Source: an uncultured bacterium
Lineage (GTDB): Bacteria; Verrucomicrobiota; Kiritimatiellia; CAIKKV01; CAIJXV01
NCBI GenBank assembly: GCA_903824675.1
Contig: CAIJXV010000120.1
Span: forward strand, 1 to 54,653
Direction: 5' to 3'
Length of the DNA stretch: 54,653 bases
In this document: in pieces, positions 1 through 54,653 of the stretch
Numbering within the stretch: position 1 is the first letter of the stretch
Layout: every line of letters begins with the position of its first letter
The notes under the pieces: generated by a model
What the model was told of the DNA's origin: nothing
The model's database searches: none
Seen by the model: the letters and a program-made list of their open reading frames with translations, nothing else
Made by a program: the position numbers and the translations under genes

Positions 1-310
1 AATGTACCGACTGGCAATCCGTCCTCCCCCACTCTCCCCTCCGACCAAACCAATTGGCAGACTGAATGCGCCCTACACCCTTGGCAAACTAAATGCGCCC
101 CTTCCGCCCATAGGGGGTCGCAGTTAGTTTGTCAATTCACCCATTTCTAAAGAGTCTTGACATCGTGAAGAAAGTGGTTGCGGGAACGCCTCGGCGTGAT
201 ACACTCAACGCAGGTAGGTGGCGATAAATGATGCGGCCCAGCCACTGCGCTGCGGGTCAAGCAGGAAATCTCGGATCCGAAAAACGGCGACGTTCTGAGA
301 AGGACGGGCA
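1..310. other. Intergenic region upstream of the chemosensory operon
   Basis: No convincing gene was found. The left half carries the repeats described at 54-135. The right half is the leader of the signalling operon and ends in an AAGGA-type ribosome binding site just before the ATG at 311. A TTGACA occurs at 157-162, but no -10 box lies at a normal distance, so no promoter is assigned. Confidence 0.6.
54..135. repeat. Short direct and inverted repeats, possible transposon end
   Basis: Two 20-bp direct repeats lie at 54-73 and 81-100, with core TTGGCARACTRAATGCGCCC. They match at 18 of 20 positions and are spaced 27 bp apart. A third copy is inverted at 121-135 (reverse complement TTGACAAACTAACTG). 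Multiple short repeats of this kind occur at the ends of IS21-family elements, so the window may begin just inside or beside an element whose transposase lies to the left. No transposase is visible here, so the assignment is inference. Confidence 0.4.
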
Positions 311-1852
311 ATGAAACAAGCCGCTAACACGAGTGACCAACCGATCAGGGTCCTCTTCTTTGAGGACAACGACGGGGACTACTTGCTGGCAACGCGGCAC
401 CTCTCTCGATGCGAATCTCAGCGCTTTGACATTGAGCGGACGGAACGGATGGATAAGGGCTTGGCCCTGCTGCGCGAAGGCGACTTCGACGTCGTGCTGC
501 TTGATCTCGGTCTTCCGGATTCATTCGGGTGGAACACGCTCGACGTCGTTCGGACGGCCGCGGGGGAAACGCCCATCGTTGTCCTCACCGGCCTCAGCGA
601 CGAGACCATGGGTGTAGAAGCTCTTCGGCACGGCGCGCAGGACTACCTTCCCAAGGAAGAAATCGGAACCCAACCGCTCGTCCGAGCAATTCGCTATGCG
701 ATCGAACGCAGGAAGGTGGCGGAGTTCTCCCGGGCCAACGAGAGGCTGCAGGCAGCGGTCAGAAAACTCGAAGGCTATGAGCGCGCCCGGGCTGAGTTCA
801 TCGACAATGTCTCCCATGAACTTCGCACGCCTCTGGCCACGATGTCTTACACCATGTCCAACCTGCTCAAGGGAATTCTGGGGCCGCTCCCCGAGAAACT
901 CAGGTCATACCTTGTGATGTTTGAGGAGGAGTGTGAGCGACTCAAGGCGACGGTGGTCGACATTCTGGACATGGGGAGAATCGACGAGCAAATGCTGGAA
1001 CTCCACCGGGTGAAGGTGCCCTTCTCTTCCTGGGCGCACCGGGTATCCACCAAGCTGCGCAGCAAGGCGGATGCGAAGCATGTGACCTTGTCCCTGTCGG
1101 GCCTGGGGATTCCCGGTTTTGCGGATGCCGATCCTCTCAAACTCGAACGCGTGATGGTAAGCGTGACCCGGAATGCGATCTACTACACGCCCGAAGGGGG
1201 GCACGTGGAACTCGATGTTCACCCGGCGCGCGACGGTCGCTGGATCGAGTTGAGCGTCACGGATGACGGCGTCGGCATCCCGCCGGAACATCTGCCGAAG
1301 GTCACACAGCGATACTACCGGGTTGGCGAATTGGTGACCGGGACAGGACTCGGGCTTACGCTCTGCAAGGAACTGCTGGAGCGGCAGGGAGGCGAGATCG
1401 AACTGTTGAGTCCGCCGCCGGGCCGGAATGCGGGCACGCAGGTGCGGATTCGGCTCCCGCTTGCATCGGCTCCCACGGTCCTGGCGGTGGATGACAGCAA
1501 AACCATTCAGGCACTTCTGGATCATCACTTGAAGTCACACGGCTACAGCACGGTGATCTGCGGCAACGCCGAACAGGCACTGGAGTACCTGAAAAAGTCC
1601 CGGCCCGATATGCTCATCGTCGACGCGGTGCTGCCCGGGATGGACGGCGTGGACCTGGTCGCCAGGGTGAAGTCGGACCACGACCTGCGGCACTTGCCGA
1701 TCATCATGATCACCGGCGCCGAGGTTGACGGAGCCCGGCGGGGGATTCTGGAGGAGTTCCGCATTCCGATCCTCGGAAAGCCCTGGGTTGAAGACGAACT
1801 CATCGCCTGCCTGGAAGATGCGATTTATGGCAAATTTTACCTGCAACGCTAG
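311..1852 (+). CDS. Hybrid histidine kinase, REC-HisKA-HATPase-REC
   Basis: A soluble hybrid kinase of 513 residues. The N-terminal receiver domain (about 12-130) has its phospho-acceptor Asp at D65 in VVLLDLGLPD. A short coiled coil (about 135-160) leads to a HisKA domain with the phosphorylatable His169 in FIDNVSHELRTPL. The ATP-binding domain spans about 275-385, with N box near RNAIYY, G1 at DDGVGIP and G2 at GTGLGLTLC. A second receiver (about 388-510) has Asp438. There is no membrane segment or sensory domain, so the input is probably phosphate arriving on the first receiver. It is the first gene of the chemosensory operon. The phospho-Asp on the second receiver could exchange phosphate with the HPt protein at 10366. 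The kinase architecture is certain; the partner is inferred. Confidence 0.93.
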   Translation: MKQAANTSDQPIRVLFFEDNDGDYLLATRHLSRCESQRFDIERTERMDKGLALLREGDFDVVLLDLGLPDSFGWNTLDVVRTAAGETPIVVLTGLSDETMGVEALRHGAQDYLPKEEIGTQPLVRAIRYAIERRKVAEFSRANERLQAAVRKLEGYERARAEFIDNVSHELRTPLATMSYTMSNLLKGILGPLPEKLRSYLVMFEEECERLKATVVDILDMGRIDEQMLELHRVKVPFSSWAHRVSTKLRSKADAKHVTLSLSGLGIPGFADADPLKLERVMVSVTRNAIYYTPEGGHVELDVHPARDGRWIELSVTDDGVGIPPEHLPKVTQRYYRVGELVTGTGLGLTLCKELLERQGGEIELLSPPPGRNAGTQVRIRLPLASAPTVLAVDDSKTIQALLDHHLKSHGYSTVICGNAEQALEYLKKSRPDMLIVDAVLPGMDGVDLVARVKSDHDLRHLPIIMITGAEVDGARRGILEEFRIPILGKPWVEDELIACLEDAIYGKFYLQR

Positions 1853-1891
1853 TCCGGCGCGGCCGGGCTACAGGAACGATTGGAGGACACG

Positions 1892-2350
1892 ATGAGACCC
1901 TCTTCGTTTGCGGTGACGTTTGCGTTGGACGGGCAGCGGTACGCGCTGGATCTGTCGGCCGTGCAGTTCGTCGTGCGGGCCGTGGAGATCACACCGTTGC
2001 CCCACGCTCCCGATTGCGTGGCGGGCATCATCAACGTCCGGGGGCACGTCGTCCCGGTCTTCAACCCCCGCCGGCGGTTTCACTTGCCGGAGCGCGAACT
2101 GCGACCCGAGGACCATATCCTCCTCGCCCGGACAACGCGGCGATGGGTGGCGCTGGTGGTGGATGCGGTCGACGGCGTCGTGGAATGCGCCGGAAACGAG
2201 ACCGTGCCCGCAGATGCGGTCCTGCCGGGGACGGACTACGTGGCCGGCGTGGTGAAACGGCCGGATGGGTTGATTCTGATTCACGACTTGAACACGTTCC
2301 TGTCGCTCGACGAGGAACAGGCTTTGGAAACCGCGCTGGAACCGGCATGA
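1892..2350 (+). CDS. CheW-like coupling protein (WspB-like position)
   Basis: A single CheW domain of 152 residues fills the protein. It has the typical opening (FAVTFALDGQRYALDL), the central GIINVRGHVVPVFNP segment and LLARTTRRWVALVVDAVDGV. It should couple a chemoreceptor to CheA. The start is the ATG at 1892: GGAGG at 1882-1886 gives normal spacing, while the in-frame TTG at 1880 overlaps that site. The stop overlaps the next ATG (ATGA), so it is translationally coupled to the CheR gene. With the second CheW at 3690, the operon has two couplers flanking cheR, as in Wsp operons. Confidence 0.92.
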   Translation: MRPSSFAVTFALDGQRYALDLSAVQFVVRAVEITPLPHAPDCVAGIINVRGHVVPVFNPRRRFHLPERELRPEDHILLARTTRRWVALVVDAVDGVVECAGNETVPADAVLPGTDYVAGVVKRPDGLILIHDLNTFLSLDEEQALETALEPA

Positions 2351-3693
2351 GCCACGAAGTCTCCAATCTATTGCTGGTGCAATTCAGCGAGTTCGTTGCG
2401 GCGCACATGGGGCTGCACTTCCCGGCGGAACGCTGGCCGGATTTGCGGCGCGGGATTCGGAGCGCGGCGCCGGAGTTCGGGTACACGGATGAAGTCGCGT
2501 GCGTCCAGCGGCTGATGTCCGCGCCGTTGACCCGGCATCAGATCGAGATCCTGGCCGGCAACCTGACGGTCGGGGAAACATACTTCTTCCGCGAGAAACG
2601 GGCGTTCGAAGTGCTGACGGAACGGATCCTGCCGGAGTTGATCCAGTCGCGCCGGGGCGGCGAACAACTCCTGCGGCTCTGGAGCGCAGCGTGCTGCACG
2701 GGCGAAGAGGCGTACTCGCTGGCGATCACACTGCGGCGGGCCCTGCCGGACTTGAAGGAGTGGCAAGTGACAATCCTCGCCACGGATGTGAACTCCCGGT
2801 TTTTGCAGAAGGCGGCGACGGGCGTGTTCGGGGAGTGGTCGTTCCGAGACGCGCCGGCGTGGTTGAAAGAGCAATACTTCCGGCGCGAGGAGGGTAACCG
2901 ATATGCCATCCTGCCGGAAATCCGGCAGATGGTGCAGTTCGAGCACCTGAACCTGGCCGAGGGCTCGTACCCGTCGTTGCTGACCGACACGAACGCGATG
3001 GACCTGATTTTCTGCCGGAACGTGCTGATGTACTTCGCACCAACCCAATCGCAGCGGGTTGTCGCGCAATTGCATCGCTGTCTCGTGGACGGCGGTTGGC
3101 TGGCGCTGAGCGCGACCGAGACCGCGATCGCCTCACCCCAGCAGTTCGCGGCCGTGAACTTCGACGGGGCGATTCTTTATCGGAAGTGCGAACGGCCGCA
3201 GTCGCCGGTTGTGGCACCGGTACCACCGGTTGCCTGGCCGGTGCCGGTCGCGGAGCCGCAGCGCGTTGCGTCACCGCCGCTGGCGCCGGATGTGCCGGAC
3301 ATGATCCAGTCGACTCGCGAACTGGCGAATCAAGGACGGCTGGCGGAGGCCCTGGCGTTGGCGGACAAGCTGGTGATGGCAGAGAAACTGAATCCGGTTG
3401 CCCAGTATCTGCGAGCGATGATCGTGATGGAACAAGGCGCTTTGCCGGAGGCTTCGAAGGCGTTGCAGCGGGCGATCTACCTCGACCACGACTTCGTCAT
3501 CGCCTATTTCGCACTGGGCAATCTGGCGCGCAACGCGGGCCGGATGAAGGAGGCGGGCAAGCATTTCAAGAACGTGCTGAATTTGCTCCATCGGTACCAG
3601 CAGGATGATATTCTGCCGGAATCGGAGGGGATGTCGGCGGGGCGGTTGGCGGAGATCATCCATTCGATGCGGGAAGGGGCGCCGGTATCATGA
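2347..3693 (+). CDS. cheR: CheR methyltransferase with C-terminal TPR repeats (WspC-like)
   Basis: Chemoreceptor glutamate O-methyltransferase of 448 residues. The N-terminal all-alpha CheR domain is followed by the SAM-binding methyltransferase domain, with LRLWSAACCTGEEAYSLAI as the AdoMet motif and LIFCRNVLMYF near its end. A proline-rich linker (about 290-320) leads to about three TPR-like helical repeats (about 320-430). CheR-TPR fusions are typical of alternative-function chemosensory systems such as WspC and FrzF. The start is the ATG at 2347, which overlaps the cheW stop; an upstream in-frame extension to 2014 lies inside cheW and is not credible. The stop overlaps the next gene by four bases. 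Confidence 0.93.
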   Translation: MSHEVSNLLLVQFSEFVAAHMGLHFPAERWPDLRRGIRSAAPEFGYTDEVACVQRLMSAPLTRHQIEILAGNLTVGETYFFREKRAFEVLTERILPELIQSRRGGEQLLRLWSAACCTGEEAYSLAITLRRALPDLKEWQVTILATDVNSRFLQKAATGVFGEWSFRDAPAWLKEQYFRREEGNRYAILPEIRQMVQFEHLNLAEGSYPSLLTDTNAMDLIFCRNVLMYFAPTQSQRVVAQLHRCLVDGGWLALSATETAIASPQQFAAVNFDGAILYRKCERPQSPVVAPVPPVAWPVPVAEPQRVASPPLAPDVPDMIQSTRELANQGRLAEALALADKLVMAEKLNPVAQYLRAMIVMEQGALPEASKALQRAIYLDHDFVIAYFALGNLARNAGRMKEAGKHFKNVLNLLHRYQQDDILPESEGMSAGRLAEIIHSMREGAPVS

Positions 3694-4211
3694 CCGAAGA
3701 AGAGAAACGAATCCTGAAGGCGCGGGCACTGGCGCTGGCGCGGGAGCCGGTGGTCCAGGTAACCGAGGCCCTGATCGACGTCGTCGAGTTCTCGCTGGCA
3801 ACGGAGCGGTACGGATTCGAGACCCACTACGTGCAGGAAGTGGTCCCGTTCAAGGAGCTGACGCCGGTGCCGTGCACGCCGCCGTTCTTCACCGGCATTG
3901 TCAATGTCCGCGGCCGGATGATCGCGCTGATGGACTTGAAGACGTACTTCGACTTGCCGGCCAACGGCCTGCACGACCTGCACAAGGTCATCATCCTGCA
4001 CTCGGCGGAGATGGATCTGGGCATCCTGGCGGATGATGTGGGCGGGGTCCGGAGGGTGCCGGTCAGCCAGTTGCAAGCGTCGCTGCCGACGTTGAGCAGG
4101 ATCGGGCAGGAGTACCTGCGCGGGGTGACCGGCGACCGGCTCGTGGTGCTCGATGCCGCGCGGATTCTCGGCGATCCAAAAATTATCGTCCAGGAGGAGG
4201 TGGCGACATGA
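3690..4211 (+). CDS. Second CheW-like coupling protein (WspD-like position)
   Basis: A CheW domain of about 140 residues follows a charged N-terminal helix of about 30 residues (MTEEEKRILKARALALARE). Core motifs include VEFSLATERYGFETHYVQEV, FFTGIVNVRGRMIALMDL and GILADDVGGVRRV. The start ATGA overlaps the cheR stop. N-terminally extended CheW proteins occupy the WspD position in Wsp operons. Carrying both couplers suggests one array that uses two CheW paralogues. The stop overlaps the start of a ten-codon reading frame (4208-4240) that runs into the receptor gene. Confidence 0.91.
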   Translation: MTEEEKRILKARALALAREPVVQVTEALIDVVEFSLATERYGFETHYVQEVVPFKELTPVPCTPPFFTGIVNVRGRMIALMDLKTYFDLPANGLHDLHKVIILHSAEMDLGILADDVGGVRRVPVSQLQASLPTLSRIGQEYLRGVTGDRLVVLDAARILGDPKIIVQEEVAT

Positions 4212-4240
4212 ACCAGAACCAATGGGAGATTGAGCGATGA
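4208..4240 (+). other. Possible ten-codon coupling mini-cistron between cheW and the receptor gene
   Basis: ATG at 4208 overlaps the cheW stop as ATGA. The frame reads MNQNQWEIER and ends at a TGA (4238-4240) that overlaps the receptor ATG at 4237, again as ATGA. The receptor's own GGGAG site (about 4224-4228) lies inside it. It may simply carry ribosomes across a short gap and keep translational coupling unbroken. No peptide function is claimed. Chance formation is possible because the frame is so short. Confidence 0.3.
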
Positions 4241-5964
4241 AACAAACTATCGGAATGAAAATCGGGGTTGTGTTGGTGTTGGCGCTGGCGGCGTTGGTCA
4301 TCGTGGGGACGCAATCCTACCGGGCCACCCGCCGGCTGATTACCGATGCCGGCTGGGTTAACCATACCCAACTTGTGCGCGAGGAAATCGCGAGCCTGCT
4401 GGCCGGATTACACGAGGCAGAGACGCACCAGCGCGGCTATTTGCTGACGGGCGCATCGAATTATTTGGAGACTTCCCGGGCGTCGGCAAAGGAGGTGGAT
4501 GTCCACCTCGCCTCCCTGCGCCAACTGACCTCTGACAACCCCAACCAACAACGACGGCTCGACCAGATTGATCCACTCATCAAAGCCCGGATTGACGCAC
4601 TGTGGGATGGAGCGAAGTCTCGCACGGAAAAGGGATTGGAAGGGGCGGAGCAGTACGCCGTGTCGGGGGTGGGACATAGTTTGATGGTCCAGATCCGTAA
4701 TATCACCGGTGAAATGAATAGGGAAGAAAGCCTGCTCCTGGAAAGACGGACGCGTGAATCAGCCGCCAGTACCAACTCCGCCATCAACACGATCCGATAC
4801 GGCATCCCCCTCGCGATCGTCGCGGTCTGTGCCATTGGTTTTGTACTGACGCGCAACATCACCCGCCCGCTTAAAGCCGCGACGTCCATCGCCGACCGCA
4901 TGGCCGCCGGTGACGTTTCGGTGGAGATCGAAGGGGATGATCGCAAGGACGAGGCGGGGCAGTTGCTGCAGGCGTTCAAACGGATGACCGGGTTCCAGCG
5001 CGAGATGGCCGGAATGGCCGGAAGAATCGCCGCAGGCGATTTGCATGTTCAGATCAACCCGCAGTCCGCTCAGGATCTGTTGGGTAATGCCTTCGAGTCG
5101 ATGGTGACGAACTTGCGCAGTCTGACGGGCGAAATCAGCGAGGCGGTCAACGTCCTCGGCTCGGCGTCGAGTGAGATCGTCGCCTCCACCACGCAACTGG
5201 CGGCCAGTGCCACAGAAACAGCCACGGCGGTGACCGAGACGACCACCACGGTGGAAGAGGTTAGACAAACGGCGCAAATCGCCAGTGAAAAGGCGAAGTC
5301 GGTGTCGGAGAGCGCGCAGAAGTCTGCCCAGATCTCGCAGGTCGGGCGCAAGTCCACCGACGAAACCGTCGAGAGCATGAAGCGCATCCACCAGCAGATG
5401 AGCTCGATTGCCGACAGCATGGTGCGACTCAGCGAGCAGACGCAGGCCATCGGCCAGATCATCGCCGCCGTGGACGATCTTGCGGCACAGTCCAACCTTC
5501 TCGCCGTCAACGCCGCCATCGAGGCGGCAAAAGCCGGCGAGCAAGGCAAGGGATTCACCGTCGTCGCGCAGGAGGTCAAGAGCCTCGCCGAGCAATCGAA
5601 GCAGGCGACGGCGCAGGTGCGGACGATTCTCAATGACATTCAGAAAGCCACGAGCGCCGCGGTGATGGCGACCGAGCAAGGCACGAAAGCCGTTGAAGCC
5701 GGCGTGAAACAGTCGGCGCAAGCCGGTGAGTCCATCCAGGCATTGACCGGCAGCGTGGCCGAATCGGCGCAGGCGGCGGCGCAGATTGCCGCATCGAGCC
5801 AGCAGCAGTTGATCGGCGTGGACCAGGTCGCCACGGCGATGGAGAGTATCAAACAGGCGACGGCGCAGAACGTCGCCAGCGCGAAACAAATGGAGACCTC
5901 CGCCCGCAACCTGAACGACGTGGGCCGGAAACTGAAGCAATTGATTGAACGCTACAAGGTGTAG
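4237..5964 (+). CDS. Methyl-accepting chemotaxis protein with CHASE3 sensor (WspA-like)
   Basis: A transmembrane chemoreceptor of 575 residues. TM1 (about 6-24) precedes a periplasmic helical CHASE3-type domain (about 35-180), recognisable by AETHQRGYLLTGASNYLE. TM2 (about 190-208) is followed by HAMP (ITRPLKAATSIADRMAAGDV) and a second HAMP-like segment (about 250-300). The long coiled-coil signalling domain has its hairpin tip around 405-440 (LAAQSNLLAVNAAIEAAKAG, then GFTVVAQEV). No CheB/CheR-tethering pentapeptide is present at the C-terminus (LIERYKV). CHASE3 is usually linked to envelope or cell-state signals rather than to a defined attractant. GGGAG eight bases upstream supports the start. 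Confidence 0.93.
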   Translation: MKQTIGMKIGVVLVLALAALVIVGTQSYRATRRLITDAGWVNHTQLVREEIASLLAGLHEAETHQRGYLLTGASNYLETSRASAKEVDVHLASLRQLTSDNPNQQRRLDQIDPLIKARIDALWDGAKSRTEKGLEGAEQYAVSGVGHSLMVQIRNITGEMNREESLLLERRTRESAASTNSAINTIRYGIPLAIVAVCAIGFVLTRNITRPLKAATSIADRMAAGDVSVEIEGDDRKDEAGQLLQAFKRMTGFQREMAGMAGRIAAGDLHVQINPQSAQDLLGNAFESMVTNLRSLTGEISEAVNVLGSASSEIVASTTQLAASATETATAVTETTTTVEEVRQTAQIASEKAKSVSESAQKSAQISQVGRKSTDETVESMKRIHQQMSSIADSMVRLSEQTQAIGQIIAAVDDLAAQSNLLAVNAAIEAAKAGEQGKGFTVVAQEVKSLAEQSKQATAQVRTILNDIQKATSAAVMATEQGTKAVEAGVKQSAQAGESIQALTGSVAESAQAAAQIAASSQQQLIGVDQVATAMESIKQATAQNVASAKQMETSARNLNDVGRKLKQLIERYKV

Positions 5965-5974
5965 GAAGGGCGGC

Positions 5975-8092
5975 ATGAACGGACGCGACGACGAGTTTCT
6001 GAAAACGCTGCTAACCGCCTTCCGGGGCGAGGCCGCGGAACATCTGCAGGACATTTCCGCGGGCTTGCTGGAACTGGAACGGTCGCCGGCTCCCGAGGTT
6101 GTTGAGCGCGTCTATCGCGAAGCGCATAGCTTGAAGGGCGCGGCGCGGGCCGTCAGTCAGGCCGGAGTCGAGTCGTTGTGTCAGGCCCTGGAGTCCATCT
6201 TTGCCGCGTGGAAACGACAGGAGTGGCAACCCAGCCCGGCGAGCTTCGACACGCTGCATCGCGCGACCGACTTGATCCAACACCTCGTCGAAACGCCGGA
6301 CGGCATCGAGCCGGACCGCGTGGCGCAGAGGGTGGCGGAGATCGAGACCCTGAGATCGGCTTCCCCACCGCCGGGCGCCACGGAGAAGACGGGGGGAACG
6401 GGCGAGCCGGTTTTACCGGCCGCACCGGCGTCGGACACGATCCGGGTGGCGACGCGGAAACTGGACGGCTTGATCCTGCAGGCGGAGGAGATGCTGGCCG
6501 TCAAACTCGCGGCCACTCAAAGGGCTGGCGATCTGCGCGAGTTGCAGTCGCAGTTTGCCGAACAACTCCGCGCCGCCGCTCCGGACCCGCACCACCTGCG
6601 GGTGCTGGAAGCAAAACTGAAGAAGCTGTCCCGGTCGGCCGAGCACGACAGCCACACCATCGGACGGATGGTGGACGACCTGCTGGACGGTTCGAAGAAG
6701 CTCCTGATGCTACCGTGCGCGACGTTCCTGAACGGGCTGCCAAAGCTCGTTCGCGACCTTTGCCGGGATCAGTCGAAGGAGGCGGATCTGGTCGTGCGCG
6801 GCGGCGAGGTGGAGATCGACAAGCGGATTCTCGAGGAAATGAAGGACCCGCTGATTCATCTCGTGCGCAACTGCATTGATCACGGCGTCGAGACGCCGGA
6901 GGAGCGCACCCGGCAGGGCAAGCCGGCCCGCGCAACGATCACCGCCTCGGTGACGCAGGTGGACGGCAATAAGGTGGAGATCATCGTGAGCGATGACGGC
7001 GCCGGTATCGCTGCCGGGAACATCAAGGCGGCCGCCATCAAGCACGGCCTGGTTTCGGCTGCGGAGGCCCGGCAACTGGACGAACCGGCGGCGTTGTCGC
7101 TGATGTTTCTCTCCGGCGTCTCGACGGCGCCGATCATCACGGAGATTTCCGGCCGCGGCCTGGGATTGGCGATTGTGCGCGAGAAGTCCGAGAAACTGGG
7201 CGGCCGGGTGTCGGTGCAGACGCAACCCGGCCACGGGACGACGTTCCGGATCTTGTTGCCGCTGACGCTCGCGACGTTCCGCGGGACGCTGGTGCAGACG
7301 GCCGGGCAAACGTTCGTGCTCCCGGCCGCGAACGTCGAGCGCACCGGCCGCGTGCGTGGGGCCGACATCAAAACCGTCGAGAGCAACGAAACGATTGCGT
7401 TGGACGGCCGGGCGGTGGCGCTGGTCCGGCTGGCGAATGCGTTGGAGCTGCCGGCAACCCCGGCGCCGGAGGACGAGCCGGTCTGGTTGACATTTGTGGT
7501 CGTGACGGCCGGGGAGAAGCGGATCGCATTGGGCGTGGAGGCGGTGCTCGGGGTGCAGGAGGTGCTGGTCAAGCCGCTCAGCAGACCGCTGGTGCGCGTC
7601 CGCAACATCGCCGGCGCGACAGTGCTCGGCTCCGGCACCGCGGTGTTGATTCTCAACGTCGCCGATCTACTGCAATCGGCGGCGAACGTGCGACCGGTGG
7701 CGAAGAGCGCGCCGGCGCTGGCGGTCGAGCGGAAAGCCTTGCTGGTGGTGGAGGATTCGATTACGTCGCGGATGCTGTTGAAGAACATCCTCGAATCGGC
7801 GGGGTACCGGGTGCGGACGGCCGTGGACGGGTTGGATGCGCTGAGCCTGCTGAAGACCGAGCCGTTCGACGGCGTGGTCTCGGACGTGGAAATGCCCCGG
7901 CTGAACGGGTTCGGACTGACGGATAGGATCCGGGCGGACCGGAAACTGGCGGAGCTGCCGGTGGTACTGGTGACGGCGCTCGGGTCGCAGGAGGACCGAG
8001 AACGCGGTGTGGACGTGGGAGCTAATGCGTACATCGTGAAGAGCAGTTTTGACCAGAGCAACCTGCTGGAGGCGCTACGGCGATTGGTGTGA
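5975..8092 (+). CDS. cheA: CheA histidine kinase with C-terminal receiver (WspE-like)
   Basis: Chemosensory kinase of 705 residues. The N-terminal HPt (P1) domain has the phospho-acceptor His51 in REAHSLKGAARAV, the form usual in WspE-like kinases. No separate P2 domain is evident; a proline-rich linker (about 130-160) leads to the P3 dimerisation helices. The P4 ATPase spans about 285-425 (LVRNCIDHGVETPEERTRQG, DDGAGIAAGN, SGRGLGLAIV). The P5 CheW-like domain spans about 430-565, and a receiver (about 585-705) has its Asp in VVSDVEMPRLNG. The start is the ATG at 5975 behind GGAAGGG; an upstream in-frame ATG lies within the receptor gene. The fused receiver may act as phosphate sink or as a relay to the HPt protein. 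Confidence 0.93.
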   Translation: MNGRDDEFLKTLLTAFRGEAAEHLQDISAGLLELERSPAPEVVERVYREAHSLKGAARAVSQAGVESLCQALESIFAAWKRQEWQPSPASFDTLHRATDLIQHLVETPDGIEPDRVAQRVAEIETLRSASPPPGATEKTGGTGEPVLPAAPASDTIRVATRKLDGLILQAEEMLAVKLAATQRAGDLRELQSQFAEQLRAAAPDPHHLRVLEAKLKKLSRSAEHDSHTIGRMVDDLLDGSKKLLMLPCATFLNGLPKLVRDLCRDQSKEADLVVRGGEVEIDKRILEEMKDPLIHLVRNCIDHGVETPEERTRQGKPARATITASVTQVDGNKVEIIVSDDGAGIAAGNIKAAAIKHGLVSAAEARQLDEPAALSLMFLSGVSTAPIITEISGRGLGLAIVREKSEKLGGRVSVQTQPGHGTTFRILLPLTLATFRGTLVQTAGQTFVLPAANVERTGRVRGADIKTVESNETIALDGRAVALVRLANALELPATPAPEDEPVWLTFVVVTAGEKRIALGVEAVLGVQEVLVKPLSRPLVRVRNIAGATVLGSGTAVLILNVADLLQSAANVRPVAKSAPALAVERKALLVVEDSITSRMLLKNILESAGYRVRTAVDGLDALSLLKTEPFDGVVSDVEMPRLNGFGLTDRIRADRKLAELPVVLVTALGSQEDRERGVDVGANAYIVKSSFDQSNLLEALRRLV

Positions 8093-8093
8093 T

Positions 8094-9143
8094 ATGAACG
8101 CGAACAAGATCAACGTGCTGGTGGTGGAGGATTCGCCGGTGGTGCAGATGCTGTTGAAGCACTTGCTGGACAGCGACCCGCGACTGCACGTCATCGGCAC
8201 GGCCAATAACGGACAGGAAGCAGTGGACTTCGTCGCCGGACAGAAACCCGACGTGATCCTGATGGATGTTCACATGCCCAAGATGGACGGATACGAAGCG
8301 ACGCGGCGGATCATGGAGACACAGCCGGTGCCCATCGTCATTTCCAGCGCGACGATGACAAACCAGGAGGTCGGGGTGACGTTCCACGCGCTGGAAGCCG
8401 GGGCGGTGGCGTTTATTGAAAAGCCCGTCGGTCTGAACACGCCGGGCTTTGACCGGATGATGCAGAATCTCCTGGAGACCGTGAAGCTCATGGCCGAGGT
8501 GAAGGTGGTGAAACGGTGGGCGAGGGCCCGGCGAACCGAAGTTCGGCCGGTCGCTGAACCGCCGCGGCGGGCAGAAGCGATCCAGGTGGTCGCCATCGGC
8601 GCGTCGACCGGCGGCCCGCCGGTGATCCAGACCATTCTGAAAGGTTTACCGAGGGATTACCCGGTGCCGATCCTGGTGGTGCAGCACATCGCCTCCGGCT
8701 TCCTGGGCGGAATGGTGGACTGGCTCCGGGAGACGACGTCATTTCCGGTGCACCTCGGCAGCCACGGCGCGACCGCCCTGCCGGGGACGGTGTACCTGGC
8801 GCCCGATGGTTTTCACATGGGGCTGTTGCCCGGCGGACGCATCCTGCTGAGCAAGGACGAGCCCGAAAGCGGAATCAGGCCGGCCGTGTCCTTCCTATTC
8901 CGGTCCATCGCGAACACGAGTGGTGCGCGGGCTGTGGGCGTACTGCTGACCGGCATGGGGCGGGATGGCGCGGACGAGTTGAAGTTGCTCAAGGACAAGG
9001 GCGCGGTCACGATCGCGCAGGATGCCGAAACATCGGTGATTCACGGCATGCCGGGCGAAGCGATCCGTCTGGGAGCGGCGCTCTACACGCTCCCGCCCGA
9101 GCAGATTGTGGCCCTACTCCTGACCGTGGTGAACCGCAAATGA
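8094..9143 (+). CDS. cheB: CheB protein-glutamate methylesterase (WspF-like)
   Basis: Receptor methylesterase/deamidase of 349 residues, opposing CheR. The receiver domain (about 6-125) has Asp58 in VILMDVHMPKMDG. The catalytic domain (about 160-345) carries the Ser in AIGASTGGPP, the His in LVVQHIASGF and the Asp in TGMGRDGADE. Phosphorylation by CheA should activate it. The chosen start (ATG 8094) lies one base after the cheA stop; a longer frame into cheA is unlikely. The stop overlaps the phosphatase start (ATGA). By analogy with WspF it tunes array activity. Confidence 0.94.
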   Translation: MNANKINVLVVEDSPVVQMLLKHLLDSDPRLHVIGTANNGQEAVDFVAGQKPDVILMDVHMPKMDGYEATRRIMETQPVPIVISSATMTNQEVGVTFHALEAGAVAFIEKPVGLNTPGFDRMMQNLLETVKLMAEVKVVKRWARARRTEVRPVAEPPRRAEAIQVVAIGASTGGPPVIQTILKGLPRDYPVPILVVQHIASGFLGGMVDWLRETTSFPVHLGSHGATALPGTVYLAPDGFHMGLLPGGRILLSKDEPESGIRPAVSFLFRSIANTSGARAVGVLLTGMGRDGADELKLLKDKGAVTIAQDAETSVIHGMPGEAIRLGAALYTLPPEQIVALLLTVVNRK

Positions 9144-10369
9144 ACACCCCGAAGATCCAATTGCTGCTGGTGGACGACAACCCGATGGATGCGGCGCTGG
9201 CCCAGTGCCTGTTGCAGACCCTCGATAAAGAACTGCCGGTGGTAACCCGCTGGGTGGACAGCGCCGAGAAAGCGATGGCGGAGATTCAGCGACAGCCCTA
9301 CGACCTGCTGCTGCTGGACTATCAACTGCCCGGCGCGAGCGGGCTGGACGTCCTCGCTGAACTGCGCAAACTTCCGCACGCACGGCAGCCGGCGGTCATC
9401 ATGCTGACCTCGAGCGGCAGCGAAAAAGTGGCCGTGGAAGCGATGAAGAGCGGCGCGAAAGATTACCTCCGCAAAGACGAGCTGGCGGCCGCCCCGTTGA
9501 CCCGCGCCCTGATCAGCGCCCTCTCTCAGAAGCGCCTGCAAGACCAACTGGAGCGGTACGTGGCTCAGACTCAGGCCGACTTGCGGATGGCGAGGCAGCT
9601 TCAGCATGCGTTGCTGCCCCAGCACTTCCCGACGTTCCCGCACCTCGTCTCCGACCGGGAGACCGCCCTTCGGTTCCATTCGCGCTACGTCTCAACGACG
9701 GAACTGGGCGGGGACTTCTACGATGTGCTGCCGCTGTCGGACACGGCGGCCGGGGTGTTCATGTGCGACGTGATGGGCCACGGGGTGCGCGCGGCGCTCA
9801 TCACGGCGATGATTCGCGCGCTGGTCGAGGAGCTGCTGCCAGTGGCGCACGACCCAAGCCGGTTCCTGGCCGACATCAATCACGGCCTGCTCGCCATTCT
9901 CCAGCACGCCGATGAACCCCTGTTCGCCACGGCATTCTACCTGGTGGCCGATATCGCGGCCGGTCAGATGCGTTACGCCTGTGCCGGCCATCCGCTGCCG
10001 TTCCGACTCCGACGCGGGCCGGACACTGTCGAGCGGCTGGACTTTCCCAATGCCGAGCCCGGGCCCGCCTTGGGCATTTTCGAAGGTCCGATGTTTGCGA
10101 CGGCCACCCGGAGCCTGTCCCCTCACGATCTGGTGATCCTGTTCACGGACGGCCTCTTCGAGGTCCTCGATGATGACAACCAGGAATTCGGTCAGGACCG
10201 TTTACTGGCCGCCGTTCGGGACCGTCGGAATCTGCCCACCGAGACGCTCTTCGACGAACTCATGCGCCTGCCCTGCGCGGCGTCCGCCAGCGGCGACTAT
10301 GCCGACGACGTCTGTCTGCTGGGCATGGAAGTCGAGCGAACCGCCGCCAGTCCGGGAGTCAAACCATGA
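9140..10369 (+). CDS. Response regulator with PP2C-type (RsbU/SpoIIE) phosphatase output
   Basis: A 409-residue two-domain regulator. The receiver (about 5-130) has Asp60 in LLLLDYQLPGASG. A helical linker (about 130-160) leads to a PPM/SpoIIE phosphatase domain (about 165-400). The metal-binding acidic residues all appear intact: GGDFYDV, FMCDVMGHG, LFTDGLFEV and YADDVCLL. Proteins of this class dephosphorylate a phosphoserine on a STAS protein, and a STAS protein sits two genes downstream. This gene occupies the position where Wsp operons carry the GGDEF regulator WspR. The simplest inference is that CheA phosphorylates its receiver to switch the phosphatase. Overlap with cheB supports co-expression. 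Confidence 0.92.
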   Translation: MNTPKIQLLLVDDNPMDAALAQCLLQTLDKELPVVTRWVDSAEKAMAEIQRQPYDLLLLDYQLPGASGLDVLAELRKLPHARQPAVIMLTSSGSEKVAVEAMKSGAKDYLRKDELAAAPLTRALISALSQKRLQDQLERYVAQTQADLRMARQLQHALLPQHFPTFPHLVSDRETALRFHSRYVSTTELGGDFYDVLPLSDTAAGVFMCDVMGHGVRAALITAMIRALVEELLPVAHDPSRFLADINHGLLAILQHADEPLFATAFYLVADIAAGQMRYACAGHPLPFRLRRGPDTVERLDFPNAEPGPALGIFEGPMFATATRSLSPHDLVILFTDGLFEVLDDDNQEFGQDRLLAAVRDRRNLPTETLFDELMRLPCAASASGDYADDVCLLGMEVERTAASPGVKP

Positions 10370-10737
10370 ATGACAATGACTGTCTGGACGATGCAACCAT
10401 GGGGAAGCTGGTGGAACTCGGCGGCAATGAGTTCGCGCTGCAGATGATCGGCCTGTTCCTGAGCTATGTCCCGCAGAAACTTGCGGCGGCCCGGGCCGCC
10501 GCCCAGGCCCGGGACTGGCTGGGCGTGCAGAAAGCCGTCCACCCGATCAAGTCCAGCGCCGGCAACATCGGGGCGCGGTCGCTCCGGGAATTGGCGGCCC
10601 GTATCGAGGAACTCGCGATGGGCCAGCGGGGGGAGACCATACCCGCTGAGTTGACCGAGCTCGAAGCCGGCTACGGGCACGTTCAGGCGCAACTCCAGGA
10701 GTGTCGAAAGAAGTTGGAGAAAGGAAAAGAGGCGTGA
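10366..10737 (+). CDS. Stand-alone histidine phosphotransfer (HPt) protein
   Basis: A small all-helical protein of 123 residues with the HPt signature AVHPIKSSAGNIGA, in which His59 should accept phosphate. It has no other domain. It overlaps the phosphatase gene by four bases (ATGA). The operon encodes five receiver domains (two in the first gene, one each in CheA, CheB and the phosphatase), so this protein could shuttle phosphate between the hybrid kinase and one of them. The partner cannot be read from the sequence. Confidence 0.87.
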   Translation: MNDNDCLDDATMGKLVELGGNEFALQMIGLFLSYVPQKLAAARAAAQARDWLGVQKAVHPIKSSAGNIGARSLRELAARIEELAMGQRGETIPAELTELEAGYGHVQAQLQECRKKLEKGKEA

Positions 10738-10740
10738 GGT

Positions 10741-11283
10741 ATGAACCCAAGTGAATCGGGAATCTTCGTGCTGCCCAACACCCCGTGGGTCTATATCCGT
10801 GTGATCGGTCGCGGCTCCTTCCAGAACAGCCCTGCGCTACGGACTTTTGCCGCCGACATGATCCAGCGCGGCAACAGACAGTTTGTGCTGGATCTCGAGC
10901 AGTGCGGGGGAATGGACAGCACGTTCCTCGGGGTTCTGACGGGCATTGGACTGTCCCTCCGCCAGCAGAAGCCGCCGGTCACCGTTTACGTCATCCATGC
11001 CTCCCCCCGCAGCCGTGACCTGCTGAAGTCGCTGTGGCTGGACCGGCTTTTCAGTGTGAAAGCCGATGACGCCGAGTTGCCGGGCTTCGGGCCGCCGGAT
11101 GGCGCCACTCTCCAGAAGTTGCCCTACTCGGACCCGACGGGTGGAATCAAAACTCTGCCGCGCGAGGAAACTCGCGAAGTCATGTTGACTGCGCATGACG
11201 ATCTGATCCGTGCCGACAGCCGGAATGCGCCGAAGTTCGCCGAGGTGATTAGACTGCTGCGGGAAGAAGCGCCTCCGACGTGA
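10741..11283 (+). CDS. STAS-domain protein, anti-sigma-factor-antagonist type
   Basis: A 180-residue protein. The N-terminal 105 residues form a STAS domain with the strand-turn LDLEQCGGMDSTFLGVLTGI; Ser60 in the D-S position is the expected phosphorylation site. A C-terminal tail of about 70 residues (about 110-180) is polar and not recognised. It is the last gene of the operon, three bases after the HPt stop, and is the logical substrate of the REC-PP2C phosphatase. No RsbW-like serine kinase is encoded nearby, so its kinase and binding target must be elsewhere. Its 3' end overlaps the convergent GH28 gene by 35 bp. Confidence 0.8.
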   Translation: MNPSESGIFVLPNTPWVYIRVIGRGSFQNSPALRTFAADMIQRGNRQFVLDLEQCGGMDSTFLGVLTGIGLSLRQQKPPVTVYVIHASPRSRDLLKSLWLDRLFSVKADDAELPGFGPPDGATLQKLPYSDPTGGIKTLPREETREVMLTAHDDLIRADSRNAPKFAEVIRLLREEAPPT

Positions 11284-12448
11284 CTGCCGCAGGGCGATTG
11301 GTCAGTTCGACGTTGTTTAACTTCACGCCCCGCGCATGACGGCAGACGATGGCGTCATCCCCGTCTGTTTCGATGGCGATATCGCTAAAACTGATATTTT
11401 GAATCGTCGTTTCCGAACTGCCCTGGACGATGATGGGGCGCCCGCTCTTGATGCGAAAATGCGAAAAACTGATCTCACCCAGATGCTTCAGGGCAACCCC
11501 TTCCTCCGCAATCAGGCAGATCGGTGTCCCGTTACAGTTGATCACTCCATTCGAAAATACGATATTTCGAATATCGGCCGCACCCCGGCAATCTTTCGCC
11601 AGGTATCGCTTGGGATTCTCAAAGAAAATTCCGTTATGCAGTCCGGAAATCACCAGATTACTGAACGCACAGTTTCGAATCACCCCGTCGCTCGGACAAC
11701 CCACCCGGATGCCCTGGCACCAACTGTCGAGCACGCAGTTGGTCACGGTAATGTTTTCACACGGCATTTGCGTTTCGTAAAGCGTTCGCATACTGCGCAG
11801 AATGATGCAGTCATCACCGGTCTTGAAAATGCTATCGCTCACGGTCACATCGCGACACATGTCCAGGTCGATGCCGTCGTTATTGATCATTTTCTGATCG
11901 GCGATCATTCGGATGCGGTGAATGCCGACCGTCTGGCATTGCATCAACCAGAAGGTCCAGCAGGGAGAGTCGTTGAAGGACGCATCCTCAATGCGGAAGT
12001 TGCGGCATTGATAGGCCATCAGGATTCGGGGCCGGGGGGTTGCCGGCTTCTTGTAAAATCGCCCCCCTGTCAGGGAACTGGTATCATAAAAGGCCGGACC
12101 CGATCCGTTGATTTCGCCCGGACCCGTGATGGAAAAATCCACCGCCTGAACGGCATAGAGCAAGCTCTTGGTGTTTTCTTCCGGAGCCAATTCGTGACGG
12201 AATCCCGGCGCGGTAAAGTCGACGTAATCGGCCAGTTTCGTACTGCCCACCAGCCGACATCCCATGGATACGTGCAGGTCCACCCGGCTTTTAAGTTGAA
12301 GAGAACCGGTCAAAAAATCGCCCGGCCCGCAAAACACCCGTCCCCCGCCGACGGCGTGGCAGGCATCAATGGCCTTTTGAATAGCGGAGGTGTTGAGCGT
12401 CAGTCCATCCGCACGCGCCCCATAGTCGCAAATATCAAAAATTCTCAT
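11249..12448 (-). CDS. GH28-like (polygalacturonase-type) right-handed beta-helix protein
   Basis: A 399-residue protein that opens like GH28 proteins (FDICDYGARADGLTLNTSAIQKAI). The catalytic-loop acids are present: NNDGIDLD (D191) and TGDDCIILRS (D212, D213). The usual Gly-His-Gly turn is replaced by SWCQGIRVG (about 242-250), and the usual Arg-Ile-Lys motif reads HNGIFFEN. Activity on pectin is therefore doubtful; another glycan is possible. No signal peptide is visible. The start is the ATG at 12448 with AGGAG seven bases upstream; a longer frame to 12520 lacks support. It lies downstream of the DegT gene on the same strand. Confidence 0.82.
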   Translation of the reverse strand: MRIFDICDYGARADGLTLNTSAIQKAIDACHAVGGGRVFCGPGDFLTGSLQLKSRVDLHVSMGCRLVGSTKLADYVDFTAPGFRHELAPEENTKSLLYAVQAVDFSITGPGEINGSGPAFYDTSSLTGGRFYKKPATPRPRILMAYQCRNFRIEDASFNDSPCWTFWLMQCQTVGIHRIRMIADQKMINNDGIDLDMCRDVTVSDSIFKTGDDCIILRSMRTLYETQMPCENITVTNCVLDSWCQGIRVGCPSDGVIRNCAFSNLVISGLHNGIFFENPKRYLAKDCRGAADIRNIVFSNGVINCNGTPICLIAEEGVALKHLGEISFSHFRIKSGRPIIVQGSSETTIQNISFSDIAIETDGDDAIVCRHARGVKLNNVELTNRPAAVTSEALLPAAV

Positions 12449-12552
12449 CGGTAGGCTCCTGGTTGGAGGAGCTACCTTACTCTCTTTTTCCTCAGAGATG
12501 CACGTTTTTTCCGTGGACACCCGTCTCTAAACGGGGCCAGTATTACAGGACC

Positions 12553-12582
12553 GAAGAGCGGGGTGAGGGCACCCCGCTCTTC
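12553..12582 (-). terminator. Perfect 13-bp stem hairpin between the DegT and GH28 genes
   Basis: GAAGAGCGGGGTG pairs perfectly with CACCCCGCTCTTC across a four-base loop. It lies 49 bases past the DegT stop codon on the minus strand and could end or attenuate that transcript or stabilise its 3' end. No clear U-tract follows on either strand, so classic intrinsic termination is not certain. Confidence 0.5.
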
Positions 12583-12630
12583 TTCGATTTCAATAGCGGC
12601 GCCGGGATCATCGGCCCGTATTCGACCCCT

Positions 12631-13926
12631 TCACTTTTTCCGCTGGGCCTTCTGGCGTTTCGCCCAAACCTTGCCCGCGACCGGCAATTGGTCGGTGACC
12701 TTGCGGACGGCCGCCAGGAGTTGGTCGATATAGGCCTCACTCCCGAGCAAGGCCGAATGGGTGAGCAACATGGCCGTCTCCTTGACACATCGCTCGGTGT
12801 TCGGCAATTTCAAGTGCCGGTAATCCTGGATTTTTTTCTGATCGCGGAACGGAACCGGACTGGTCCGATCATACAGATTCAACAGGGGTGACCGATAAAC
12901 CGGCCAGTAAGTCCCCCCTAAATGACACCCTTCCGCTCCCAGGGCGAGGGCAAATGCATCCTTGTTCACACCGCCCGACTGGGTCGGATCAAAATAACAG
13001 GTCAACGCATAATAGGCCTGCCGCGTAATCCGCGGATCGCGCGCCGCCACGCGCAAGGGGCCGCCAATCGCTTCCAATCCCTTCCGGAATTGGGCCGCGC
13101 GTTTTTCGCGGAGCGCCGTCTGGGCTGCCAGACGCAATAACCCACCGCGCAATAGAACCGCCTGCATCTCGGTCATCCGATAATTGTGCCCATACCGATT
13201 GGCCGGAGCGAGATTATCAAAAAGGCTTTTCTTGGGATCTTTCGGCCCCCAACCGACCTGTTTCAACGCAAATATCGTTTTGTAAATTTCCGGATCATTG
13301 GTGGTCACCGCCCCGCCTTCGCCGCAGGTCAACACCTTCGATTGCTGGAAGGAAAAGCTCCCCGCATCCCCGATCGCGCCGGCGCCTTTTCCCTTCCACT
13401 GACTGCCATGCTGATGCGCCACATCTTCCACCACCTTGAGCTGATGCTTGCGCGCAATGCGCAGGATCGCGTCCATGTCGCACATACACCCATACAAATG
13501 AACCGGAATAATCGCCCGCGTCCGGCGCGTAATGGCCTTTTCGATCGACGCGGGATCGATGCACAGGGTTTCCGGATCGATATCCACCAGCACCACATCC
13601 GCCCCGATGTCCAGCGCCGCCTGGGCCGTGGCGCACCAGGTCATGCCCGGCACAATCACTTCATCACCCGGCACCACCCCGACGGCCTGCAGGGCGCACT
13701 GGAGCGTCACCGTCCCATTGGCCAGCCCAATGGTGTATTTTGAGCCGATAAACCGGCTGTAGTCCTCGCAAAAAGCCCGCTCATGCGGTCCCAACCAACT
13801 CCACTTCCCGCTCTTGACCACCTCGGTCATCCACTTCACTTCTTCCCGTCCGGTGATCGGCCAGGTCGGGGCCTTGAGGGTCACGGCCGCTTTCCCGCCT
13901 TCAATCGCTAATCGTGTATTTTGCAT
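12631..13926 (-). CDS. DegT/DnrJ/EryC1/StrS-family PLP aminotransferase
   Basis: A fold-type I PLP enzyme of 431 residues. The Schiff-base lysine is K197 in SFQQSKVLTCGEGG, and D168 in VVEDVAHQHG should bind the pyridine nitrogen. Members transaminate keto-sugars, often nucleotide-linked, or catalyse scyllo-inosose-type aminations. No nucleotide-sugar gene is adjacent, so the substrate is unknown. GAGGAG seven bases upstream fixes the ATG. It diverges from the AraC regulator at 14036, which may control it. The GH28 gene lies 182 bp downstream, beyond a hairpin. Confidence 0.9.
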   Translation of the reverse strand: MQNTRLAIEGGKAAVTLKAPTWPITGREEVKWMTEVVKSGKWSWLGPHERAFCEDYSRFIGSKYTIGLANGTVTLQCALQAVGVVPGDEVIVPGMTWCATAQAALDIGADVVLVDIDPETLCIDPASIEKAITRRTRAIIPVHLYGCMCDMDAILRIARKHQLKVVEDVAHQHGSQWKGKGAGAIGDAGSFSFQQSKVLTCGEGGAVTTNDPEIYKTIFALKQVGWGPKDPKKSLFDNLAPANRYGHNYRMTEMQAVLLRGGLLRLAAQTALREKRAAQFRKGLEAIGGPLRVAARDPRITRQAYYALTCYFDPTQSGGVNKDAFALALGAEGCHLGGTYWPVYRSPLLNLYDRTSPVPFRDQKKIQDYRHLKLPNTERCVKETAMLLTHSALLGSEAYIDQLLAAVRKVTDQLPVAGKVWAKRQKAQRKK

Positions 13927-13976
13927 CTCGGTCTCCTCGGGGTTCCCCGCTTAACAAACTGGGGATAGACTAACGC

Positions 13977-14005
13977 TTGCCTCCGCCGGGCGCAATGGAC
14001 ATAAT
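13977..14005 (+). promoter_or_regulatory. Putative sigma-70-type promoter of the araC-family gene
   Basis: TTGCCT at 13977-13982 and CATAAT at 14000-14005 are separated by 17 bases, with matches of 4/6 and 5/6 to consensus. Transcription would start near 14012, about 24 bases before the ATG at 14036. The site lies in the 109-bp divergent region shared with the DegT gene. Confidence 0.42.
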
Positions 14006-14035
14006 GATGCGGTCTATGGACTTTTGGATAAACCT

Positions 14036-14899
14036 ATGAAGTGGGATTCGGATACCTGTTTTCGATTGGCCATCGCTTCGATCGCCCAATGCCCGGTCCT
14101 GATCTGTCCCGGGCCCATCGCGGCATCCCCTCGCCCGTCCCGACAGACCCTGCGGCACCCGGTCGGACTGAATTCACATCTCATCCCCGAAATCGCCATT
14201 GCCCTGGAAGGACGCGGGCGGATGGATTTCCTGGACCAAAGTCTTATTTTCGAACCCCCGGCCGTCATCCTCCTGCCGCCCGGTTGTACCCATTGTGAAG
14301 CGGCTTTTTCAGCCCGTACCCCTTACACCTTGTTGTGGTTGATGGGCGATGGATCCTTGACCACCGCCTTTGTCAGTTCTTTTCAACCCGGCCGGGGTTG
14401 GCGATCTCCCCTGCATCGCACGGTGCGCTGTCGTTCATCGCTCCGCTTGTTTGCCCATGTTCGGCAAGGTATCCAATCCGGCGCCACGTTCAGTTCTGCC
14501 GTACGGCGGGATCTACTCGACCTGATGGTCCGCTTTTATGCAGGCGATGAAACTCCGATCCGATCCCGTCAGCCAGGCCGACCAGTGCAACGGTATGACG
14601 GACTGCTGGAACAAATTCGCGACTATCTCGACCTGCATTTCGCCGAACCCATCACGCTTCCCCAGTTGGCCGCACAGGTCCATTTGACCCCGCGCTATCT
14701 CAATCGGCTTTTCCACCGCTGGTCGGGTGAGGCGCTCCATGAATTTCTCACCCGCCGACGCATGGAGAAAGCGCTCCAGCTGTGCCGCCAAAAACAGCGG
14801 CTGGTCAAGGAAATCGCCGCAGCGGTCGGGTATGAAGATCCGCTCTATTTCAGCCGCGCTTTCCGCCGCTATTTCGGACGCAGTCCGACCGAGGCTTAA
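14036..14899 (+). CDS. AraC-family transcriptional regulator
   Basis: A 287-residue regulator. The N-terminal half is a cupin-like ligand-sensing domain (HPVGLNSHLIPEIAIALEG, PPAVILLPPGCTHCE). The C-terminal 100 residues carry two helix-turn-helix motifs (ITLPQLAAQVHLTPRYLNRL and LVKEIAAAVGYEDPLYFSRA) and the family ending YFGRSPTEA. ATG 14036 is preferred; an in-frame TTG at 14024 would add four residues. It is divergent to the DegT/GH28 pair and convergent with the Gfo/Idh gene. Control of the carbohydrate genes on its left is the natural guess. Confidence 0.9.
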   Translation: MKWDSDTCFRLAIASIAQCPVLICPGPIAASPRPSRQTLRHPVGLNSHLIPEIAIALEGRGRMDFLDQSLIFEPPAVILLPPGCTHCEAAFSARTPYTLLWLMGDGSLTTAFVSSFQPGRGWRSPLHRTVRCRSSLRLFAHVRQGIQSGATFSSAVRRDLLDLMVRFYAGDETPIRSRQPGRPVQRYDGLLEQIRDYLDLHFAEPITLPQLAAQVHLTPRYLNRLFHRWSGEALHEFLTRRRMEKALQLCRQKQRLVKEIAAAVGYEDPLYFSRAFRRYFGRSPTEA

Positions 14900-14953
14900 A
14901 CTGGATCCCGCGACTGGATGCGCCGACTATTTACAAAAGGCTATTACCTGGCC

Positions 14954-16183
14954 TTATTTCCCCTTATACCCGCAGGCCCGCCAGACTTTGGCGGCCTGCT
15001 TTAAGGCGGCCTTTGAAGGCTTCAGATTGCCATTCAGACTGACCGGCGGCTGCCCTGGCCCGGCATCTTCCGGGAAAGGCGACCATTGATCATCGCGGAC
15101 GGCATTCCGATCCGCTTTTTTCTTAAAGTCCGGGAGCACCAGATTTTGCCCCTCCTGCAAACAGCTCTTCCAGCCCAGAATTGAAACCGCAGCCATGGCC
15201 GTGGCGCGATAGACATTCAAATACGGCTGTTTCCCACTGCGAATCGCATTCGCAAAATTGAAATTGGTCCAGAAATCGCCCCCGCCATGCCCGGCTTTAT
15301 TCGCAAGCTCGGCGAATTCCGGCCAATCCGGATTATAGGTCCGATCCGTGAGCACCCCCGGCTTGCGCATCCAGGGCTCATGGTGGACCCGCACTTCCCC
15401 ATGGAGCGTGGAGGCCAACCCCAAATCGCCATGCACCTCGTAACGGACCCGGTGAATCGAGCTCATTCCCAGGCCCCAGATCCGGAAGACAGCCCCATTA
15501 TCCATCCGGCATAAAATCACACTGCCGACATCGCTGATCTTCACCGATTGGGGCGCCTGGGTCCGTTTTTCAGCGATCGACAGCGCATTCAGCGCCACGG
15601 GCCACGTATCGGTAATATACATCAAAGGGGCCAGGGCATGGGTTACATAATAGGTCGGCGGCAGCCAATTCCGCCAGTGATTGACCCCTGGCGAAAGGCT
15701 GAGCCGCCAGTCTTCCTCGCCCGGATGATTATATTCACCCTCGGCATAGCGGACATCCCCGATTTCACCGGTGTGGTAAATCCGGCGTAATTCCTGGCAC
15801 CCCAGCATGTAGGGATAATTTTCAGCAAACATGTAAATGCGTTTGGATCGCTCCACGGCTTCAACGAGTTCCACACACTGCCCCATGGTCCGGGCGGCGA
15901 TACACTCGCTCATCACATGCAGACCGGCATCGAGCGCCTTGACGGCAAACGGGGCATGATCGTGGCAGTAATTCGCCAAAACCACCGCGTCCATGTCGTG
16001 CTCCAGGAACCGGTCGTAATCGGTGTAGGTGGCCACTTTATACCGTTTGCCTACGTCCCGAAGCCGTTCCTTCCATAAATCGCAAATTGCAACCAGTTCC
16101 ATATCGCAATGCTGGGCGCCCTGCATGAACGATTGCCCGCGCCCCACTCCAATCACCCCAACCCGAATTTTCTTATTGGCCAT
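14954..16183 (-). CDS. Gfo/Idh/MocA-family NAD(P)-dependent oxidoreductase
   Basis: A 409-residue protein. The N-terminal Rossmann fold has the dinucleotide turn VGVIGVGRGQSF and DMELVAICDLW at the end of strand two. The usual EKP motif is replaced by MSECIAA (about 91-97). The C-terminal half is the alpha/beta substrate domain, with PGVNHWRNWLPPTYYVTHAL. Such enzymes oxidise or epimerise sugars and inositols; the substrate is not readable here. The gene starts 42 bp after gatB with TAGGAG upstream and may be read through from the gat operon. It has no Tat signal, unlike many PVC members of the family. Confidence 0.88.
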   Translation of the reverse strand: MANKKIRVGVIGVGRGQSFMQGAQHCDMELVAICDLWKERLRDVGKRYKVATYTDYDRFLEHDMDAVVLANYCHDHAPFAVKALDAGLHVMSECIAARTMGQCVELVEAVERSKRIYMFAENYPYMLGCQELRRIYHTGEIGDVRYAEGEYNHPGEEDWRLSLSPGVNHWRNWLPPTYYVTHALAPLMYITDTWPVALNALSIAEKRTQAPQSVKISDVGSVILCRMDNGAVFRIWGLGMSSIHRVRYEVHGDLGLASTLHGEVRVHHEPWMRKPGVLTDRTYNPDWPEFAELANKAGHGGGDFWTNFNFANAIRSGKQPYLNVYRATAMAAVSILGWKSCLQEGQNLVLPDFKKKADRNAVRDDQWSPFPEDAGPGQPPVSLNGNLKPSKAALKQAAKVWRACGYKGK

Positions 16184-16225
16184 GAAATCGCTCCTATTTA
16201 TAATCCGACACCCGATCCAACGGAC

Positions 16226-17647
16226 CTAGACCAGTTTTTGTTCCAGCATCGCTTGAACCATCGCGGGATTGGCCTTGCCCCGGGTGACTTTCATCACCTG
16301 CCCCACCAAAAACTGCAGGGCCGGTTTCTTGCCCGCGCGGTAATCGGCGGCCGATTTCGCATTCGCCGCCAATACCTGATCCACGGCCGCCTCCAAAACT
16401 CCGCTATCGCTGACCTGGCCCCACCCCCGCTCTTTCACAATTTGCGCCGGCTCCCCCCCCTCGGCAAACAGGATCCCGAAAACCTGACGGGCGGTATTGG
16501 AATTGATCGTCTGTGATTCGGCCATCCGGATCAGTTCGCCCAACGCGCGCGGCGTGATCTTCGCCTGGCCGATCTCCAATTCCTGGGCGGCCAGTTGGCG
16601 CAACATCTCGGTCATCACCCAATTCGAGGCGGCCTTGGGATTCCCCGCCTGCCGCGCCGTTTCCTCAAAATAATCGGCGACCACCTTATCCGCCACCAAT
16701 ACCTGGGCATCGTATTCCGGCAGCCCATATTCGCGCACAAATCGCTCGCGCCGTTGACGCGGTAATTCCGGGAGCTGATCCGCCCAGGCTTGAATCGTTT
16801 CCGGAGCCAGCACCACCGGCAACAGGTCCGGCTCCGGGAAATAGCGGTAATCGTGCGCATATTCTTTTGACCGCATCGGCACGGTGATATCCAAATCGGG
16901 GTCGTAGCGCAAGGTCTCCTGGCGGATCTTTTCACCCGCGGCCAAGAGCTCGGTCTGTCGGCGAATCTCCGCATGGGCCGCGTGAAACACCCCCTTGAAG
17001 GTGTTCATGTTCTTGATCTCGGCCTTGGTTCCGAGCGGCGTGGTCCCCCGGGGCCGGAGACTGCAATTGACGTCGCACCGCAGGTTGCCCTGTTCGAGGT
17101 TGCATTCGCTCACCCCTGCGTACAGGAGAATCTGTTTCAATGCCACCAGGTAGGCTTGCGCCTCCTCCGGCGAGGTCAAATCGGGCTCGGACACGATCTC
17201 CATCAGCGGCACGCCGGCACGGTTGAAATCCACCCCGCTCGTCCGGGCAAAATGCATGTTCTTGCCCACATCCTCTTCGAGATGGATCCGGGTGAGGCGG
17301 ATCGTCTTGGCCTGCCCGCCCACATCGATGTCCACCGACCCGCCCAGGCAGAGCGGCATGTCGTATTGCGAAATCTGGTAGTTCTTGGGCATGTCCGGGT
17401 AAAAATAGTTCTTCCGATCGAACTTGCTGTAGGCGCTGATCTTGCACCCCAGCATCAGGCCCGCCATCACAGTGTACCGAATCGCCTCCCCGTTCATCAC
17501 CGGCAGGGCGCCGGGATACCCGAGACAGACGGGACACACCTGGGTGTTCGGCTCCGCCCCAAAAGCCGTGGAACAACTGCAAAACATTTTGGACCGGGTT
17601 TTGAGTTGGACGTGCACTTCCAACCCGATCGTTACGTCGTAGTTCAT
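16226..17647 (-). CDS. gatB: Asp-tRNA(Asn)/Glu-tRNA(Gln) amidotransferase subunit B
   Basis: GatB, 473 residues from the ATG at 17647. It binds the misacylated tRNA and activates the side-chain carboxylate with ATP. The start matches the family (MNYDVTIGLEVHVQLKTRSK). CSTAFGAEPNTQVCPVCLGYPGALP gives the zinc cysteines, and MEIVSEPD and the LRCDVNCS region are conserved. The C-terminal YqeY-like helical tail (about 400-473) is complete. AAGGA five bases upstream, inside the gatA stop region, sets the start. The gene follows gatA almost without a gap. It implies that the organism makes Gln-tRNA and/or Asn-tRNA by transamidation. Confidence 0.97.
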   Translation of the reverse strand: MNYDVTIGLEVHVQLKTRSKMFCSCSTAFGAEPNTQVCPVCLGYPGALPVMNGEAIRYTVMAGLMLGCKISAYSKFDRKNYFYPDMPKNYQISQYDMPLCLGGSVDIDVGGQAKTIRLTRIHLEEDVGKNMHFARTSGVDFNRAGVPLMEIVSEPDLTSPEEAQAYLVALKQILLYAGVSECNLEQGNLRCDVNCSLRPRGTTPLGTKAEIKNMNTFKGVFHAAHAEIRRQTELLAAGEKIRQETLRYDPDLDITVPMRSKEYAHDYRYFPEPDLLPVVLAPETIQAWADQLPELPRQRRERFVREYGLPEYDAQVLVADKVVADYFEETARQAGNPKAASNWVMTEMLRQLAAQELEIGQAKITPRALGELIRMAESQTINSNTARQVFGILFAEGGEPAQIVKERGWGQVSDSGVLEAAVDQVLAANAKSAADYRAGKKPALQFLVGQVMKVTRGKANPAMVQAMLEQKLV

Positions 17648-17649
17648 GG

Positions 17650-19140
17650 TCATCCTTGCTGCAAATCGGTCCGGTCGGCAATCGGAGGTCGCTGATGTCG
17701 CCATTGCGTCGCCTGCTCATAGGCATACCCGGCCCGGAATACCTGTTCCTCGCCAAAGGCCGGTCCGATGATCTGCAATCCCACCGGCAGGCGGTCTGTG
17801 GTCATTCCGCACGGGACGGACAGTCCGCACAAACCCGCCAGATTCACGGGCACGGTGAAAATATCGCCCAAATACATCTGGAGGGGATCGGTCGCCGCCG
17901 CTCCGAGCGCAAAAGCCGCCGTCGGGGTCACCGGCGCCATGATCACATCGCACGTCCCGAAGGCGCGGTCGAAATCGTCGCGGATCAGGCTCCGGATTTT
18001 CTGGGCGCGCAAATAGTAGGCATCGTGATAGCCGCTGCTGAGAACGTAGGTCCCCAGGATGATCCGGCGCTTGACTTCGGCGCCAAACCCTTCCGCCCGG
18101 GTCTTGGCATACATCTCGATCGGATCGTGAACGTCCGCCTTCGTACGGGTTCCATAACGCACCCCGTCGAACCGCGCCAGGTTTGCCGACGCCTCGGCGG
18201 TGGCAATGATGTAATAGGTTGGAACGGCCAGATGGGTATGCGGCAGGGACACCTCCACGGCCTCGGCGCCCAGTTTGCGGCAAACCGCGATGGCTTCCTG
18301 TACGGCCCGCTCCACATCCGCATCGGATCCGCCGACAAAATATTCCTTCGGCAATCCGATCCGCATCCCCTTTAATTCCGTCGCCAGCGCGGCCATATAA
18401 TCGGGGACCGGCAAATCCAAAGCGGTTGAATCCATGGGATCCGGTCCCGCCAGGGCCTTCAGGAGCAGGGCGGCATCGCGCACATCCCGGGTCATCGGTC
18501 CGATCTGATCGAGAGACGAGGCATAGGCGACCAGGCCGGACCGCGAAACCCGTCCGTAAGAAGGCTTCATGCCCACGCATCCACAGAAGGCCGCCGGTTG
18601 TCGGATCGATCCCCCGGTATCGGTACCCAACGCCGCCCAGGCTTCGCCGGCCGCAACGACGGCCGCCGAGCCGCCGCTCGAGCCGCCGGGGACCCGGTCT
18701 GGATTCCAGGGATTATGGGTCACTTGATAGGCGGAATTTTCGGTGGAGGACCCCATGGCAAATTCATCCATGTTCGTCCGGCCCAGAAATACGGCCCCCT
18801 CCCGGCGCAAGCGGGCGATGGCGCCGGCATCGGTGGGCGCACGGTATCCGGCCAGAATACGGGATCCACAGGTGCAGGGCTGACCGGCCAGATTGAGGAC
18901 ATCCTTAAACGCCAGCGGCAGCCCCAACAGGCTCCCGCTCTCGCCGCGCGCGCGGGCGGCGTCCGCCGACCGCGCCTGGTCCAGGGCCGCCTCCTCGTCC
19001 ACCTCCAGATATCCCTTGATGGCCGGATCGCGGCGACGGATCACGGCACCCATCGCTTTTACCGCCTCTTCGGAACTGCAGGCGCGACGGCGAAGCTGCT
19101 CGAGTAATTCAACGGCGGTCAATTCGGTCAATGCGGCCAT
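17650..19140 (-). CDS. gatA: Asp-tRNA(Asn)/Glu-tRNA(Gln) amidotransferase subunit A
   Basis: GatA, 496 residues, the amidase-signature glutaminase that supplies ammonia to GatB. The catalytic triad falls at K79 (LAFKDV), cis-Ser154 (PGGSSGGSA) and nucleophile S178 (TDTGGSIRQPA). The length and spacing match those of full-length bacterial GatA. AAGGAG lies just upstream of the ATG at 19140. It is flanked by gatC (8 bp) and gatB in the order C-A-B. Confidence 0.97.
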   Translation of the reverse strand: MAALTELTAVELLEQLRRRACSSEEAVKAMGAVIRRRDPAIKGYLEVDEEAALDQARSADAARARGESGSLLGLPLAFKDVLNLAGQPCTCGSRILAGYRAPTDAGAIARLRREGAVFLGRTNMDEFAMGSSTENSAYQVTHNPWNPDRVPGGSSGGSAAVVAAGEAWAALGTDTGGSIRQPAAFCGCVGMKPSYGRVSRSGLVAYASSLDQIGPMTRDVRDAALLLKALAGPDPMDSTALDLPVPDYMAALATELKGMRIGLPKEYFVGGSDADVERAVQEAIAVCRKLGAEAVEVSLPHTHLAVPTYYIIATAEASANLARFDGVRYGTRTKADVHDPIEMYAKTRAEGFGAEVKRRIILGTYVLSSGYHDAYYLRAQKIRSLIRDDFDRAFGTCDVIMAPVTPTAAFALGAAATDPLQMYLGDIFTVPVNLAGLCGLSVPCGMTTDRLPVGLQIIGPAFGEEQVFRAGYAYEQATQWRHQRPPIADRTDLQQG

Positions 19141-19148
19141 GGGGCTCC

Positions 19149-19457
19149 TTACTCGACAATCTTCGGAACTGAAAATTGGTCATCCAGATGAACGGGGGCA
19201 TTCGCCAGCGCCAGTTCGCGATCCAATCCCGGACGAACCTCGTCCGCCCGGAAAATATTCTGGACCCGGACGGCATGCGCCATGGGTTGAACCGTATCGA
19301 CATCGACTTCGCGAATGGCCTTGAAATAATCGACGATGGAATTCAACTGGCGCTGAAAGGTCTCGATTTCCTCGGTGCTCAACTGCAATCGCGCCAAACG
19401 GGCGACATAAGCGACATCAATCGCATCCGCCGCTCCGCCGGTTTTGGAATCCGCCAT
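19149..19457 (-). CDS. gatC: Asp-tRNA(Asn)/Glu-tRNA(Gln) amidotransferase subunit C
   Basis: GatC, 102 residues, the belt-like subunit that stabilises the GatA-GatB complex. VAYVARLARLQLSTEEI at the N-terminus and VQPMAHAVRVQNIFRADEV in the C-terminal half are typical. The start is the ATG at 19457 with GGGAGG five bases upstream; an upstream extension of the frame to 19613 has no family similarity. It is the first gene of gatCAB and lies 165 bp after a dehydrogenase gene on the same strand. Confidence 0.95.
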   Translation of the reverse strand: MADSKTGGAADAIDVAYVARLARLQLSTEEIETFQRQLNSIVDYFKAIREVDVDTVQPMAHAVRVQNIFRADEVRPGLDRELALANAPVHLDDQFSVPKIVE

Positions 19458-19622
19458 TTGAACCTCCCCGCCCTGCGAGACCAGCCCGATCGCCGATCCT
19501 CTGCAAAGGCAAATAAAGTAGCCCAAGCAAAGGTCCAACTCAAGATTGAAATGCGCCGGACCACGCACGGGGAACGGTATGGCCGGATATCGCGATGGCG
19601 GTGAGCCGCCCAATACCGGACT

Positions 19623-20639
19623 CTATTGACGCGGAACGAAGACGGCCTTGAACACTTGGGCTTTATCCCGAGCCAGTCGGTTCACGGCCACCGGCCATTC
19701 GTCGAAGGGGACGATCACATCCGCGAGGATGCGCGTATTGACCTTCTGCGTCCGCAGCAGTTCCAGGCAGGGATCAAAGGCCCCGAGCGAGCGGCACGAG
19801 CCCAGGACATTCAATTCGTTCATGTGGATCAACCCCATGGCCAGCGGCTCGGGTTTCCAGACATAACTAAAAATAACGAGCGTGCCACGCGGGCGAAGGG
19901 CTTTCAGTCCCGCATTGGGCGATGACCCGGCGCCCGTGGCTTCAATCGCGACGTCCACCCCGTGCCCATCCGTGATCTCACGCACCCGCTCGGCCAGATC
20001 TTCATGGTGGGTATTACACGGCACCATCTCGACCTGCGCGGCAATGCGTTTCAAGCGGGTGTCGTAATGCCCCGCGACGATAATTCGACGGACCCCGCGC
20101 GCGGCGGCAATCTGGGCGTGCAGGAATCCGAAGGTCCCATCGCCGATGATGAGAACCGTATCGTCCGGCTGCAATGCGGCTCTCGTAAAACTCTCGTAAC
20201 AGACGGCCATCGGTTCCAAAAGGCAAGCCGCGATATCATCCACCCCGTCCGGCACGCGATGCGCGTTGACCGCGTCGATCGCCACATACTCGGCCCAGCC
20301 GCCTTGAACTCCACCCGCCCCCAGATGCCGGTAGGCACTGCACAGATGGGGCAGACCTTTCGTGCAGCACCCACACGTACCGCAAAATTGCACCGGGTTG
20401 AGCGCGACCCGGTCGCCCGGGACCAACCCGAGAACGTCCGCTCCGCAGGATTCGATCACCCCGCACACTTCATGTCCGGGCACCAGGGGCGCCTTTTCTT
20501 TGAAGTCGGCCAGATGAAAATCGGATCCGCATACCGCCGCTGCCGTCACTTTCACCACCACGCGGCCCCGTTCCGCCCTGGGTTTGGGAATAGACTGCAT
20601 GGAAAATTCCTGCCCACCCTGCCACACGAGAGCCTGCAT
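19623..20639 (-). CDS. Zinc-dependent medium-chain dehydrogenase (MDR family), copy 1
   Basis: A 338-residue sorbitol/threonine-dehydrogenase-like enzyme. Catalytic zinc ligands are in VCGSDFHL and PGHEVCGV, and the structural zinc loop is CGTCGCCTKGLPHLC. The NAD-binding turn is IIGDGTFGFLHAQIA. It probably oxidises a polyol or a 1,2-diol/amino alcohol. GGAGG inside the end of the cupin gene serves as the ribosome site, so it is coupled to that gene. It is the last member of the catabolic set that begins at 24712. Confidence 0.9.
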   Translation of the reverse strand: MQALVWQGGQEFSMQSIPKPRAERGRVVVKVTAAAVCGSDFHLADFKEKAPLVPGHEVCGVIESCGADVLGLVPGDRVALNPVQFCGTCGCCTKGLPHLCSAYRHLGAGGVQGGWAEYVAIDAVNAHRVPDGVDDIAACLLEPMAVCYESFTRAALQPDDTVLIIGDGTFGFLHAQIAAARGVRRIIVAGHYDTRLKRIAAQVEMVPCNTHHEDLAERVREITDGHGVDVAIEATGAGSSPNAGLKALRPRGTLVIFSYVWKPEPLAMGLIHMNELNVLGSCRSLGAFDPCLELLRTQKVNTRILADVIVPFDEWPVAVNRLARDKAQVFKAVFVPRQ

Positions 20640-20641
20640 AA

Positions 20642-21055
20642 TCAGCCTCCGATCCGGATGGCGCGTCGTTGGGTCGGCGTCAGCCGGACCACGCGCGATC
20701 CATTGATATTCGTCCCTGTTTTTTCAATGATAACGAACGTGGCATCCGGCGTCATGGGATTGATATGCCACGTTCGCGCCTTGACATTGTAAAGCACATT
20801 GCGCTGCATCGGGTATTGGCGGATCCGGCCCGGTTTCTTGCCGTTTCCGGCGACGATCATATAGGCACGCCCCGTTACCAACACGAATAGTTCATCCGTA
20901 TCCGGATGCTGTTCGATGATTTCGGGAACCGCCCAGGAGGTCGGCGATCCGTTCATCAACGCCGCCATCCAGTCGCCATCGCTGACGATCAGCGGCTTAT
21001 ACCCCGGCTTGCGATGTCCCTGGATATCCACCCCCCGAATCGATTGCTTCGCCAT
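20642..21055 (-). CDS. Cupin-fold protein of unknown function
   Basis: A 137-residue single-domain protein. Alternating beta strands with PEIIEQHPDTDELFVLVTGRAY and VLYNVKARTWHINPM suggest a cupin barrel related to ureidoglycolate lyase or sugar isomerase cupins. The possible metal ligands are H47, E53 and H97. It is packed between the M20 hydrolase and the first MDR dehydrogenase, two bases from the latter, so it likely acts on an intermediate of the same pathway. The reaction is not assigned. Confidence 0.72.
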   Translation of the reverse strand: MAKQSIRGVDIQGHRKPGYKPLIVSDGDWMAALMNGSPTSWAVPEIIEQHPDTDELFVLVTGRAYMIVAGNGKKPGRIRQYPMQRNVLYNVKARTWHINPMTPDATFVIIEKTGTNINGSRVVRLTPTQRRAIRIGG

Positions 21056-21140
21056 GGTCTCCTGCCTTCATCTGTGGGTTTAATCATTCACGCATTGACG
21101 CCCAACCAGGACCGCCTGATTCGGCTTCGTCCCCGCGCAA

Positions 21141-22322
21141 TTATTTCGCAGCCGCCTGATGCAAATAATTCCACGCTATTAATAACAGTAGGCGCGCCGC
21201 CCCGGGCAACCGGTCAAGGCGCACCATTTCATGATCCGCATGGGCAAATTCATTATCAAATCCGGACAATACCGTGGGGACACCCCCCATGGGAATCAAC
21301 CGACTGGTATCGGCAACGGCGGCAATGCCCACAGACTTCACCGGACCGCCCACCAGGGTTTCAATCGCCTGGCGCTGGGCGGAGACAATCAACTCCGCCG
21401 GGTCGAGCGCGAACGATTCACCGGTCAACCGCCAGGAGACCGAAGCCGACACGCCGGCGGGGAGATGTGTTTTTGCAACCACCTCACACAGGCCTTGCTG
21501 GACATCGGCAAAGGTTTTATCGGGATTCCATCGGCGGGTGCCCTGCAAAGTACAGGCCACCGGCATCCGGTTGTAAAAATCGCCATAATGCATCTGCCCG
21601 ATAAAAAGCGATTCGGCCGACAACAAACCCGGGCGGGGCGGGATGGCAGCCAAGCGGCGACCCTCGTCCCGGATGGCCCCGGCAACAGCCAGGGACCCGG
21701 AAAATAAATCGGGTTTCGTCGCAGAGTAATTCAGTTCATGGCAGGCCTCCCCGGCGCGCTGAACCTTGACATTCCAGATCGCCTGCCCTTTTCCTTCCAG
21801 CGCAATCTTACCTTCGGTATCGTGGATCTGCTCGGTCACAATGGCCGCATCGCCCTTGATCCCCCGCTGGATCAACCCGATCAGCGTCGAGGAATCGCCG
21901 ATGGGCGCCTCGTGCAAGCCAAAGGCGGTCACCAGCACGGAGCCGGGAAAATCACAACCCGTCTCCACCAAAACCCGCACGATTTCCAGAATCCCCGCCA
22001 ACCCATTCTTCATGTCCCCCACGCCCCGGGCGGCAATCGTGGTCGCCGTACGAACGGGCGGCGCATGCGGAATATCGATATGGTCGAGATGTCCGGCCAG
22101 TTGCAGGGTCTTCCCCGGACGATTGCCTTGCACGCGCCCGATCACGGACGGGCTATCCGGATTGCTCTCATCCACCTCCACCACGGCGCCGGCGCGGGCC
22201 AGCAGGTCGGCAAAGGCAAACGCCACCTGGCGTTCCCGCCCCGTGGGACTGGGAATGGATACCAACCGCCACAAATCCTCGATGATCCGATCACCCTGAA
22301 TACGATCCAGCGGGACATTCAT
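21141..22322 (-). CDS. M20-family metallohydrolase (ArgE/DapE/YgeY type)
   Basis: A 393-residue di-zinc amidohydrolase or peptidase. Metal ligands are visible in LAGHLDHIDIP, RGVGDMKNGLAGI, the acidic site after TAFGLHEAP, and FAHADHEMVRL near the C-terminus. The dimerisation (lid) domain fills the middle. Family members deacylate N-acyl amino acids or cleave carbamoyl and dipeptide bonds. Placed in a dehydrogenase/aminotransferase operon, it probably releases an amino acid or amine from an acylated substrate. AAAGAGG precedes the ATG, and the gene follows the second MDR gene with a three-base gap. Confidence 0.88.
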   Translation of the reverse strand: MNVPLDRIQGDRIIEDLWRLVSIPSPTGRERQVAFAFADLLARAGAVVEVDESNPDSPSVIGRVQGNRPGKTLQLAGHLDHIDIPHAPPVRTATTIAARGVGDMKNGLAGILEIVRVLVETGCDFPGSVLVTAFGLHEAPIGDSSTLIGLIQRGIKGDAAIVTEQIHDTEGKIALEGKGQAIWNVKVQRAGEACHELNYSATKPDLFSGSLAVAGAIRDEGRRLAAIPPRPGLLSAESLFIGQMHYGDFYNRMPVACTLQGTRRWNPDKTFADVQQGLCEVVAKTHLPAGVSASVSWRLTGESFALDPAELIVSAQRQAIETLVGGPVKSVGIAAVADTSRLIPMGGVPTVLSGFDNEFAHADHEMVRLDRLPGAARLLLLIAWNYLHQAAAK

Positions 22323-22325
22323 GAA

Positions 22326-23372
22326 TCAGCCTCTTTCCGGGGTGAGAACAATTTTAACCGCCTGGCACTTTTCGATCTGCGTGAAGGCATCCAGCCACCG
22401 GCTCAACGGCATCACCGACGTGATGAGCGCGCCGGGGTTCAGCCGACGCTCCGCAAACAGGCCCAGGACCGCTTTCCAATTCGCATGGCGGTGGCCAAAG
22501 GTTCCGGCGAGAGTGGCCGATTTACGGAGCAGATCATCCAGGCTCTGGTTGATCGGTTTCGGACCCCATCCGATTTTGACGATCTGTCCACACCGGCGCA
22601 CACTGGCCAATGCCGTGCCCAAGGCGGCCGCATTGCCCGCGCAATCGGCAACAATGTCAGCGCCCCGCCCGCCAGTCCAGGCCGCCACGGCGGACCCGGC
22701 ATCTTCCCGATCGGCCCAAATCAGCTTATCCGCCCACCCGCAACGGCCGGCGAGGTCCATGCGCGCCGCATCCGAGCTGAGACCGATGAGGGCCGTGTGA
22801 GTGGCGCCCAGGAGCCGCGCCATCTGCAGACAGATGAGTCCGATCGGACCCGGCCCGATAACGACCGCGTGATCGCCCGGCTGAATCGCAATGCGGTCGG
22901 CGAGCGCATGGTGCGCCACGCAAAAGGGCTCGGTGAGCGAGGCTTCCTCAAATGATACATTTTCCGGAATCCGGTGGAGAATGGCTGGCCGGGCAACGAC
23001 ATACCGGGCAAAGGCGCCATCCACGCCATACCCGTAGCCTTTCCGTCCGGGGCAGATCTGGTACTCACCCTGCTGGCACCAGAAACAGGTGCCACACACC
23101 TGAGCCGAAGTCTCACAGGCGACGCGATCGCCCACGGCCCAACCCTCGACGCCGGGTCCCAGAGCGGCCACGGTGCCGCAGAATTCATGCCCTTGAATGA
23201 CCGGCACGGTGACAGGATTGGCCATGCGATGCTGCCACATCTCAATATCCCACCCGCAAATCGCGGCCGCCCGCACTTCGAGCAACACCGTCCCGGGCCC
23301 CGCCACGGGTTCGGGCACTTCGCGTAATTCCACCATTCCGGGCTGTTGTCCGTATTTGACCAACGCGATCAT
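22326..23372 (-). CDS. Zinc-dependent medium-chain dehydrogenase (MDR family), copy 2
   Basis: A 348-residue dehydrogenase with catalytic zinc residues in AICGWDIEMW and QGHEFCGTV, structural zinc loop VCGTCFWCQQGEYQIC and NAD turn VVIGPGPIGLICLQMA. It differs widely from the copy at 19623, so the two are not a recent duplication and probably act on different steps. The start ATGA overlaps the aminotransferase stop, showing translational coupling. Sorbitol- or threonine-dehydrogenase-like chemistry is likely; the substrate is unknown. Confidence 0.9.
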   Translation of the reverse strand: MIALVKYGQQPGMVELREVPEPVAGPGTVLLEVRAAAICGWDIEMWQHRMANPVTVPVIQGHEFCGTVAALGPGVEGWAVGDRVACETSAQVCGTCFWCQQGEYQICPGRKGYGYGVDGAFARYVVARPAILHRIPENVSFEEASLTEPFCVAHHALADRIAIQPGDHAVVIGPGPIGLICLQMARLLGATHTALIGLSSDAARMDLAGRCGWADKLIWADREDAGSAVAAWTGGRGADIVADCAGNAAALGTALASVRRCGQIVKIGWGPKPINQSLDDLLRKSATLAGTFGHRHANWKAVLGLFAERRLNPGALITSVMPLSRWLDAFTQIEKCQAVKIVLTPERG

Positions 23373-24712
23373 GGCCGCACCTCGGCGAGCGCCTCGCGCA
23401 GGCTCTTTTCGATCAGCCCGTAGAGTTCATCGATATCCGCCGGTTCCGCGATCAGCGCCGGAGCCACGGCAAACCAATTGGGATTGATCCGCATGATCAG
23501 CCCATTGGCCAACGCCGTTTTTTTAAGGGCCATCCCGAGGGCGTCAAACGGCTCGTTGGAGGTGAGGTCTTTGACCAACTCCACGCCGAGCAACATGCCC
23601 TTGCCGCGCACTTCGCGAACCACGCCAAACTTCTTCAGACCTTCCAGCTTGTTCGCGAGGAGGGCCCCCAAGGTGCGGGCCTTTTCACAAAGGTTCTTCT
23701 CCAGGATCTCTTCGATGACCGCCAGACCGACGGCCGCCCCCAACGGATTTCCGGCAAACGTGTGGCCATGGGCAAACTGTGATTCAGAATGGGTCGAGCC
23801 GAGAAACGCTCCGGCCATCTCGGCCCGGGCCATCATGGCGCCCAGGGGAATGGCCCCGCTCGATAGTCCTTTGCCGGCGCAGATGATGTCGGGGGTTGTG
23901 CCGAAGGTCTGGGCCGCAAACATCTGCCCCGTGCGGGCGTACCCGGTGATGACCTCGTCGAAGATGAGGGTGACGTTGTGCCGGTCGCAAATCTGGCGGA
24001 GGAGCGTAAAATAGTCCGCGGCGGGAGTGGCAATGCCGCCGGTATTGGAAATCGGCTCGACCAGCAGGCCGGCCACGGTTTCCGGGTCTTCGTTAATGAT
24101 CAGATCCTCAACCATTCGGGCCGCATGCCGGGTGGCGTCCGCGGGCGAAGGGAACATATCCCGATACCAATGAGGGGGAAACGCCTTGATAAATCCAGGC
24201 ATCTGGGGTTCGAACTTGGTCTTCCGTTTGCCGGTCCCGCTGGCGGACATCGCGCCGAAGGTGGCTCCATGGTAGGCGGTATAGAAACTGATGAATTTGT
24301 ATTTTCCGGGATGGCCGGTCTGCCGATGATATTGCCGCGTGAATTTCAGCGCCGACTCGGTGGATTCCGACCCCCCGCTGAACGGCTTGACGTAATCGAG
24401 CGAGCCGGGCGTGATGGATCCGAGTTTTTCAACAAAATCGAGCGCAATATCGGAAATCGCGTGAAGCGGCGGGGTAAACGTCATCTGCTCCATTTGCTTC
24501 CGCATGGCCTCCATGATGCGCGGATGACGATGCCCCAACAACGCCACAAAAACACCTCCGATGGCGTCAAAATAACGACGTCCGTCCGCATCCCAGTAAT
24601 ATAACCCCTCGGCCTTGTTCAGAATAAGCGGAGCCTTGACAAAGTCTTCCATCTGCGTGTAATCGATGAAGGTGAGCTTGAGCAGTCGCTCTTGTCGTGA
24701 GGTCAATTTCAT
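23369..24712 (-). CDS. Class III PLP aminotransferase (omega-transaminase type)
   Basis: A 447-residue fold-type I PLP enzyme. D252 in LIFDEVITGYARTG and the Schiff-base lysine K281 in DIICAGKGLSSG are in the expected places, as are SGGSESTESALK and YHGATFGAMSASG for phosphate binding. Such enzymes move the amino group of omega-amino acids, diamines or beta-amino acids. The start is the ATG at 24712 behind AAGGAG (seven-base spacing); the longer frame to 24805 is not supported. It heads the set with two dehydrogenases, an M20 hydrolase and a cupin, which suggests degradation of an amino-alcohol or acylated amine. Confidence 0.93.
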   Translation of the reverse strand: MKLTSRQERLLKLTFIDYTQMEDFVKAPLILNKAEGLYYWDADGRRYFDAIGGVFVALLGHRHPRIMEAMRKQMEQMTFTPPLHAISDIALDFVEKLGSITPGSLDYVKPFSGGSESTESALKFTRQYHRQTGHPGKYKFISFYTAYHGATFGAMSASGTGKRKTKFEPQMPGFIKAFPPHWYRDMFPSPADATRHAARMVEDLIINEDPETVAGLLVEPISNTGGIATPAADYFTLLRQICDRHNVTLIFDEVITGYARTGQMFAAQTFGTTPDIICAGKGLSSGAIPLGAMMARAEMAGAFLGSTHSESQFAHGHTFAGNPLGAAVGLAVIEEILEKNLCEKARTLGALLANKLEGLKKFGVVREVRGKGMLLGVELVKDLTSNEPFDALGMALKKTALANGLIMRINPNWFAVAPALIAEPADIDELYGLIEKSLREALAEVRP

Positions 24713-24848
24713 ACCAGTCTCCTTGAAAAACAGTCGATCGATCGAATGTCCGACGGACGGGCAAAGGATGTCGAGATTCGGATCGAAAGTCAAGGCCCCC
24801 GACAAAGCCAGAAGAGGTCGTTAGAGAACCGCCGGGCTACGCATCCGT

Positions 24849-26093
24849 TCAAGGAGAATGCGGGCGGGTCGACTCTGGATCATCGGTCAATCGCCAGGCC
24901 AAGGGAACCCATCCCGCCAAACCCGCCAGGATCAAAAGGGGCAGCACCGAAGGGCCCACCCCATAGCCCAGTCGCCCCACCAGGGCCAGGATTCCCCCCA
25001 CCCCGCCCTTCGCCGCGCGGTATCCAAAAGCATCGATCAGTTCTTTTGCCCGATACCGCGCATCATAGGTCAGCGGCACATAAACCAACTCCTTGGCAGC
25101 CCGGAAAAGGGAATAGTCCAGCGCCTTGAAAAGGCCATAGGCCAGGGCGGCCGTCCATAACCCCGGCAGGACCAGCACCAGAACCACGGCCATCCCATGC
25201 AGGACCGGAATTCCCAGGTGAACCGTTCGCACCTTCATCCGCCTCAGCAAAAGCGGCGTGATAACAAACTGCATCACCGCCGCACCGACATTCAGCAGCG
25301 CATAAAACCCGCCCAACCAACTGGTTCGTTGATCCTTCAAGGGGAAGGACCGTTCCACGTAGTAACTGAGTTGCAGATCGACCAGGGTTGAAACGACTTG
25401 AGTGATACCCACCAGGAGCGCCAGATAAAACAAGATCGGTTGCTGACGGAGTAAATGCACGCCCAAATGGCCCTGCCGACCGCCGATTTCACCCGGCGCG
25501 GGCTGGGGTTCACCACCCCAACGATACGCCCAGAGAGTGAAGAGGGCGGTTGGAACCAAGGTCACGGCCGCCAAAATCAATAAATCCTGACTCCCCATGC
25601 GAACCGCCCAATGATGAACAAACCAGCCGCCGGTGATGGCGCCCAGGGACGCGATCCCGCAAATCGGTCCATTCCAACTTCGCCCTTCCCCGCGTCGCAA
25701 GGTGCTGTTGATGAAAGACCATACCTGTTCAACCAGCAAAACAATATACGCCTCCCGGACCACGTAAAGGACTCCGGTAGCCACCCGGCTCCCATGCCGG
25801 ATTGCCCACCAACAGCCCAGCAGGGCCAGGGCCGAAAGAAGGCAGGTGGACAGAATCGCCTTGCGCGCCCCCCACCAGGACAACAGCAATCCGTATCCAT
25901 ATAACCACAACAGGGTTCCCACGGGACCCAAGGCCATGACGAGGCGCAATTTGGCCGCTCCGTAGGCGGAAATATAAAGGGATTGGGCGACACTGCGAAC
26001 CAATTCATAACCGAACAGCAGGAACAAGGCGGCAACCCCAATCGTTAGCGCCGCCTGCCAGGGAGAATGAGAAGATGAAGTCGAATCACGCAT
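24849..26093 (-). CDS. NTT (ATP/ADP translocase)-like MFS membrane carrier
   Basis: A 414-residue polytopic protein with about 11-12 hydrophobic segments. Its most telling part is YSLFRAAKELVYVPLTYDAR followed by RAKELIDAFGYRAAKGG. This matches the conserved helix-and-loop of the NTT/TLC nucleotide-transporter family (KEMAYIPL...GKSGG pattern). It is shorter than chlamydial or plastid NTT carriers (about 500) and may not carry nucleotides. Free-living PVC bacteria often hold such relatives. It lies 21 bp after the GT9 gene in the same direction. Substrate unknown; lipid or cell-envelope precursor transport is conceivable. Confidence 0.75.
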   Translation of the reverse strand: MRDSTSSSHSPWQAALTIGVAALFLLFGYELVRSVAQSLYISAYGAAKLRLVMALGPVGTLLWLYGYGLLLSWWGARKAILSTCLLSALALLGCWWAIRHGSRVATGVLYVVREAYIVLLVEQVWSFINSTLRRGEGRSWNGPICGIASLGAITGGWFVHHWAVRMGSQDLLILAAVTLVPTALFTLWAYRWGGEPQPAPGEIGGRQGHLGVHLLRQQPILFYLALLVGITQVVSTLVDLQLSYYVERSFPLKDQRTSWLGGFYALLNVGAAVMQFVITPLLLRRMKVRTVHLGIPVLHGMAVVLVLVLPGLWTAALAYGLFKALDYSLFRAAKELVYVPLTYDARYRAKELIDAFGYRAAKGGVGGILALVGRLGYGVGPSVLPLLILAGLAGWVPLAWRLTDDPESTRPHSP

Positions 26094-26114
26094 CGGTTGG
26101 GTTCAGATATGGGG

Positions 26115-27236
26115 TTATCCGTCGGTCGTCACAGTCCCCCAGCAGGGATGCGTGATCAGGGCGCCATAGATCTGGTCCATCTCCGGCCGGAACAAGACCC
26201 GATCCAATGCCCCTCGGGGCGCATAGCGAACCGAACTCTGGTCCTGAAGAATGGCCGCCGTCGGCACATCCAGGGCGACGGCCAAATGCATGGGCCCCGT
26301 ATCGGGAGTGACCACCAGACGGGCCAACCCCAACATCGCGGCAAAATCCCGTAACGGCATGGGGGCCATTACGCATAAGGCATGCGTCGGGAAAGTGGCT
26401 TTGAACTCTTTGGCCATCGCCGCTTCTTCAGGACCGATAAAAACCACCACCCGGGCCTGATCGGCCAGGAGTCGTTGAGTCAATTGGATCCAGAATGTTG
26501 AGGAGCAGCGCTTACTCGCATGGCCCCCCACAAACAAGGCGATAAACGGCCGGACCTCCGGTTTCCCAGCCAAGCCCTCCTGCGCGAGGCGGGTTATGGC
26601 TTTTTCCCGCTCTTCGGGTGTCACCTGGTAATAAGGATGATCCCGGCAGGGAACTCCCAACAGTTGGGCGACGACCATTGGATCGTCATACGAATGCTGC
26701 GCCGCACTCATATCGACCGACAGATTACATAACTCTTTAGCCCACTTCCCCGCCCCGATCCGATAACGGGCCCCCAGGCAAATCATGCAAATCATCCCGG
26801 AAAACGACCCGTTTCCAACTTGGAGCAGCAAATCGTATTTCCGGCGGCGAAGCCGACTCAACAAGCGGATATAGGCCCAGGGTTTTAAAATGAAATCCCG
26901 GGACATGACAAACACCTGATCCAGCGGCAACCCCTTCAGCAGAATCGCCGTCGTGTCGGCACCCAAGTAATCGACTTGGGCCCCTGGAAAGCGATGCTTC
27001 AATACGCCGATCAACGGAAGGCTGATCAAAGTGTTACCTATTCTGTAATTCGGCCGCAACAGCAAAATCCGGTGGATATTTTCCAGATGAGCCGGATCCG
27101 CCGCCCTAGGAGCTTTACAGAAAAACAGGAAGATCCGATAGATCCCCTGCTTAAAGAACGTCTCCAGCCTTTTTCCCAGTCGGCGCATCGCCGCATGCCG
27201 CCGGATCCTCAACAACCAGGGGGGAATCGCCCTCAT
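26115..27236 (-). CDS. Glycosyltransferase family 9 (heptosyltransferase-like)
   Basis: A 373-residue GT-B glycosyltransferase. Family hallmarks are LLRPNYRIGNTLISLPLIGVL near residue 55 and VTPDTGPMHLAVALDVPTAAI near the C-terminus, the nucleotide-sugar site of WaaC/WaaF-like enzymes. An N-terminal amphipathic stretch rich in Arg may touch the membrane. It probably adds a heptose-like sugar to lipopolysaccharide or another surface glycan. ATG 27236 overlaps the previous stop as TAATG, so this start is preferred over the in-frame ATG at 27260. Confidence 0.9.
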   Translation of the reverse strand: MRAIPPWLLRIRRHAAMRRLGKRLETFFKQGIYRIFLFFCKAPRAADPAHLENIHRILLLRPNYRIGNTLISLPLIGVLKHRFPGAQVDYLGADTTAILLKGLPLDQVFVMSRDFILKPWAYIRLLSRLRRRKYDLLLQVGNGSFSGMICMICLGARYRIGAGKWAKELCNLSVDMSAAQHSYDDPMVVAQLLGVPCRDHPYYQVTPEEREKAITRLAQEGLAGKPEVRPFIALFVGGHASKRCSSTFWIQLTQRLLADQARVVVFIGPEEAAMAKEFKATFPTHALCVMAPMPLRDFAAMLGLARLVVTPDTGPMHLAVALDVPTAAILQDQSSVRYAPRGALDRVLFRPEMDQIYGALITHPCWGTVTTDG

Positions 27237-28102
27237 TAGGCCCGTTCCAAACGAGGCCAACTCTTCGTTTCCAGCCAGATCTTCCCGTCAGTCGCCGCCC
27301 AGGCTTTCAATAGAATGGCTGGATTTTGGGCTTCGGGGGTGGGATTGGGAGGGGGCGGCAATTGGCTGAGAAGCGCCCCGGGATCATCGGCCTGAGTGCT
27401 CAGGATGGTGCAGACGTCGGAGAGGAATAACGGCCGCAAGTTCGTCAGGTCCTCTGTAATTCTAACGTCGCCCAAATGGATCACCGAGGGCTCCAGCAGA
27501 AAGGCATGATGAATGGCCTCTTGCCGGGTTGCCACATCGGTCGATATTTCCACCTGGACCACCAGGGAATTATGATGGGTCATGAGAAACGAAAGGGTCG
27601 GCTCGACAATATAAATCACCTGCCGGCAGGTGTTGTTGACCGCGTTCAACAAGGCATACACCGTCTGACACAGAACGCTCTGGCTTGTGCCATAGACCAG
27701 CACCGCCCGGTATTTCCGCTGCCCGATCGCCTCCGCAATCTCCAGCGCCCGCTCCGGCTCGGCACAAATCGAAGCGATGTCCGGCACTTCAAAGGGAATG
27801 CGAACGATTCGTAGCACCCGGCTGCCCCGTTGGGTAAAATGACAGACGCGAAGCCGGCCGACCCCGCGAACGCCCACGCAAAGAATACCCGCCTGGGGAA
27901 GATGATCCTGTTTCTTGCCGGAACTGCGCATGACGACCCCGCCGAGGGTTTCCTCGACATCAGCCGCCGAAAAAACCTTGCCGCTCACGACAGAGAACGC
28001 GCCTTGGCGCCGACTTAGCGGCGGCGCGTTGGGCGCGACAATCAGTTCCGACAATTGAGAGTCTTTGGCCAGTATGTCTAGAATCTCAGACCAGATATTC
28101 AT
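27236..28102 (-). CDS. PilT/GspE-like pseudo-ATPase lacking Walker A
   Basis: A 288-residue protein whose layout follows PilT: an N-terminal PAS-like half (ILAKDSQLSELIVAPNAPPL, GRLRVCHFTQRGSRVLRIVR) and a C-terminal RecA-like half. The expected GPTGSGKST P-loop reads GTSQSVLCQ (138-146), the Asp box reads YIVEPTLSF (164-172), Walker B reads PSVIHLGDVR (205-214) and the His box reads LSTQADDPGA. The fold is kept but the nucleotide-binding lysine and serine are gone, so ATPase activity is very unlikely. A proline-rich tail follows from about 249. It heads an operon with GT9 and the carrier. ATG 28102 has GGAG eight bases upstream. Confidence 0.75.
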   Translation of the reverse strand: MNIWSEILDILAKDSQLSELIVAPNAPPLSRRQGAFSVVSGKVFSAADVEETLGGVVMRSSGKKQDHLPQAGILCVGVRGVGRLRVCHFTQRGSRVLRIVRIPFEVPDIASICAEPERALEIAEAIGQRKYRAVLVYGTSQSVLCQTVYALLNAVNNTCRQVIYIVEPTLSFLMTHHNSLVVQVEISTDVATRQEAIHHAFLLEPSVIHLGDVRITEDLTNLRPLFLSDVCTILSTQADDPGALLSQLPPPPNPTPEAQNPAILLKAWAATDGKIWLETKSWPRLERA

Positions 28103-28137
28103 GTGCTTTTCTCCAACACAAAGATTGTGGTTGCATC

Positions 28138-28166
28138 TTTTTATCAAAGAACGTAAGAACAGTCAA
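28138..28166 (-). promoter_or_regulatory. Putative sigma-70-type promoter of the pseudo-PilT/GT9/carrier operon
   Basis: Read on the minus strand, TTGACT (28166-28161) and TAAAAA (28143-28138) are separated by exactly 17 bases and match the consensus at 5/6 and 4/6. Transcription would begin near 28131, about 30 bases before the ATG at 28102. The site lies in the 110-bp divergent region shared with exbB. Confidence 0.5.
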
Positions 28167-28212
28167 TTTTTGAGAGCCAATTAAGTTCCAAAACAAGCGA
28201 GGATCGAGTTCT

Positions 28213-28842
28213 ATGACTGAATTTACCTTCCGCGAGATGTTCCTCCAAGGCTGGCCGATCTTGAGCATCCTGTTGATCGCCTCCATCCTGTCGATCACGG
28301 TTATTGTTGACCGTTTTCTTGCCTTTCGAAGTGCCCACCTGAATGCGGAACGATTTGTCGGAAAAATCCTGAATATTGTTGAAACCCAAGGGGTCAATGC
28401 CGCCCTGACTTATTGCGGGCAATTCCCCCAACCGGTTTCCATGGTGGTCCAGTCCGTTCTCCGGGAGTCGGGAAACCGCGAAGCAAAAGAACGTACCGCC
28501 CAGAACACGCTGCAAGCCCAAATTCTGGAACTGGAGAAAAACATCCCCATCCTGGGCACCACGGGAAGTATCGCCCCCTTTATCGGCCTGTTCGGCACCG
28601 TCAGCGGCATTATCAAGGCTTTCATTGACATGGCCACCCATGCCGGCGGCGGCGTTGAAGTGGTTGCGGCCGGCATTGCCGAAGCCTTGATCACCACGGC
28701 GGTGGGCCTCTCGGTCGCCATCCCCGCCGTGATCGGCTACAATTACTGCGTAAGCCGGATCCGACGGATGTCCGGAGAAATCGATGTCGCCGTGTTTCGG
28801 TTGATTGAATCGTCGAATTTACCCGGGGGACAGAACCGATGA
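28213..28842 (+). CDS. exbB: ExbB/TolQ/MotA-family proton channel protein
   Basis: A 209-residue inner-membrane protein with three membrane helices: about 14-34, and a pair around 112-132 and 152-172. TGSIAPFIGLFGTVSGI and EALITTAVGLSVAIPAV are the signature of the proton-conducting pair. Between TM1 and TM2 lies the large cytoplasmic helical region. With ExbD it turns the proton gradient into mechanical work for outer-membrane processes. GAGGA precedes the ATG by nine bases, and the stop overlaps the exbD start (ATGA). ExbB and TolQ cannot be told apart from sequence alone; no tonB or tolA lies nearby. Confidence 0.9.
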   Translation: MTEFTFREMFLQGWPILSILLIASILSITVIVDRFLAFRSAHLNAERFVGKILNIVETQGVNAALTYCGQFPQPVSMVVQSVLRESGNREAKERTAQNTLQAQILELEKNIPILGTTGSIAPFIGLFGTVSGIIKAFIDMATHAGGGVEVVAAGIAEALITTAVGLSVAIPAVIGYNYCVSRIRRMSGEIDVAVFRLIESSNLPGGQNR

Positions 28843-29276
28843 AAGTCAACCCGGGCGGAAGCGACCGATATCAGGTTATGGCCGAGATCAACATGGTCCC
28901 GTTGATCGACGTGGCCCTGGTGTTGCTGATCATCTTCATGGTCATGACGCCCATTCTGGTGGCTTCCCAGATCAAGCTCAACCCGCCCGGCGCGGCCTCG
29001 GGCACTCAGTCGTCCGACAAAACCGTTGAAATCCAAATTGACAAGGGCGGCCTCATTTATTTTCAAAGCCTGATTATCCCGGTCGAGCGCTTGAAGGAGA
29101 CCATCAGCGGAGCAACCGCAGGCTCCGGAGAGAGCCGGGGGGCTTTATTGATCACGGCCGACAAGGACGTGCCGTTTGACAAGGTCGTCCTGGTAATGGA
29201 TACGGCCCGGCAGATCGGCGTCCAGAAAATGAGCATCGGGGTCAAACGAATCCAGGCTTCGTCTTCGCGGCGGTAA
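28839..29276 (+). CDS. exbD: ExbD/TolR-family proton channel protein
   Basis: A 145-residue protein with a short cytoplasmic N-terminus, one membrane helix (about 23-42, starting PLIDVALVLLIIFMVMTP) and a periplasmic domain of about 100 residues. D24 at the head of the helix is the conserved proton-accepting Asp of ExbD/TolR. It overlaps exbB by four bases. The Gfo/Idh gene begins 28 bp further on the same strand and may be co-transcribed. Confidence 0.9.
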   Translation: MKVNPGGSDRYQVMAEINMVPLIDVALVLLIIFMVMTPILVASQIKLNPPGAASGTQSSDKTVEIQIDKGGLIYFQSLIIPVERLKETISGATAGSGESRGALLITADKDVPFDKVVLVMDTARQIGVQKMSIGVKRIQASSSRR

Positions 29277-29303
29277 CCTGGCAGGTATCGAAGGAGTCCA
29301 GCC

Positions 29304-30425
29304 ATGGCAAAAAAACAAAAGAAAATCAATCTCGGTGTAGTGGGGGCGTGCGGCCGGGGCGGGAGTTTCAAGTCTGCCTGCGATGCGCTCGAAACGGTAT
29401 GTGTGTGGGCGGTCTGCGACACCAATGAAAAGGATCTCGCGGCCGCGGCGACCCGTCTCGGCGCTACCGAGCAATATACCGATTACGACACGATGCTGGC
29501 CCAATCCAAGCTCGATGCCGTGATTATCGGCACCCCCATGCCGTTCCATGTGCCCCAGGCCATTGCCGCTCTTAAACGGAATATTGGGGTGCTGAGCGAA
29601 GTCCCCGCCGGAATATCGCTCGACGAATGCCAGGACCTGGTCCGTGCCTGTCGCACCAGCAAGGGCATTTATATGATGGCTGAAAACTACACCTACATGC
29701 GACCCAATGCCATCGTCCGCGAAATCGCCGCCCGGGGACTGCTCGGCACCCCTTATTATGCCGAGGGCGAATACATCCACGAACTCAAGGGCCTTAACGA
29801 AATCACCCGCTGGCGCCGAACCTGGCAGACCGGCATCAACGGCATCACCTATGGCACCCATAGCCTCGGCCCCATCCTTCAATGGATGCCCGGGGATCGG
29901 GTGGTTGAGGTCTGTTGCCGCGGAAGCGGTCATCATTACAAGGATCCCCGGGGTGATTTTTATGAAAACGAGGAATCCTGCGTCATGCTCGGGAAAATGG
30001 CCCGGGGCGGCCTTGTTAAAATCCGGGTCGACATGCTCTCCGACCGGCCCCATTCCATGACGAATTACCAGATTCAGGGCACCGACGGCGCCTATGAGTC
30101 CGCCCGGGCCGAAGGCGAAGCCAACCGGATCTGGCTCCGCTCCAAAAATCCCTCCCCGGATCGCTGGATGAACCTCGCAGATCTCGGCGATGAATTCGTT
30201 CCGGAGGCCTGGAAAAAAGGGATGGAACTGGCCCAAAAAGCCGGACACGGCGGCGGAGATTTCTTCGAAGTCCTCGATTTCGTCGACGCGCTCCAAGGCC
30301 GTCGCCCCGCGCCCATCGGCATCGATGAGGCCATGGATATGACCCTTCCCGGCCTTGTCAGCCAGCAATCCATCATCCGCGACGGAGAATGGATGACTGT
30401 TCCCGATTCGCGGGATTGGCGCTGA
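29304..30425 (+). CDS. Gfo/Idh/MocA-family oxidoreductase, second copy
   Basis: A 373-residue NAD(P)-dependent sugar oxidoreductase. The Rossmann turn is LGVVGACGRGGSFK; KLDAVIIGTPMPFHVPQAI follows, and the EKP motif reads SEVPAGI. The substrate domain contains YAEGEYIHELKGL and THSLGPILQW. It has no Tat signal. AAGGAG seven bases upstream marks the start. It is only distantly similar to the copy at 14954. It precedes a TIM-barrel amidohydrolase, which suggests that both serve one small-molecule catabolic route. Confidence 0.9.
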   Translation: MAKKQKKINLGVVGACGRGGSFKSACDALETVCVWAVCDTNEKDLAAAATRLGATEQYTDYDTMLAQSKLDAVIIGTPMPFHVPQAIAALKRNIGVLSEVPAGISLDECQDLVRACRTSKGIYMMAENYTYMRPNAIVREIAARGLLGTPYYAEGEYIHELKGLNEITRWRRTWQTGINGITYGTHSLGPILQWMPGDRVVEVCCRGSGHHYKDPRGDFYENEESCVMLGKMARGGLVKIRVDMLSDRPHSMTNYQIQGTDGAYESARAEGEANRIWLRSKNPSPDRWMNLADLGDEFVPEAWKKGMELAQKAGHGGGDFFEVLDFVDALQGRRPAPIGIDEAMDMTLPGLVSQQSIIRDGEWMTVPDSRDWR

Positions 30426-30455
30426 TTATTTTCGGAAGGCCAACACTTGAAAATC

Positions 30456-30585
30456 GATTCCGTTGAAAAACCCGATGGGCAGACGGCCGGGACAGAGCCC
30501 AACCCTCCCCCATTCACGAATCCCGCGTGTTCTCGCAAAGGGCGGGACGACCTCCGTGTCGTCCATCAGGTTTTTCAGCGGAATC
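30456..30585 (+). repeat. Long inverted repeat with 25-base arms, candidate structured RNA
   Basis: Arms at 30456-30480 and 30561-30585 pair at 22 of 25 positions. On the plus strand two of the three exceptions are G-U wobbles and one is C-A. The 80-base interior holds a smaller stem (TCCCGC with GCGGGA around 30525-30547). The element fills the 180-bp gap between the Gfo/Idh gene and the amidohydrolase and ends 20 bases before the latter's ATG. It could be a leader that controls the amidohydrolase, a small RNA, or a MITE-like insertion. Confidence 0.55.
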
Positions 30586-30605
30586 GAAAATAAAAAGGAG
30601 ACCTC

Positions 30606-31694
30606 ATGTCCACACTGATCACGGAAAATGAACGGTATCACGAAATCGATCTGCCCTTTTACCGCCGCGAACTGGCCTTTCTGCCGCCCCATGTGCTCGA
30701 TTTTCACACCCACACCTGGCGGGCCATCGACTGGAAAATCAACCCGTGGAACCAGAAGGCCGATGGCGCCAACTACATGGTGACAGACCCGGACTATCCG
30801 CTCGAAACCCTGCGCGACGATGGTCACCGTATGTTCCCCGACCAAGCCTATCATGCCGTTTGCTTTGGCAATCCCACCCCTTCCGCCGACTTGGACCGGA
30901 CCAACGCCTATACCCTTGAAGCCTCACTCCGGCCGGGCCTCTTTCCTTTACTGGTGACCGGACGGGGCACTTTGCCGACTGACCGTCTTCGCCAGAAGAT
31001 CGAGCAGGAAAACTGGCTGGGCTACAAGGTGTTCCTCAACTGGTACGGCGATAATTATGCCGCGATCGACATCCCCACCATGCTCGGCCCGGAGGAAATG
31101 GAACTCGCCAACGAACACCATCTGGTCGTGTTATTGCATGTCCCCCGAAGTGGGCGGCTGAACGATCCGGTGGTCAAGGAAGGGGTGCGCACCTATGCCA
31201 AGGCCTATCCCCACGCCCAAATCGTCCTCGCCCATTGCGGCCGTTGTTACCTGCCCGACGAAATGAAGGGCGCCATTGCCTGCCTCGCCGATCTCCCCAA
31301 TGTCTACATGGACACGTCGATGGTGATGGATCCCCAGGTGCTGGAGATGGTCTTCCGAACCCTCGGCTCGGAACGGGTGCTCTTCGCCACCGATTTTCCG
31401 GTCGCCGCCATGCGCGGACGACGGGTCTACCTGATGGATCACTGGGTGGATGTGGTTTTGCCCGGCTATCCTCCCAGTGCCTACCGTGTGGCTTCCGACG
31501 ACATGCACGCCACCTTCATGGCGTGGGAAATCGCCCTCGCGATCCGGCGGGGGGCGGAGATGGCCGGCATCGACGAAGCCGCGCTGAAAGGCGTGTTTTT
31601 TCAAAACGGCATGAACGTGCTGAACCGCGTCCGCAAAGGGCAGCCCGTGAAGGCCCTGCAATCCGCCTGGAAAACCGCGCCGAAATTCGAATAA
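30606..31694 (+). CDS. TIM-barrel amidohydrolase (amidohydrolase 2 family)
   Basis: A 362-residue metal-dependent hydrolase or decarboxylase. The metal motif HVLDFHTHTWR opens the barrel; LVVLLHVPRSGR, IVLAHCGRCYLP and VLFATDFPVAAM supply further barrel-end residues, including the late Asp. The family includes decarboxylases of aromatic acids and lactonases. Strong AAGGAG six bases before the ATG. It lies just downstream of the inverted repeat and the Gfo/Idh gene. The exact reaction is unknown. Confidence 0.88.
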   Translation: MSTLITENERYHEIDLPFYRRELAFLPPHVLDFHTHTWRAIDWKINPWNQKADGANYMVTDPDYPLETLRDDGHRMFPDQAYHAVCFGNPTPSADLDRTNAYTLEASLRPGLFPLLVTGRGTLPTDRLRQKIEQENWLGYKVFLNWYGDNYAAIDIPTMLGPEEMELANEHHLVVLLHVPRSGRLNDPVVKEGVRTYAKAYPHAQIVLAHCGRCYLPDEMKGAIACLADLPNVYMDTSMVMDPQVLEMVFRTLGSERVLFATDFPVAAMRGRRVYLMDHWVDVVLPGYPPSAYRVASDDMHATFMAWEIALAIRRGAEMAGIDEAALKGVFFQNGMNVLNRVRKGQPVKALQSAWKTAPKFE

Positions 31695-31768
31695 TCCGAC
31701 TAATCAGGAAAACTCACTGGCTTGCGGTCATCCCGTCTTCCCCCGCCACTATTCCGTCTTCCCGCGCG

Positions 31769-31836
31769 GTCATCCCGAGCGCAGTCGAGGGATCCCGGCC
31801 GGTGCGTTGCGATGTCTCGACGTCGCTCGACATGAC
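31769..31836. repeat. REP-like hairpin repeat, complete copy
   Basis: GTCATCCCGAGCGCAGTCGAG at 31769-31789 is followed, after 26 bases, by its imperfect inverse at 31816-31836. The arms match at 17 of 21 positions. Elements with this GTCATCCCGAGCG...GTCGAGGGAT core occur between genes in many bacterial genomes. No RAYT transposase lies in the window. Confidence 0.6.
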
Positions 31837-32109
31837 AGCGGAAGAAACTTCATGTTCGCAGGCGAATCGATAGGGTGGAAGGCACTACTTGCCTGACCCC
31901 ACGGTCAACCAATTATTCTTGGAATGCCGCGTTCGATGAACGCCTCTACTGTGGGGGCTGACGTCGGACGCCTTTCCCCGCCTGCCGATTTGTATTTGAA
32001 TTTGCACCCGGATAAACACCACGGCCACCCTCGGCTTCGCCCGACAATCTGTCCCTGTTGTCCCCTTCGCAAACCCGTCGATTACAGTCTTCCGGACGAA
32101 CCTTTTGCG

Positions 32110-32137
32110 GTCATCCCGAGCGTAGTCGAGGGATGAC
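32110..32137. repeat. REP-like repeat, half copy
   Basis: GTCATCCCGAGCGTAGTCGAG at 32110-32130 differs by one base from the left arm at 31769-31789 and is followed by GGATGAC, a short inverse of its first bases. Only one arm is present. The two copies bracket about 270 bp of non-coding sequence. Confidence 0.55.
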
Positions 32138-32225
32138 AAACCTCTAACTGCCCCAAATCACGGAAACCCATCGTTTGTCATAAAATCTCCACATCACTAA
32201 ACAATCGCCAATACACATTATTCGT

Positions 32226-32234
32226 TGATATAGT
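32226..32234 (+). promoter_or_regulatory. Putative extended -10 promoter of the orphan gene at 32270
   Basis: TGA immediately before TATAGT (32229-32234) forms an extended -10 box (TGN plus 5/6 match). No good -35 lies 17 bases upstream, which extended -10 promoters tolerate. The start would be near 32241, about 29 bases before the TTG start codon. Confidence 0.38.
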
Positions 32235-32269
32235 TTTACCTGATAGCAACTGAAAACAAAGGGGACTCT

Positions 32270-33556
32270 TTGAAGAAGAACAAACGGAACTGGATTCTTC
32301 TCTGCATCCTCGTCGTACTCGGAATCTGCGGCTTGTTTTTCTATGCCAGCCGTGACATCCCGCCCCCTGACGTCTCCGATCTCGCTCTCGAACGTCCCGT
32401 CATCCCGACCGAAAAGAACGCCTTCACCTATTTCAATGCGGCGACGAATTCCTTTTATTGGCCGACAAATCGAACTTTTGTTTCTGATTATCTCAAGGGC
32501 ATGCCCGTTGACGACGCCGTTATTCAAGACCTCATCAGCAGGAATACGGAAACCTTCCGACTCATTAACGAAGGAATTCGGTGTGATATTTGTCTGGTTC
32601 CAGAGATAGACGGCTTGGACGGTATTTTCCCATATTTAAGCAAATGGATGGCAACGGCCAAAATGTTGTCCGTAAAAGCCCGGCATGACCGACTTGCTGG
32701 AAATTATACTGAAGCGACCGACTCCTGTATTACTCTTCTGCGGTTTGGAAACTTGATTCAGAAGGATCCAGGATCACTGGTCCATTACCTGGGTGGAAAG
32801 GGCATACTGAATCTCGGCCTTACACAAATCCAAGATTTAGAAAGGGAAAAATCCTTTCCTCTCGCGCACCTGTCAAAACTGGCAGATACACTCGCCTCCC
32901 TCGGCCCCTTTGATAGCGGTGTAATTCGAGCATTTAAAGGAGAGAATAAGCAGACTGCCCTTTTTTTCGAACAGATTCAACACCGCCGGTTTTGGTGGAA
33001 ATGGACTCATCTTTTCGACTACATGTTTCAACTGAACCGGACAACATTGATTTACGCAAATCTCAGTCGAGATGCCATCAAAAATGCACCTCGCTGTTAT
33101 GCCGACATGAAATATCCCGAAACCAGACTGGGAGAGGGATTCAAAAGCACCTTCAGGCTTTTGACTCACCCCAACGGCCTTGGAAAAATTCTTGCTGAAC
33201 TGTGGATGCCAACCCTTGATATCCCTCTTTACGAAAAATGTAAACTGGAGTGCAATGTTTCCGCCACACGCATCCTAGTCGCGCTCAACGCCTATCAAAA
33301 GATGGAAGACCGCCTTCCCGACACTTTACAAGCGCTTGTGCCGGTTTATCTACCGGCCGTGCCGAATGATCCTTTCGATGGCAAGCCGTTTCGATACTCG
33401 CCCGCCCTTCGGATCGTTTATTCCGTCGGAAAAGACCTGAAGGATTCGGGAGGCTCTTCCCTAGTGCCACCGGACAAGCTTGCGGGATTTTCATCACCAG
33501 ACCGCTGGGATACCGAGGATGCCGTGTTTCAGATCAACCCGGGTTCCTCTAATTAA
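32270..33556 (+). CDS. Membrane-anchored hypothetical protein with pseudopilin-like C-terminal motif
   Basis: A 428-residue protein of unknown function. A single N-terminal membrane anchor (about 8-26) follows Lys/Arg-rich residues, so most of the chain is probably periplasmic. The middle is helical. The C-terminus (about 355-410) has RLPDTLQALVPVYLPAVPND, PFDGKPFRYSP and IVYSVGKDLKDSGG, a pattern common to Planctomycetes/Verrucomicrobia proteins and the globular end of type II pseudopilins. Translation seems to start at TTG 32270 after AAAGGGG. Base composition is clearly AT-richer than that of its neighbours, which suggests later acquisition. It is not linked to any operon. Confidence 0.75.
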   Translation: MKKNKRNWILLCILVVLGICGLFFYASRDIPPPDVSDLALERPVIPTEKNAFTYFNAATNSFYWPTNRTFVSDYLKGMPVDDAVIQDLISRNTETFRLINEGIRCDICLVPEIDGLDGIFPYLSKWMATAKMLSVKARHDRLAGNYTEATDSCITLLRFGNLIQKDPGSLVHYLGGKGILNLGLTQIQDLEREKSFPLAHLSKLADTLASLGPFDSGVIRAFKGENKQTALFFEQIQHRRFWWKWTHLFDYMFQLNRTTLIYANLSRDAIKNAPRCYADMKYPETRLGEGFKSTFRLLTHPNGLGKILAELWMPTLDIPLYEKCKLECNVSATRILVALNAYQKMEDRLPDTLQALVPVYLPAVPNDPFDGKPFRYSPALRIVYSVGKDLKDSGGSSLVPPDKLAGFSSPDRWDTEDAVFQINPGSSN

Positions 33557-33565
33557 TATAAAGCC

Positions 33566-33588
33566 TACCGTCTAAACCCCTACAGCCT
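33566..33588. repeat. Dispersed CTACAGCC repeat, distant copy
   Basis: TACCGTCTAAACCCCTACAGCCT matches the 23-mer at 44048-44070 at 20 of 23 positions and the shorter copy at 43598-43618 at 19 of 21. It sits in the 52-bp gap between the convergent orphan gene and the URO-D-like gene. Confidence 0.55.
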
Positions 33589-33608
33589 TCTCCCCCTCCC
33601 CTTGCCCG

Positions 33609-34688
33609 CTACATTATCTTGCACCGATACACCGATTCGGTCAACCGGACCATCGCCTCGGCTTCGGCACGGGACTTGCACCACATGCAGTAGAGGCAAC
33701 CTTCGGGCTTCAAGGCCCGCATCAGCTTTTCAGCTTCCGCCAGATTCCCGGGATTAAGCCACAAGCCCTTGCCCAGCCCCTGGATTTGAGTGAGCAATTC
33801 CGGCCAATCACAGATCGGCGGCCGCCCAGCGCCTGGCACCCATTGAATGGCTTCCAAGTGGGGACTGGCGCAAATCGATGGCACATGCGGAATCGCCCCG
33901 GGCCCATCCAGATGGTAAATCGCCCGTTCGACGGACCCCGCTTCCAACTCGACATAATCTTTGAAAAATTCATCGAACATCGCCGGCCCCACCATGCAGC
34001 AGAAATCATTCTGGATAACCGCATACCGACCCCGTCCCACGACTGGAATCCAACTGGTGTTATATCCGCCGGACTGCGGGTGAAGAATGTCAAAATGCGC
34101 CTGGGCCACTTGGAGGAAAACCTCGTGGCATTCCTTCAGTCGTTTGTGGATCTCATCCGGTTGATCGATCAGATCCATTAAGAGCCGTTCGGGACCCCGC
34201 AAAGCCGCCAGACCATCGGCATTCGAATGCAAATCTCCGGAACCCACCAGCCATTTGCCCTTACCCCGTTCGGCGCAGAGCTTCAAATAGCGTTCCATCG
34301 CCTGCCAAATCGGTCCTTCCCGATGAAACCGAAGGGGCGGCTCCTTCGCCCAGTCATCCACCCGGAAATGCGCCCAACTGGTGGTTTCGGCAAACTCCAA
34401 CTGGCTCCCCATGAACGCCGCTAAAACGTCCGGGCCGAGATTGCACATCCCGTAAGCCGGAAAGCCTTCGCAGAAGAAACCGGTGGCTTCCAGATTACGC
34501 TCAAAAGCCTCAATCGTCCGTTCAAATCCGAACCATTTTTCGTAAAGGGATTTTGGGGGCGGCGGCACGTTCTTGGCTTCACCGTCCGGGAAACATAAAT
34601 AGAGCGCGGGACGATCATGGTTCTGCCGGTCCAACGTCAATTCATATCGCTCAACAATTTTGTCAAAATCCACGTCACGCAAAAACAT
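33609..34688 (-). CDS. Uroporphyrinogen-decarboxylase-like (URO-D/MtaA superfamily) protein
   Basis: A 359-residue TIM-barrel protein of the URO-D superfamily. Typical stretches include GFERTIEAFERNLEATG, FDEFFKDYVELEAGS, AIYHLDGPGAIPHVPSI and IQWVPGAGRPP. The N-terminal arginine motif of true heme-pathway HemE is not present, so it is more likely a corrinoid-dependent methyltransferase-like or catabolic paralogue, as is frequent in Lentisphaerae and Kiritimatiellae. ATG 34688 has AAGGAGG upstream; the frame to 34763 is a longer alternative. It stands alone, convergent with the orphan gene. Confidence 0.82.
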   Translation of the reverse strand: MFLRDVDFDKIVERYELTLDRQNHDRPALYLCFPDGEAKNVPPPPKSLYEKWFGFERTIEAFERNLEATGFFCEGFPAYGMCNLGPDVLAAFMGSQLEFAETTSWAHFRVDDWAKEPPLRFHREGPIWQAMERYLKLCAERGKGKWLVGSGDLHSNADGLAALRGPERLLMDLIDQPDEIHKRLKECHEVFLQVAQAHFDILHPQSGGYNTSWIPVVGRGRYAVIQNDFCCMVGPAMFDEFFKDYVELEAGSVERAIYHLDGPGAIPHVPSICASPHLEAIQWVPGAGRPPICDWPELLTQIQGLGKGLWLNPGNLAEAEKLMRALKPEGCLYCMWCKSRAEAEAMVRLTESVYRCKIM

Positions 34689-34817
34689 AGGGCCTCCTTC
34701 AGTTACAAAACAGCCTATTTCTATCGTATTTACGGATAACAGACACGTTAAATCGTTTGTCAATATTCCCGGGGAAAGAGCCGGTCGCGCGGGTTGGCTG
34801 TCCCTCTATTTTGACTG

Positions 34818-34846
34818 TTGACCCCCACCCCTGCTTAGGCTATTTT
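34818..34846 (+). promoter_or_regulatory. Putative sigma-70-type promoter of the efflux operon
   Basis: TTGACC at 34818-34823 and TATTTT at 34841-34846 are separated by 17 bases (5/6 and 4/6 matches). The expected start near 34853 leaves a leader of about 36 bases before the ATG at 34889. It lies in the 200-bp gap shared with the divergent URO-D-like gene. Confidence 0.5.
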
Positions 34847-34888
34847 TTCAGCGTTCTCCGCAACATAAAATAGCGGTACTCCATCTTT

Positions 34889-36208
34889 ATGAAACACCTC
34901 TTCGCCATCGCAGTTATCGTCGGCCTCGCCGGAATGGCGACCCGGGGCGACGCCGTTGAATCCCCCCTCTTGTCGCTCGACGATTGCCTGCGCCTCGGCC
35001 TGGAAAATTCAATCCCCCTGGCCAATGCGCGGCGAGACATCGCGATTGCCGAAAGCGGCATCCGCCAGACCCGTGCTCAGGCGCTGCCGCATCTCGATCT
35101 CAATTCCTCATATACCCGCCTCGATGAGGTTTCCACTTTCGATATCGGTTCGGAAACCATCCCCACGGGACAGCGCGACAATTACTCCGCCAACACGGAA
35201 CTGACCCAACTGCTCTATAATGGGGGACAGATCAATGCCGCCTTGCGCGCGTCGCGAGATATCCGAAATTTGACCGCGTGGCAAAAAGCCACCGTAGAGG
35301 CAGACCTGCGGTTGCAGATTTCCGTAGGCTTCTACGATCTCCTTTTCGCCCAGTCCGCCGTCGCCGTGGCCGAAGAAAATGTGGTCCAACTCCGCGCCTT
35401 GCTCAACCAGGCCGAAACCCGTTGGCGCATGCAGGTCGCCTCCGAATTCGACGTCCTCACCGCCCGGGTGAGACTGGCCAACGCCATCCCGCCTTTGATC
35501 GCAACCAGCAACCGTTTGCAACTGGCCCGAATTTCTCTGGCCAATCTGGTTTTTCCGGATGCACCGGACTTCCAGATTGCCGGCGAATTGCGCGCCCCGT
35601 CAGAGCCGCGAACCCTTTCTGAATTTCTGACCCTCGGCGCCACCCGTCGCCCGGAATTGCAACAAATGCGCGTTCAGGTTCATCTCCGGGAGGAAGCGCT
35701 CCGGGCCGAGCGCGGCTCGCTCTACCCGGAATTCAAGGCTTTTGCCAACTATAACGGAAACAATCCGCCCCAATTTTCAGCCGCATCGGCAGAATGGGAC
35801 TGGCATTGGTCCGCCGGTGTCCGCGCCAGTTGGCCGATTTTCGATGGCGGCTTGAGCCGCGCCCGGATTCTCGAAAAATCGCTCGAGTTGGAAAAAACGC
35901 GGAGTTCCTTGGAAGATTTCCAACGCTCCATCGCTCTCGAAATACGCCAGGCTTTCCTCGATCTTGTCCGGGCCCGGGAGACGATTACCGCTGAGCAGGA
36001 AACCCAGGCGCTGGCGGATCGCGCTCTGGCCATCGCCGGCAACCGGTATGCCGAGGGTCTGGCCACCGTCCTCGAGGTGTCCGAGAGTAACCTCGCGCGT
36101 AATCAGGCCCGATTGACCCTGTTGAATGCCCAGCGTGAAGAATGTAACGCCCTCGCTCGCCTCCGACATGCGGCGGGCCTATCCGTCTCCCCCCCGGAGG
36201 ACTCCTGA
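34889..36208 (+). CDS. TolC-family outer-membrane efflux protein
   Basis: A 439-residue outer-membrane channel. A signal peptide (about 1-22, AIAVIVGLAGMATRGDA) precedes two OEP repeats. SLDDCLRLGLENSIPLANARRD opens the first, and long coiled-coil helices follow (NVVQLRALLNQAETRW; EKTRSSLEDFQRSIALEIRQ). It forms the exit duct for the RND pump encoded next. Its stop overlaps the membrane-fusion gene start. No lipobox cysteine is seen at the cleavage site. Confidence 0.92.
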   Translation: MKHLFAIAVIVGLAGMATRGDAVESPLLSLDDCLRLGLENSIPLANARRDIAIAESGIRQTRAQALPHLDLNSSYTRLDEVSTFDIGSETIPTGQRDNYSANTELTQLLYNGGQINAALRASRDIRNLTAWQKATVEADLRLQISVGFYDLLFAQSAVAVAEENVVQLRALLNQAETRWRMQVASEFDVLTARVRLANAIPPLIATSNRLQLARISLANLVFPDAPDFQIAGELRAPSEPRTLSEFLTLGATRRPELQQMRVQVHLREEALRAERGSLYPEFKAFANYNGNNPPQFSAASAEWDWHWSAGVRASWPIFDGGLSRARILEKSLELEKTRSSLEDFQRSIALEIRQAFLDLVRARETITAEQETQALADRALAIAGNRYAEGLATVLEVSESNLARNQARLTLLNAQREECNALARLRHAAGLSVSPPEDS

Positions 36209-37338
36209 TGAAAAACCCGTCCGAAACCCAGCCCTCTGTGACACCTCCCCCGGTTCCGCTTCGACGCCCATGGGCGGGACGGATTCTGGCTACGGTTCTT
36301 TCGCTCCTGGTTGGACTGACCCTTGTCCTCTTCGCTCTTCCCAAGGTGCCGGAATCGTTTCAAACCCCTCCCCCCCCCGCCGGAATTCCCGTAACCATTA
36401 CCCATGTCCGCTGTGAAGATGTCCAGGAATGGGTCACCTATCCCGGCCGGATTGCCTCATGGTCCGAGACCCTGGTGGCCGCTGAACAGGGCGGACGGGT
36501 TACGCTCCTGCCGGTCGAGCGCGGAGACCGGGTTCCGCAGGGTGCCCTGCTGTTGCAACTCGATTCCCGCTCCGCCGAAATCCAGGTCCATCAACAGCAG
36601 GCCACCCTGCGCCAACTCGAACTCGATCTCACCCGGGTGACCGGTCTGCTAAAAAGCGGATCCATCGCCACCGCCGAAGTGGATCAGGCAACCACCCGGC
36701 GCGACCTCGCCCGCATCGCGCTGGACCAAGCCCTGCTCTCGCTCGAAAAATGCACCCTGACCAATCTCAGCCCGGGCGTGATCCTTGACCGTCAAGTCGA
36801 ACCCGGCGAAGTGATCAACCCGGGGCAAACGCTCTTTAAGATTGCCGATCTCGACCGGATCAAGGTATTGGTCGATCTCCCCGAGCGGGATGGATTTGCC
36901 GTTCGGCCAGGTGAGCAGATTCCCTTCACCCTCGATGCTTTACCCGCCCGCATATTTACCGGCACCGTGCATTTTGTCTCTGCCTCCGCGGATCTCCTCA
37001 GCAATACCTTCCGGGTGGAACTGGCCTTCGACAACCGGCAGACGGGCCTTAAGTCCGGCCTGATTGCTCGAATCAAAATCGACCGGGGCTTGATCCGCCA
37101 AGCCCGCGTCATTCCCTTGCAGGCCTTGATCCCCGAAAAGGGCGGATACATCGCGTTCCAGGCGGTCGAGGGTCGTGCCGTCCGCCGGGTCGTCAAATTG
37201 CTCGCTCTGATCGATACCCGCGCCCTTATCGCCGAAGGGCTCGAAACCGGCGATGCCGTCATCATCGCCGGACACCGCCAGGTGGCCGATGGGGTTGCCA
37301 TCCGACCCTCTGAATCGGACCCCGGGGACAACCGGTAA
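36208..37338 (+). CDS. RND efflux membrane-fusion (periplasmic adaptor) protein
   Basis: A 376-residue adaptor. A membrane anchor (about 28-46) follows a proline-rich cytoplasmic start. The barrel-sandwich/lipoyl halves (VAAEQGGRVTLLPVERGDRV and LDRQVEPGEVINPGQTLF) flank an alpha-hairpin (about 115-175). The beta-barrel and membrane-proximal domains follow (FTGTVHFVSASADLLSNTFR). It links the RND pump to the TolC protein and overlaps the tolC-like gene by one base. Confidence 0.92.
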   Translation: MKNPSETQPSVTPPPVPLRRPWAGRILATVLSLLVGLTLVLFALPKVPESFQTPPPPAGIPVTITHVRCEDVQEWVTYPGRIASWSETLVAAEQGGRVTLLPVERGDRVPQGALLLQLDSRSAEIQVHQQQATLRQLELDLTRVTGLLKSGSIATAEVDQATTRRDLARIALDQALLSLEKCTLTNLSPGVILDRQVEPGEVINPGQTLFKIADLDRIKVLVDLPERDGFAVRPGEQIPFTLDALPARIFTGTVHFVSASADLLSNTFRVELAFDNRQTGLKSGLIARIKIDRGLIRQARVIPLQALIPEKGGYIAFQAVEGRAVRRVVKLLALIDTRALIAEGLETGDAVIIAGHRQVADGVAIRPSESDPGDNR

Positions 37339-37345
37339 CACTGCC

Positions 37346-40300
37346 ATGATTCTGACCAATTATTCCATCCAGTTCCGCATCAGCGTGTTCGTGTTGATCG
37401 TGATCCTCGCGATCGCCGGTCCGTTGGTCTACCTGAACCTGCCGCGTGAAGGCGCCCCGGACATCACCATTCCCTACGTGTTTCTCTCCGCCCCTTATGA
37501 AGGCGTGGCCCCTGAAGAAATTGAAAACCTGATCTCGATTCCCCTCGAAAAGCGGCTGAAAGATCTGGAAAACATCAAGGAAATGCGGTCCACTTCGGCA
37601 GAAGGCATGTCCTTCATCTCGATCGAATTCACTCCAGCCCAGGACATCGATACGGCGGTCCAGAAGGTCAAGGATAAGATCGATCTGACCCGCCCCGATC
37701 TCCCGGCCGATCTGGATGAACCCACGGTCCAAGGCCTGAATTTCAGCACCGACATCCCGGTCCTCAATTTCGCCATTTCTGGTGATAATGACCTGGAACG
37801 CCTGAAACATATCGCCGAGGATCTTCAGGATACCATCGAAACGATTCCTGGTGTCCTGCAAGCCCGGCTCTACGGAGCGCGCACCCGTGAAATCCGGATT
37901 GCCGTGGATCTGGAGCGGCTACTCGCCCATTCCCTCACTCTCGGCGATATCATGACGGCCATCCGGCGCGAAAACGCCACGCTCTCCGCCGGGAACCTCG
38001 AAATGCAGGGAAACAAGTTCCAGGTTCGCATCCCCGGCGAATTTCAAACCGTCGAAGAATTTCGATCGATCATCGTCAAAACTCCGGGCGGCGCTCCCAT
38101 CCGCCTCAGCGATGTGGCCGAAATTCTCGATACCTACAAGGATCTGGATTCGGTCTCCCGGATCAACGGAACGCCCTGCATCTCGATTGCCGTTCATAAA
38201 CGGGCCGGCGAAAATGCAGAGCGGTTGATCCGCCAGATTAAAAAGACTCTTTCTCAAACACCCCTGCCACCCGGCATTCATCTGACCATCGTCAACGACG
38301 AATCTGAAATCATCCGGATGATGACCGAGGACTTGGAAAACAACATCGCCAGCGGCTTTATCCTGGTGGTCGTGATTCTCTTACTCTTCATGGGCTTGCG
38401 CAATAGCATCCTGGTCGGCCTGGCCATTCCCTTTTCCCTCCTCCTGGGATTTGTCGTCCTTGCGCTGCTCGGCCTGACTCTGAATATGATCGTGCTCTTC
38501 AGCCTGGTGCTGGTCGTCGGCATGCTGGTCGATAACGCCATCGTCATCGTCGAAAACATCTATCGCCGCCATTGCAATGGGGAATCCCGCTTGGAGGCCG
38601 CACGCCACGGAGCCAGCGAAGTGGCCTGGCCGGTAATCACCTCAACCTTGACCACCGTGGCGGCGTTTGCGCCGATGATCTACTGGCCGGGCATCATGGG
38701 CCAGTTCATGAGCATCCTACCCGAAACCGTGATCATTATTTTAATGGCTTCACTTTTTGTAGCCCTGGTCATTAACCCCGCCCTCTGTTCGGTCTGGATC
38801 AAACAAGGCCGCATGTCTGATCCCGAACAACCCGGCCGCTGGAATGCGTTTTGTGCCGCCTACCAAAAACTGCTCCGTGGCGCCCTGGCACACCGGGGCA
38901 AGGTCGTCCTGATCGGCCTCGGCATCTTGCTGGCCTCCATCGGACTGTTCCACCGGTATGGTCTTGGCGTTGAACTCTTTCCGGAAACCGAGCCCCGCCG
39001 GGCCACAATCGAAGTCCGCTACCCCGAAGGCACCGATATTCACACCACCGATGAGGCGCTCAAGCGCATCGAGAAGGGTCTCGCCACCCTCCCGGGTATT
39101 AAATTCTTCCTGGCTCGCGCCGGCTCCGGCGGGGACAACGCTCTGAGTGCCGGTTCCGGCGGCACTCACCTGGGTTCCATCCAGGTTGAATTTCCTCCCT
39201 TTGCGGAACGGACGACCAATACGCTCGATCTGGTCCAGACTATTCGGGCCGGGCTGCCCGTCCTGCCCGGCGCCGAAGTCAAAGTCGATCGTGAGAAGGA
39301 AGGCCCCCCCTCGGAAGCCCCCATCAGCATCGAGGTCGCCGGTGAGGATTTCGCCATGCTCGGCGAACTGGCCGACACCCTGATCCGCGAAATCCGAACC
39401 GTCCCTGGTCTCGTCGATCTCCAAAAGGATCTGGAGGAAGCCCGGCCCGAATTACAGTTTCACGTCGACCGTGACCGCGCCGCATTGTTCAAACTTAATA
39501 CCGCGGCCATTGGTAACGCCCTGCGGACCGCGGTCAACGGAACGGAATCGGGTAAATTTCGCGCCGGCGAAGACGAATATGACATCACCGTGCGCCTTCG
39601 CGAAGACCAGCGCCAAAGCGTCGACCTTCTGAAACGGATGGCCCTTACCACCGAAGACGGCGTCGTGGTTCCCCTCGCCTCCCTGGGTTCGTTCTCCTAT
39701 GCCGGAGGGCGCGGCCAAATTCAGCGAAAAGATCAGAAACGCGTCGTCACGATAACCGGCTTCAATGCCGGACGCGGAACCGATAAGATTCTCGCCGACG
39801 TCAAGGCCCGCATCTCAGCCTTGACCCTGCCCAAGAACTATTCGGTCACCTATGCCGGCGAAAACAAGGATATGGCCGAAGCTATGTCTTTCCTCGGCAA
39901 AGCTTTCGCCATAGCCTTGGCCCTGATCGCCCTGATCCTGGTGATGGAGTTCAACTCGATTCTGTTGCCCTTCATCATCATGGTCTCGGTCCTCCTGTCC
40001 ATGATCGGCGTCCTCTGGAGCCTCCTCGCCTGCGATATGCGATTTGGCGTCATCATGACCGGTATCGGCGTCATCAGCCTGGCCGGCGTAGTCGTCAACA
40101 ACGGCATCGTGCTCATCGATTGCATCAACCAGTACAAGCTTAACGGCCTGAATTCGGCCGACGCCATCCTTAAAGCCTGTACTCAACGACTGCGGCCGGT
40201 TCTTCTGACCGCGATCACAACCCTGGTCGGACTTTTTCCCATGGCTATCGGCTGGAGTCTCGAGATGCATCGCTGGCCGCCGAGAATCATTCAGAGCACG

Positions 40301-40456
40301 GAAACCAGCGCCTGGTGGGCGCCCATGGCGGTCGCCGTCATGTTCGGCCTGGGGGTCGCAACCCTTCTCACTTTGATCCAGGTTCCGGTCATGGTTAGCC
40401 TGGCCGATTCGCTCGCCGCTGCCAGCCGACGCGCCTGGCAGAGGATCTTTAAATAA
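37346..40456 (+). CDS. RND-family inner-membrane efflux transporter (AcrB/SwrC-like)
   Basis: A 1036-residue pump with the usual 12 helices and two large periplasmic loops. TM1 is ISVFVLIVILAIAGPLVYLN, and PREGAPDITIPYVFLSAPYE follows. The proton-relay region in TM4 reads VVGMLVDNAIVIVENIYRR, with Asp-Asn where AcrB has Asp-Asp, as is common in SwrC- and NolG-type pumps. TM10-12 are complete, with GVISLAGVVVNNGIVLIDCI. The start is the ATG at 37346; a longer frame overlaps the adaptor gene. Substrates could be drugs, lipids or surfactants. Confidence 0.93.
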   Translation: MILTNYSIQFRISVFVLIVILAIAGPLVYLNLPREGAPDITIPYVFLSAPYEGVAPEEIENLISIPLEKRLKDLENIKEMRSTSAEGMSFISIEFTPAQDIDTAVQKVKDKIDLTRPDLPADLDEPTVQGLNFSTDIPVLNFAISGDNDLERLKHIAEDLQDTIETIPGVLQARLYGARTREIRIAVDLERLLAHSLTLGDIMTAIRRENATLSAGNLEMQGNKFQVRIPGEFQTVEEFRSIIVKTPGGAPIRLSDVAEILDTYKDLDSVSRINGTPCISIAVHKRAGENAERLIRQIKKTLSQTPLPPGIHLTIVNDESEIIRMMTEDLENNIASGFILVVVILLLFMGLRNSILVGLAIPFSLLLGFVVLALLGLTLNMIVLFSLVLVVGMLVDNAIVIVENIYRRHCNGESRLEAARHGASEVAWPVITSTLTTVAAFAPMIYWPGIMGQFMSILPETVIIILMASLFVALVINPALCSVWIKQGRMSDPEQPGRWNAFCAAYQKLLRGALAHRGKVVLIGLGILLASIGLFHRYGLGVELFPETEPRRATIEVRYPEGTDIHTTDEALKRIEKGLATLPGIKFFLARAGSGGDNALSAGSGGTHLGSIQVEFPPFAERTTNTLDLVQTIRAGLPVLPGAEVKVDREKEGPPSEAPISIEVAGEDFAMLGELADTLIREIRTVPGLVDLQKDLEEARPELQFHVDRDRAALFKLNTAAIGNALRTAVNGTESGKFRAGEDEYDITVRLREDQRQSVDLLKRMALTTEDGVVVPLASLGSFSYAGGRGQIQRKDQKRVVTITGFNAGRGTDKILADVKARISALTLPKNYSVTYAGENKDMAEAMSFLGKAFAIALALIALILVMEFNSILLPFIIMVSVLLSMIGVLWSLLACDMRFGVIMTGIGVISLAGVVVNNGIVLIDCINQYKLNGLNSADAILKACTQRLRPVLLTAITTLVGLFPMAIGWSLEMHRWPPRIIQSTETSAWWAPMAVAVMFGLGVATLLTLIQVPVMVSLADSLAAASRRAWQRIFK

Positions 40457-40459
40457 CCG

Positions 40460-42469
40460 ATGGAAAATATTGATTTCATTCGCGATTTGGCCATGGTTCT
40501 CGCCGCCGCGGCGGGCATGGCTGTCCTTTTTTACCGGATTCATCAGCCGCCGGTGCTCGGTTATCTCCTGGCCGGATTGATCGTCGGACCGCATACTCCC
40601 TCCTTTGCCTCGGTTTCGAATCCAACCACCCTCCGCATCTTTGCTGACTTGGGCATCATTTTGCTGATGTTCACCCTCGGCTTGGAATTCAATTCCCAGA
40701 AATTGCGGAAGGTCGGTGCCACGGCGGTTTTCACCGCATGTTTCGATGTCGCCATCCTGCTGTGGCTGGGCTATTCCTTTGGCCGGATGATGGGCTGGAG
40801 TGCCATCCAAAGTCTTTTTCTCGGCGCCATCATCTGCGATTCGTCCACCACGATCCTGGCCAAAATTCTCAAGGATCTGGGCTGGGGTAAACGAAAATTC
40901 GCCGACCTGGTCGTCGGCATCACGCTCGTCGAAGACGTCCTCGCCGTCGTCCTGATCGCCGCCCTCACCGGACTGGGCGCCGCCGGCACGCTCCCGACCC
41001 GAAGTTTATTAATCAGCTTTGGCGGACTCCTCGTCTTCATGATCTCCCTGCTGGTCGTCGGCTGGCTGATCCTGCCCGGAATTCTCGGGTGGATCAAACG
41101 TTTCCATAGCGACGAACTGATTGTGGTCTCCCTCATGGGGCTCTGCTTTACCATCGCCGTAATCGCGGTCAAACTCCAATACAGCATCGCGCTGGGCGCC
41201 TTCATTCTCGGTTTCGTAATCTCCGAGGCCGGGCCCGACCACCGGATCGAGAATTTAATGATGCCCTTGCGCCACCTCTTCAGTGCCATCTTCTTTGTCG
41301 CGATCGGGATGATGATCGATCCCGATATTCTCATCGCCCATGCCGGACTGATCCTGCCCGTTACAGCGCTGGTGATTTTCGGGAAAATCGCCGCCAACAC
41401 GACCGGATGCCTGCTCGTCGGAGAGTCGCCCGGCACGTCATTACGCACCGGCATCGCCATGGCCCAGATCGGCGAGTTCGCCTATCTCATCGCCGCCTTG
41501 GGTTTAACCCTGGGACTGACCCAAAACTACCTTTTTCAAGTCGCCATCAGCGTCTCCGCCCTTACCACCCTCATTAATGTCCAGTTGTTACGCCATTGCG
41601 ACCCCATCGTCAACTGGGTCGGCACCCATACCAGTCCCCGCCTCCATGAAGCCCTCGCCATGTACGGCCGCTGGCTGGGGACCTTTTCGCATTCCTATTT
41701 TGATAATCCCATCCGAAAATCTTTTCGGCGTTCAATGTTGATCATCGCCATCAATACCGCCCTGATCGCCGGAATCTTCTTCGCGTTCAGTCGGGTCGCG
41801 TGGCATTGGCCCTCCCTGCCGGTCTGGATTGGGGGTTCCAATGCCCTCCTTTGGCTGGCGGCCAGCCTGATCGCCTCTCCCCTCTATGTCGCCAATATCC
41901 GTAAAATCCAGGCGCTGGGCATGTTGCTCTCCGAATTGTGCGTGCCCGCTTCGCTTCGGGCTGGCTGGGCGCGCAGTGTCCGCGCCTTGATCGCCAACAC
42001 GGTCCTTCTGCTGGGCCTGGTCTGCCTGGGCCTGATTACCCTGTTCCTCAGCGCCACCTTTCTGCCGTCACCCGCCGTGCTGACGGTCATTATCATCGCG
42101 GTTCTGATCATCATGTGGGCTCGTTGGCGTACGCTCTCCCGCATCTACAGTCTGGCTCAATCCACTGTCTTCCGCCGCATGGGTACAGGCCCGGAAACCA
42201 CTCCACCGGTTTCCGGTCAAGCCTCCAAATTACTCAATCTTCACATGGAATCCATTGCCGTGGCCCCCACGTCTTCCGTCGCCTATCAACGCCTGGCGGA
42301 TATCGGTCTTCGCACCCGCACCGGCGCCAATGCCGTCAGCATCGAACGCGCCGGCACAGCCATTCTCAGTCCGGGACCGGACGAAATTCTACGCCCGGAC
42401 GACCGCGTGTTTCTGGTCGGACGCCCGGACCAGATTGCCGCCGCCAAACAACTGCTCGATCCGGCGTAA
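40460..42469 (+). CDS. CPA2 cation:proton antiporter (Kef type) with C-terminal TrkA-C domain
   Basis: A 669-residue membrane protein. The first about 385 residues form the Na+/H+-exchanger fold (VLGYLLAGLIVGPHTPSF, LGIILLMFTLGLEFNSQ, ICDSSTTILAKIL). A further four hydrophobic segments (about 425-570) are followed by a TrkA-C-like ligand domain (about 590-669: MESIAVAPTSSVAYQRLADI, DEILRPDDRVFLVGRPD). There is no TrkA-N/RCK-N Rossmann domain. It likely exchanges K+ or Na+ for H+ under control of a ligand on the TrkA-C domain. It starts three bases after the RND stop without a strong ribosome site, so it is probably co-translated with the pump. Confidence 0.9.
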   Translation: MENIDFIRDLAMVLAAAAGMAVLFYRIHQPPVLGYLLAGLIVGPHTPSFASVSNPTTLRIFADLGIILLMFTLGLEFNSQKLRKVGATAVFTACFDVAILLWLGYSFGRMMGWSAIQSLFLGAIICDSSTTILAKILKDLGWGKRKFADLVVGITLVEDVLAVVLIAALTGLGAAGTLPTRSLLISFGGLLVFMISLLVVGWLILPGILGWIKRFHSDELIVVSLMGLCFTIAVIAVKLQYSIALGAFILGFVISEAGPDHRIENLMMPLRHLFSAIFFVAIGMMIDPDILIAHAGLILPVTALVIFGKIAANTTGCLLVGESPGTSLRTGIAMAQIGEFAYLIAALGLTLGLTQNYLFQVAISVSALTTLINVQLLRHCDPIVNWVGTHTSPRLHEALAMYGRWLGTFSHSYFDNPIRKSFRRSMLIIAINTALIAGIFFAFSRVAWHWPSLPVWIGGSNALLWLAASLIASPLYVANIRKIQALGMLLSELCVPASLRAGWARSVRALIANTVLLLGLVCLGLITLFLSATFLPSPAVLTVIIIAVLIIMWARWRTLSRIYSLAQSTVFRRMGTGPETTPPVSGQASKLLNLHMESIAVAPTSSVAYQRLADIGLRTRTGANAVSIERAGTAILSPGPDEILRPDDRVFLVGRPDQIAAAKQLLDPA

Positions 42470-42498
42470 ATGGGGGGACCGCTTTCGTCCTGCCCCTT

Positions 42499-43446
42499 TT
42501 ACCTTTGCTTCCGCCCCAGCCAGAATCGTAGGCCGGCGATCAAACCCAAGGGTAACGCGGCGCCGAGAACCAATAATTGAAATCGGGAAACTATGCCTCC
42601 TCCGGGTGTTTGCACCGCCAGGTTGGCATAGATCAGGACCAGGGCCGTCCAGATCATTCCAAAATTCCAAAATCGATCCATGGCATGCGTTCGTTGCAGT
42701 CCCGGAATTCGTCTTTTACTCACGGGCCAGAACAAACGCGAACCCAAAAACCCAAGCTGGTCGGCCAGGATATGCGAGGCATAGGCCAACGCCAAAAGAA
42801 GCGCGGCGCCAACCGATCGGAAAACAACTCCTCCCAGCAAACCGAGGGCCACCGCGGTGAGCAGGCTGTGCGATGCGCCCCGATGCCACGGCAAAAACTC
42901 AATCGCAATCCGCCCGTCCCGCCCTGGAACCAGGTCCAGAATGGGGCCATCAAAGATATCCACCGTAATGTCCGCCACATAGTCGAGTCGAATGGGAAAA
43001 TCGAGCGCGGCCGTGACGGGAGCCGCCATGACCGGCGCGAAATCTTCGACCGGCACCTGACCGGTCGTCACCACCGGCCCGAGGGTGACCGTCACCCGGC
43101 GGCGCGGGGGATCAAATCGCACCCGGTATTGTCGCCACCGATCCCCTCTCACCGGCATGGTGTCCAACTTCACCCCTATCGTCCGTCCCTCCGCACCTGC
43201 CCGCCGCACGGCCTCAACCAATCCGGCGGCCATGGACGCGAGGTCGGGCGACAGTGGATCCGGCGCCAGTTCGATCTCGGTGCGGGCCCAAAATCGGAAT
43301 CCTCGAAAATCCAAGGTGTCCGGGAGAATTCCGACAATCCCACTCAACACCAGCAACGTCCCCTCACCGTTCATTCCCGCCTGAACCGCGAAAGGAAAAC
43401 AAGACGCGGTTGCCACAGCGCCAATAAAATGGGTCAAGCCTTTCAT
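42499..43446 (-). CDS. YdjM-like (LexA-regulated inner-membrane) metal-dependent hydrolase family protein
   Basis: A 315-residue membrane protein. The N-terminus (THFIGAVATASC, LSGIVGILPDTLDF) and the later HRGASHSLLTAVALGLLGG and ASHILADQLGFLGSRLF give the His/Asp pattern of the YdjM/DUF457 family. Residues about 55-160 form a soluble insert that is unusual in length. The family's reaction is unknown; phospholipid-linked hydrolysis has been supposed. The gene converges with the antiporter gene and begins near a palindrome at 43448. The ribosome site is weak. Confidence 0.83.
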   Translation of the reverse strand: MKGLTHFIGAVATASCFPFAVQAGMNGEGTLLVLSGIVGILPDTLDFRGFRFWARTEIELAPDPLSPDLASMAAGLVEAVRRAGAEGRTIGVKLDTMPVRGDRWRQYRVRFDPPRRRVTVTLGPVVTTGQVPVEDFAPVMAAPVTAALDFPIRLDYVADITVDIFDGPILDLVPGRDGRIAIEFLPWHRGASHSLLTAVALGLLGGVVFRSVGAALLLALAYASHILADQLGFLGSRLFWPVSKRRIPGLQRTHAMDRFWNFGMIWTALVLIYANLAVQTPGGGIVSRFQLLVLGAALPLGLIAGLRFWLGRKQR

Positions 43447-43447
43447 T

Positions 43448-43457
43448 ATGATATCAT
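43448..43457. promoter_or_regulatory. Perfect 10-bp palindrome at the YdjM-like gene start
   Basis: ATGATATCAT is fully self-complementary and lies directly before the ATG on the minus strand. It may be an operator half-site pair or chance in this AT-rich stretch. Confidence 0.2.
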
Positions 43458-43483
43458 TAGGTTATTTAGACAGTAGGGTCTTA

Positions 43484-43537
43484 GGCTGTAGGTTTGCCAA
43501 AAAGAGACCGTTAGACTGTAGGCGCGTTGGCTGTAGA
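43484..43537. repeat. Three CTGTAGG-type short repeats
   Basis: GGCTGTAGG (43484-43492), GACTGTAGG (43514-43522) and GGCTGTAGA (43529-43537) lie in one orientation. They are the inverse of the CCTACAGCC copies at 43610 and 44061. The array sits in the gap between the YdjM-like gene and the four-helix-bundle gene. Confidence 0.55.
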
Positions 43538-43597
43538 TTTGCAGCGGTCGACCCCTTTTGTCTGTTCCCCATCGCTTTCTCTGTGCCATCCGTCTCA

Positions 43598-43618
43598 CCA
43601 TCTAAACCACTACAGCCT
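43598..43618. repeat. Dispersed CTACAGCC repeat, copy next to the four-helix-bundle gene
   Basis: CCATCTAAACCACTACAGCCT matches the 33566 copy at 19 of 21 positions and is followed by a pyrimidine-rich tract, as in the other copies. It lies just past the 3' end of the four-helix-bundle gene. Confidence 0.55.
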
Positions 43619-43631
43619 CGGCCCTTTCCCC

Positions 43632-43985
43632 TCAGTGTTTCCGTAATGCCCGTATCAAAGATCCTAAGACTTTTTCGGTTTCTTGAATTTTCGAATCAAG
43701 CAGTTCAAAGCCATGCACAATAAAGCCTAAACGGTTTGAAAGAGTGCATTGATAATGCAGTTCGCGCAAAGAGCCAAATGCAATTTCAAGAAAACGAAGG
43801 TATTCGACCTGACTTTCACGGGCACATCCTTCAACGATATTGGAGGGGACCGAAATCGATGCTCGCCTCATTTGGGAAGTCATCCCATATATCTCCTCTT
43901 TGGGAAATAATCTGGTCACCTGATAGATCAACAGCGCAATTTCGTCCGCCAATTCAAAAGCCCTGAGTTTCGTATGATCTCGCAT
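43632..43985 (-). CDS. Four-helix-bundle protein (23S rRNA intervening-sequence family)
   Basis: A 117-residue helical protein with the family pattern: RDHTKLRAFELADEIALLIY, EIYGMTSQMRRASISVPSNI, VEGCARESQVEYLRFLEIA and GSLRELHYQCTLS. Members were first found inside 23S rRNA intervening sequences and are structurally related to the Avd protein of diversity-generating retroelements, but here there is no rRNA or reverse transcriptase. ATG 43985 is preferred over 43988 because AAGGAGG lies five bases upstream. The flanks carry copies of a short CCTACAG/CTGTAGG repeat, so the gene and repeats may have moved together. Confidence 0.88.
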   Translation of the reverse strand: MRDHTKLRAFELADEIALLIYQVTRLFPKEEIYGMTSQMRRASISVPSNIVEGCARESQVEYLRFLEIAFGSLRELHYQCTLSNRLGFIVHGFELLDSKIQETEKVLGSLIRALRKH

Positions 43986-44047
43986 CATCCCCTCCTTCGA
44001 AATAAAATGCGCCCTTCACTCCGCCTCCCAGTCTAAATCCCTTCCCC

Positions 44048-44070
44048 TACCGTTTACGCCCCTACAGCCT
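44048..44070. repeat. Dispersed CTACAGCC repeat, copy upstream of the four-helix-bundle gene
   Basis: TACCGTTTACGCCCCTACAGCCT matches the copy at 33566-33588 at 20 of 23 positions, 10.5 kb away. It lies between the four-helix-bundle gene and the TctA-like gene. Confidence 0.55.
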
Positions 44071-44085
44071 AGGCCCCTTCTTCTC

Positions 44086-45417
44086 TCACATCTTCAACAC
44101 CCCCAGCCACTCCGCCACTCGGGCGCCATAGCCCGCCAGATTACAAGCGAGGGGCAGAAGAATGACCCCCAAAGCATTCATCCGCCGGGTGCCGAACAGC
44201 AACGGCAACAGCCCGATTGCCGTTGCCACCAACATAATACCCAGTCCCCACGCCCCCGTTTGGGCAGCCACCACGAAAATCAACAATCCGATCGCCAGTC
44301 CGCTGAAACGGCGATACCCCAGACGGCGCAGAAGTCGTAGACTCCCCCGGATCAAGGGCCTGCCCAGGAGATAGCCAATTCCAACTGCCGCCAGGGCCCC
44401 CGCCAGGACCATCGCAAAATCGGCCAGCGTTCCTCCCCCATACCCCAGACTCTTGAACAACGCGGCGCCTCCACCGCGAACCCGCGCAAACCCCGGGGTC
44501 CACAACAACAGAAAACCGCCACCGTAATAGATCGTCTTGGACGCGCCTTGGGATAGCAAAAAAGAGCGATCCTCACGAATGCCGACCGCATGCCCTGCCA
44601 GTAATCCGCCCATACCGCCGGTTACACCGGGAAAATAGGCGGAAAAACATCCCCCTAGAAAGCCGGCACCCACCCCCAGAATGCTTATTGCCCGGCCGGG
44701 CCGGGAGACCTTGTGCAGGCGCTGGGCCGGGAGACGGACGGAACTAAGTCCGGTTATCAATAGCCCGGGCAAGGCGAACAATCCCACGAAAGCCGGAGAC
44801 AGATTGGCTCCGGGGCCCCGCGAGCCGGATCCAAAATCATACATCACGATAAAGCCCAGTAAGCCCGACAAGACAAAAGTCAACAAACCCACAGCCAGGC
44901 CCATCCATCCTTCGGCGAGTTTCCGCCACCCCCCGGGCCCTCGCCTCGTTGTCCGGGGCCATTCAGACAGAAGCATGAAGGCGATCACGCTCCATAAAAT
45001 CCAGGCATAATGCGGCCGTAATACCCGATGCAAAGCCGGCAAAGCCCAGAAGCCGGTCAGGCCGAGAACCAGAACACAAAGAATGAATCCGATAACACCG
45101 CCCACCAGAGTCAACTCGATGGCCGCCCGAGCCTGCCCCCGAAGGGCCCATGATTGACCCGGTAAAACCGTGAACAATGCGCTTTCGTCAGGCGCGGCCA
45201 GCAGGATGGAAGGGATCGAATTCAGCAAGCTCCAGGTAACGATCATCGTTACAAAAAACAAACCGATCACCGGCGCCGGAAGCGAAGCTAAAATCGGAAA
45301 AAGAGAAATACAGCCGATCACTGCCCCCAAAACATTGTAAATATGCAAACCCGGCAGGCAGCCTAAAATGGAACCCCAAACCGACCCCAGTATAATAGCG
45401 CCCAGTATAAATCCCAT
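44086..45417 (-). CDS. TctA-like (DUF112) membrane permease, solitary
   Basis: A 443-residue, strongly hydrophobic protein with about ten to twelve membrane segments. It shows the paired, inverted-topology glycine-rich loops of TctA-type permeases: LGSVWGSILGCLPGLHIYNV near the N-terminus and FSAYFPGVTGGMGGLLAGHA in the middle. It resembles the archaeal-type TctA relatives. The TctB and TctC partners of the tripartite tricarboxylate transporter are not nearby, so it may act alone. A G-rich purine tract precedes the ATG. It follows the DUF2207 gene by 89 bp on the same strand. Confidence 0.78.
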   Translation of the reverse strand: MGFILGAIILGSVWGSILGCLPGLHIYNVLGAVIGCISLFPILASLPAPVIGLFFVTMIVTWSLLNSIPSILLAAPDESALFTVLPGQSWALRGQARAAIELTLVGGVIGFILCVLVLGLTGFWALPALHRVLRPHYAWILWSVIAFMLLSEWPRTTRRGPGGWRKLAEGWMGLAVGLLTFVLSGLLGFIVMYDFGSGSRGPGANLSPAFVGLFALPGLLITGLSSVRLPAQRLHKVSRPGRAISILGVGAGFLGGCFSAYFPGVTGGMGGLLAGHAVGIREDRSFLLSQGASKTIYYGGGFLLLWTPGFARVRGGGAALFKSLGYGGGTLADFAMVLAGALAAVGIGYLLGRPLIRGSLRLLRRLGYRRFSGLAIGLLIFVVAAQTGAWGLGIMLVATAIGLLPLLFGTRRMNALGVILLPLACNLAGYGARVAEWLGVLKM

Positions 45418-45506
45418 CCCCGTCCCCTCTCCCCTTTTTCCCTGCCCACAGTTCTTTAGCGTAATTTACGGGTCATGACACCTTTATTTCTATTTGTTCC
45501 GTTCCC

Positions 45507-47492
45507 TCACCACCCTCCGCCGCCTCCCCCGCCTCCCCCGCCACCGGAGGATCCGCCTCCCCCGCCCCCCCCGCTTCCACCCGAGCTGGAACCGGGCGCG
45601 GTGGATGCGGCCGCGATCGCCGTCGACATCGAACTCCCCAATGCCTGAGTGAAACCCACGGCACCCAGGGCGACCCACGACCGGCCGGAATACCAAGTCG
45701 GCGAGTATGTCGAATCTTCCTCACCGGCTTGGGCCAGAACGTCCGCGAATTGTTCCGCCCATTCCTGCTCCACATCCAGGGCCAGGGCATAAGGCAGAAA
45801 CTGTTCGAATAATTCGGGCGTCCGCTGCGGCGGATTTTCCAGGTTGAGCCGATCTTTTTCGCCCACCTTCAGGTACCAGCGAAACCCTTCGATCTGGTCC
45901 AGAATCTTCCGGCCAGTCCATGTGGGCGCCTTGAGGAGATGATAAAAGAATCCATTCATTAGAGCACCCACCAGGAAAAAAACGGGGACCCAGACCGACG
46001 CGGTTTTCGTCAGGAAAAAAAGCCCCAAAAACTCCCCACCCAAAAAAGGCAGAGCGAAGAGGGTTGAGGGCAAGGCCTTATGCCAGGGACCCGAACGCCA
46101 CAGCGAAACACAAGCGGACAGCAAAAAGGTTACGACCAGGGTCCAAATCGACAACCAGAAGAGGGCGAAGATCGCACCGCCTATCTCGCGACTCCCCACC
46201 AGTGAAAGGGCCAGGGGGCCCAATGAAAACAAAAGGCCCACCACCCAATACCCCAGATTTTTTTCAAAATACCGGTTCTCGAGTAATTTAGTTAAAACCG
46301 ATTCCATTCCCTTTTTCGCCGCACTGACGGAGAGATGGCTGGATTGAACCAACCGAACCACCGTCCGGGTCTTCAGCAGTTTATCGAGAAGGACCTGTTC
46401 CTCGGGCGCCAATCCGGGGGCCTGTGCATTTTTCAAACGGATACTGTATTCCACCGTCTTCTTTTCAGCGGCCGCTGCAAGCTTGACCGCTATCTCAGGT
46501 GCATGCGCTTTTTTTAATAGTTCCCTGATTTCCCGGGTGCTCTCTTCCACTGTTACCGCACCCTTGACCGCCAAATTGATCAGGCCGGCCGCGAACGATT
46601 TATCATCAAATCCCATCCGCACCAACCCGCGTACGGCAGCCGGTGAAAAGCCTTTCGGTGGTGAATATAAGGGGATGATCACTCCCCGCTTCGGATCTTT
46701 GCCAACCGCGAGCCAGACCAATAGATAATAAATACAAACCAACACCAGACCGGCGGCGGCCAGGAAGATCCCGGGATTCTCCCGAATCCGGCGCATCCAT
46801 TGATCCCGTGGCGTGGGAGCAACAATAGTCCCCTTCGGCCAGGAGACGACAATCGTCAGTCCCTCCCGGGAACTCAACCCTCGGGTTGAGACGAAGCCCA
46901 CCTCATTATCGGCAAATTTTTCAACCTGATAATCCCGGCCGCGTGCCCCTTGGGGTCCTGTGTAGGCTTCGGTCGCCGTAATATCCACGCCCGCAGGCAG
47001 CCGGACACCGGCCGTGACTCGATCGATGGGGAATTCCCACCCGTTGCCGGTTACATTCCAATAAAGCTCATCGTGGTCCTTAAAAAAACCTAATTGCCGG
47101 TCCGTTCGATAGGTCAGGGTATAGGTATAATTGCCCAGCGGCAGCATAACGCTTGATTGGCCGATATAAACTCTCACCCCGTTTTCACGCTTTTCAGTGT
47201 GGAACGGTTCGGGATTTCCATCCCGGAGAACCCGAACCACTTCAAATCCCGTTTTGGCGACAAGCCCCCATTCGCCCTGATAAATCTGAGGGAAATCGCG
47301 ATAAATCCCGCGCTTGATACTCTGCCGTTCCGCCCGAACCCGAATGGTTTCCGTCACCGTCATCGTCGCGTCCGGATTCACCTCGATGCGGCTGTCAAAG
47401 GCCAGAATGCGCTCGTCCGCCGACGCAGAAATCGCTCCGCCGAGCAGGATCGCCAACCCCACGCGCAAGACCCAGCGCGGTATGATGTTCAT
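45507..47492 (-). CDS. DUF2207-domain membrane protein with glycine-rich tail
   Basis: A 661-residue protein. A signal peptide (about 1-25) is followed by the DUF2207 beta-rich extracytoplasmic domain (about 28-230: EVNPDATMTVTETIRVRAER, RGIYRDFPQIYQG). A membrane helix (about 242-262), a cytoplasmic region and a pair of helices (about 420-500) come next. The last about 30 residues are nearly all Gly/Ser and end in Trp, as is usual for these proteins. They sit beside lemA in many genomes, and here the start ATGA overlaps the lemA stop. Function is unknown; a role in the cell envelope is generally supposed. Confidence 0.9.
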   Translation of the reverse strand: MNIIPRWVLRVGLAILLGGAISASADERILAFDSRIEVNPDATMTVTETIRVRAERQSIKRGIYRDFPQIYQGEWGLVAKTGFEVVRVLRDGNPEPFHTEKRENGVRVYIGQSSVMLPLGNYTYTLTYRTDRQLGFFKDHDELYWNVTGNGWEFPIDRVTAGVRLPAGVDITATEAYTGPQGARGRDYQVEKFADNEVGFVSTRGLSSREGLTIVVSWPKGTIVAPTPRDQWMRRIRENPGIFLAAAGLVLVCIYYLLVWLAVGKDPKRGVIIPLYSPPKGFSPAAVRGLVRMGFDDKSFAAGLINLAVKGAVTVEESTREIRELLKKAHAPEIAVKLAAAAEKKTVEYSIRLKNAQAPGLAPEEQVLLDKLLKTRTVVRLVQSSHLSVSAAKKGMESVLTKLLENRYFEKNLGYWVVGLLFSLGPLALSLVGSREIGGAIFALFWLSIWTLVVTFLLSACVSLWRSGPWHKALPSTLFALPFLGGEFLGLFFLTKTASVWVPVFFLVGALMNGFFYHLLKAPTWTGRKILDQIEGFRWYLKVGEKDRLNLENPPQRTPELFEQFLPYALALDVEQEWAEQFADVLAQAGEEDSTYSPTWYSGRSWVALGAVGFTQALGSSMSTAIAAASTAPGSSSGGSGGGGGGGSSGGGGGGGGGGGW

Positions 47493-48043
47493 AGACGCAC
47501 CTCGGGAGTATTCCGCTCCGTGGCGGATTCGATTTCAAAAAACTCAGCCCGCGCGAACCCGCACATCCCCGCCACGATCCGGCTGGGAAAGGATTCCACC
47601 AGATTATTCAGGTCGCGCACACTGCCATTGTAAAAACGCCGCGCATATTGAAGGTGATCCTCGATCTCGACCAGATTCCGGCTTAACTCGCTAAAATTCT
47701 GGCCGGCCTTGAGATCCGGATAGGCTTCCGCCAGCGCCACCAAGGCGCGTAACCGGCCCCCCAAGTCTTGTTCGGCCGGAGCCGCCGATGACGCCCCCCG
47801 GGCTTCCACCGCCCGGGCCCGGCTTTGCGCCAGGTCGTCAAACAGTCCCTTTTCATGCACCTGGTAACCCCGGACGCATTCAACCAGTGTCGGCACCAGG
47901 TCATGTCGCCGTTTCAATTGGACATCGACCCCGCTCCACGCCTCATTCACTTGGTTTTTCAACCGGATCAATCGGTTGAAGATCGTCAGGAACCCGATTC
48001 CCAACGCGATCACCCCTGCCACTATCCAATACCTAGGGTTCAT
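47489..48043 (-). CDS. lemA: LemA-family protein
   Basis: A 184-residue protein with an N-terminal membrane anchor (about 5-24) and a helical bundle beginning NRLIRLKNQVNEAWSGVDVQ and LKRRHDLVPTLVECVRGYQ, the LemA signature. RFYNGSVRDLNNLVESFPS is the conserved C-terminal stretch. The biochemical role is unknown. Operon with the DUF2207 protein is a recurring pairing. AAAAGGA precedes the ATG. Confidence 0.94.
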   Translation of the reverse strand: MNPRYWIVAGVIALGIGFLTIFNRLIRLKNQVNEAWSGVDVQLKRRHDLVPTLVECVRGYQVHEKGLFDDLAQSRARAVEARGASSAAPAEQDLGGRLRALVALAEAYPDLKAGQNFSELSRNLVEIEDHLQYARRFYNGSVRDLNNLVESFPSRIVAGMCGFARAEFFEIESATERNTPEVRL

Positions 48044-48058
48044 TGAGCCGTCCTTTTT

Positions 48059-49825
48059 CTATCGCGGGTCCATCGGGATAATCGGCAAGATAATATGCGA
48101 TGGATGCGCCCCATCGTGATAGATGCACTGCCTGGCCGTTTGCATTTCCGTATCCGTGGCCGGATCATTCCCGGTGTTCTGATTGCGAGACCAAACCGGA
48201 AAATTACTGCTGGTGATATCCACCCGAATCCGATGTCCCGCCATGAACACATTGCTGGTGACCAACATATCGAGAGTGAATTCATACGACTGGTCCGGTT
48301 CCAACATTTCCGGGGCACCCCAAACATCTTTTCGGAACCGGCCGCGGATCACGCCTTCGGTGATGTTGAATGACCGCCCATCCGGGTACACATCAGTCAG
48401 ACGCGCCACAAAATCGGTATCCCGGGCTGAAGTGGACGCCCATAACTTCATCACCACCGGCCCCGTCACTTCCACATCCTGCGACAAGACCGGGGTTGTA
48501 AAGGTCAGCACATCCGCCCGAGCTTCCACGGGTCGCTGGTCAAACGCGCCCGGCTTCACAAAATCATATAATCCGGGATTGTAAGGTCCCACCGAGTGGT
48601 TTCCGCCCAGAGACGGCACCGGATCGGCCGGGTCATACACATAGCCGTCGGGGACTTCATCGTCCAAGGGCTTTTCCCGGGAGAGAAGTCCATCCGCCCG
48701 CAGGTAGTGCGGCGTAAAGCGGGTGCGCGCCAGGGGCCATTCATATTCATCCCGCCACCGGTTGAGGCCCATGACAAAAATACGGATGGGCGCAAGCTGA
48801 AAGGCGGCCGGATCGCCCTCTTTTAACAGGCATCGCAACCACCGCAGATGGGCGTCATTCTCTTTCGTCGCTTCGGGACCATAGTCCATTTCTCCCAGGA
48901 CCGAACCCGGGCAAATCCCATGGGACCAGGGGCCGAGAATCAACCGGTGACCGTCCCGCAACCGGGCGGTCGGGGCCTGCTTCCGCAAGCCCATGAACGC
49001 CGTGGCGGCCTCGCCGGGATAATTGTCATACCAGCCGCCCAAGAGCAGCACCGGCATGGTATATTTTTCGTAGTCCCGGTTGTAATGATAGCGCTCCCAG
49101 AGCGGTCCAAAGCGCCCGTTCGCAAGATAGTCCCGATAGGGCTTGACCGCGCCGAATCCACTGGCTTCGTCCAGTGTCATCAGCGGCAAATGTCGGATCA
49201 ACTTAGGCACGTCAAACAGGGGCATCACCTGGGCGCGCGAGGTCCGCGTGCCGGTTTCAAACGCCAGCCAACTCCAGGTCAACCCAAGGCTCAAGGCGCC
49301 ATCCACATAATACCCGTGCTTCCAACAATCCACGGCCATAAACCGTGGATTCAGCGCCTTCAGGTAAGGACTTTTCAAGGGTCCTACGGCAAATTGCACG
49401 GCCGCCAGGTAGGAATCACCGTACATTCCGATGTGCCCGTTGCACCACGGTTGATGGCCCATCCACTCCAGCGTATCGAACCCGTCGGCGGGTTCATTCA
49501 CAAAGGGTTCGAACTCCCCTTCGGAATCGTAGCGGCCGCGGCAATCCTGAACCACCATGGCGATCCCGTTTTCCGCAAAGAAACGCTCAAAAAAACCATT
49601 GCGATTGTAGGCTGTCCGAACCAATACAACCGGGAAGGAATCCCCGGAGAGGGGGAGAAAAACAGAGGTCGCCAGATTGACCCCATCGCGCATCGGAACC
49701 TTCACATCAAACATCGGCCGACAAAATCGCGCTTCGGATGGGAAGAGGCACGCTGACGGTCCAGCGGCACCGGGCGGACTCGAAGTCTTGGTTTTTGCCC
49801 CTGATTCATGATATCGGTTCATCAT
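48059..49825 (-). CDS. CocE/NonD-family (S15 X-Pro dipeptidyl-peptidase-like) hydrolase
   Basis: A 588-residue alpha/beta hydrolase with the S15 layout. PMRDGVNLATSVFLPLSGDS opens the fold, VVQDCRGRYDSEGEFEPF follows, and the nucleophile Ser138 lies in GMYGDSYLAA (the usual final Gly is Ala). The Asp and His should lie in the C-terminal half of the hydrolase domain. A C-terminal jelly-roll domain (about 380-588; VTGPVVMKLWASTSARDTDF, GHRIRVDITSSNFP) completes the architecture. It hydrolyses esters, amides or proline peptides. There is no signal peptide. GGGAG supports ATG 49822 or 49825. It starts about 20 bp after mutS. Confidence 0.88.
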   Translation of the reverse strand: MMNRYHESGAKTKTSSPPGAAGPSACLFPSEARFCRPMFDVKVPMRDGVNLATSVFLPLSGDSFPVVLVRTAYNRNGFFERFFAENGIAMVVQDCRGRYDSEGEFEPFVNEPADGFDTLEWMGHQPWCNGHIGMYGDSYLAAVQFAVGPLKSPYLKALNPRFMAVDCWKHGYYVDGALSLGLTWSWLAFETGTRTSRAQVMPLFDVPKLIRHLPLMTLDEASGFGAVKPYRDYLANGRFGPLWERYHYNRDYEKYTMPVLLLGGWYDNYPGEAATAFMGLRKQAPTARLRDGHRLILGPWSHGICPGSVLGEMDYGPEATKENDAHLRWLRCLLKEGDPAAFQLAPIRIFVMGLNRWRDEYEWPLARTRFTPHYLRADGLLSREKPLDDEVPDGYVYDPADPVPSLGGNHSVGPYNPGLYDFVKPGAFDQRPVEARADVLTFTTPVLSQDVEVTGPVVMKLWASTSARDTDFVARLTDVYPDGRSFNITEGVIRGRFRKDVWGAPEMLEPDQSYEFTLDMLVTSNVFMAGHRIRVDITSSNFPVWSRNQNTGNDPATDTEMQTARQCIYHDGAHPSHIILPIIPMDPR

Positions 49826-49845
49826 TTACTCCCGGATTCAACCAT

Positions 49846-52347
49846 CTACCCCCCGAACAGGTCCAGTTGGCGCGGATCAATTTTGAGCTTGCGGGTATTC
49901 CGCCGGGCCAGTTTGGGCTGGCCGCTTTCGCCCAATTCACCCTCTTCCAGATTGGCTAAGATTTCTTTCGACCGGTCGATGACCTCCACCGGCAAACCGG
50001 CGAGACGGGCCACTTGAATGCCATAACTCTTGTCGGCGCCCCCCGGGACAATTCGCCGCAAAAAAACCACCCGGTCGTCGACTTCGCGCACGAGCACATT
50101 ATAGTTTTTAACCCCGCGCAAGGTCAGCGCGAGGTCGGTCAATTCATGGTAATGGGTCGCGAAGAGGGTTTTAGCCTTGACCCGATCGTGCAAATATTCA
50201 GCCACCGCCCAGGCAATACTGATGCCGTCGAACGTGCTGGTCCCCCGTCCGATTTCATCCAGAACAATCAGGCTTCGCCCGGTGGCGTTGTTTAAAATGT
50301 TGGCCGTTTCCTGCATTTCCACCATGAAAGTACTGCGGCCGCGTGCCAGGTCGTCACTGGCGCCCACCCGGGTGAACACCCGATCGATGACCCCCATCAC
50401 CGTTTCGCGAGCCGGCACAAATGAGCCGATATGCGCCAGGATGGCGATCAAGGCCACCTGCCGGATATAGGTGGATTTACCGGCCATGTTGGGCCCGGTC
50501 AGGATGACCAGCCGGGCGGCGTCGCCGTCGAGCTGGGTATCGTTGGCGACAAACCGTTCGGCTTCCGGCATTTGTTCCACCACCGGATGCCGCCCCTCGC
50601 GAATCGTCAGTTCGTCGCCATCGGTCATGACGGGACGGACATACCGCAAGGCGATGGCCCGGTCGGCAAACGACGACAAAACATCGATGGCCGCCACCGC
50701 CTGGGCGGTAGCCTGGATTGCGGCGGTGTGGGCGGTCACCTGGTCCCGGATCTCAATGAATAAATTGTATTCCAAGGCGATCGAGCGCTCTTGGGCAACC
50801 AGGATCCGGTTTTCATAATCCTTGAGTTCCGGAGTGATAAATCGCTCGGCGTTGACCAGGGTTTGCTTGCGCGTATAGTCGGCGGGAGCCTGGGTTGCCT
50901 GGCCGCGGGAAATTTCAATGTAATAGCCGAACACCTTGTTATGGCGAACCTTGAGGGTCTTGATCCCGGTCCGTGCCTGCTCCCGGATCTGGTATTCGGC
51001 GAGCCAGTTCCGCCCGGCGCTCGCCAACTCGCGCCACTCGTCCAATTCCGCATGATACCCCTTACGGATGACCCCGCCTTCGCGGATCGTCATCGGCGGC
51101 TCGTCAACCAGGGTCTTATCGATCAGCGCCACCAGCTCGGGCAGGGGCTGGATTCGTTCGGCCCACTCGGTCAATAAGGGATTGGGCACGGCCGTCAAGG
51201 CCGCCTGGACCGCCGGCAGGCAGGCGAGTGAAGTGCCGAGGGCGCGCACATCGCGGCCATTACCGCCGCCCGCGGCTAACCGGGCGATCAAGCGCTCCAG
51301 ATCGCGGATTCCGCTCAAGGCTTCGCGCAACTCCTGCAAGGCGGCCCGGCGTTCAATCCAGGCCGATACCGCCTCATGCCGCCGCACAATCGCCGTCCGT
51401 TCCGCCAGCGGGCGCAAACACCATTCGCGCAATAACCGCCCCCCCATCGGGGTGCGGGTAACATCCAGCACGCCGATCAGGCTGGTGGAAGCCCGCTCGT
51501 TCCCCCGGGTGCCGACCAGGTCCAGATTGGCGCAGGTCGCTTCGTCCAAAATCATGAAATCCGAGGGATTATTGACCCGCAGGGATCGGACATGGGCCAC
51601 GGCACGGTGAAGTTCCTCGCGCACATAATGCAATACCGCCCCCGCCGCCCCCACCAACGCGGGCCGCGATTCACAGCCGAACCCCTCCAGTGAATGCACC
51701 TTGAAATGACGGACCAATTCATCCCGCGCGGCATCGTAACGGAACGTCCAGTCATCACAGGCCGTCACCAGGGTCCGGGGAGCCCCGGCCAGAAGGGCGT
51801 GCAGGGCCGGTGTGTCCCGGGCTTCGGTCGGCACCAGACATTCCCGGGGAGCAAACCGACCCAGGTTATCTTCCATCGCCCCCGCATCGCGACTTTCCTC
51901 AACCCAGAAATCACCGGTGGATAAATCCAGCATCGCCAGCCCGAACAGACCGTCGCACTCCATGACCGCCGCCAGATAGTTCGGCCGTTTGGAATCGAGG
52001 ACCGCCTCCTCGGTCGCGGTGCCCGGCGTCACGATCGCCGTCACTTCGCGGCGGACAATCCCCTTGGTCGCCGAGGGATCCTCCATCTGGTCGCAGATGG
52101 CGACTTTTTTTCCAGCCCGGATCAGGCGGGCCAGATAGGCATCCGAGGCGTGAAAGGGAATCCCGCACATCGGCACCCCCTGCCTCCGGGTCAGGGCGAT
52201 ATCCAGGATCTGGGAAGCCACCTTGGCATCATCAAAAAACATCTCGTAGAAATCGCCCAACCGGAAAAAAAGAATGGTCTCCGGCGGAAGTTGGTTCCGA
52301 ATCCGCCGGTACTGGCTCATCATGGGAGTGGAGGTTGGGTCGCTCAT
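49846..52347 (-). CDS. mutS: DNA mismatch repair protein MutS
   Basis: An 833-residue MutS1. The mismatch-reading Phe-x-Glu motif is in FRLGDFYEMFFDDAK near residue 34. Connector, lever and clamp domains follow, and the C-terminal ATPase has Walker A TGPNMAGKSTYIRQVA (about 610-625) and Walker B LIVLDEIGRGTSTFDG. The length is close to that of E. coli MutS (853). There is no strong ribosome site upstream of the ATG; the stop of the GH42 gene is 21 bp before it, so coupling is likely. MutL is not in the window. Confidence 0.97.
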   Translation of the reverse strand: MSDPTSTPMMSQYRRIRNQLPPETILFFRLGDFYEMFFDDAKVASQILDIALTRRQGVPMCGIPFHASDAYLARLIRAGKKVAICDQMEDPSATKGIVRREVTAIVTPGTATEEAVLDSKRPNYLAAVMECDGLFGLAMLDLSTGDFWVEESRDAGAMEDNLGRFAPRECLVPTEARDTPALHALLAGAPRTLVTACDDWTFRYDAARDELVRHFKVHSLEGFGCESRPALVGAAGAVLHYVREELHRAVAHVRSLRVNNPSDFMILDEATCANLDLVGTRGNERASTSLIGVLDVTRTPMGGRLLREWCLRPLAERTAIVRRHEAVSAWIERRAALQELREALSGIRDLERLIARLAAGGGNGRDVRALGTSLACLPAVQAALTAVPNPLLTEWAERIQPLPELVALIDKTLVDEPPMTIREGGVIRKGYHAELDEWRELASAGRNWLAEYQIREQARTGIKTLKVRHNKVFGYYIEISRGQATQAPADYTRKQTLVNAERFITPELKDYENRILVAQERSIALEYNLFIEIRDQVTAHTAAIQATAQAVAAIDVLSSFADRAIALRYVRPVMTDGDELTIREGRHPVVEQMPEAERFVANDTQLDGDAARLVILTGPNMAGKSTYIRQVALIAILAHIGSFVPARETVMGVIDRVFTRVGASDDLARGRSTFMVEMQETANILNNATGRSLIVLDEIGRGTSTFDGISIAWAVAEYLHDRVKAKTLFATHYHELTDLALTLRGVKNYNVLVREVDDRVVFLRRIVPGGADKSYGIQVARLAGLPVEVIDRSKEILANLEEGELGESGQPKLARRNTRKLKIDPRQLDLFGG

Positions 52348-52368
52348 GGATTTCGGGGTGCCGTACGC

Positions 52369-54438
52369 TTATTTTTCCGAGGCCAGAACTTGGACGCCAA
52401 ACGGCGGCAAAGTCAACGAGCCCTTGACCGCTTTACCGGTCAACAGTTCCCGGCGGGCCGGCTTGGCTTTCAGGGGAACCGTCACCGGTTGGTCATTGAA
52501 ATTCATCACGAACACATAATCCCGCTTCCCATCGGACCGGATTTGGGCGGTGACACCGGACGGAAGACGGGCCGCAAGCGCGGGTGTGAACTTGAGCCGT
52601 TCGATCAACGCACCATAAAAGGCATCCTGGAAGGCGGCCTCTGTCCGGGCAGCCAGGTAATAGGCTTCACCCTTCTGGAACGCGTTGACCGTCACCGCCG
52701 GGCGGCCTTTGTAAAAATCATCCGCATAGGTCGCCAACACCCGGGCGTTTTCCGCATGGATCAGGCCAAACAGCTCCGAAGCTTCAAACCGCCCCTTCAA
52801 TCCCAGGAGGTTGCCGGCCTTCATCGCGACGTGATTACGGTCCGCAGGATACCCCGCGTCGATCTCCTCATCCCAAATGCCCAGCACCTCGCGCAATCCG
52901 GCGCCCGGCCACCCCCCGGTGAAACACAAATCGTTTTCATCCACAATCCCCGTCCAATACGTCGCCACCCAAGTCCCCCCGGCGGCGACAAAGGCGCTCA
53001 ATTTTTGGGCCATGCCCGGTCGGAGCAGGTACAGCATCGGCGTAATGACCAGACGATAACTGTCGAGCGCCACGGTCTGATCGATGACATCCACGGGAAT
53101 CCCGGCCGCCCAAAAGGGCCGATAATGGGAAATCACGGTCTCGGGGTATTTTTTCAGGTTGTGGCCCAAACCCTGGATGCCTTCGACGGCCCAGCGCGTT
53201 TCCCAGTCGTACACCACCGCCACCTCGGGTCGCACGGTCGTCCCGAGGACCGGCGCCAACCGCTCGAGCGCACACCCGACTTCGGCCACGTCCTCAAAAA
53301 CACGGGTCTTTTCGTGACCACAATGGTCCACCACCGCCCCATGAAATTTTTCGACCCCACCCCGACCTTTGCGCCATTGAAAATACTGGACAGTATCGGC
53401 CCCGTGCGCCACCGCCTGCAAACTGGCCAACAGGTGCATCCCCGGCCGCTTGAGCTTGGCCACCGCCTGCCAATTGGTCATGCTCGGCGTGCTTTCCATC
53501 AGCATGAACGGACGTCCGCCCTTCATCGACCGGTTGATGTCGTGCGTGAAAGCCGTCTGACAGGCGACCGCCACATCGCCTTCGGGCGCATGCCAACTCG
53601 GATAACTATCCCAGGAAATCACATCCACGGCCCGGGCGAATTTCCAATAATCCAGGGTGGGACAGAGTCCCATGAAATTGGTGGTCACGGGAATTTGCGG
53701 CGTCAGCGATCGCAGGGGACCGGACTCGTACTTAAAAAAGTCAATGGTCTGTTCCGTGTTGAAGCGCGTCCAATCCAGCATCATCCCGTGCACGGTAGAA
53801 TCTTCGGGATAGATCTGATTCCAATCGGTGAAGGTGTGACTCCAGAACCCGGTCCACCAGGCCTGGTTTAACCGGCCGAGATCGTCCTGGTATTTCCGGC
53901 GCAACCAATTGCGGAAGGTGCCCAGACAGAGCCCGCAATAGCAAGGCTCACCGCTATATTCATTGGACACATGCCAGGCCAGCAACGCGGGATGGGACTG
54001 GTAGCGCTGGGCGAGGCGGGTATTGATCATCCGGCATTTTTCGCGATAGATCGGCGAGGATCGGCAGTGGTTGTGCCGACCCTGGTGCCGTTCCCGCTGG
54101 CCGTTGACGGTGACCCGCCGGATTTCCGGATACCGGGCGCTCATCCACGCCGGTTTTGCCCCGCTCGGCGTGGCGAGAAGGGCGAAGACCTGGTTCGCCG
54201 CCAGCTTGTCCATGATCGTGTCCAACCAGTCGAAGGTAAAACGCCCCTCCTCCGGCTCGAGGGCTGACCAGGAAAAAATGCCGATGCTCATCGCATTGCA
54301 ACCGGCGGCTTTCATCAACCGCATATCCTCATCCCAGACTTCTGGCGTCGCCTGCCATTGATCAGGATTGTAATCGCCCCCATGCAATAAAGCCGGGCAT
54401 TTAGGGCTGATCGGCGGATACCGCTGAAGAGTGCTCAT
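52369..54438 (-). CDS. Glycoside hydrolase family 42 beta-galactosidase
   Basis: A 689-residue GH42 enzyme. The acid/base is E160 in AWHVSNEYSG, the nucleophile E315 in PFMLMESTPS. Zinc-binding cysteines are at C125, C166, C168 and C171 (CYCGLC), as in the Thermus A4 enzyme. LLHGGDYNPDQW opens the TIM barrel, and trimerisation and C-terminal beta domains follow. There is no signal peptide, so it acts in the cytoplasm on imported galactosides. ATG 54438 with AAGGGGA upstream is preferred to the frame extending to 54576. It is the first gene of the row that continues into mutS. Confidence 0.94.
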   Translation of the reverse strand: MSTLQRYPPISPKCPALLHGGDYNPDQWQATPEVWDEDMRLMKAAGCNAMSIGIFSWSALEPEEGRFTFDWLDTIMDKLAANQVFALLATPSGAKPAWMSARYPEIRRVTVNGQRERHQGRHNHCRSSPIYREKCRMINTRLAQRYQSHPALLAWHVSNEYSGEPCYCGLCLGTFRNWLRRKYQDDLGRLNQAWWTGFWSHTFTDWNQIYPEDSTVHGMMLDWTRFNTEQTIDFFKYESGPLRSLTPQIPVTTNFMGLCPTLDYWKFARAVDVISWDSYPSWHAPEGDVAVACQTAFTHDINRSMKGGRPFMLMESTPSMTNWQAVAKLKRPGMHLLASLQAVAHGADTVQYFQWRKGRGGVEKFHGAVVDHCGHEKTRVFEDVAEVGCALERLAPVLGTTVRPEVAVVYDWETRWAVEGIQGLGHNLKKYPETVISHYRPFWAAGIPVDVIDQTVALDSYRLVITPMLYLLRPGMAQKLSAFVAAGGTWVATYWTGIVDENDLCFTGGWPGAGLREVLGIWDEEIDAGYPADRNHVAMKAGNLLGLKGRFEASELFGLIHAENARVLATYADDFYKGRPAVTVNAFQKGEAYYLAARTEAAFQDAFYGALIERLKFTPALAARLPSGVTAQIRSDGKRDYVFVMNFNDQPVTVPLKAKPARRELLTGKAVKGSLTLPPFGVQVLASEK

Positions 54439-54653
54439 AAACAAAGTCCCCTTGAATAAACCACTATTTTTTTGGAAATCACACAACAAGTAAAGCTTAA
54501 TTATTTTGGGCAGAGGGCAAGTGCAGGTACCTCCTGACCCACCCGGCTGGGGGAAAATTTCGCGACTCCGATGCATGGGGACCTGTGGGATGAAAATATT
54601 ACGCGAGAAACTCCGAATTCAACTCGGCAAAAAAAAGATGGAACCAAGAGCAA
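54439..54653. other. Upstream region of the GH42 operon
   Basis: A non-coding stretch of 215 bp. The part nearest the gene is AT-rich on the minus strand and ends in AAGGGGA before the ATG. No -35/-10 pair with good spacing was found, and no operator palindrome is evident. Confidence 0.45.

Follow-up and report, generated by a model that had tools for sequence, protein, structure and literature searches.

The catalytic boxes are the usual yardstick for pilus motor ATPases. A gene at 27236-28102 of the window (the whole stretch of 54,653 nucleotides analysed here) encodes a PilT-like protein in which these boxes are altered, and it raises the question of what such a protein may do. A first-pass annotation had read it as a non-catalytic PilT that may act as a regulatory or scaffold protein in surface-glycan export. 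The gene and its sites, the latter with coordinates calculated from residue numbers, are as follows:

27236..28102, reverse strand: PilT-like pseudo-ATPase gene, 288 aa plus TAA (profile, sequence and structure matches)
27824..27859, reverse strand: kept N-terminal-domain motif GRLRVCHFTQRG, residues 82-93, with R83 = PilT R81 and R85 = PilT R83 (alignment)
27665..27691, reverse strand: lost Walker A, residues 138-146, GTSQSVLCQ, with Leu144 at the K position (alignment to intact PilT)
27587..27604, reverse strand: altered Asp box, residues 167-172, EPTLSF, with the E160-equivalent kept (E167) and Ser171 for the Mg-contacting E164-equivalent (alignment; roles from PMC6858323)
27458..27472, reverse strand: altered Walker B, residues 211-215, GDVRI instead of GEMRD (alignment)
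27389..27421, reverse strand: altered His box, residues 228-238, SDVCTILSTQA instead of TGHLVFATLHT (alignment)

The frame is intact over 288 codons, from an ATG at 28102 with a GGAG ribosome site ahead of it to a TAA at 27238-27236, exactly at the coordinates first given. The PilT family profile (TIGR01420 pilT_fam, NCBIfam) matches the window protein with E = 4.1e-18 and 65.7 bits against a curated cut-off of 319.1, while no Pfam match to T2SSE was found in this protein. In a sequence search among solved structures the top matches are PilT proteins (Aquifex PilT 2ewv, E = 3.1e-16, residues 8-219), and the PilT homology is not due to chance. An AlphaFold model built from six sequences (the window protein and related loci; mean pLDDT 85.4) has an N-terminal domain plus a RecA-like fold of the PilT/VirB11 type, and its best structural matches are PilU (Z = 24.1, 269 residues) and PilT (Z = 23.3), which cover model residues 3-288. 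The fold is hence that of an ATPase family, and a non-ATPase fold is ruled out by these matches. Within the PilU/PilT structures the matched region extends only to about PilT residue 298, indicating that the C-terminal module is missing from the window protein. In PilT this module holds AIRNLIRE, the motif needed for retraction.

A search of 58 near relatives and then of 346 genomes of the same class yielded 18 further members, giving 19 with the window copy. These relatives show 26-38% identity, and a clear gap separates family members (at least 229 bits) from ordinary PilT (at most 126 bits). No member was found outside the class in the phylum sample; a pattern scan of genome contigs gave no relatives with the window protein and five, all already known, with the family alignment. 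A tree rooted on PilB and calculated after masking the active-site columns places all 19 members on a single branch within PilT/PilU (support 100/100), and the pseudo-ATPase family thus has one origin inside this group. The AIRNLIRE-like motif is absent in every member whose C-terminus is reached in the alignment, while the window genome's own PilT carries it as AIQSLIRE. Since the missing module includes the retraction motif, the protein may also no longer touch the pilus base.

Alignment bears out the changes that had been noticed in the Walker A, Asp and His boxes of the window protein; Walker B is altered too, and the equivalents of E164, E204, H222 and H230 are all missing from this copy. 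We compared the 19 members with 27 intact PilT/PilU proteins from the same class. The Walker A lysine (GxxGxGK[ST]) is found in none of the members and in all 27 controls. The Mg-contacting Asp-box E164 is likewise replaced in 19/19 (Ser, Thr or Ala instead), the Walker B E204 is kept in only one of 18, and in the His box H222, the first His, is present in 0/18 and H230 in 1/18. Other positions have been retained: R81, Q176 and E178 in 19/19, I163 as Leu or Ile in 19/19, E160 in 18/19, and R83 as either R or K (the numbering of Q176, E178 and E160-E164 being a manual count along the alignment). In Geobacter metallireducens PilT (PMC6858323), R81, I163 and E178 make contacts from one packing unit to another. 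Mg or ATP is touched by E164 and H230, and E204 serves as catalytic base. As R81, I163 and E178 are kept and K, E164 and H222 are lost, the ring-contact face tends to stay while the chemistry goes.

It seems quite improbable that a nucleotide or another ligand is still bound in a remodelled pocket. The first P-loop glycine (18/19) and E160 are compatible with this idea, but no member retains the lysine, E164 or the first His of the His box, and very few have the P-loop Gly, E204 or H230. Moreover, the helix in the model begins at residue 141, three residues ahead of the lysine position, so that the stretch expected to form the P-loop has just three residues in coil.

Orthologues with an intact P-loop would have pointed to a recent broken copy. 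The P-loop is missing in 19/19 members, so the loss is common to the family, and closer pairs of members have dN/dS of 0.065-0.30, indicating purifying selection. The two results together rule out a recent broken copy, and judged from these sequences the loss of the ATP site is old and common to the family. A related possibility, that the window copy is decaying whereas the family is functional elsewhere, we regard as improbable. Its branch is among the longest in the tree, it has additional His-box losses, and the receiver-domain partner described below is absent from its genome (96% complete). However, its frame is uninterrupted and has a ribosome site, its length is the same as that of the relatives, and it retains TQRGS, Q183 and E185.

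The genes next to other members provide clues to function. The following recur:

L053:9709-11709, L096:3652-5652, L051, L100:8020-8952 and L103:4-1518: REC-GGDEF-REC-REC protein, GGDEF signature lost
L096:828-1586, L097:1210-1938 and L103:2577-3326: proteins resembling outer-membrane barrels, homologous to one another and encoded upstream of pseudo-PilT in three lineages

The REC-GGDEF-REC-REC protein is encoded by the next gene after pseudo-PilT in five lineages (G029, G042, G331, G328 and G332), and the two genes overlap as ATGA in two of these loci. Its GGDEF signature is lost in 10/10 aligned partners (for instance GLYEF, SPAQF and GVSEF), and only REC and GGDEF domains, with no EAL domain, were found in it. 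The partner is present in 12/19 carriers versus 18/346 class genomes (hypergeometric 1.6e-13 by genome and 3e-4 by family, figures inflated by relatedness). In seven other genomes it lies in trans to the pseudo-PilT gene, away from recognisable pilus genes. No neighbour is conserved across all members, and 12/19 are without a recognised pilus or receiver-protein neighbour.

These neighbours bear on the main rival explanation, namely that the protein is a PilT-shaped scaffold which left the pilus and works in signalling, in complex with the receiver/degenerate-GGDEF protein and in some lineages also the outer-membrane barrel, acting on a non-pilus target. Six lineages with signalling, barrel or biotin-ligase genes rather than pilus genes as neighbours, and the position of the partner in trans, would agree with this. 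Nevertheless we consider it unlikely, because the ring-contact residues are kept and intact PilT (above the curated cut-off) occurs in 17/19 carrier genomes, the remaining two being 75-76% complete. In addition, the pseudo-PilT gene of one genus (G010 and G015) lies upstream of Tad pilus genes on the same strand. The full Tad set is seen in G010 only (Flp-like, A24 peptidase, TadE/G, CpaB, secretin, FHA-ATPase and two T2SSF), as the G015 contig ends after the first Tad gene. The ATPase of the G010 cluster (contig C38; L057, L131) has its FHA domain at the N-terminus. The window genome has three intact PilT (C17, at 34163-35185, C83 and C115) plus many PilB/GspE genes. One of these paralogues (G000:C83:45911-46957; L003) has the Walker A sequence GPTNSGKT, with Asn for the fourth-position Gly, and its K and other boxes are intact.

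We favour, with moderate confidence, the reading that these proteins are pseudo-ATPases of single origin from a PilT/PilU retraction ATPase, which regulate or scaffold pilus motors. The family shares with PilU/PilT (TIGR01420) the fold over almost the whole model, the N-terminal motif, the subunit-contact residues and a single-branch ancestry, whereas it differs in lacking Walker A, the Mg-contacting Asp-box Glu, the His box and, in all but 1/18, the Walker B Glu, in ending near PilT residue 298, and in the low profile score of the window protein (65.7 bits against 319.1). Pseudo-PilT would still form or join a PilT-type ring, or dock on a pilus motor, and would be unable to hydrolyse ATP. Ring formation is suggested by the kept contact residues, the models being of single chains only. 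Placed in the ring or on the motor without ATP hydrolysis, the protein could hence be a brake on active PilT/PilB-type motors, or an adaptor or structural partner of them. Points against this reading are that no neighbour is common to all members, that the retraction motif went with the C-terminal module, and that the window copy has a long branch and no partner gene.

A PilT lacking ATPase activity can be a required partner: when the Walker motifs of Vibrio cholerae PilT are inactivated (K136A/E204A), PilU is still able to retract pili, but it is not when PilT is deleted (PMC6821130). That protein was engineered and has a full C-terminal domain, whereas in pseudo-PilT the dead state is natural, ancient and fixed. 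Input to pseudo-PilT may, in roughly half of the lineages, come from the multi-receiver degenerate-GGDEF protein through a putative link comparable to that of FimX with PilB. FimX (REC-PAS-degenerate GGDEF-EAL) likewise combines receiver and degenerate GGDEF domains, and it binds PilB, a pilus motor ATPase on which it acts (PMC5595344, PMC11656802). The putative partner described here differs in lacking the c-di-GMP-binding EAL and in standing beside a PilT-type pseudo-ATPase. A more specific proposal is tentative and rather doubtful: that a natural, ancient, non-hydrolysing PilT ring is switched by the receiver/degenerate-GGDEF partner and regulates motors by occupying or capping them. If true, a non-hydrolysing ring and a degenerate-GGDEF partner would make a working switch from two dead enzymes.

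We found no description of a natural PilT-family pseudo-ATPase in the open-access literature searched, where the ATP-dead PilTs found were laboratory-made only. A naturally fixed ATP-dead branch would make testable a structural role of PilT apart from hydrolysis, already hinted at by PilT/PilU genetics. It would also be a warning that homology-based annotation can label such genes as motors.

The surface-glycan role proposed for the window protein depends on its immediate neighbours:

26115..27236, reverse strand: GT9 glycosyltransferase, TAATG overlap with the PilT-like gene, lineage-specific neighbour (domain match, sequence)
24849..26093, reverse strand: TLC/MFS-like transporter, weak match, third gene of the run (domain match)
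28213..29276, forward strand: exbB/exbD, TolQ/TolR type, divergent, not conserved next to other members (profile matches)

The overlap is real, the TAA of the PilT-like gene being joined to the GT9 ATG as TAATG, and a third gene follows where a carrier had been named, although this gene matches TLC/MFS families only weakly. A protein that is coupled to GT9 and regulates or scaffolds the synthesis or export of surface glycans could fit this arrangement, and G008 also has an O-antigen ligase gene a few genes downstream of pseudo-PilT, homologous to one in G004. However, the 213 kb flanking the other 18 members (stretches of unequal length, some on short contigs) contain no homologues of the window GT9, the TLC/MFS-like gene or ExbB/ExbD, which rules out such coupling as a family trait. 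The non-catalytic regulator or scaffold of the first-pass annotation accordingly agrees with the PilU/PilT fold and the 19/19 P-loop loss, while its placement in surface-glycan export is not supported, the linkage being missing around the other members. A glycan role thus appears very improbable; it is not supported by the sequences compared and reflects one lineage-specific gene order, and co-transcription with GT9 is probably incidental. Behind the GT9/transporter pair, on the same strand at 21141-24805 (reverse), the run continues with class III aminotransferase, alcohol-dehydrogenase-like and M20-type peptidase-like genes, which speaks against a glycan role and suggests a metabolic run.
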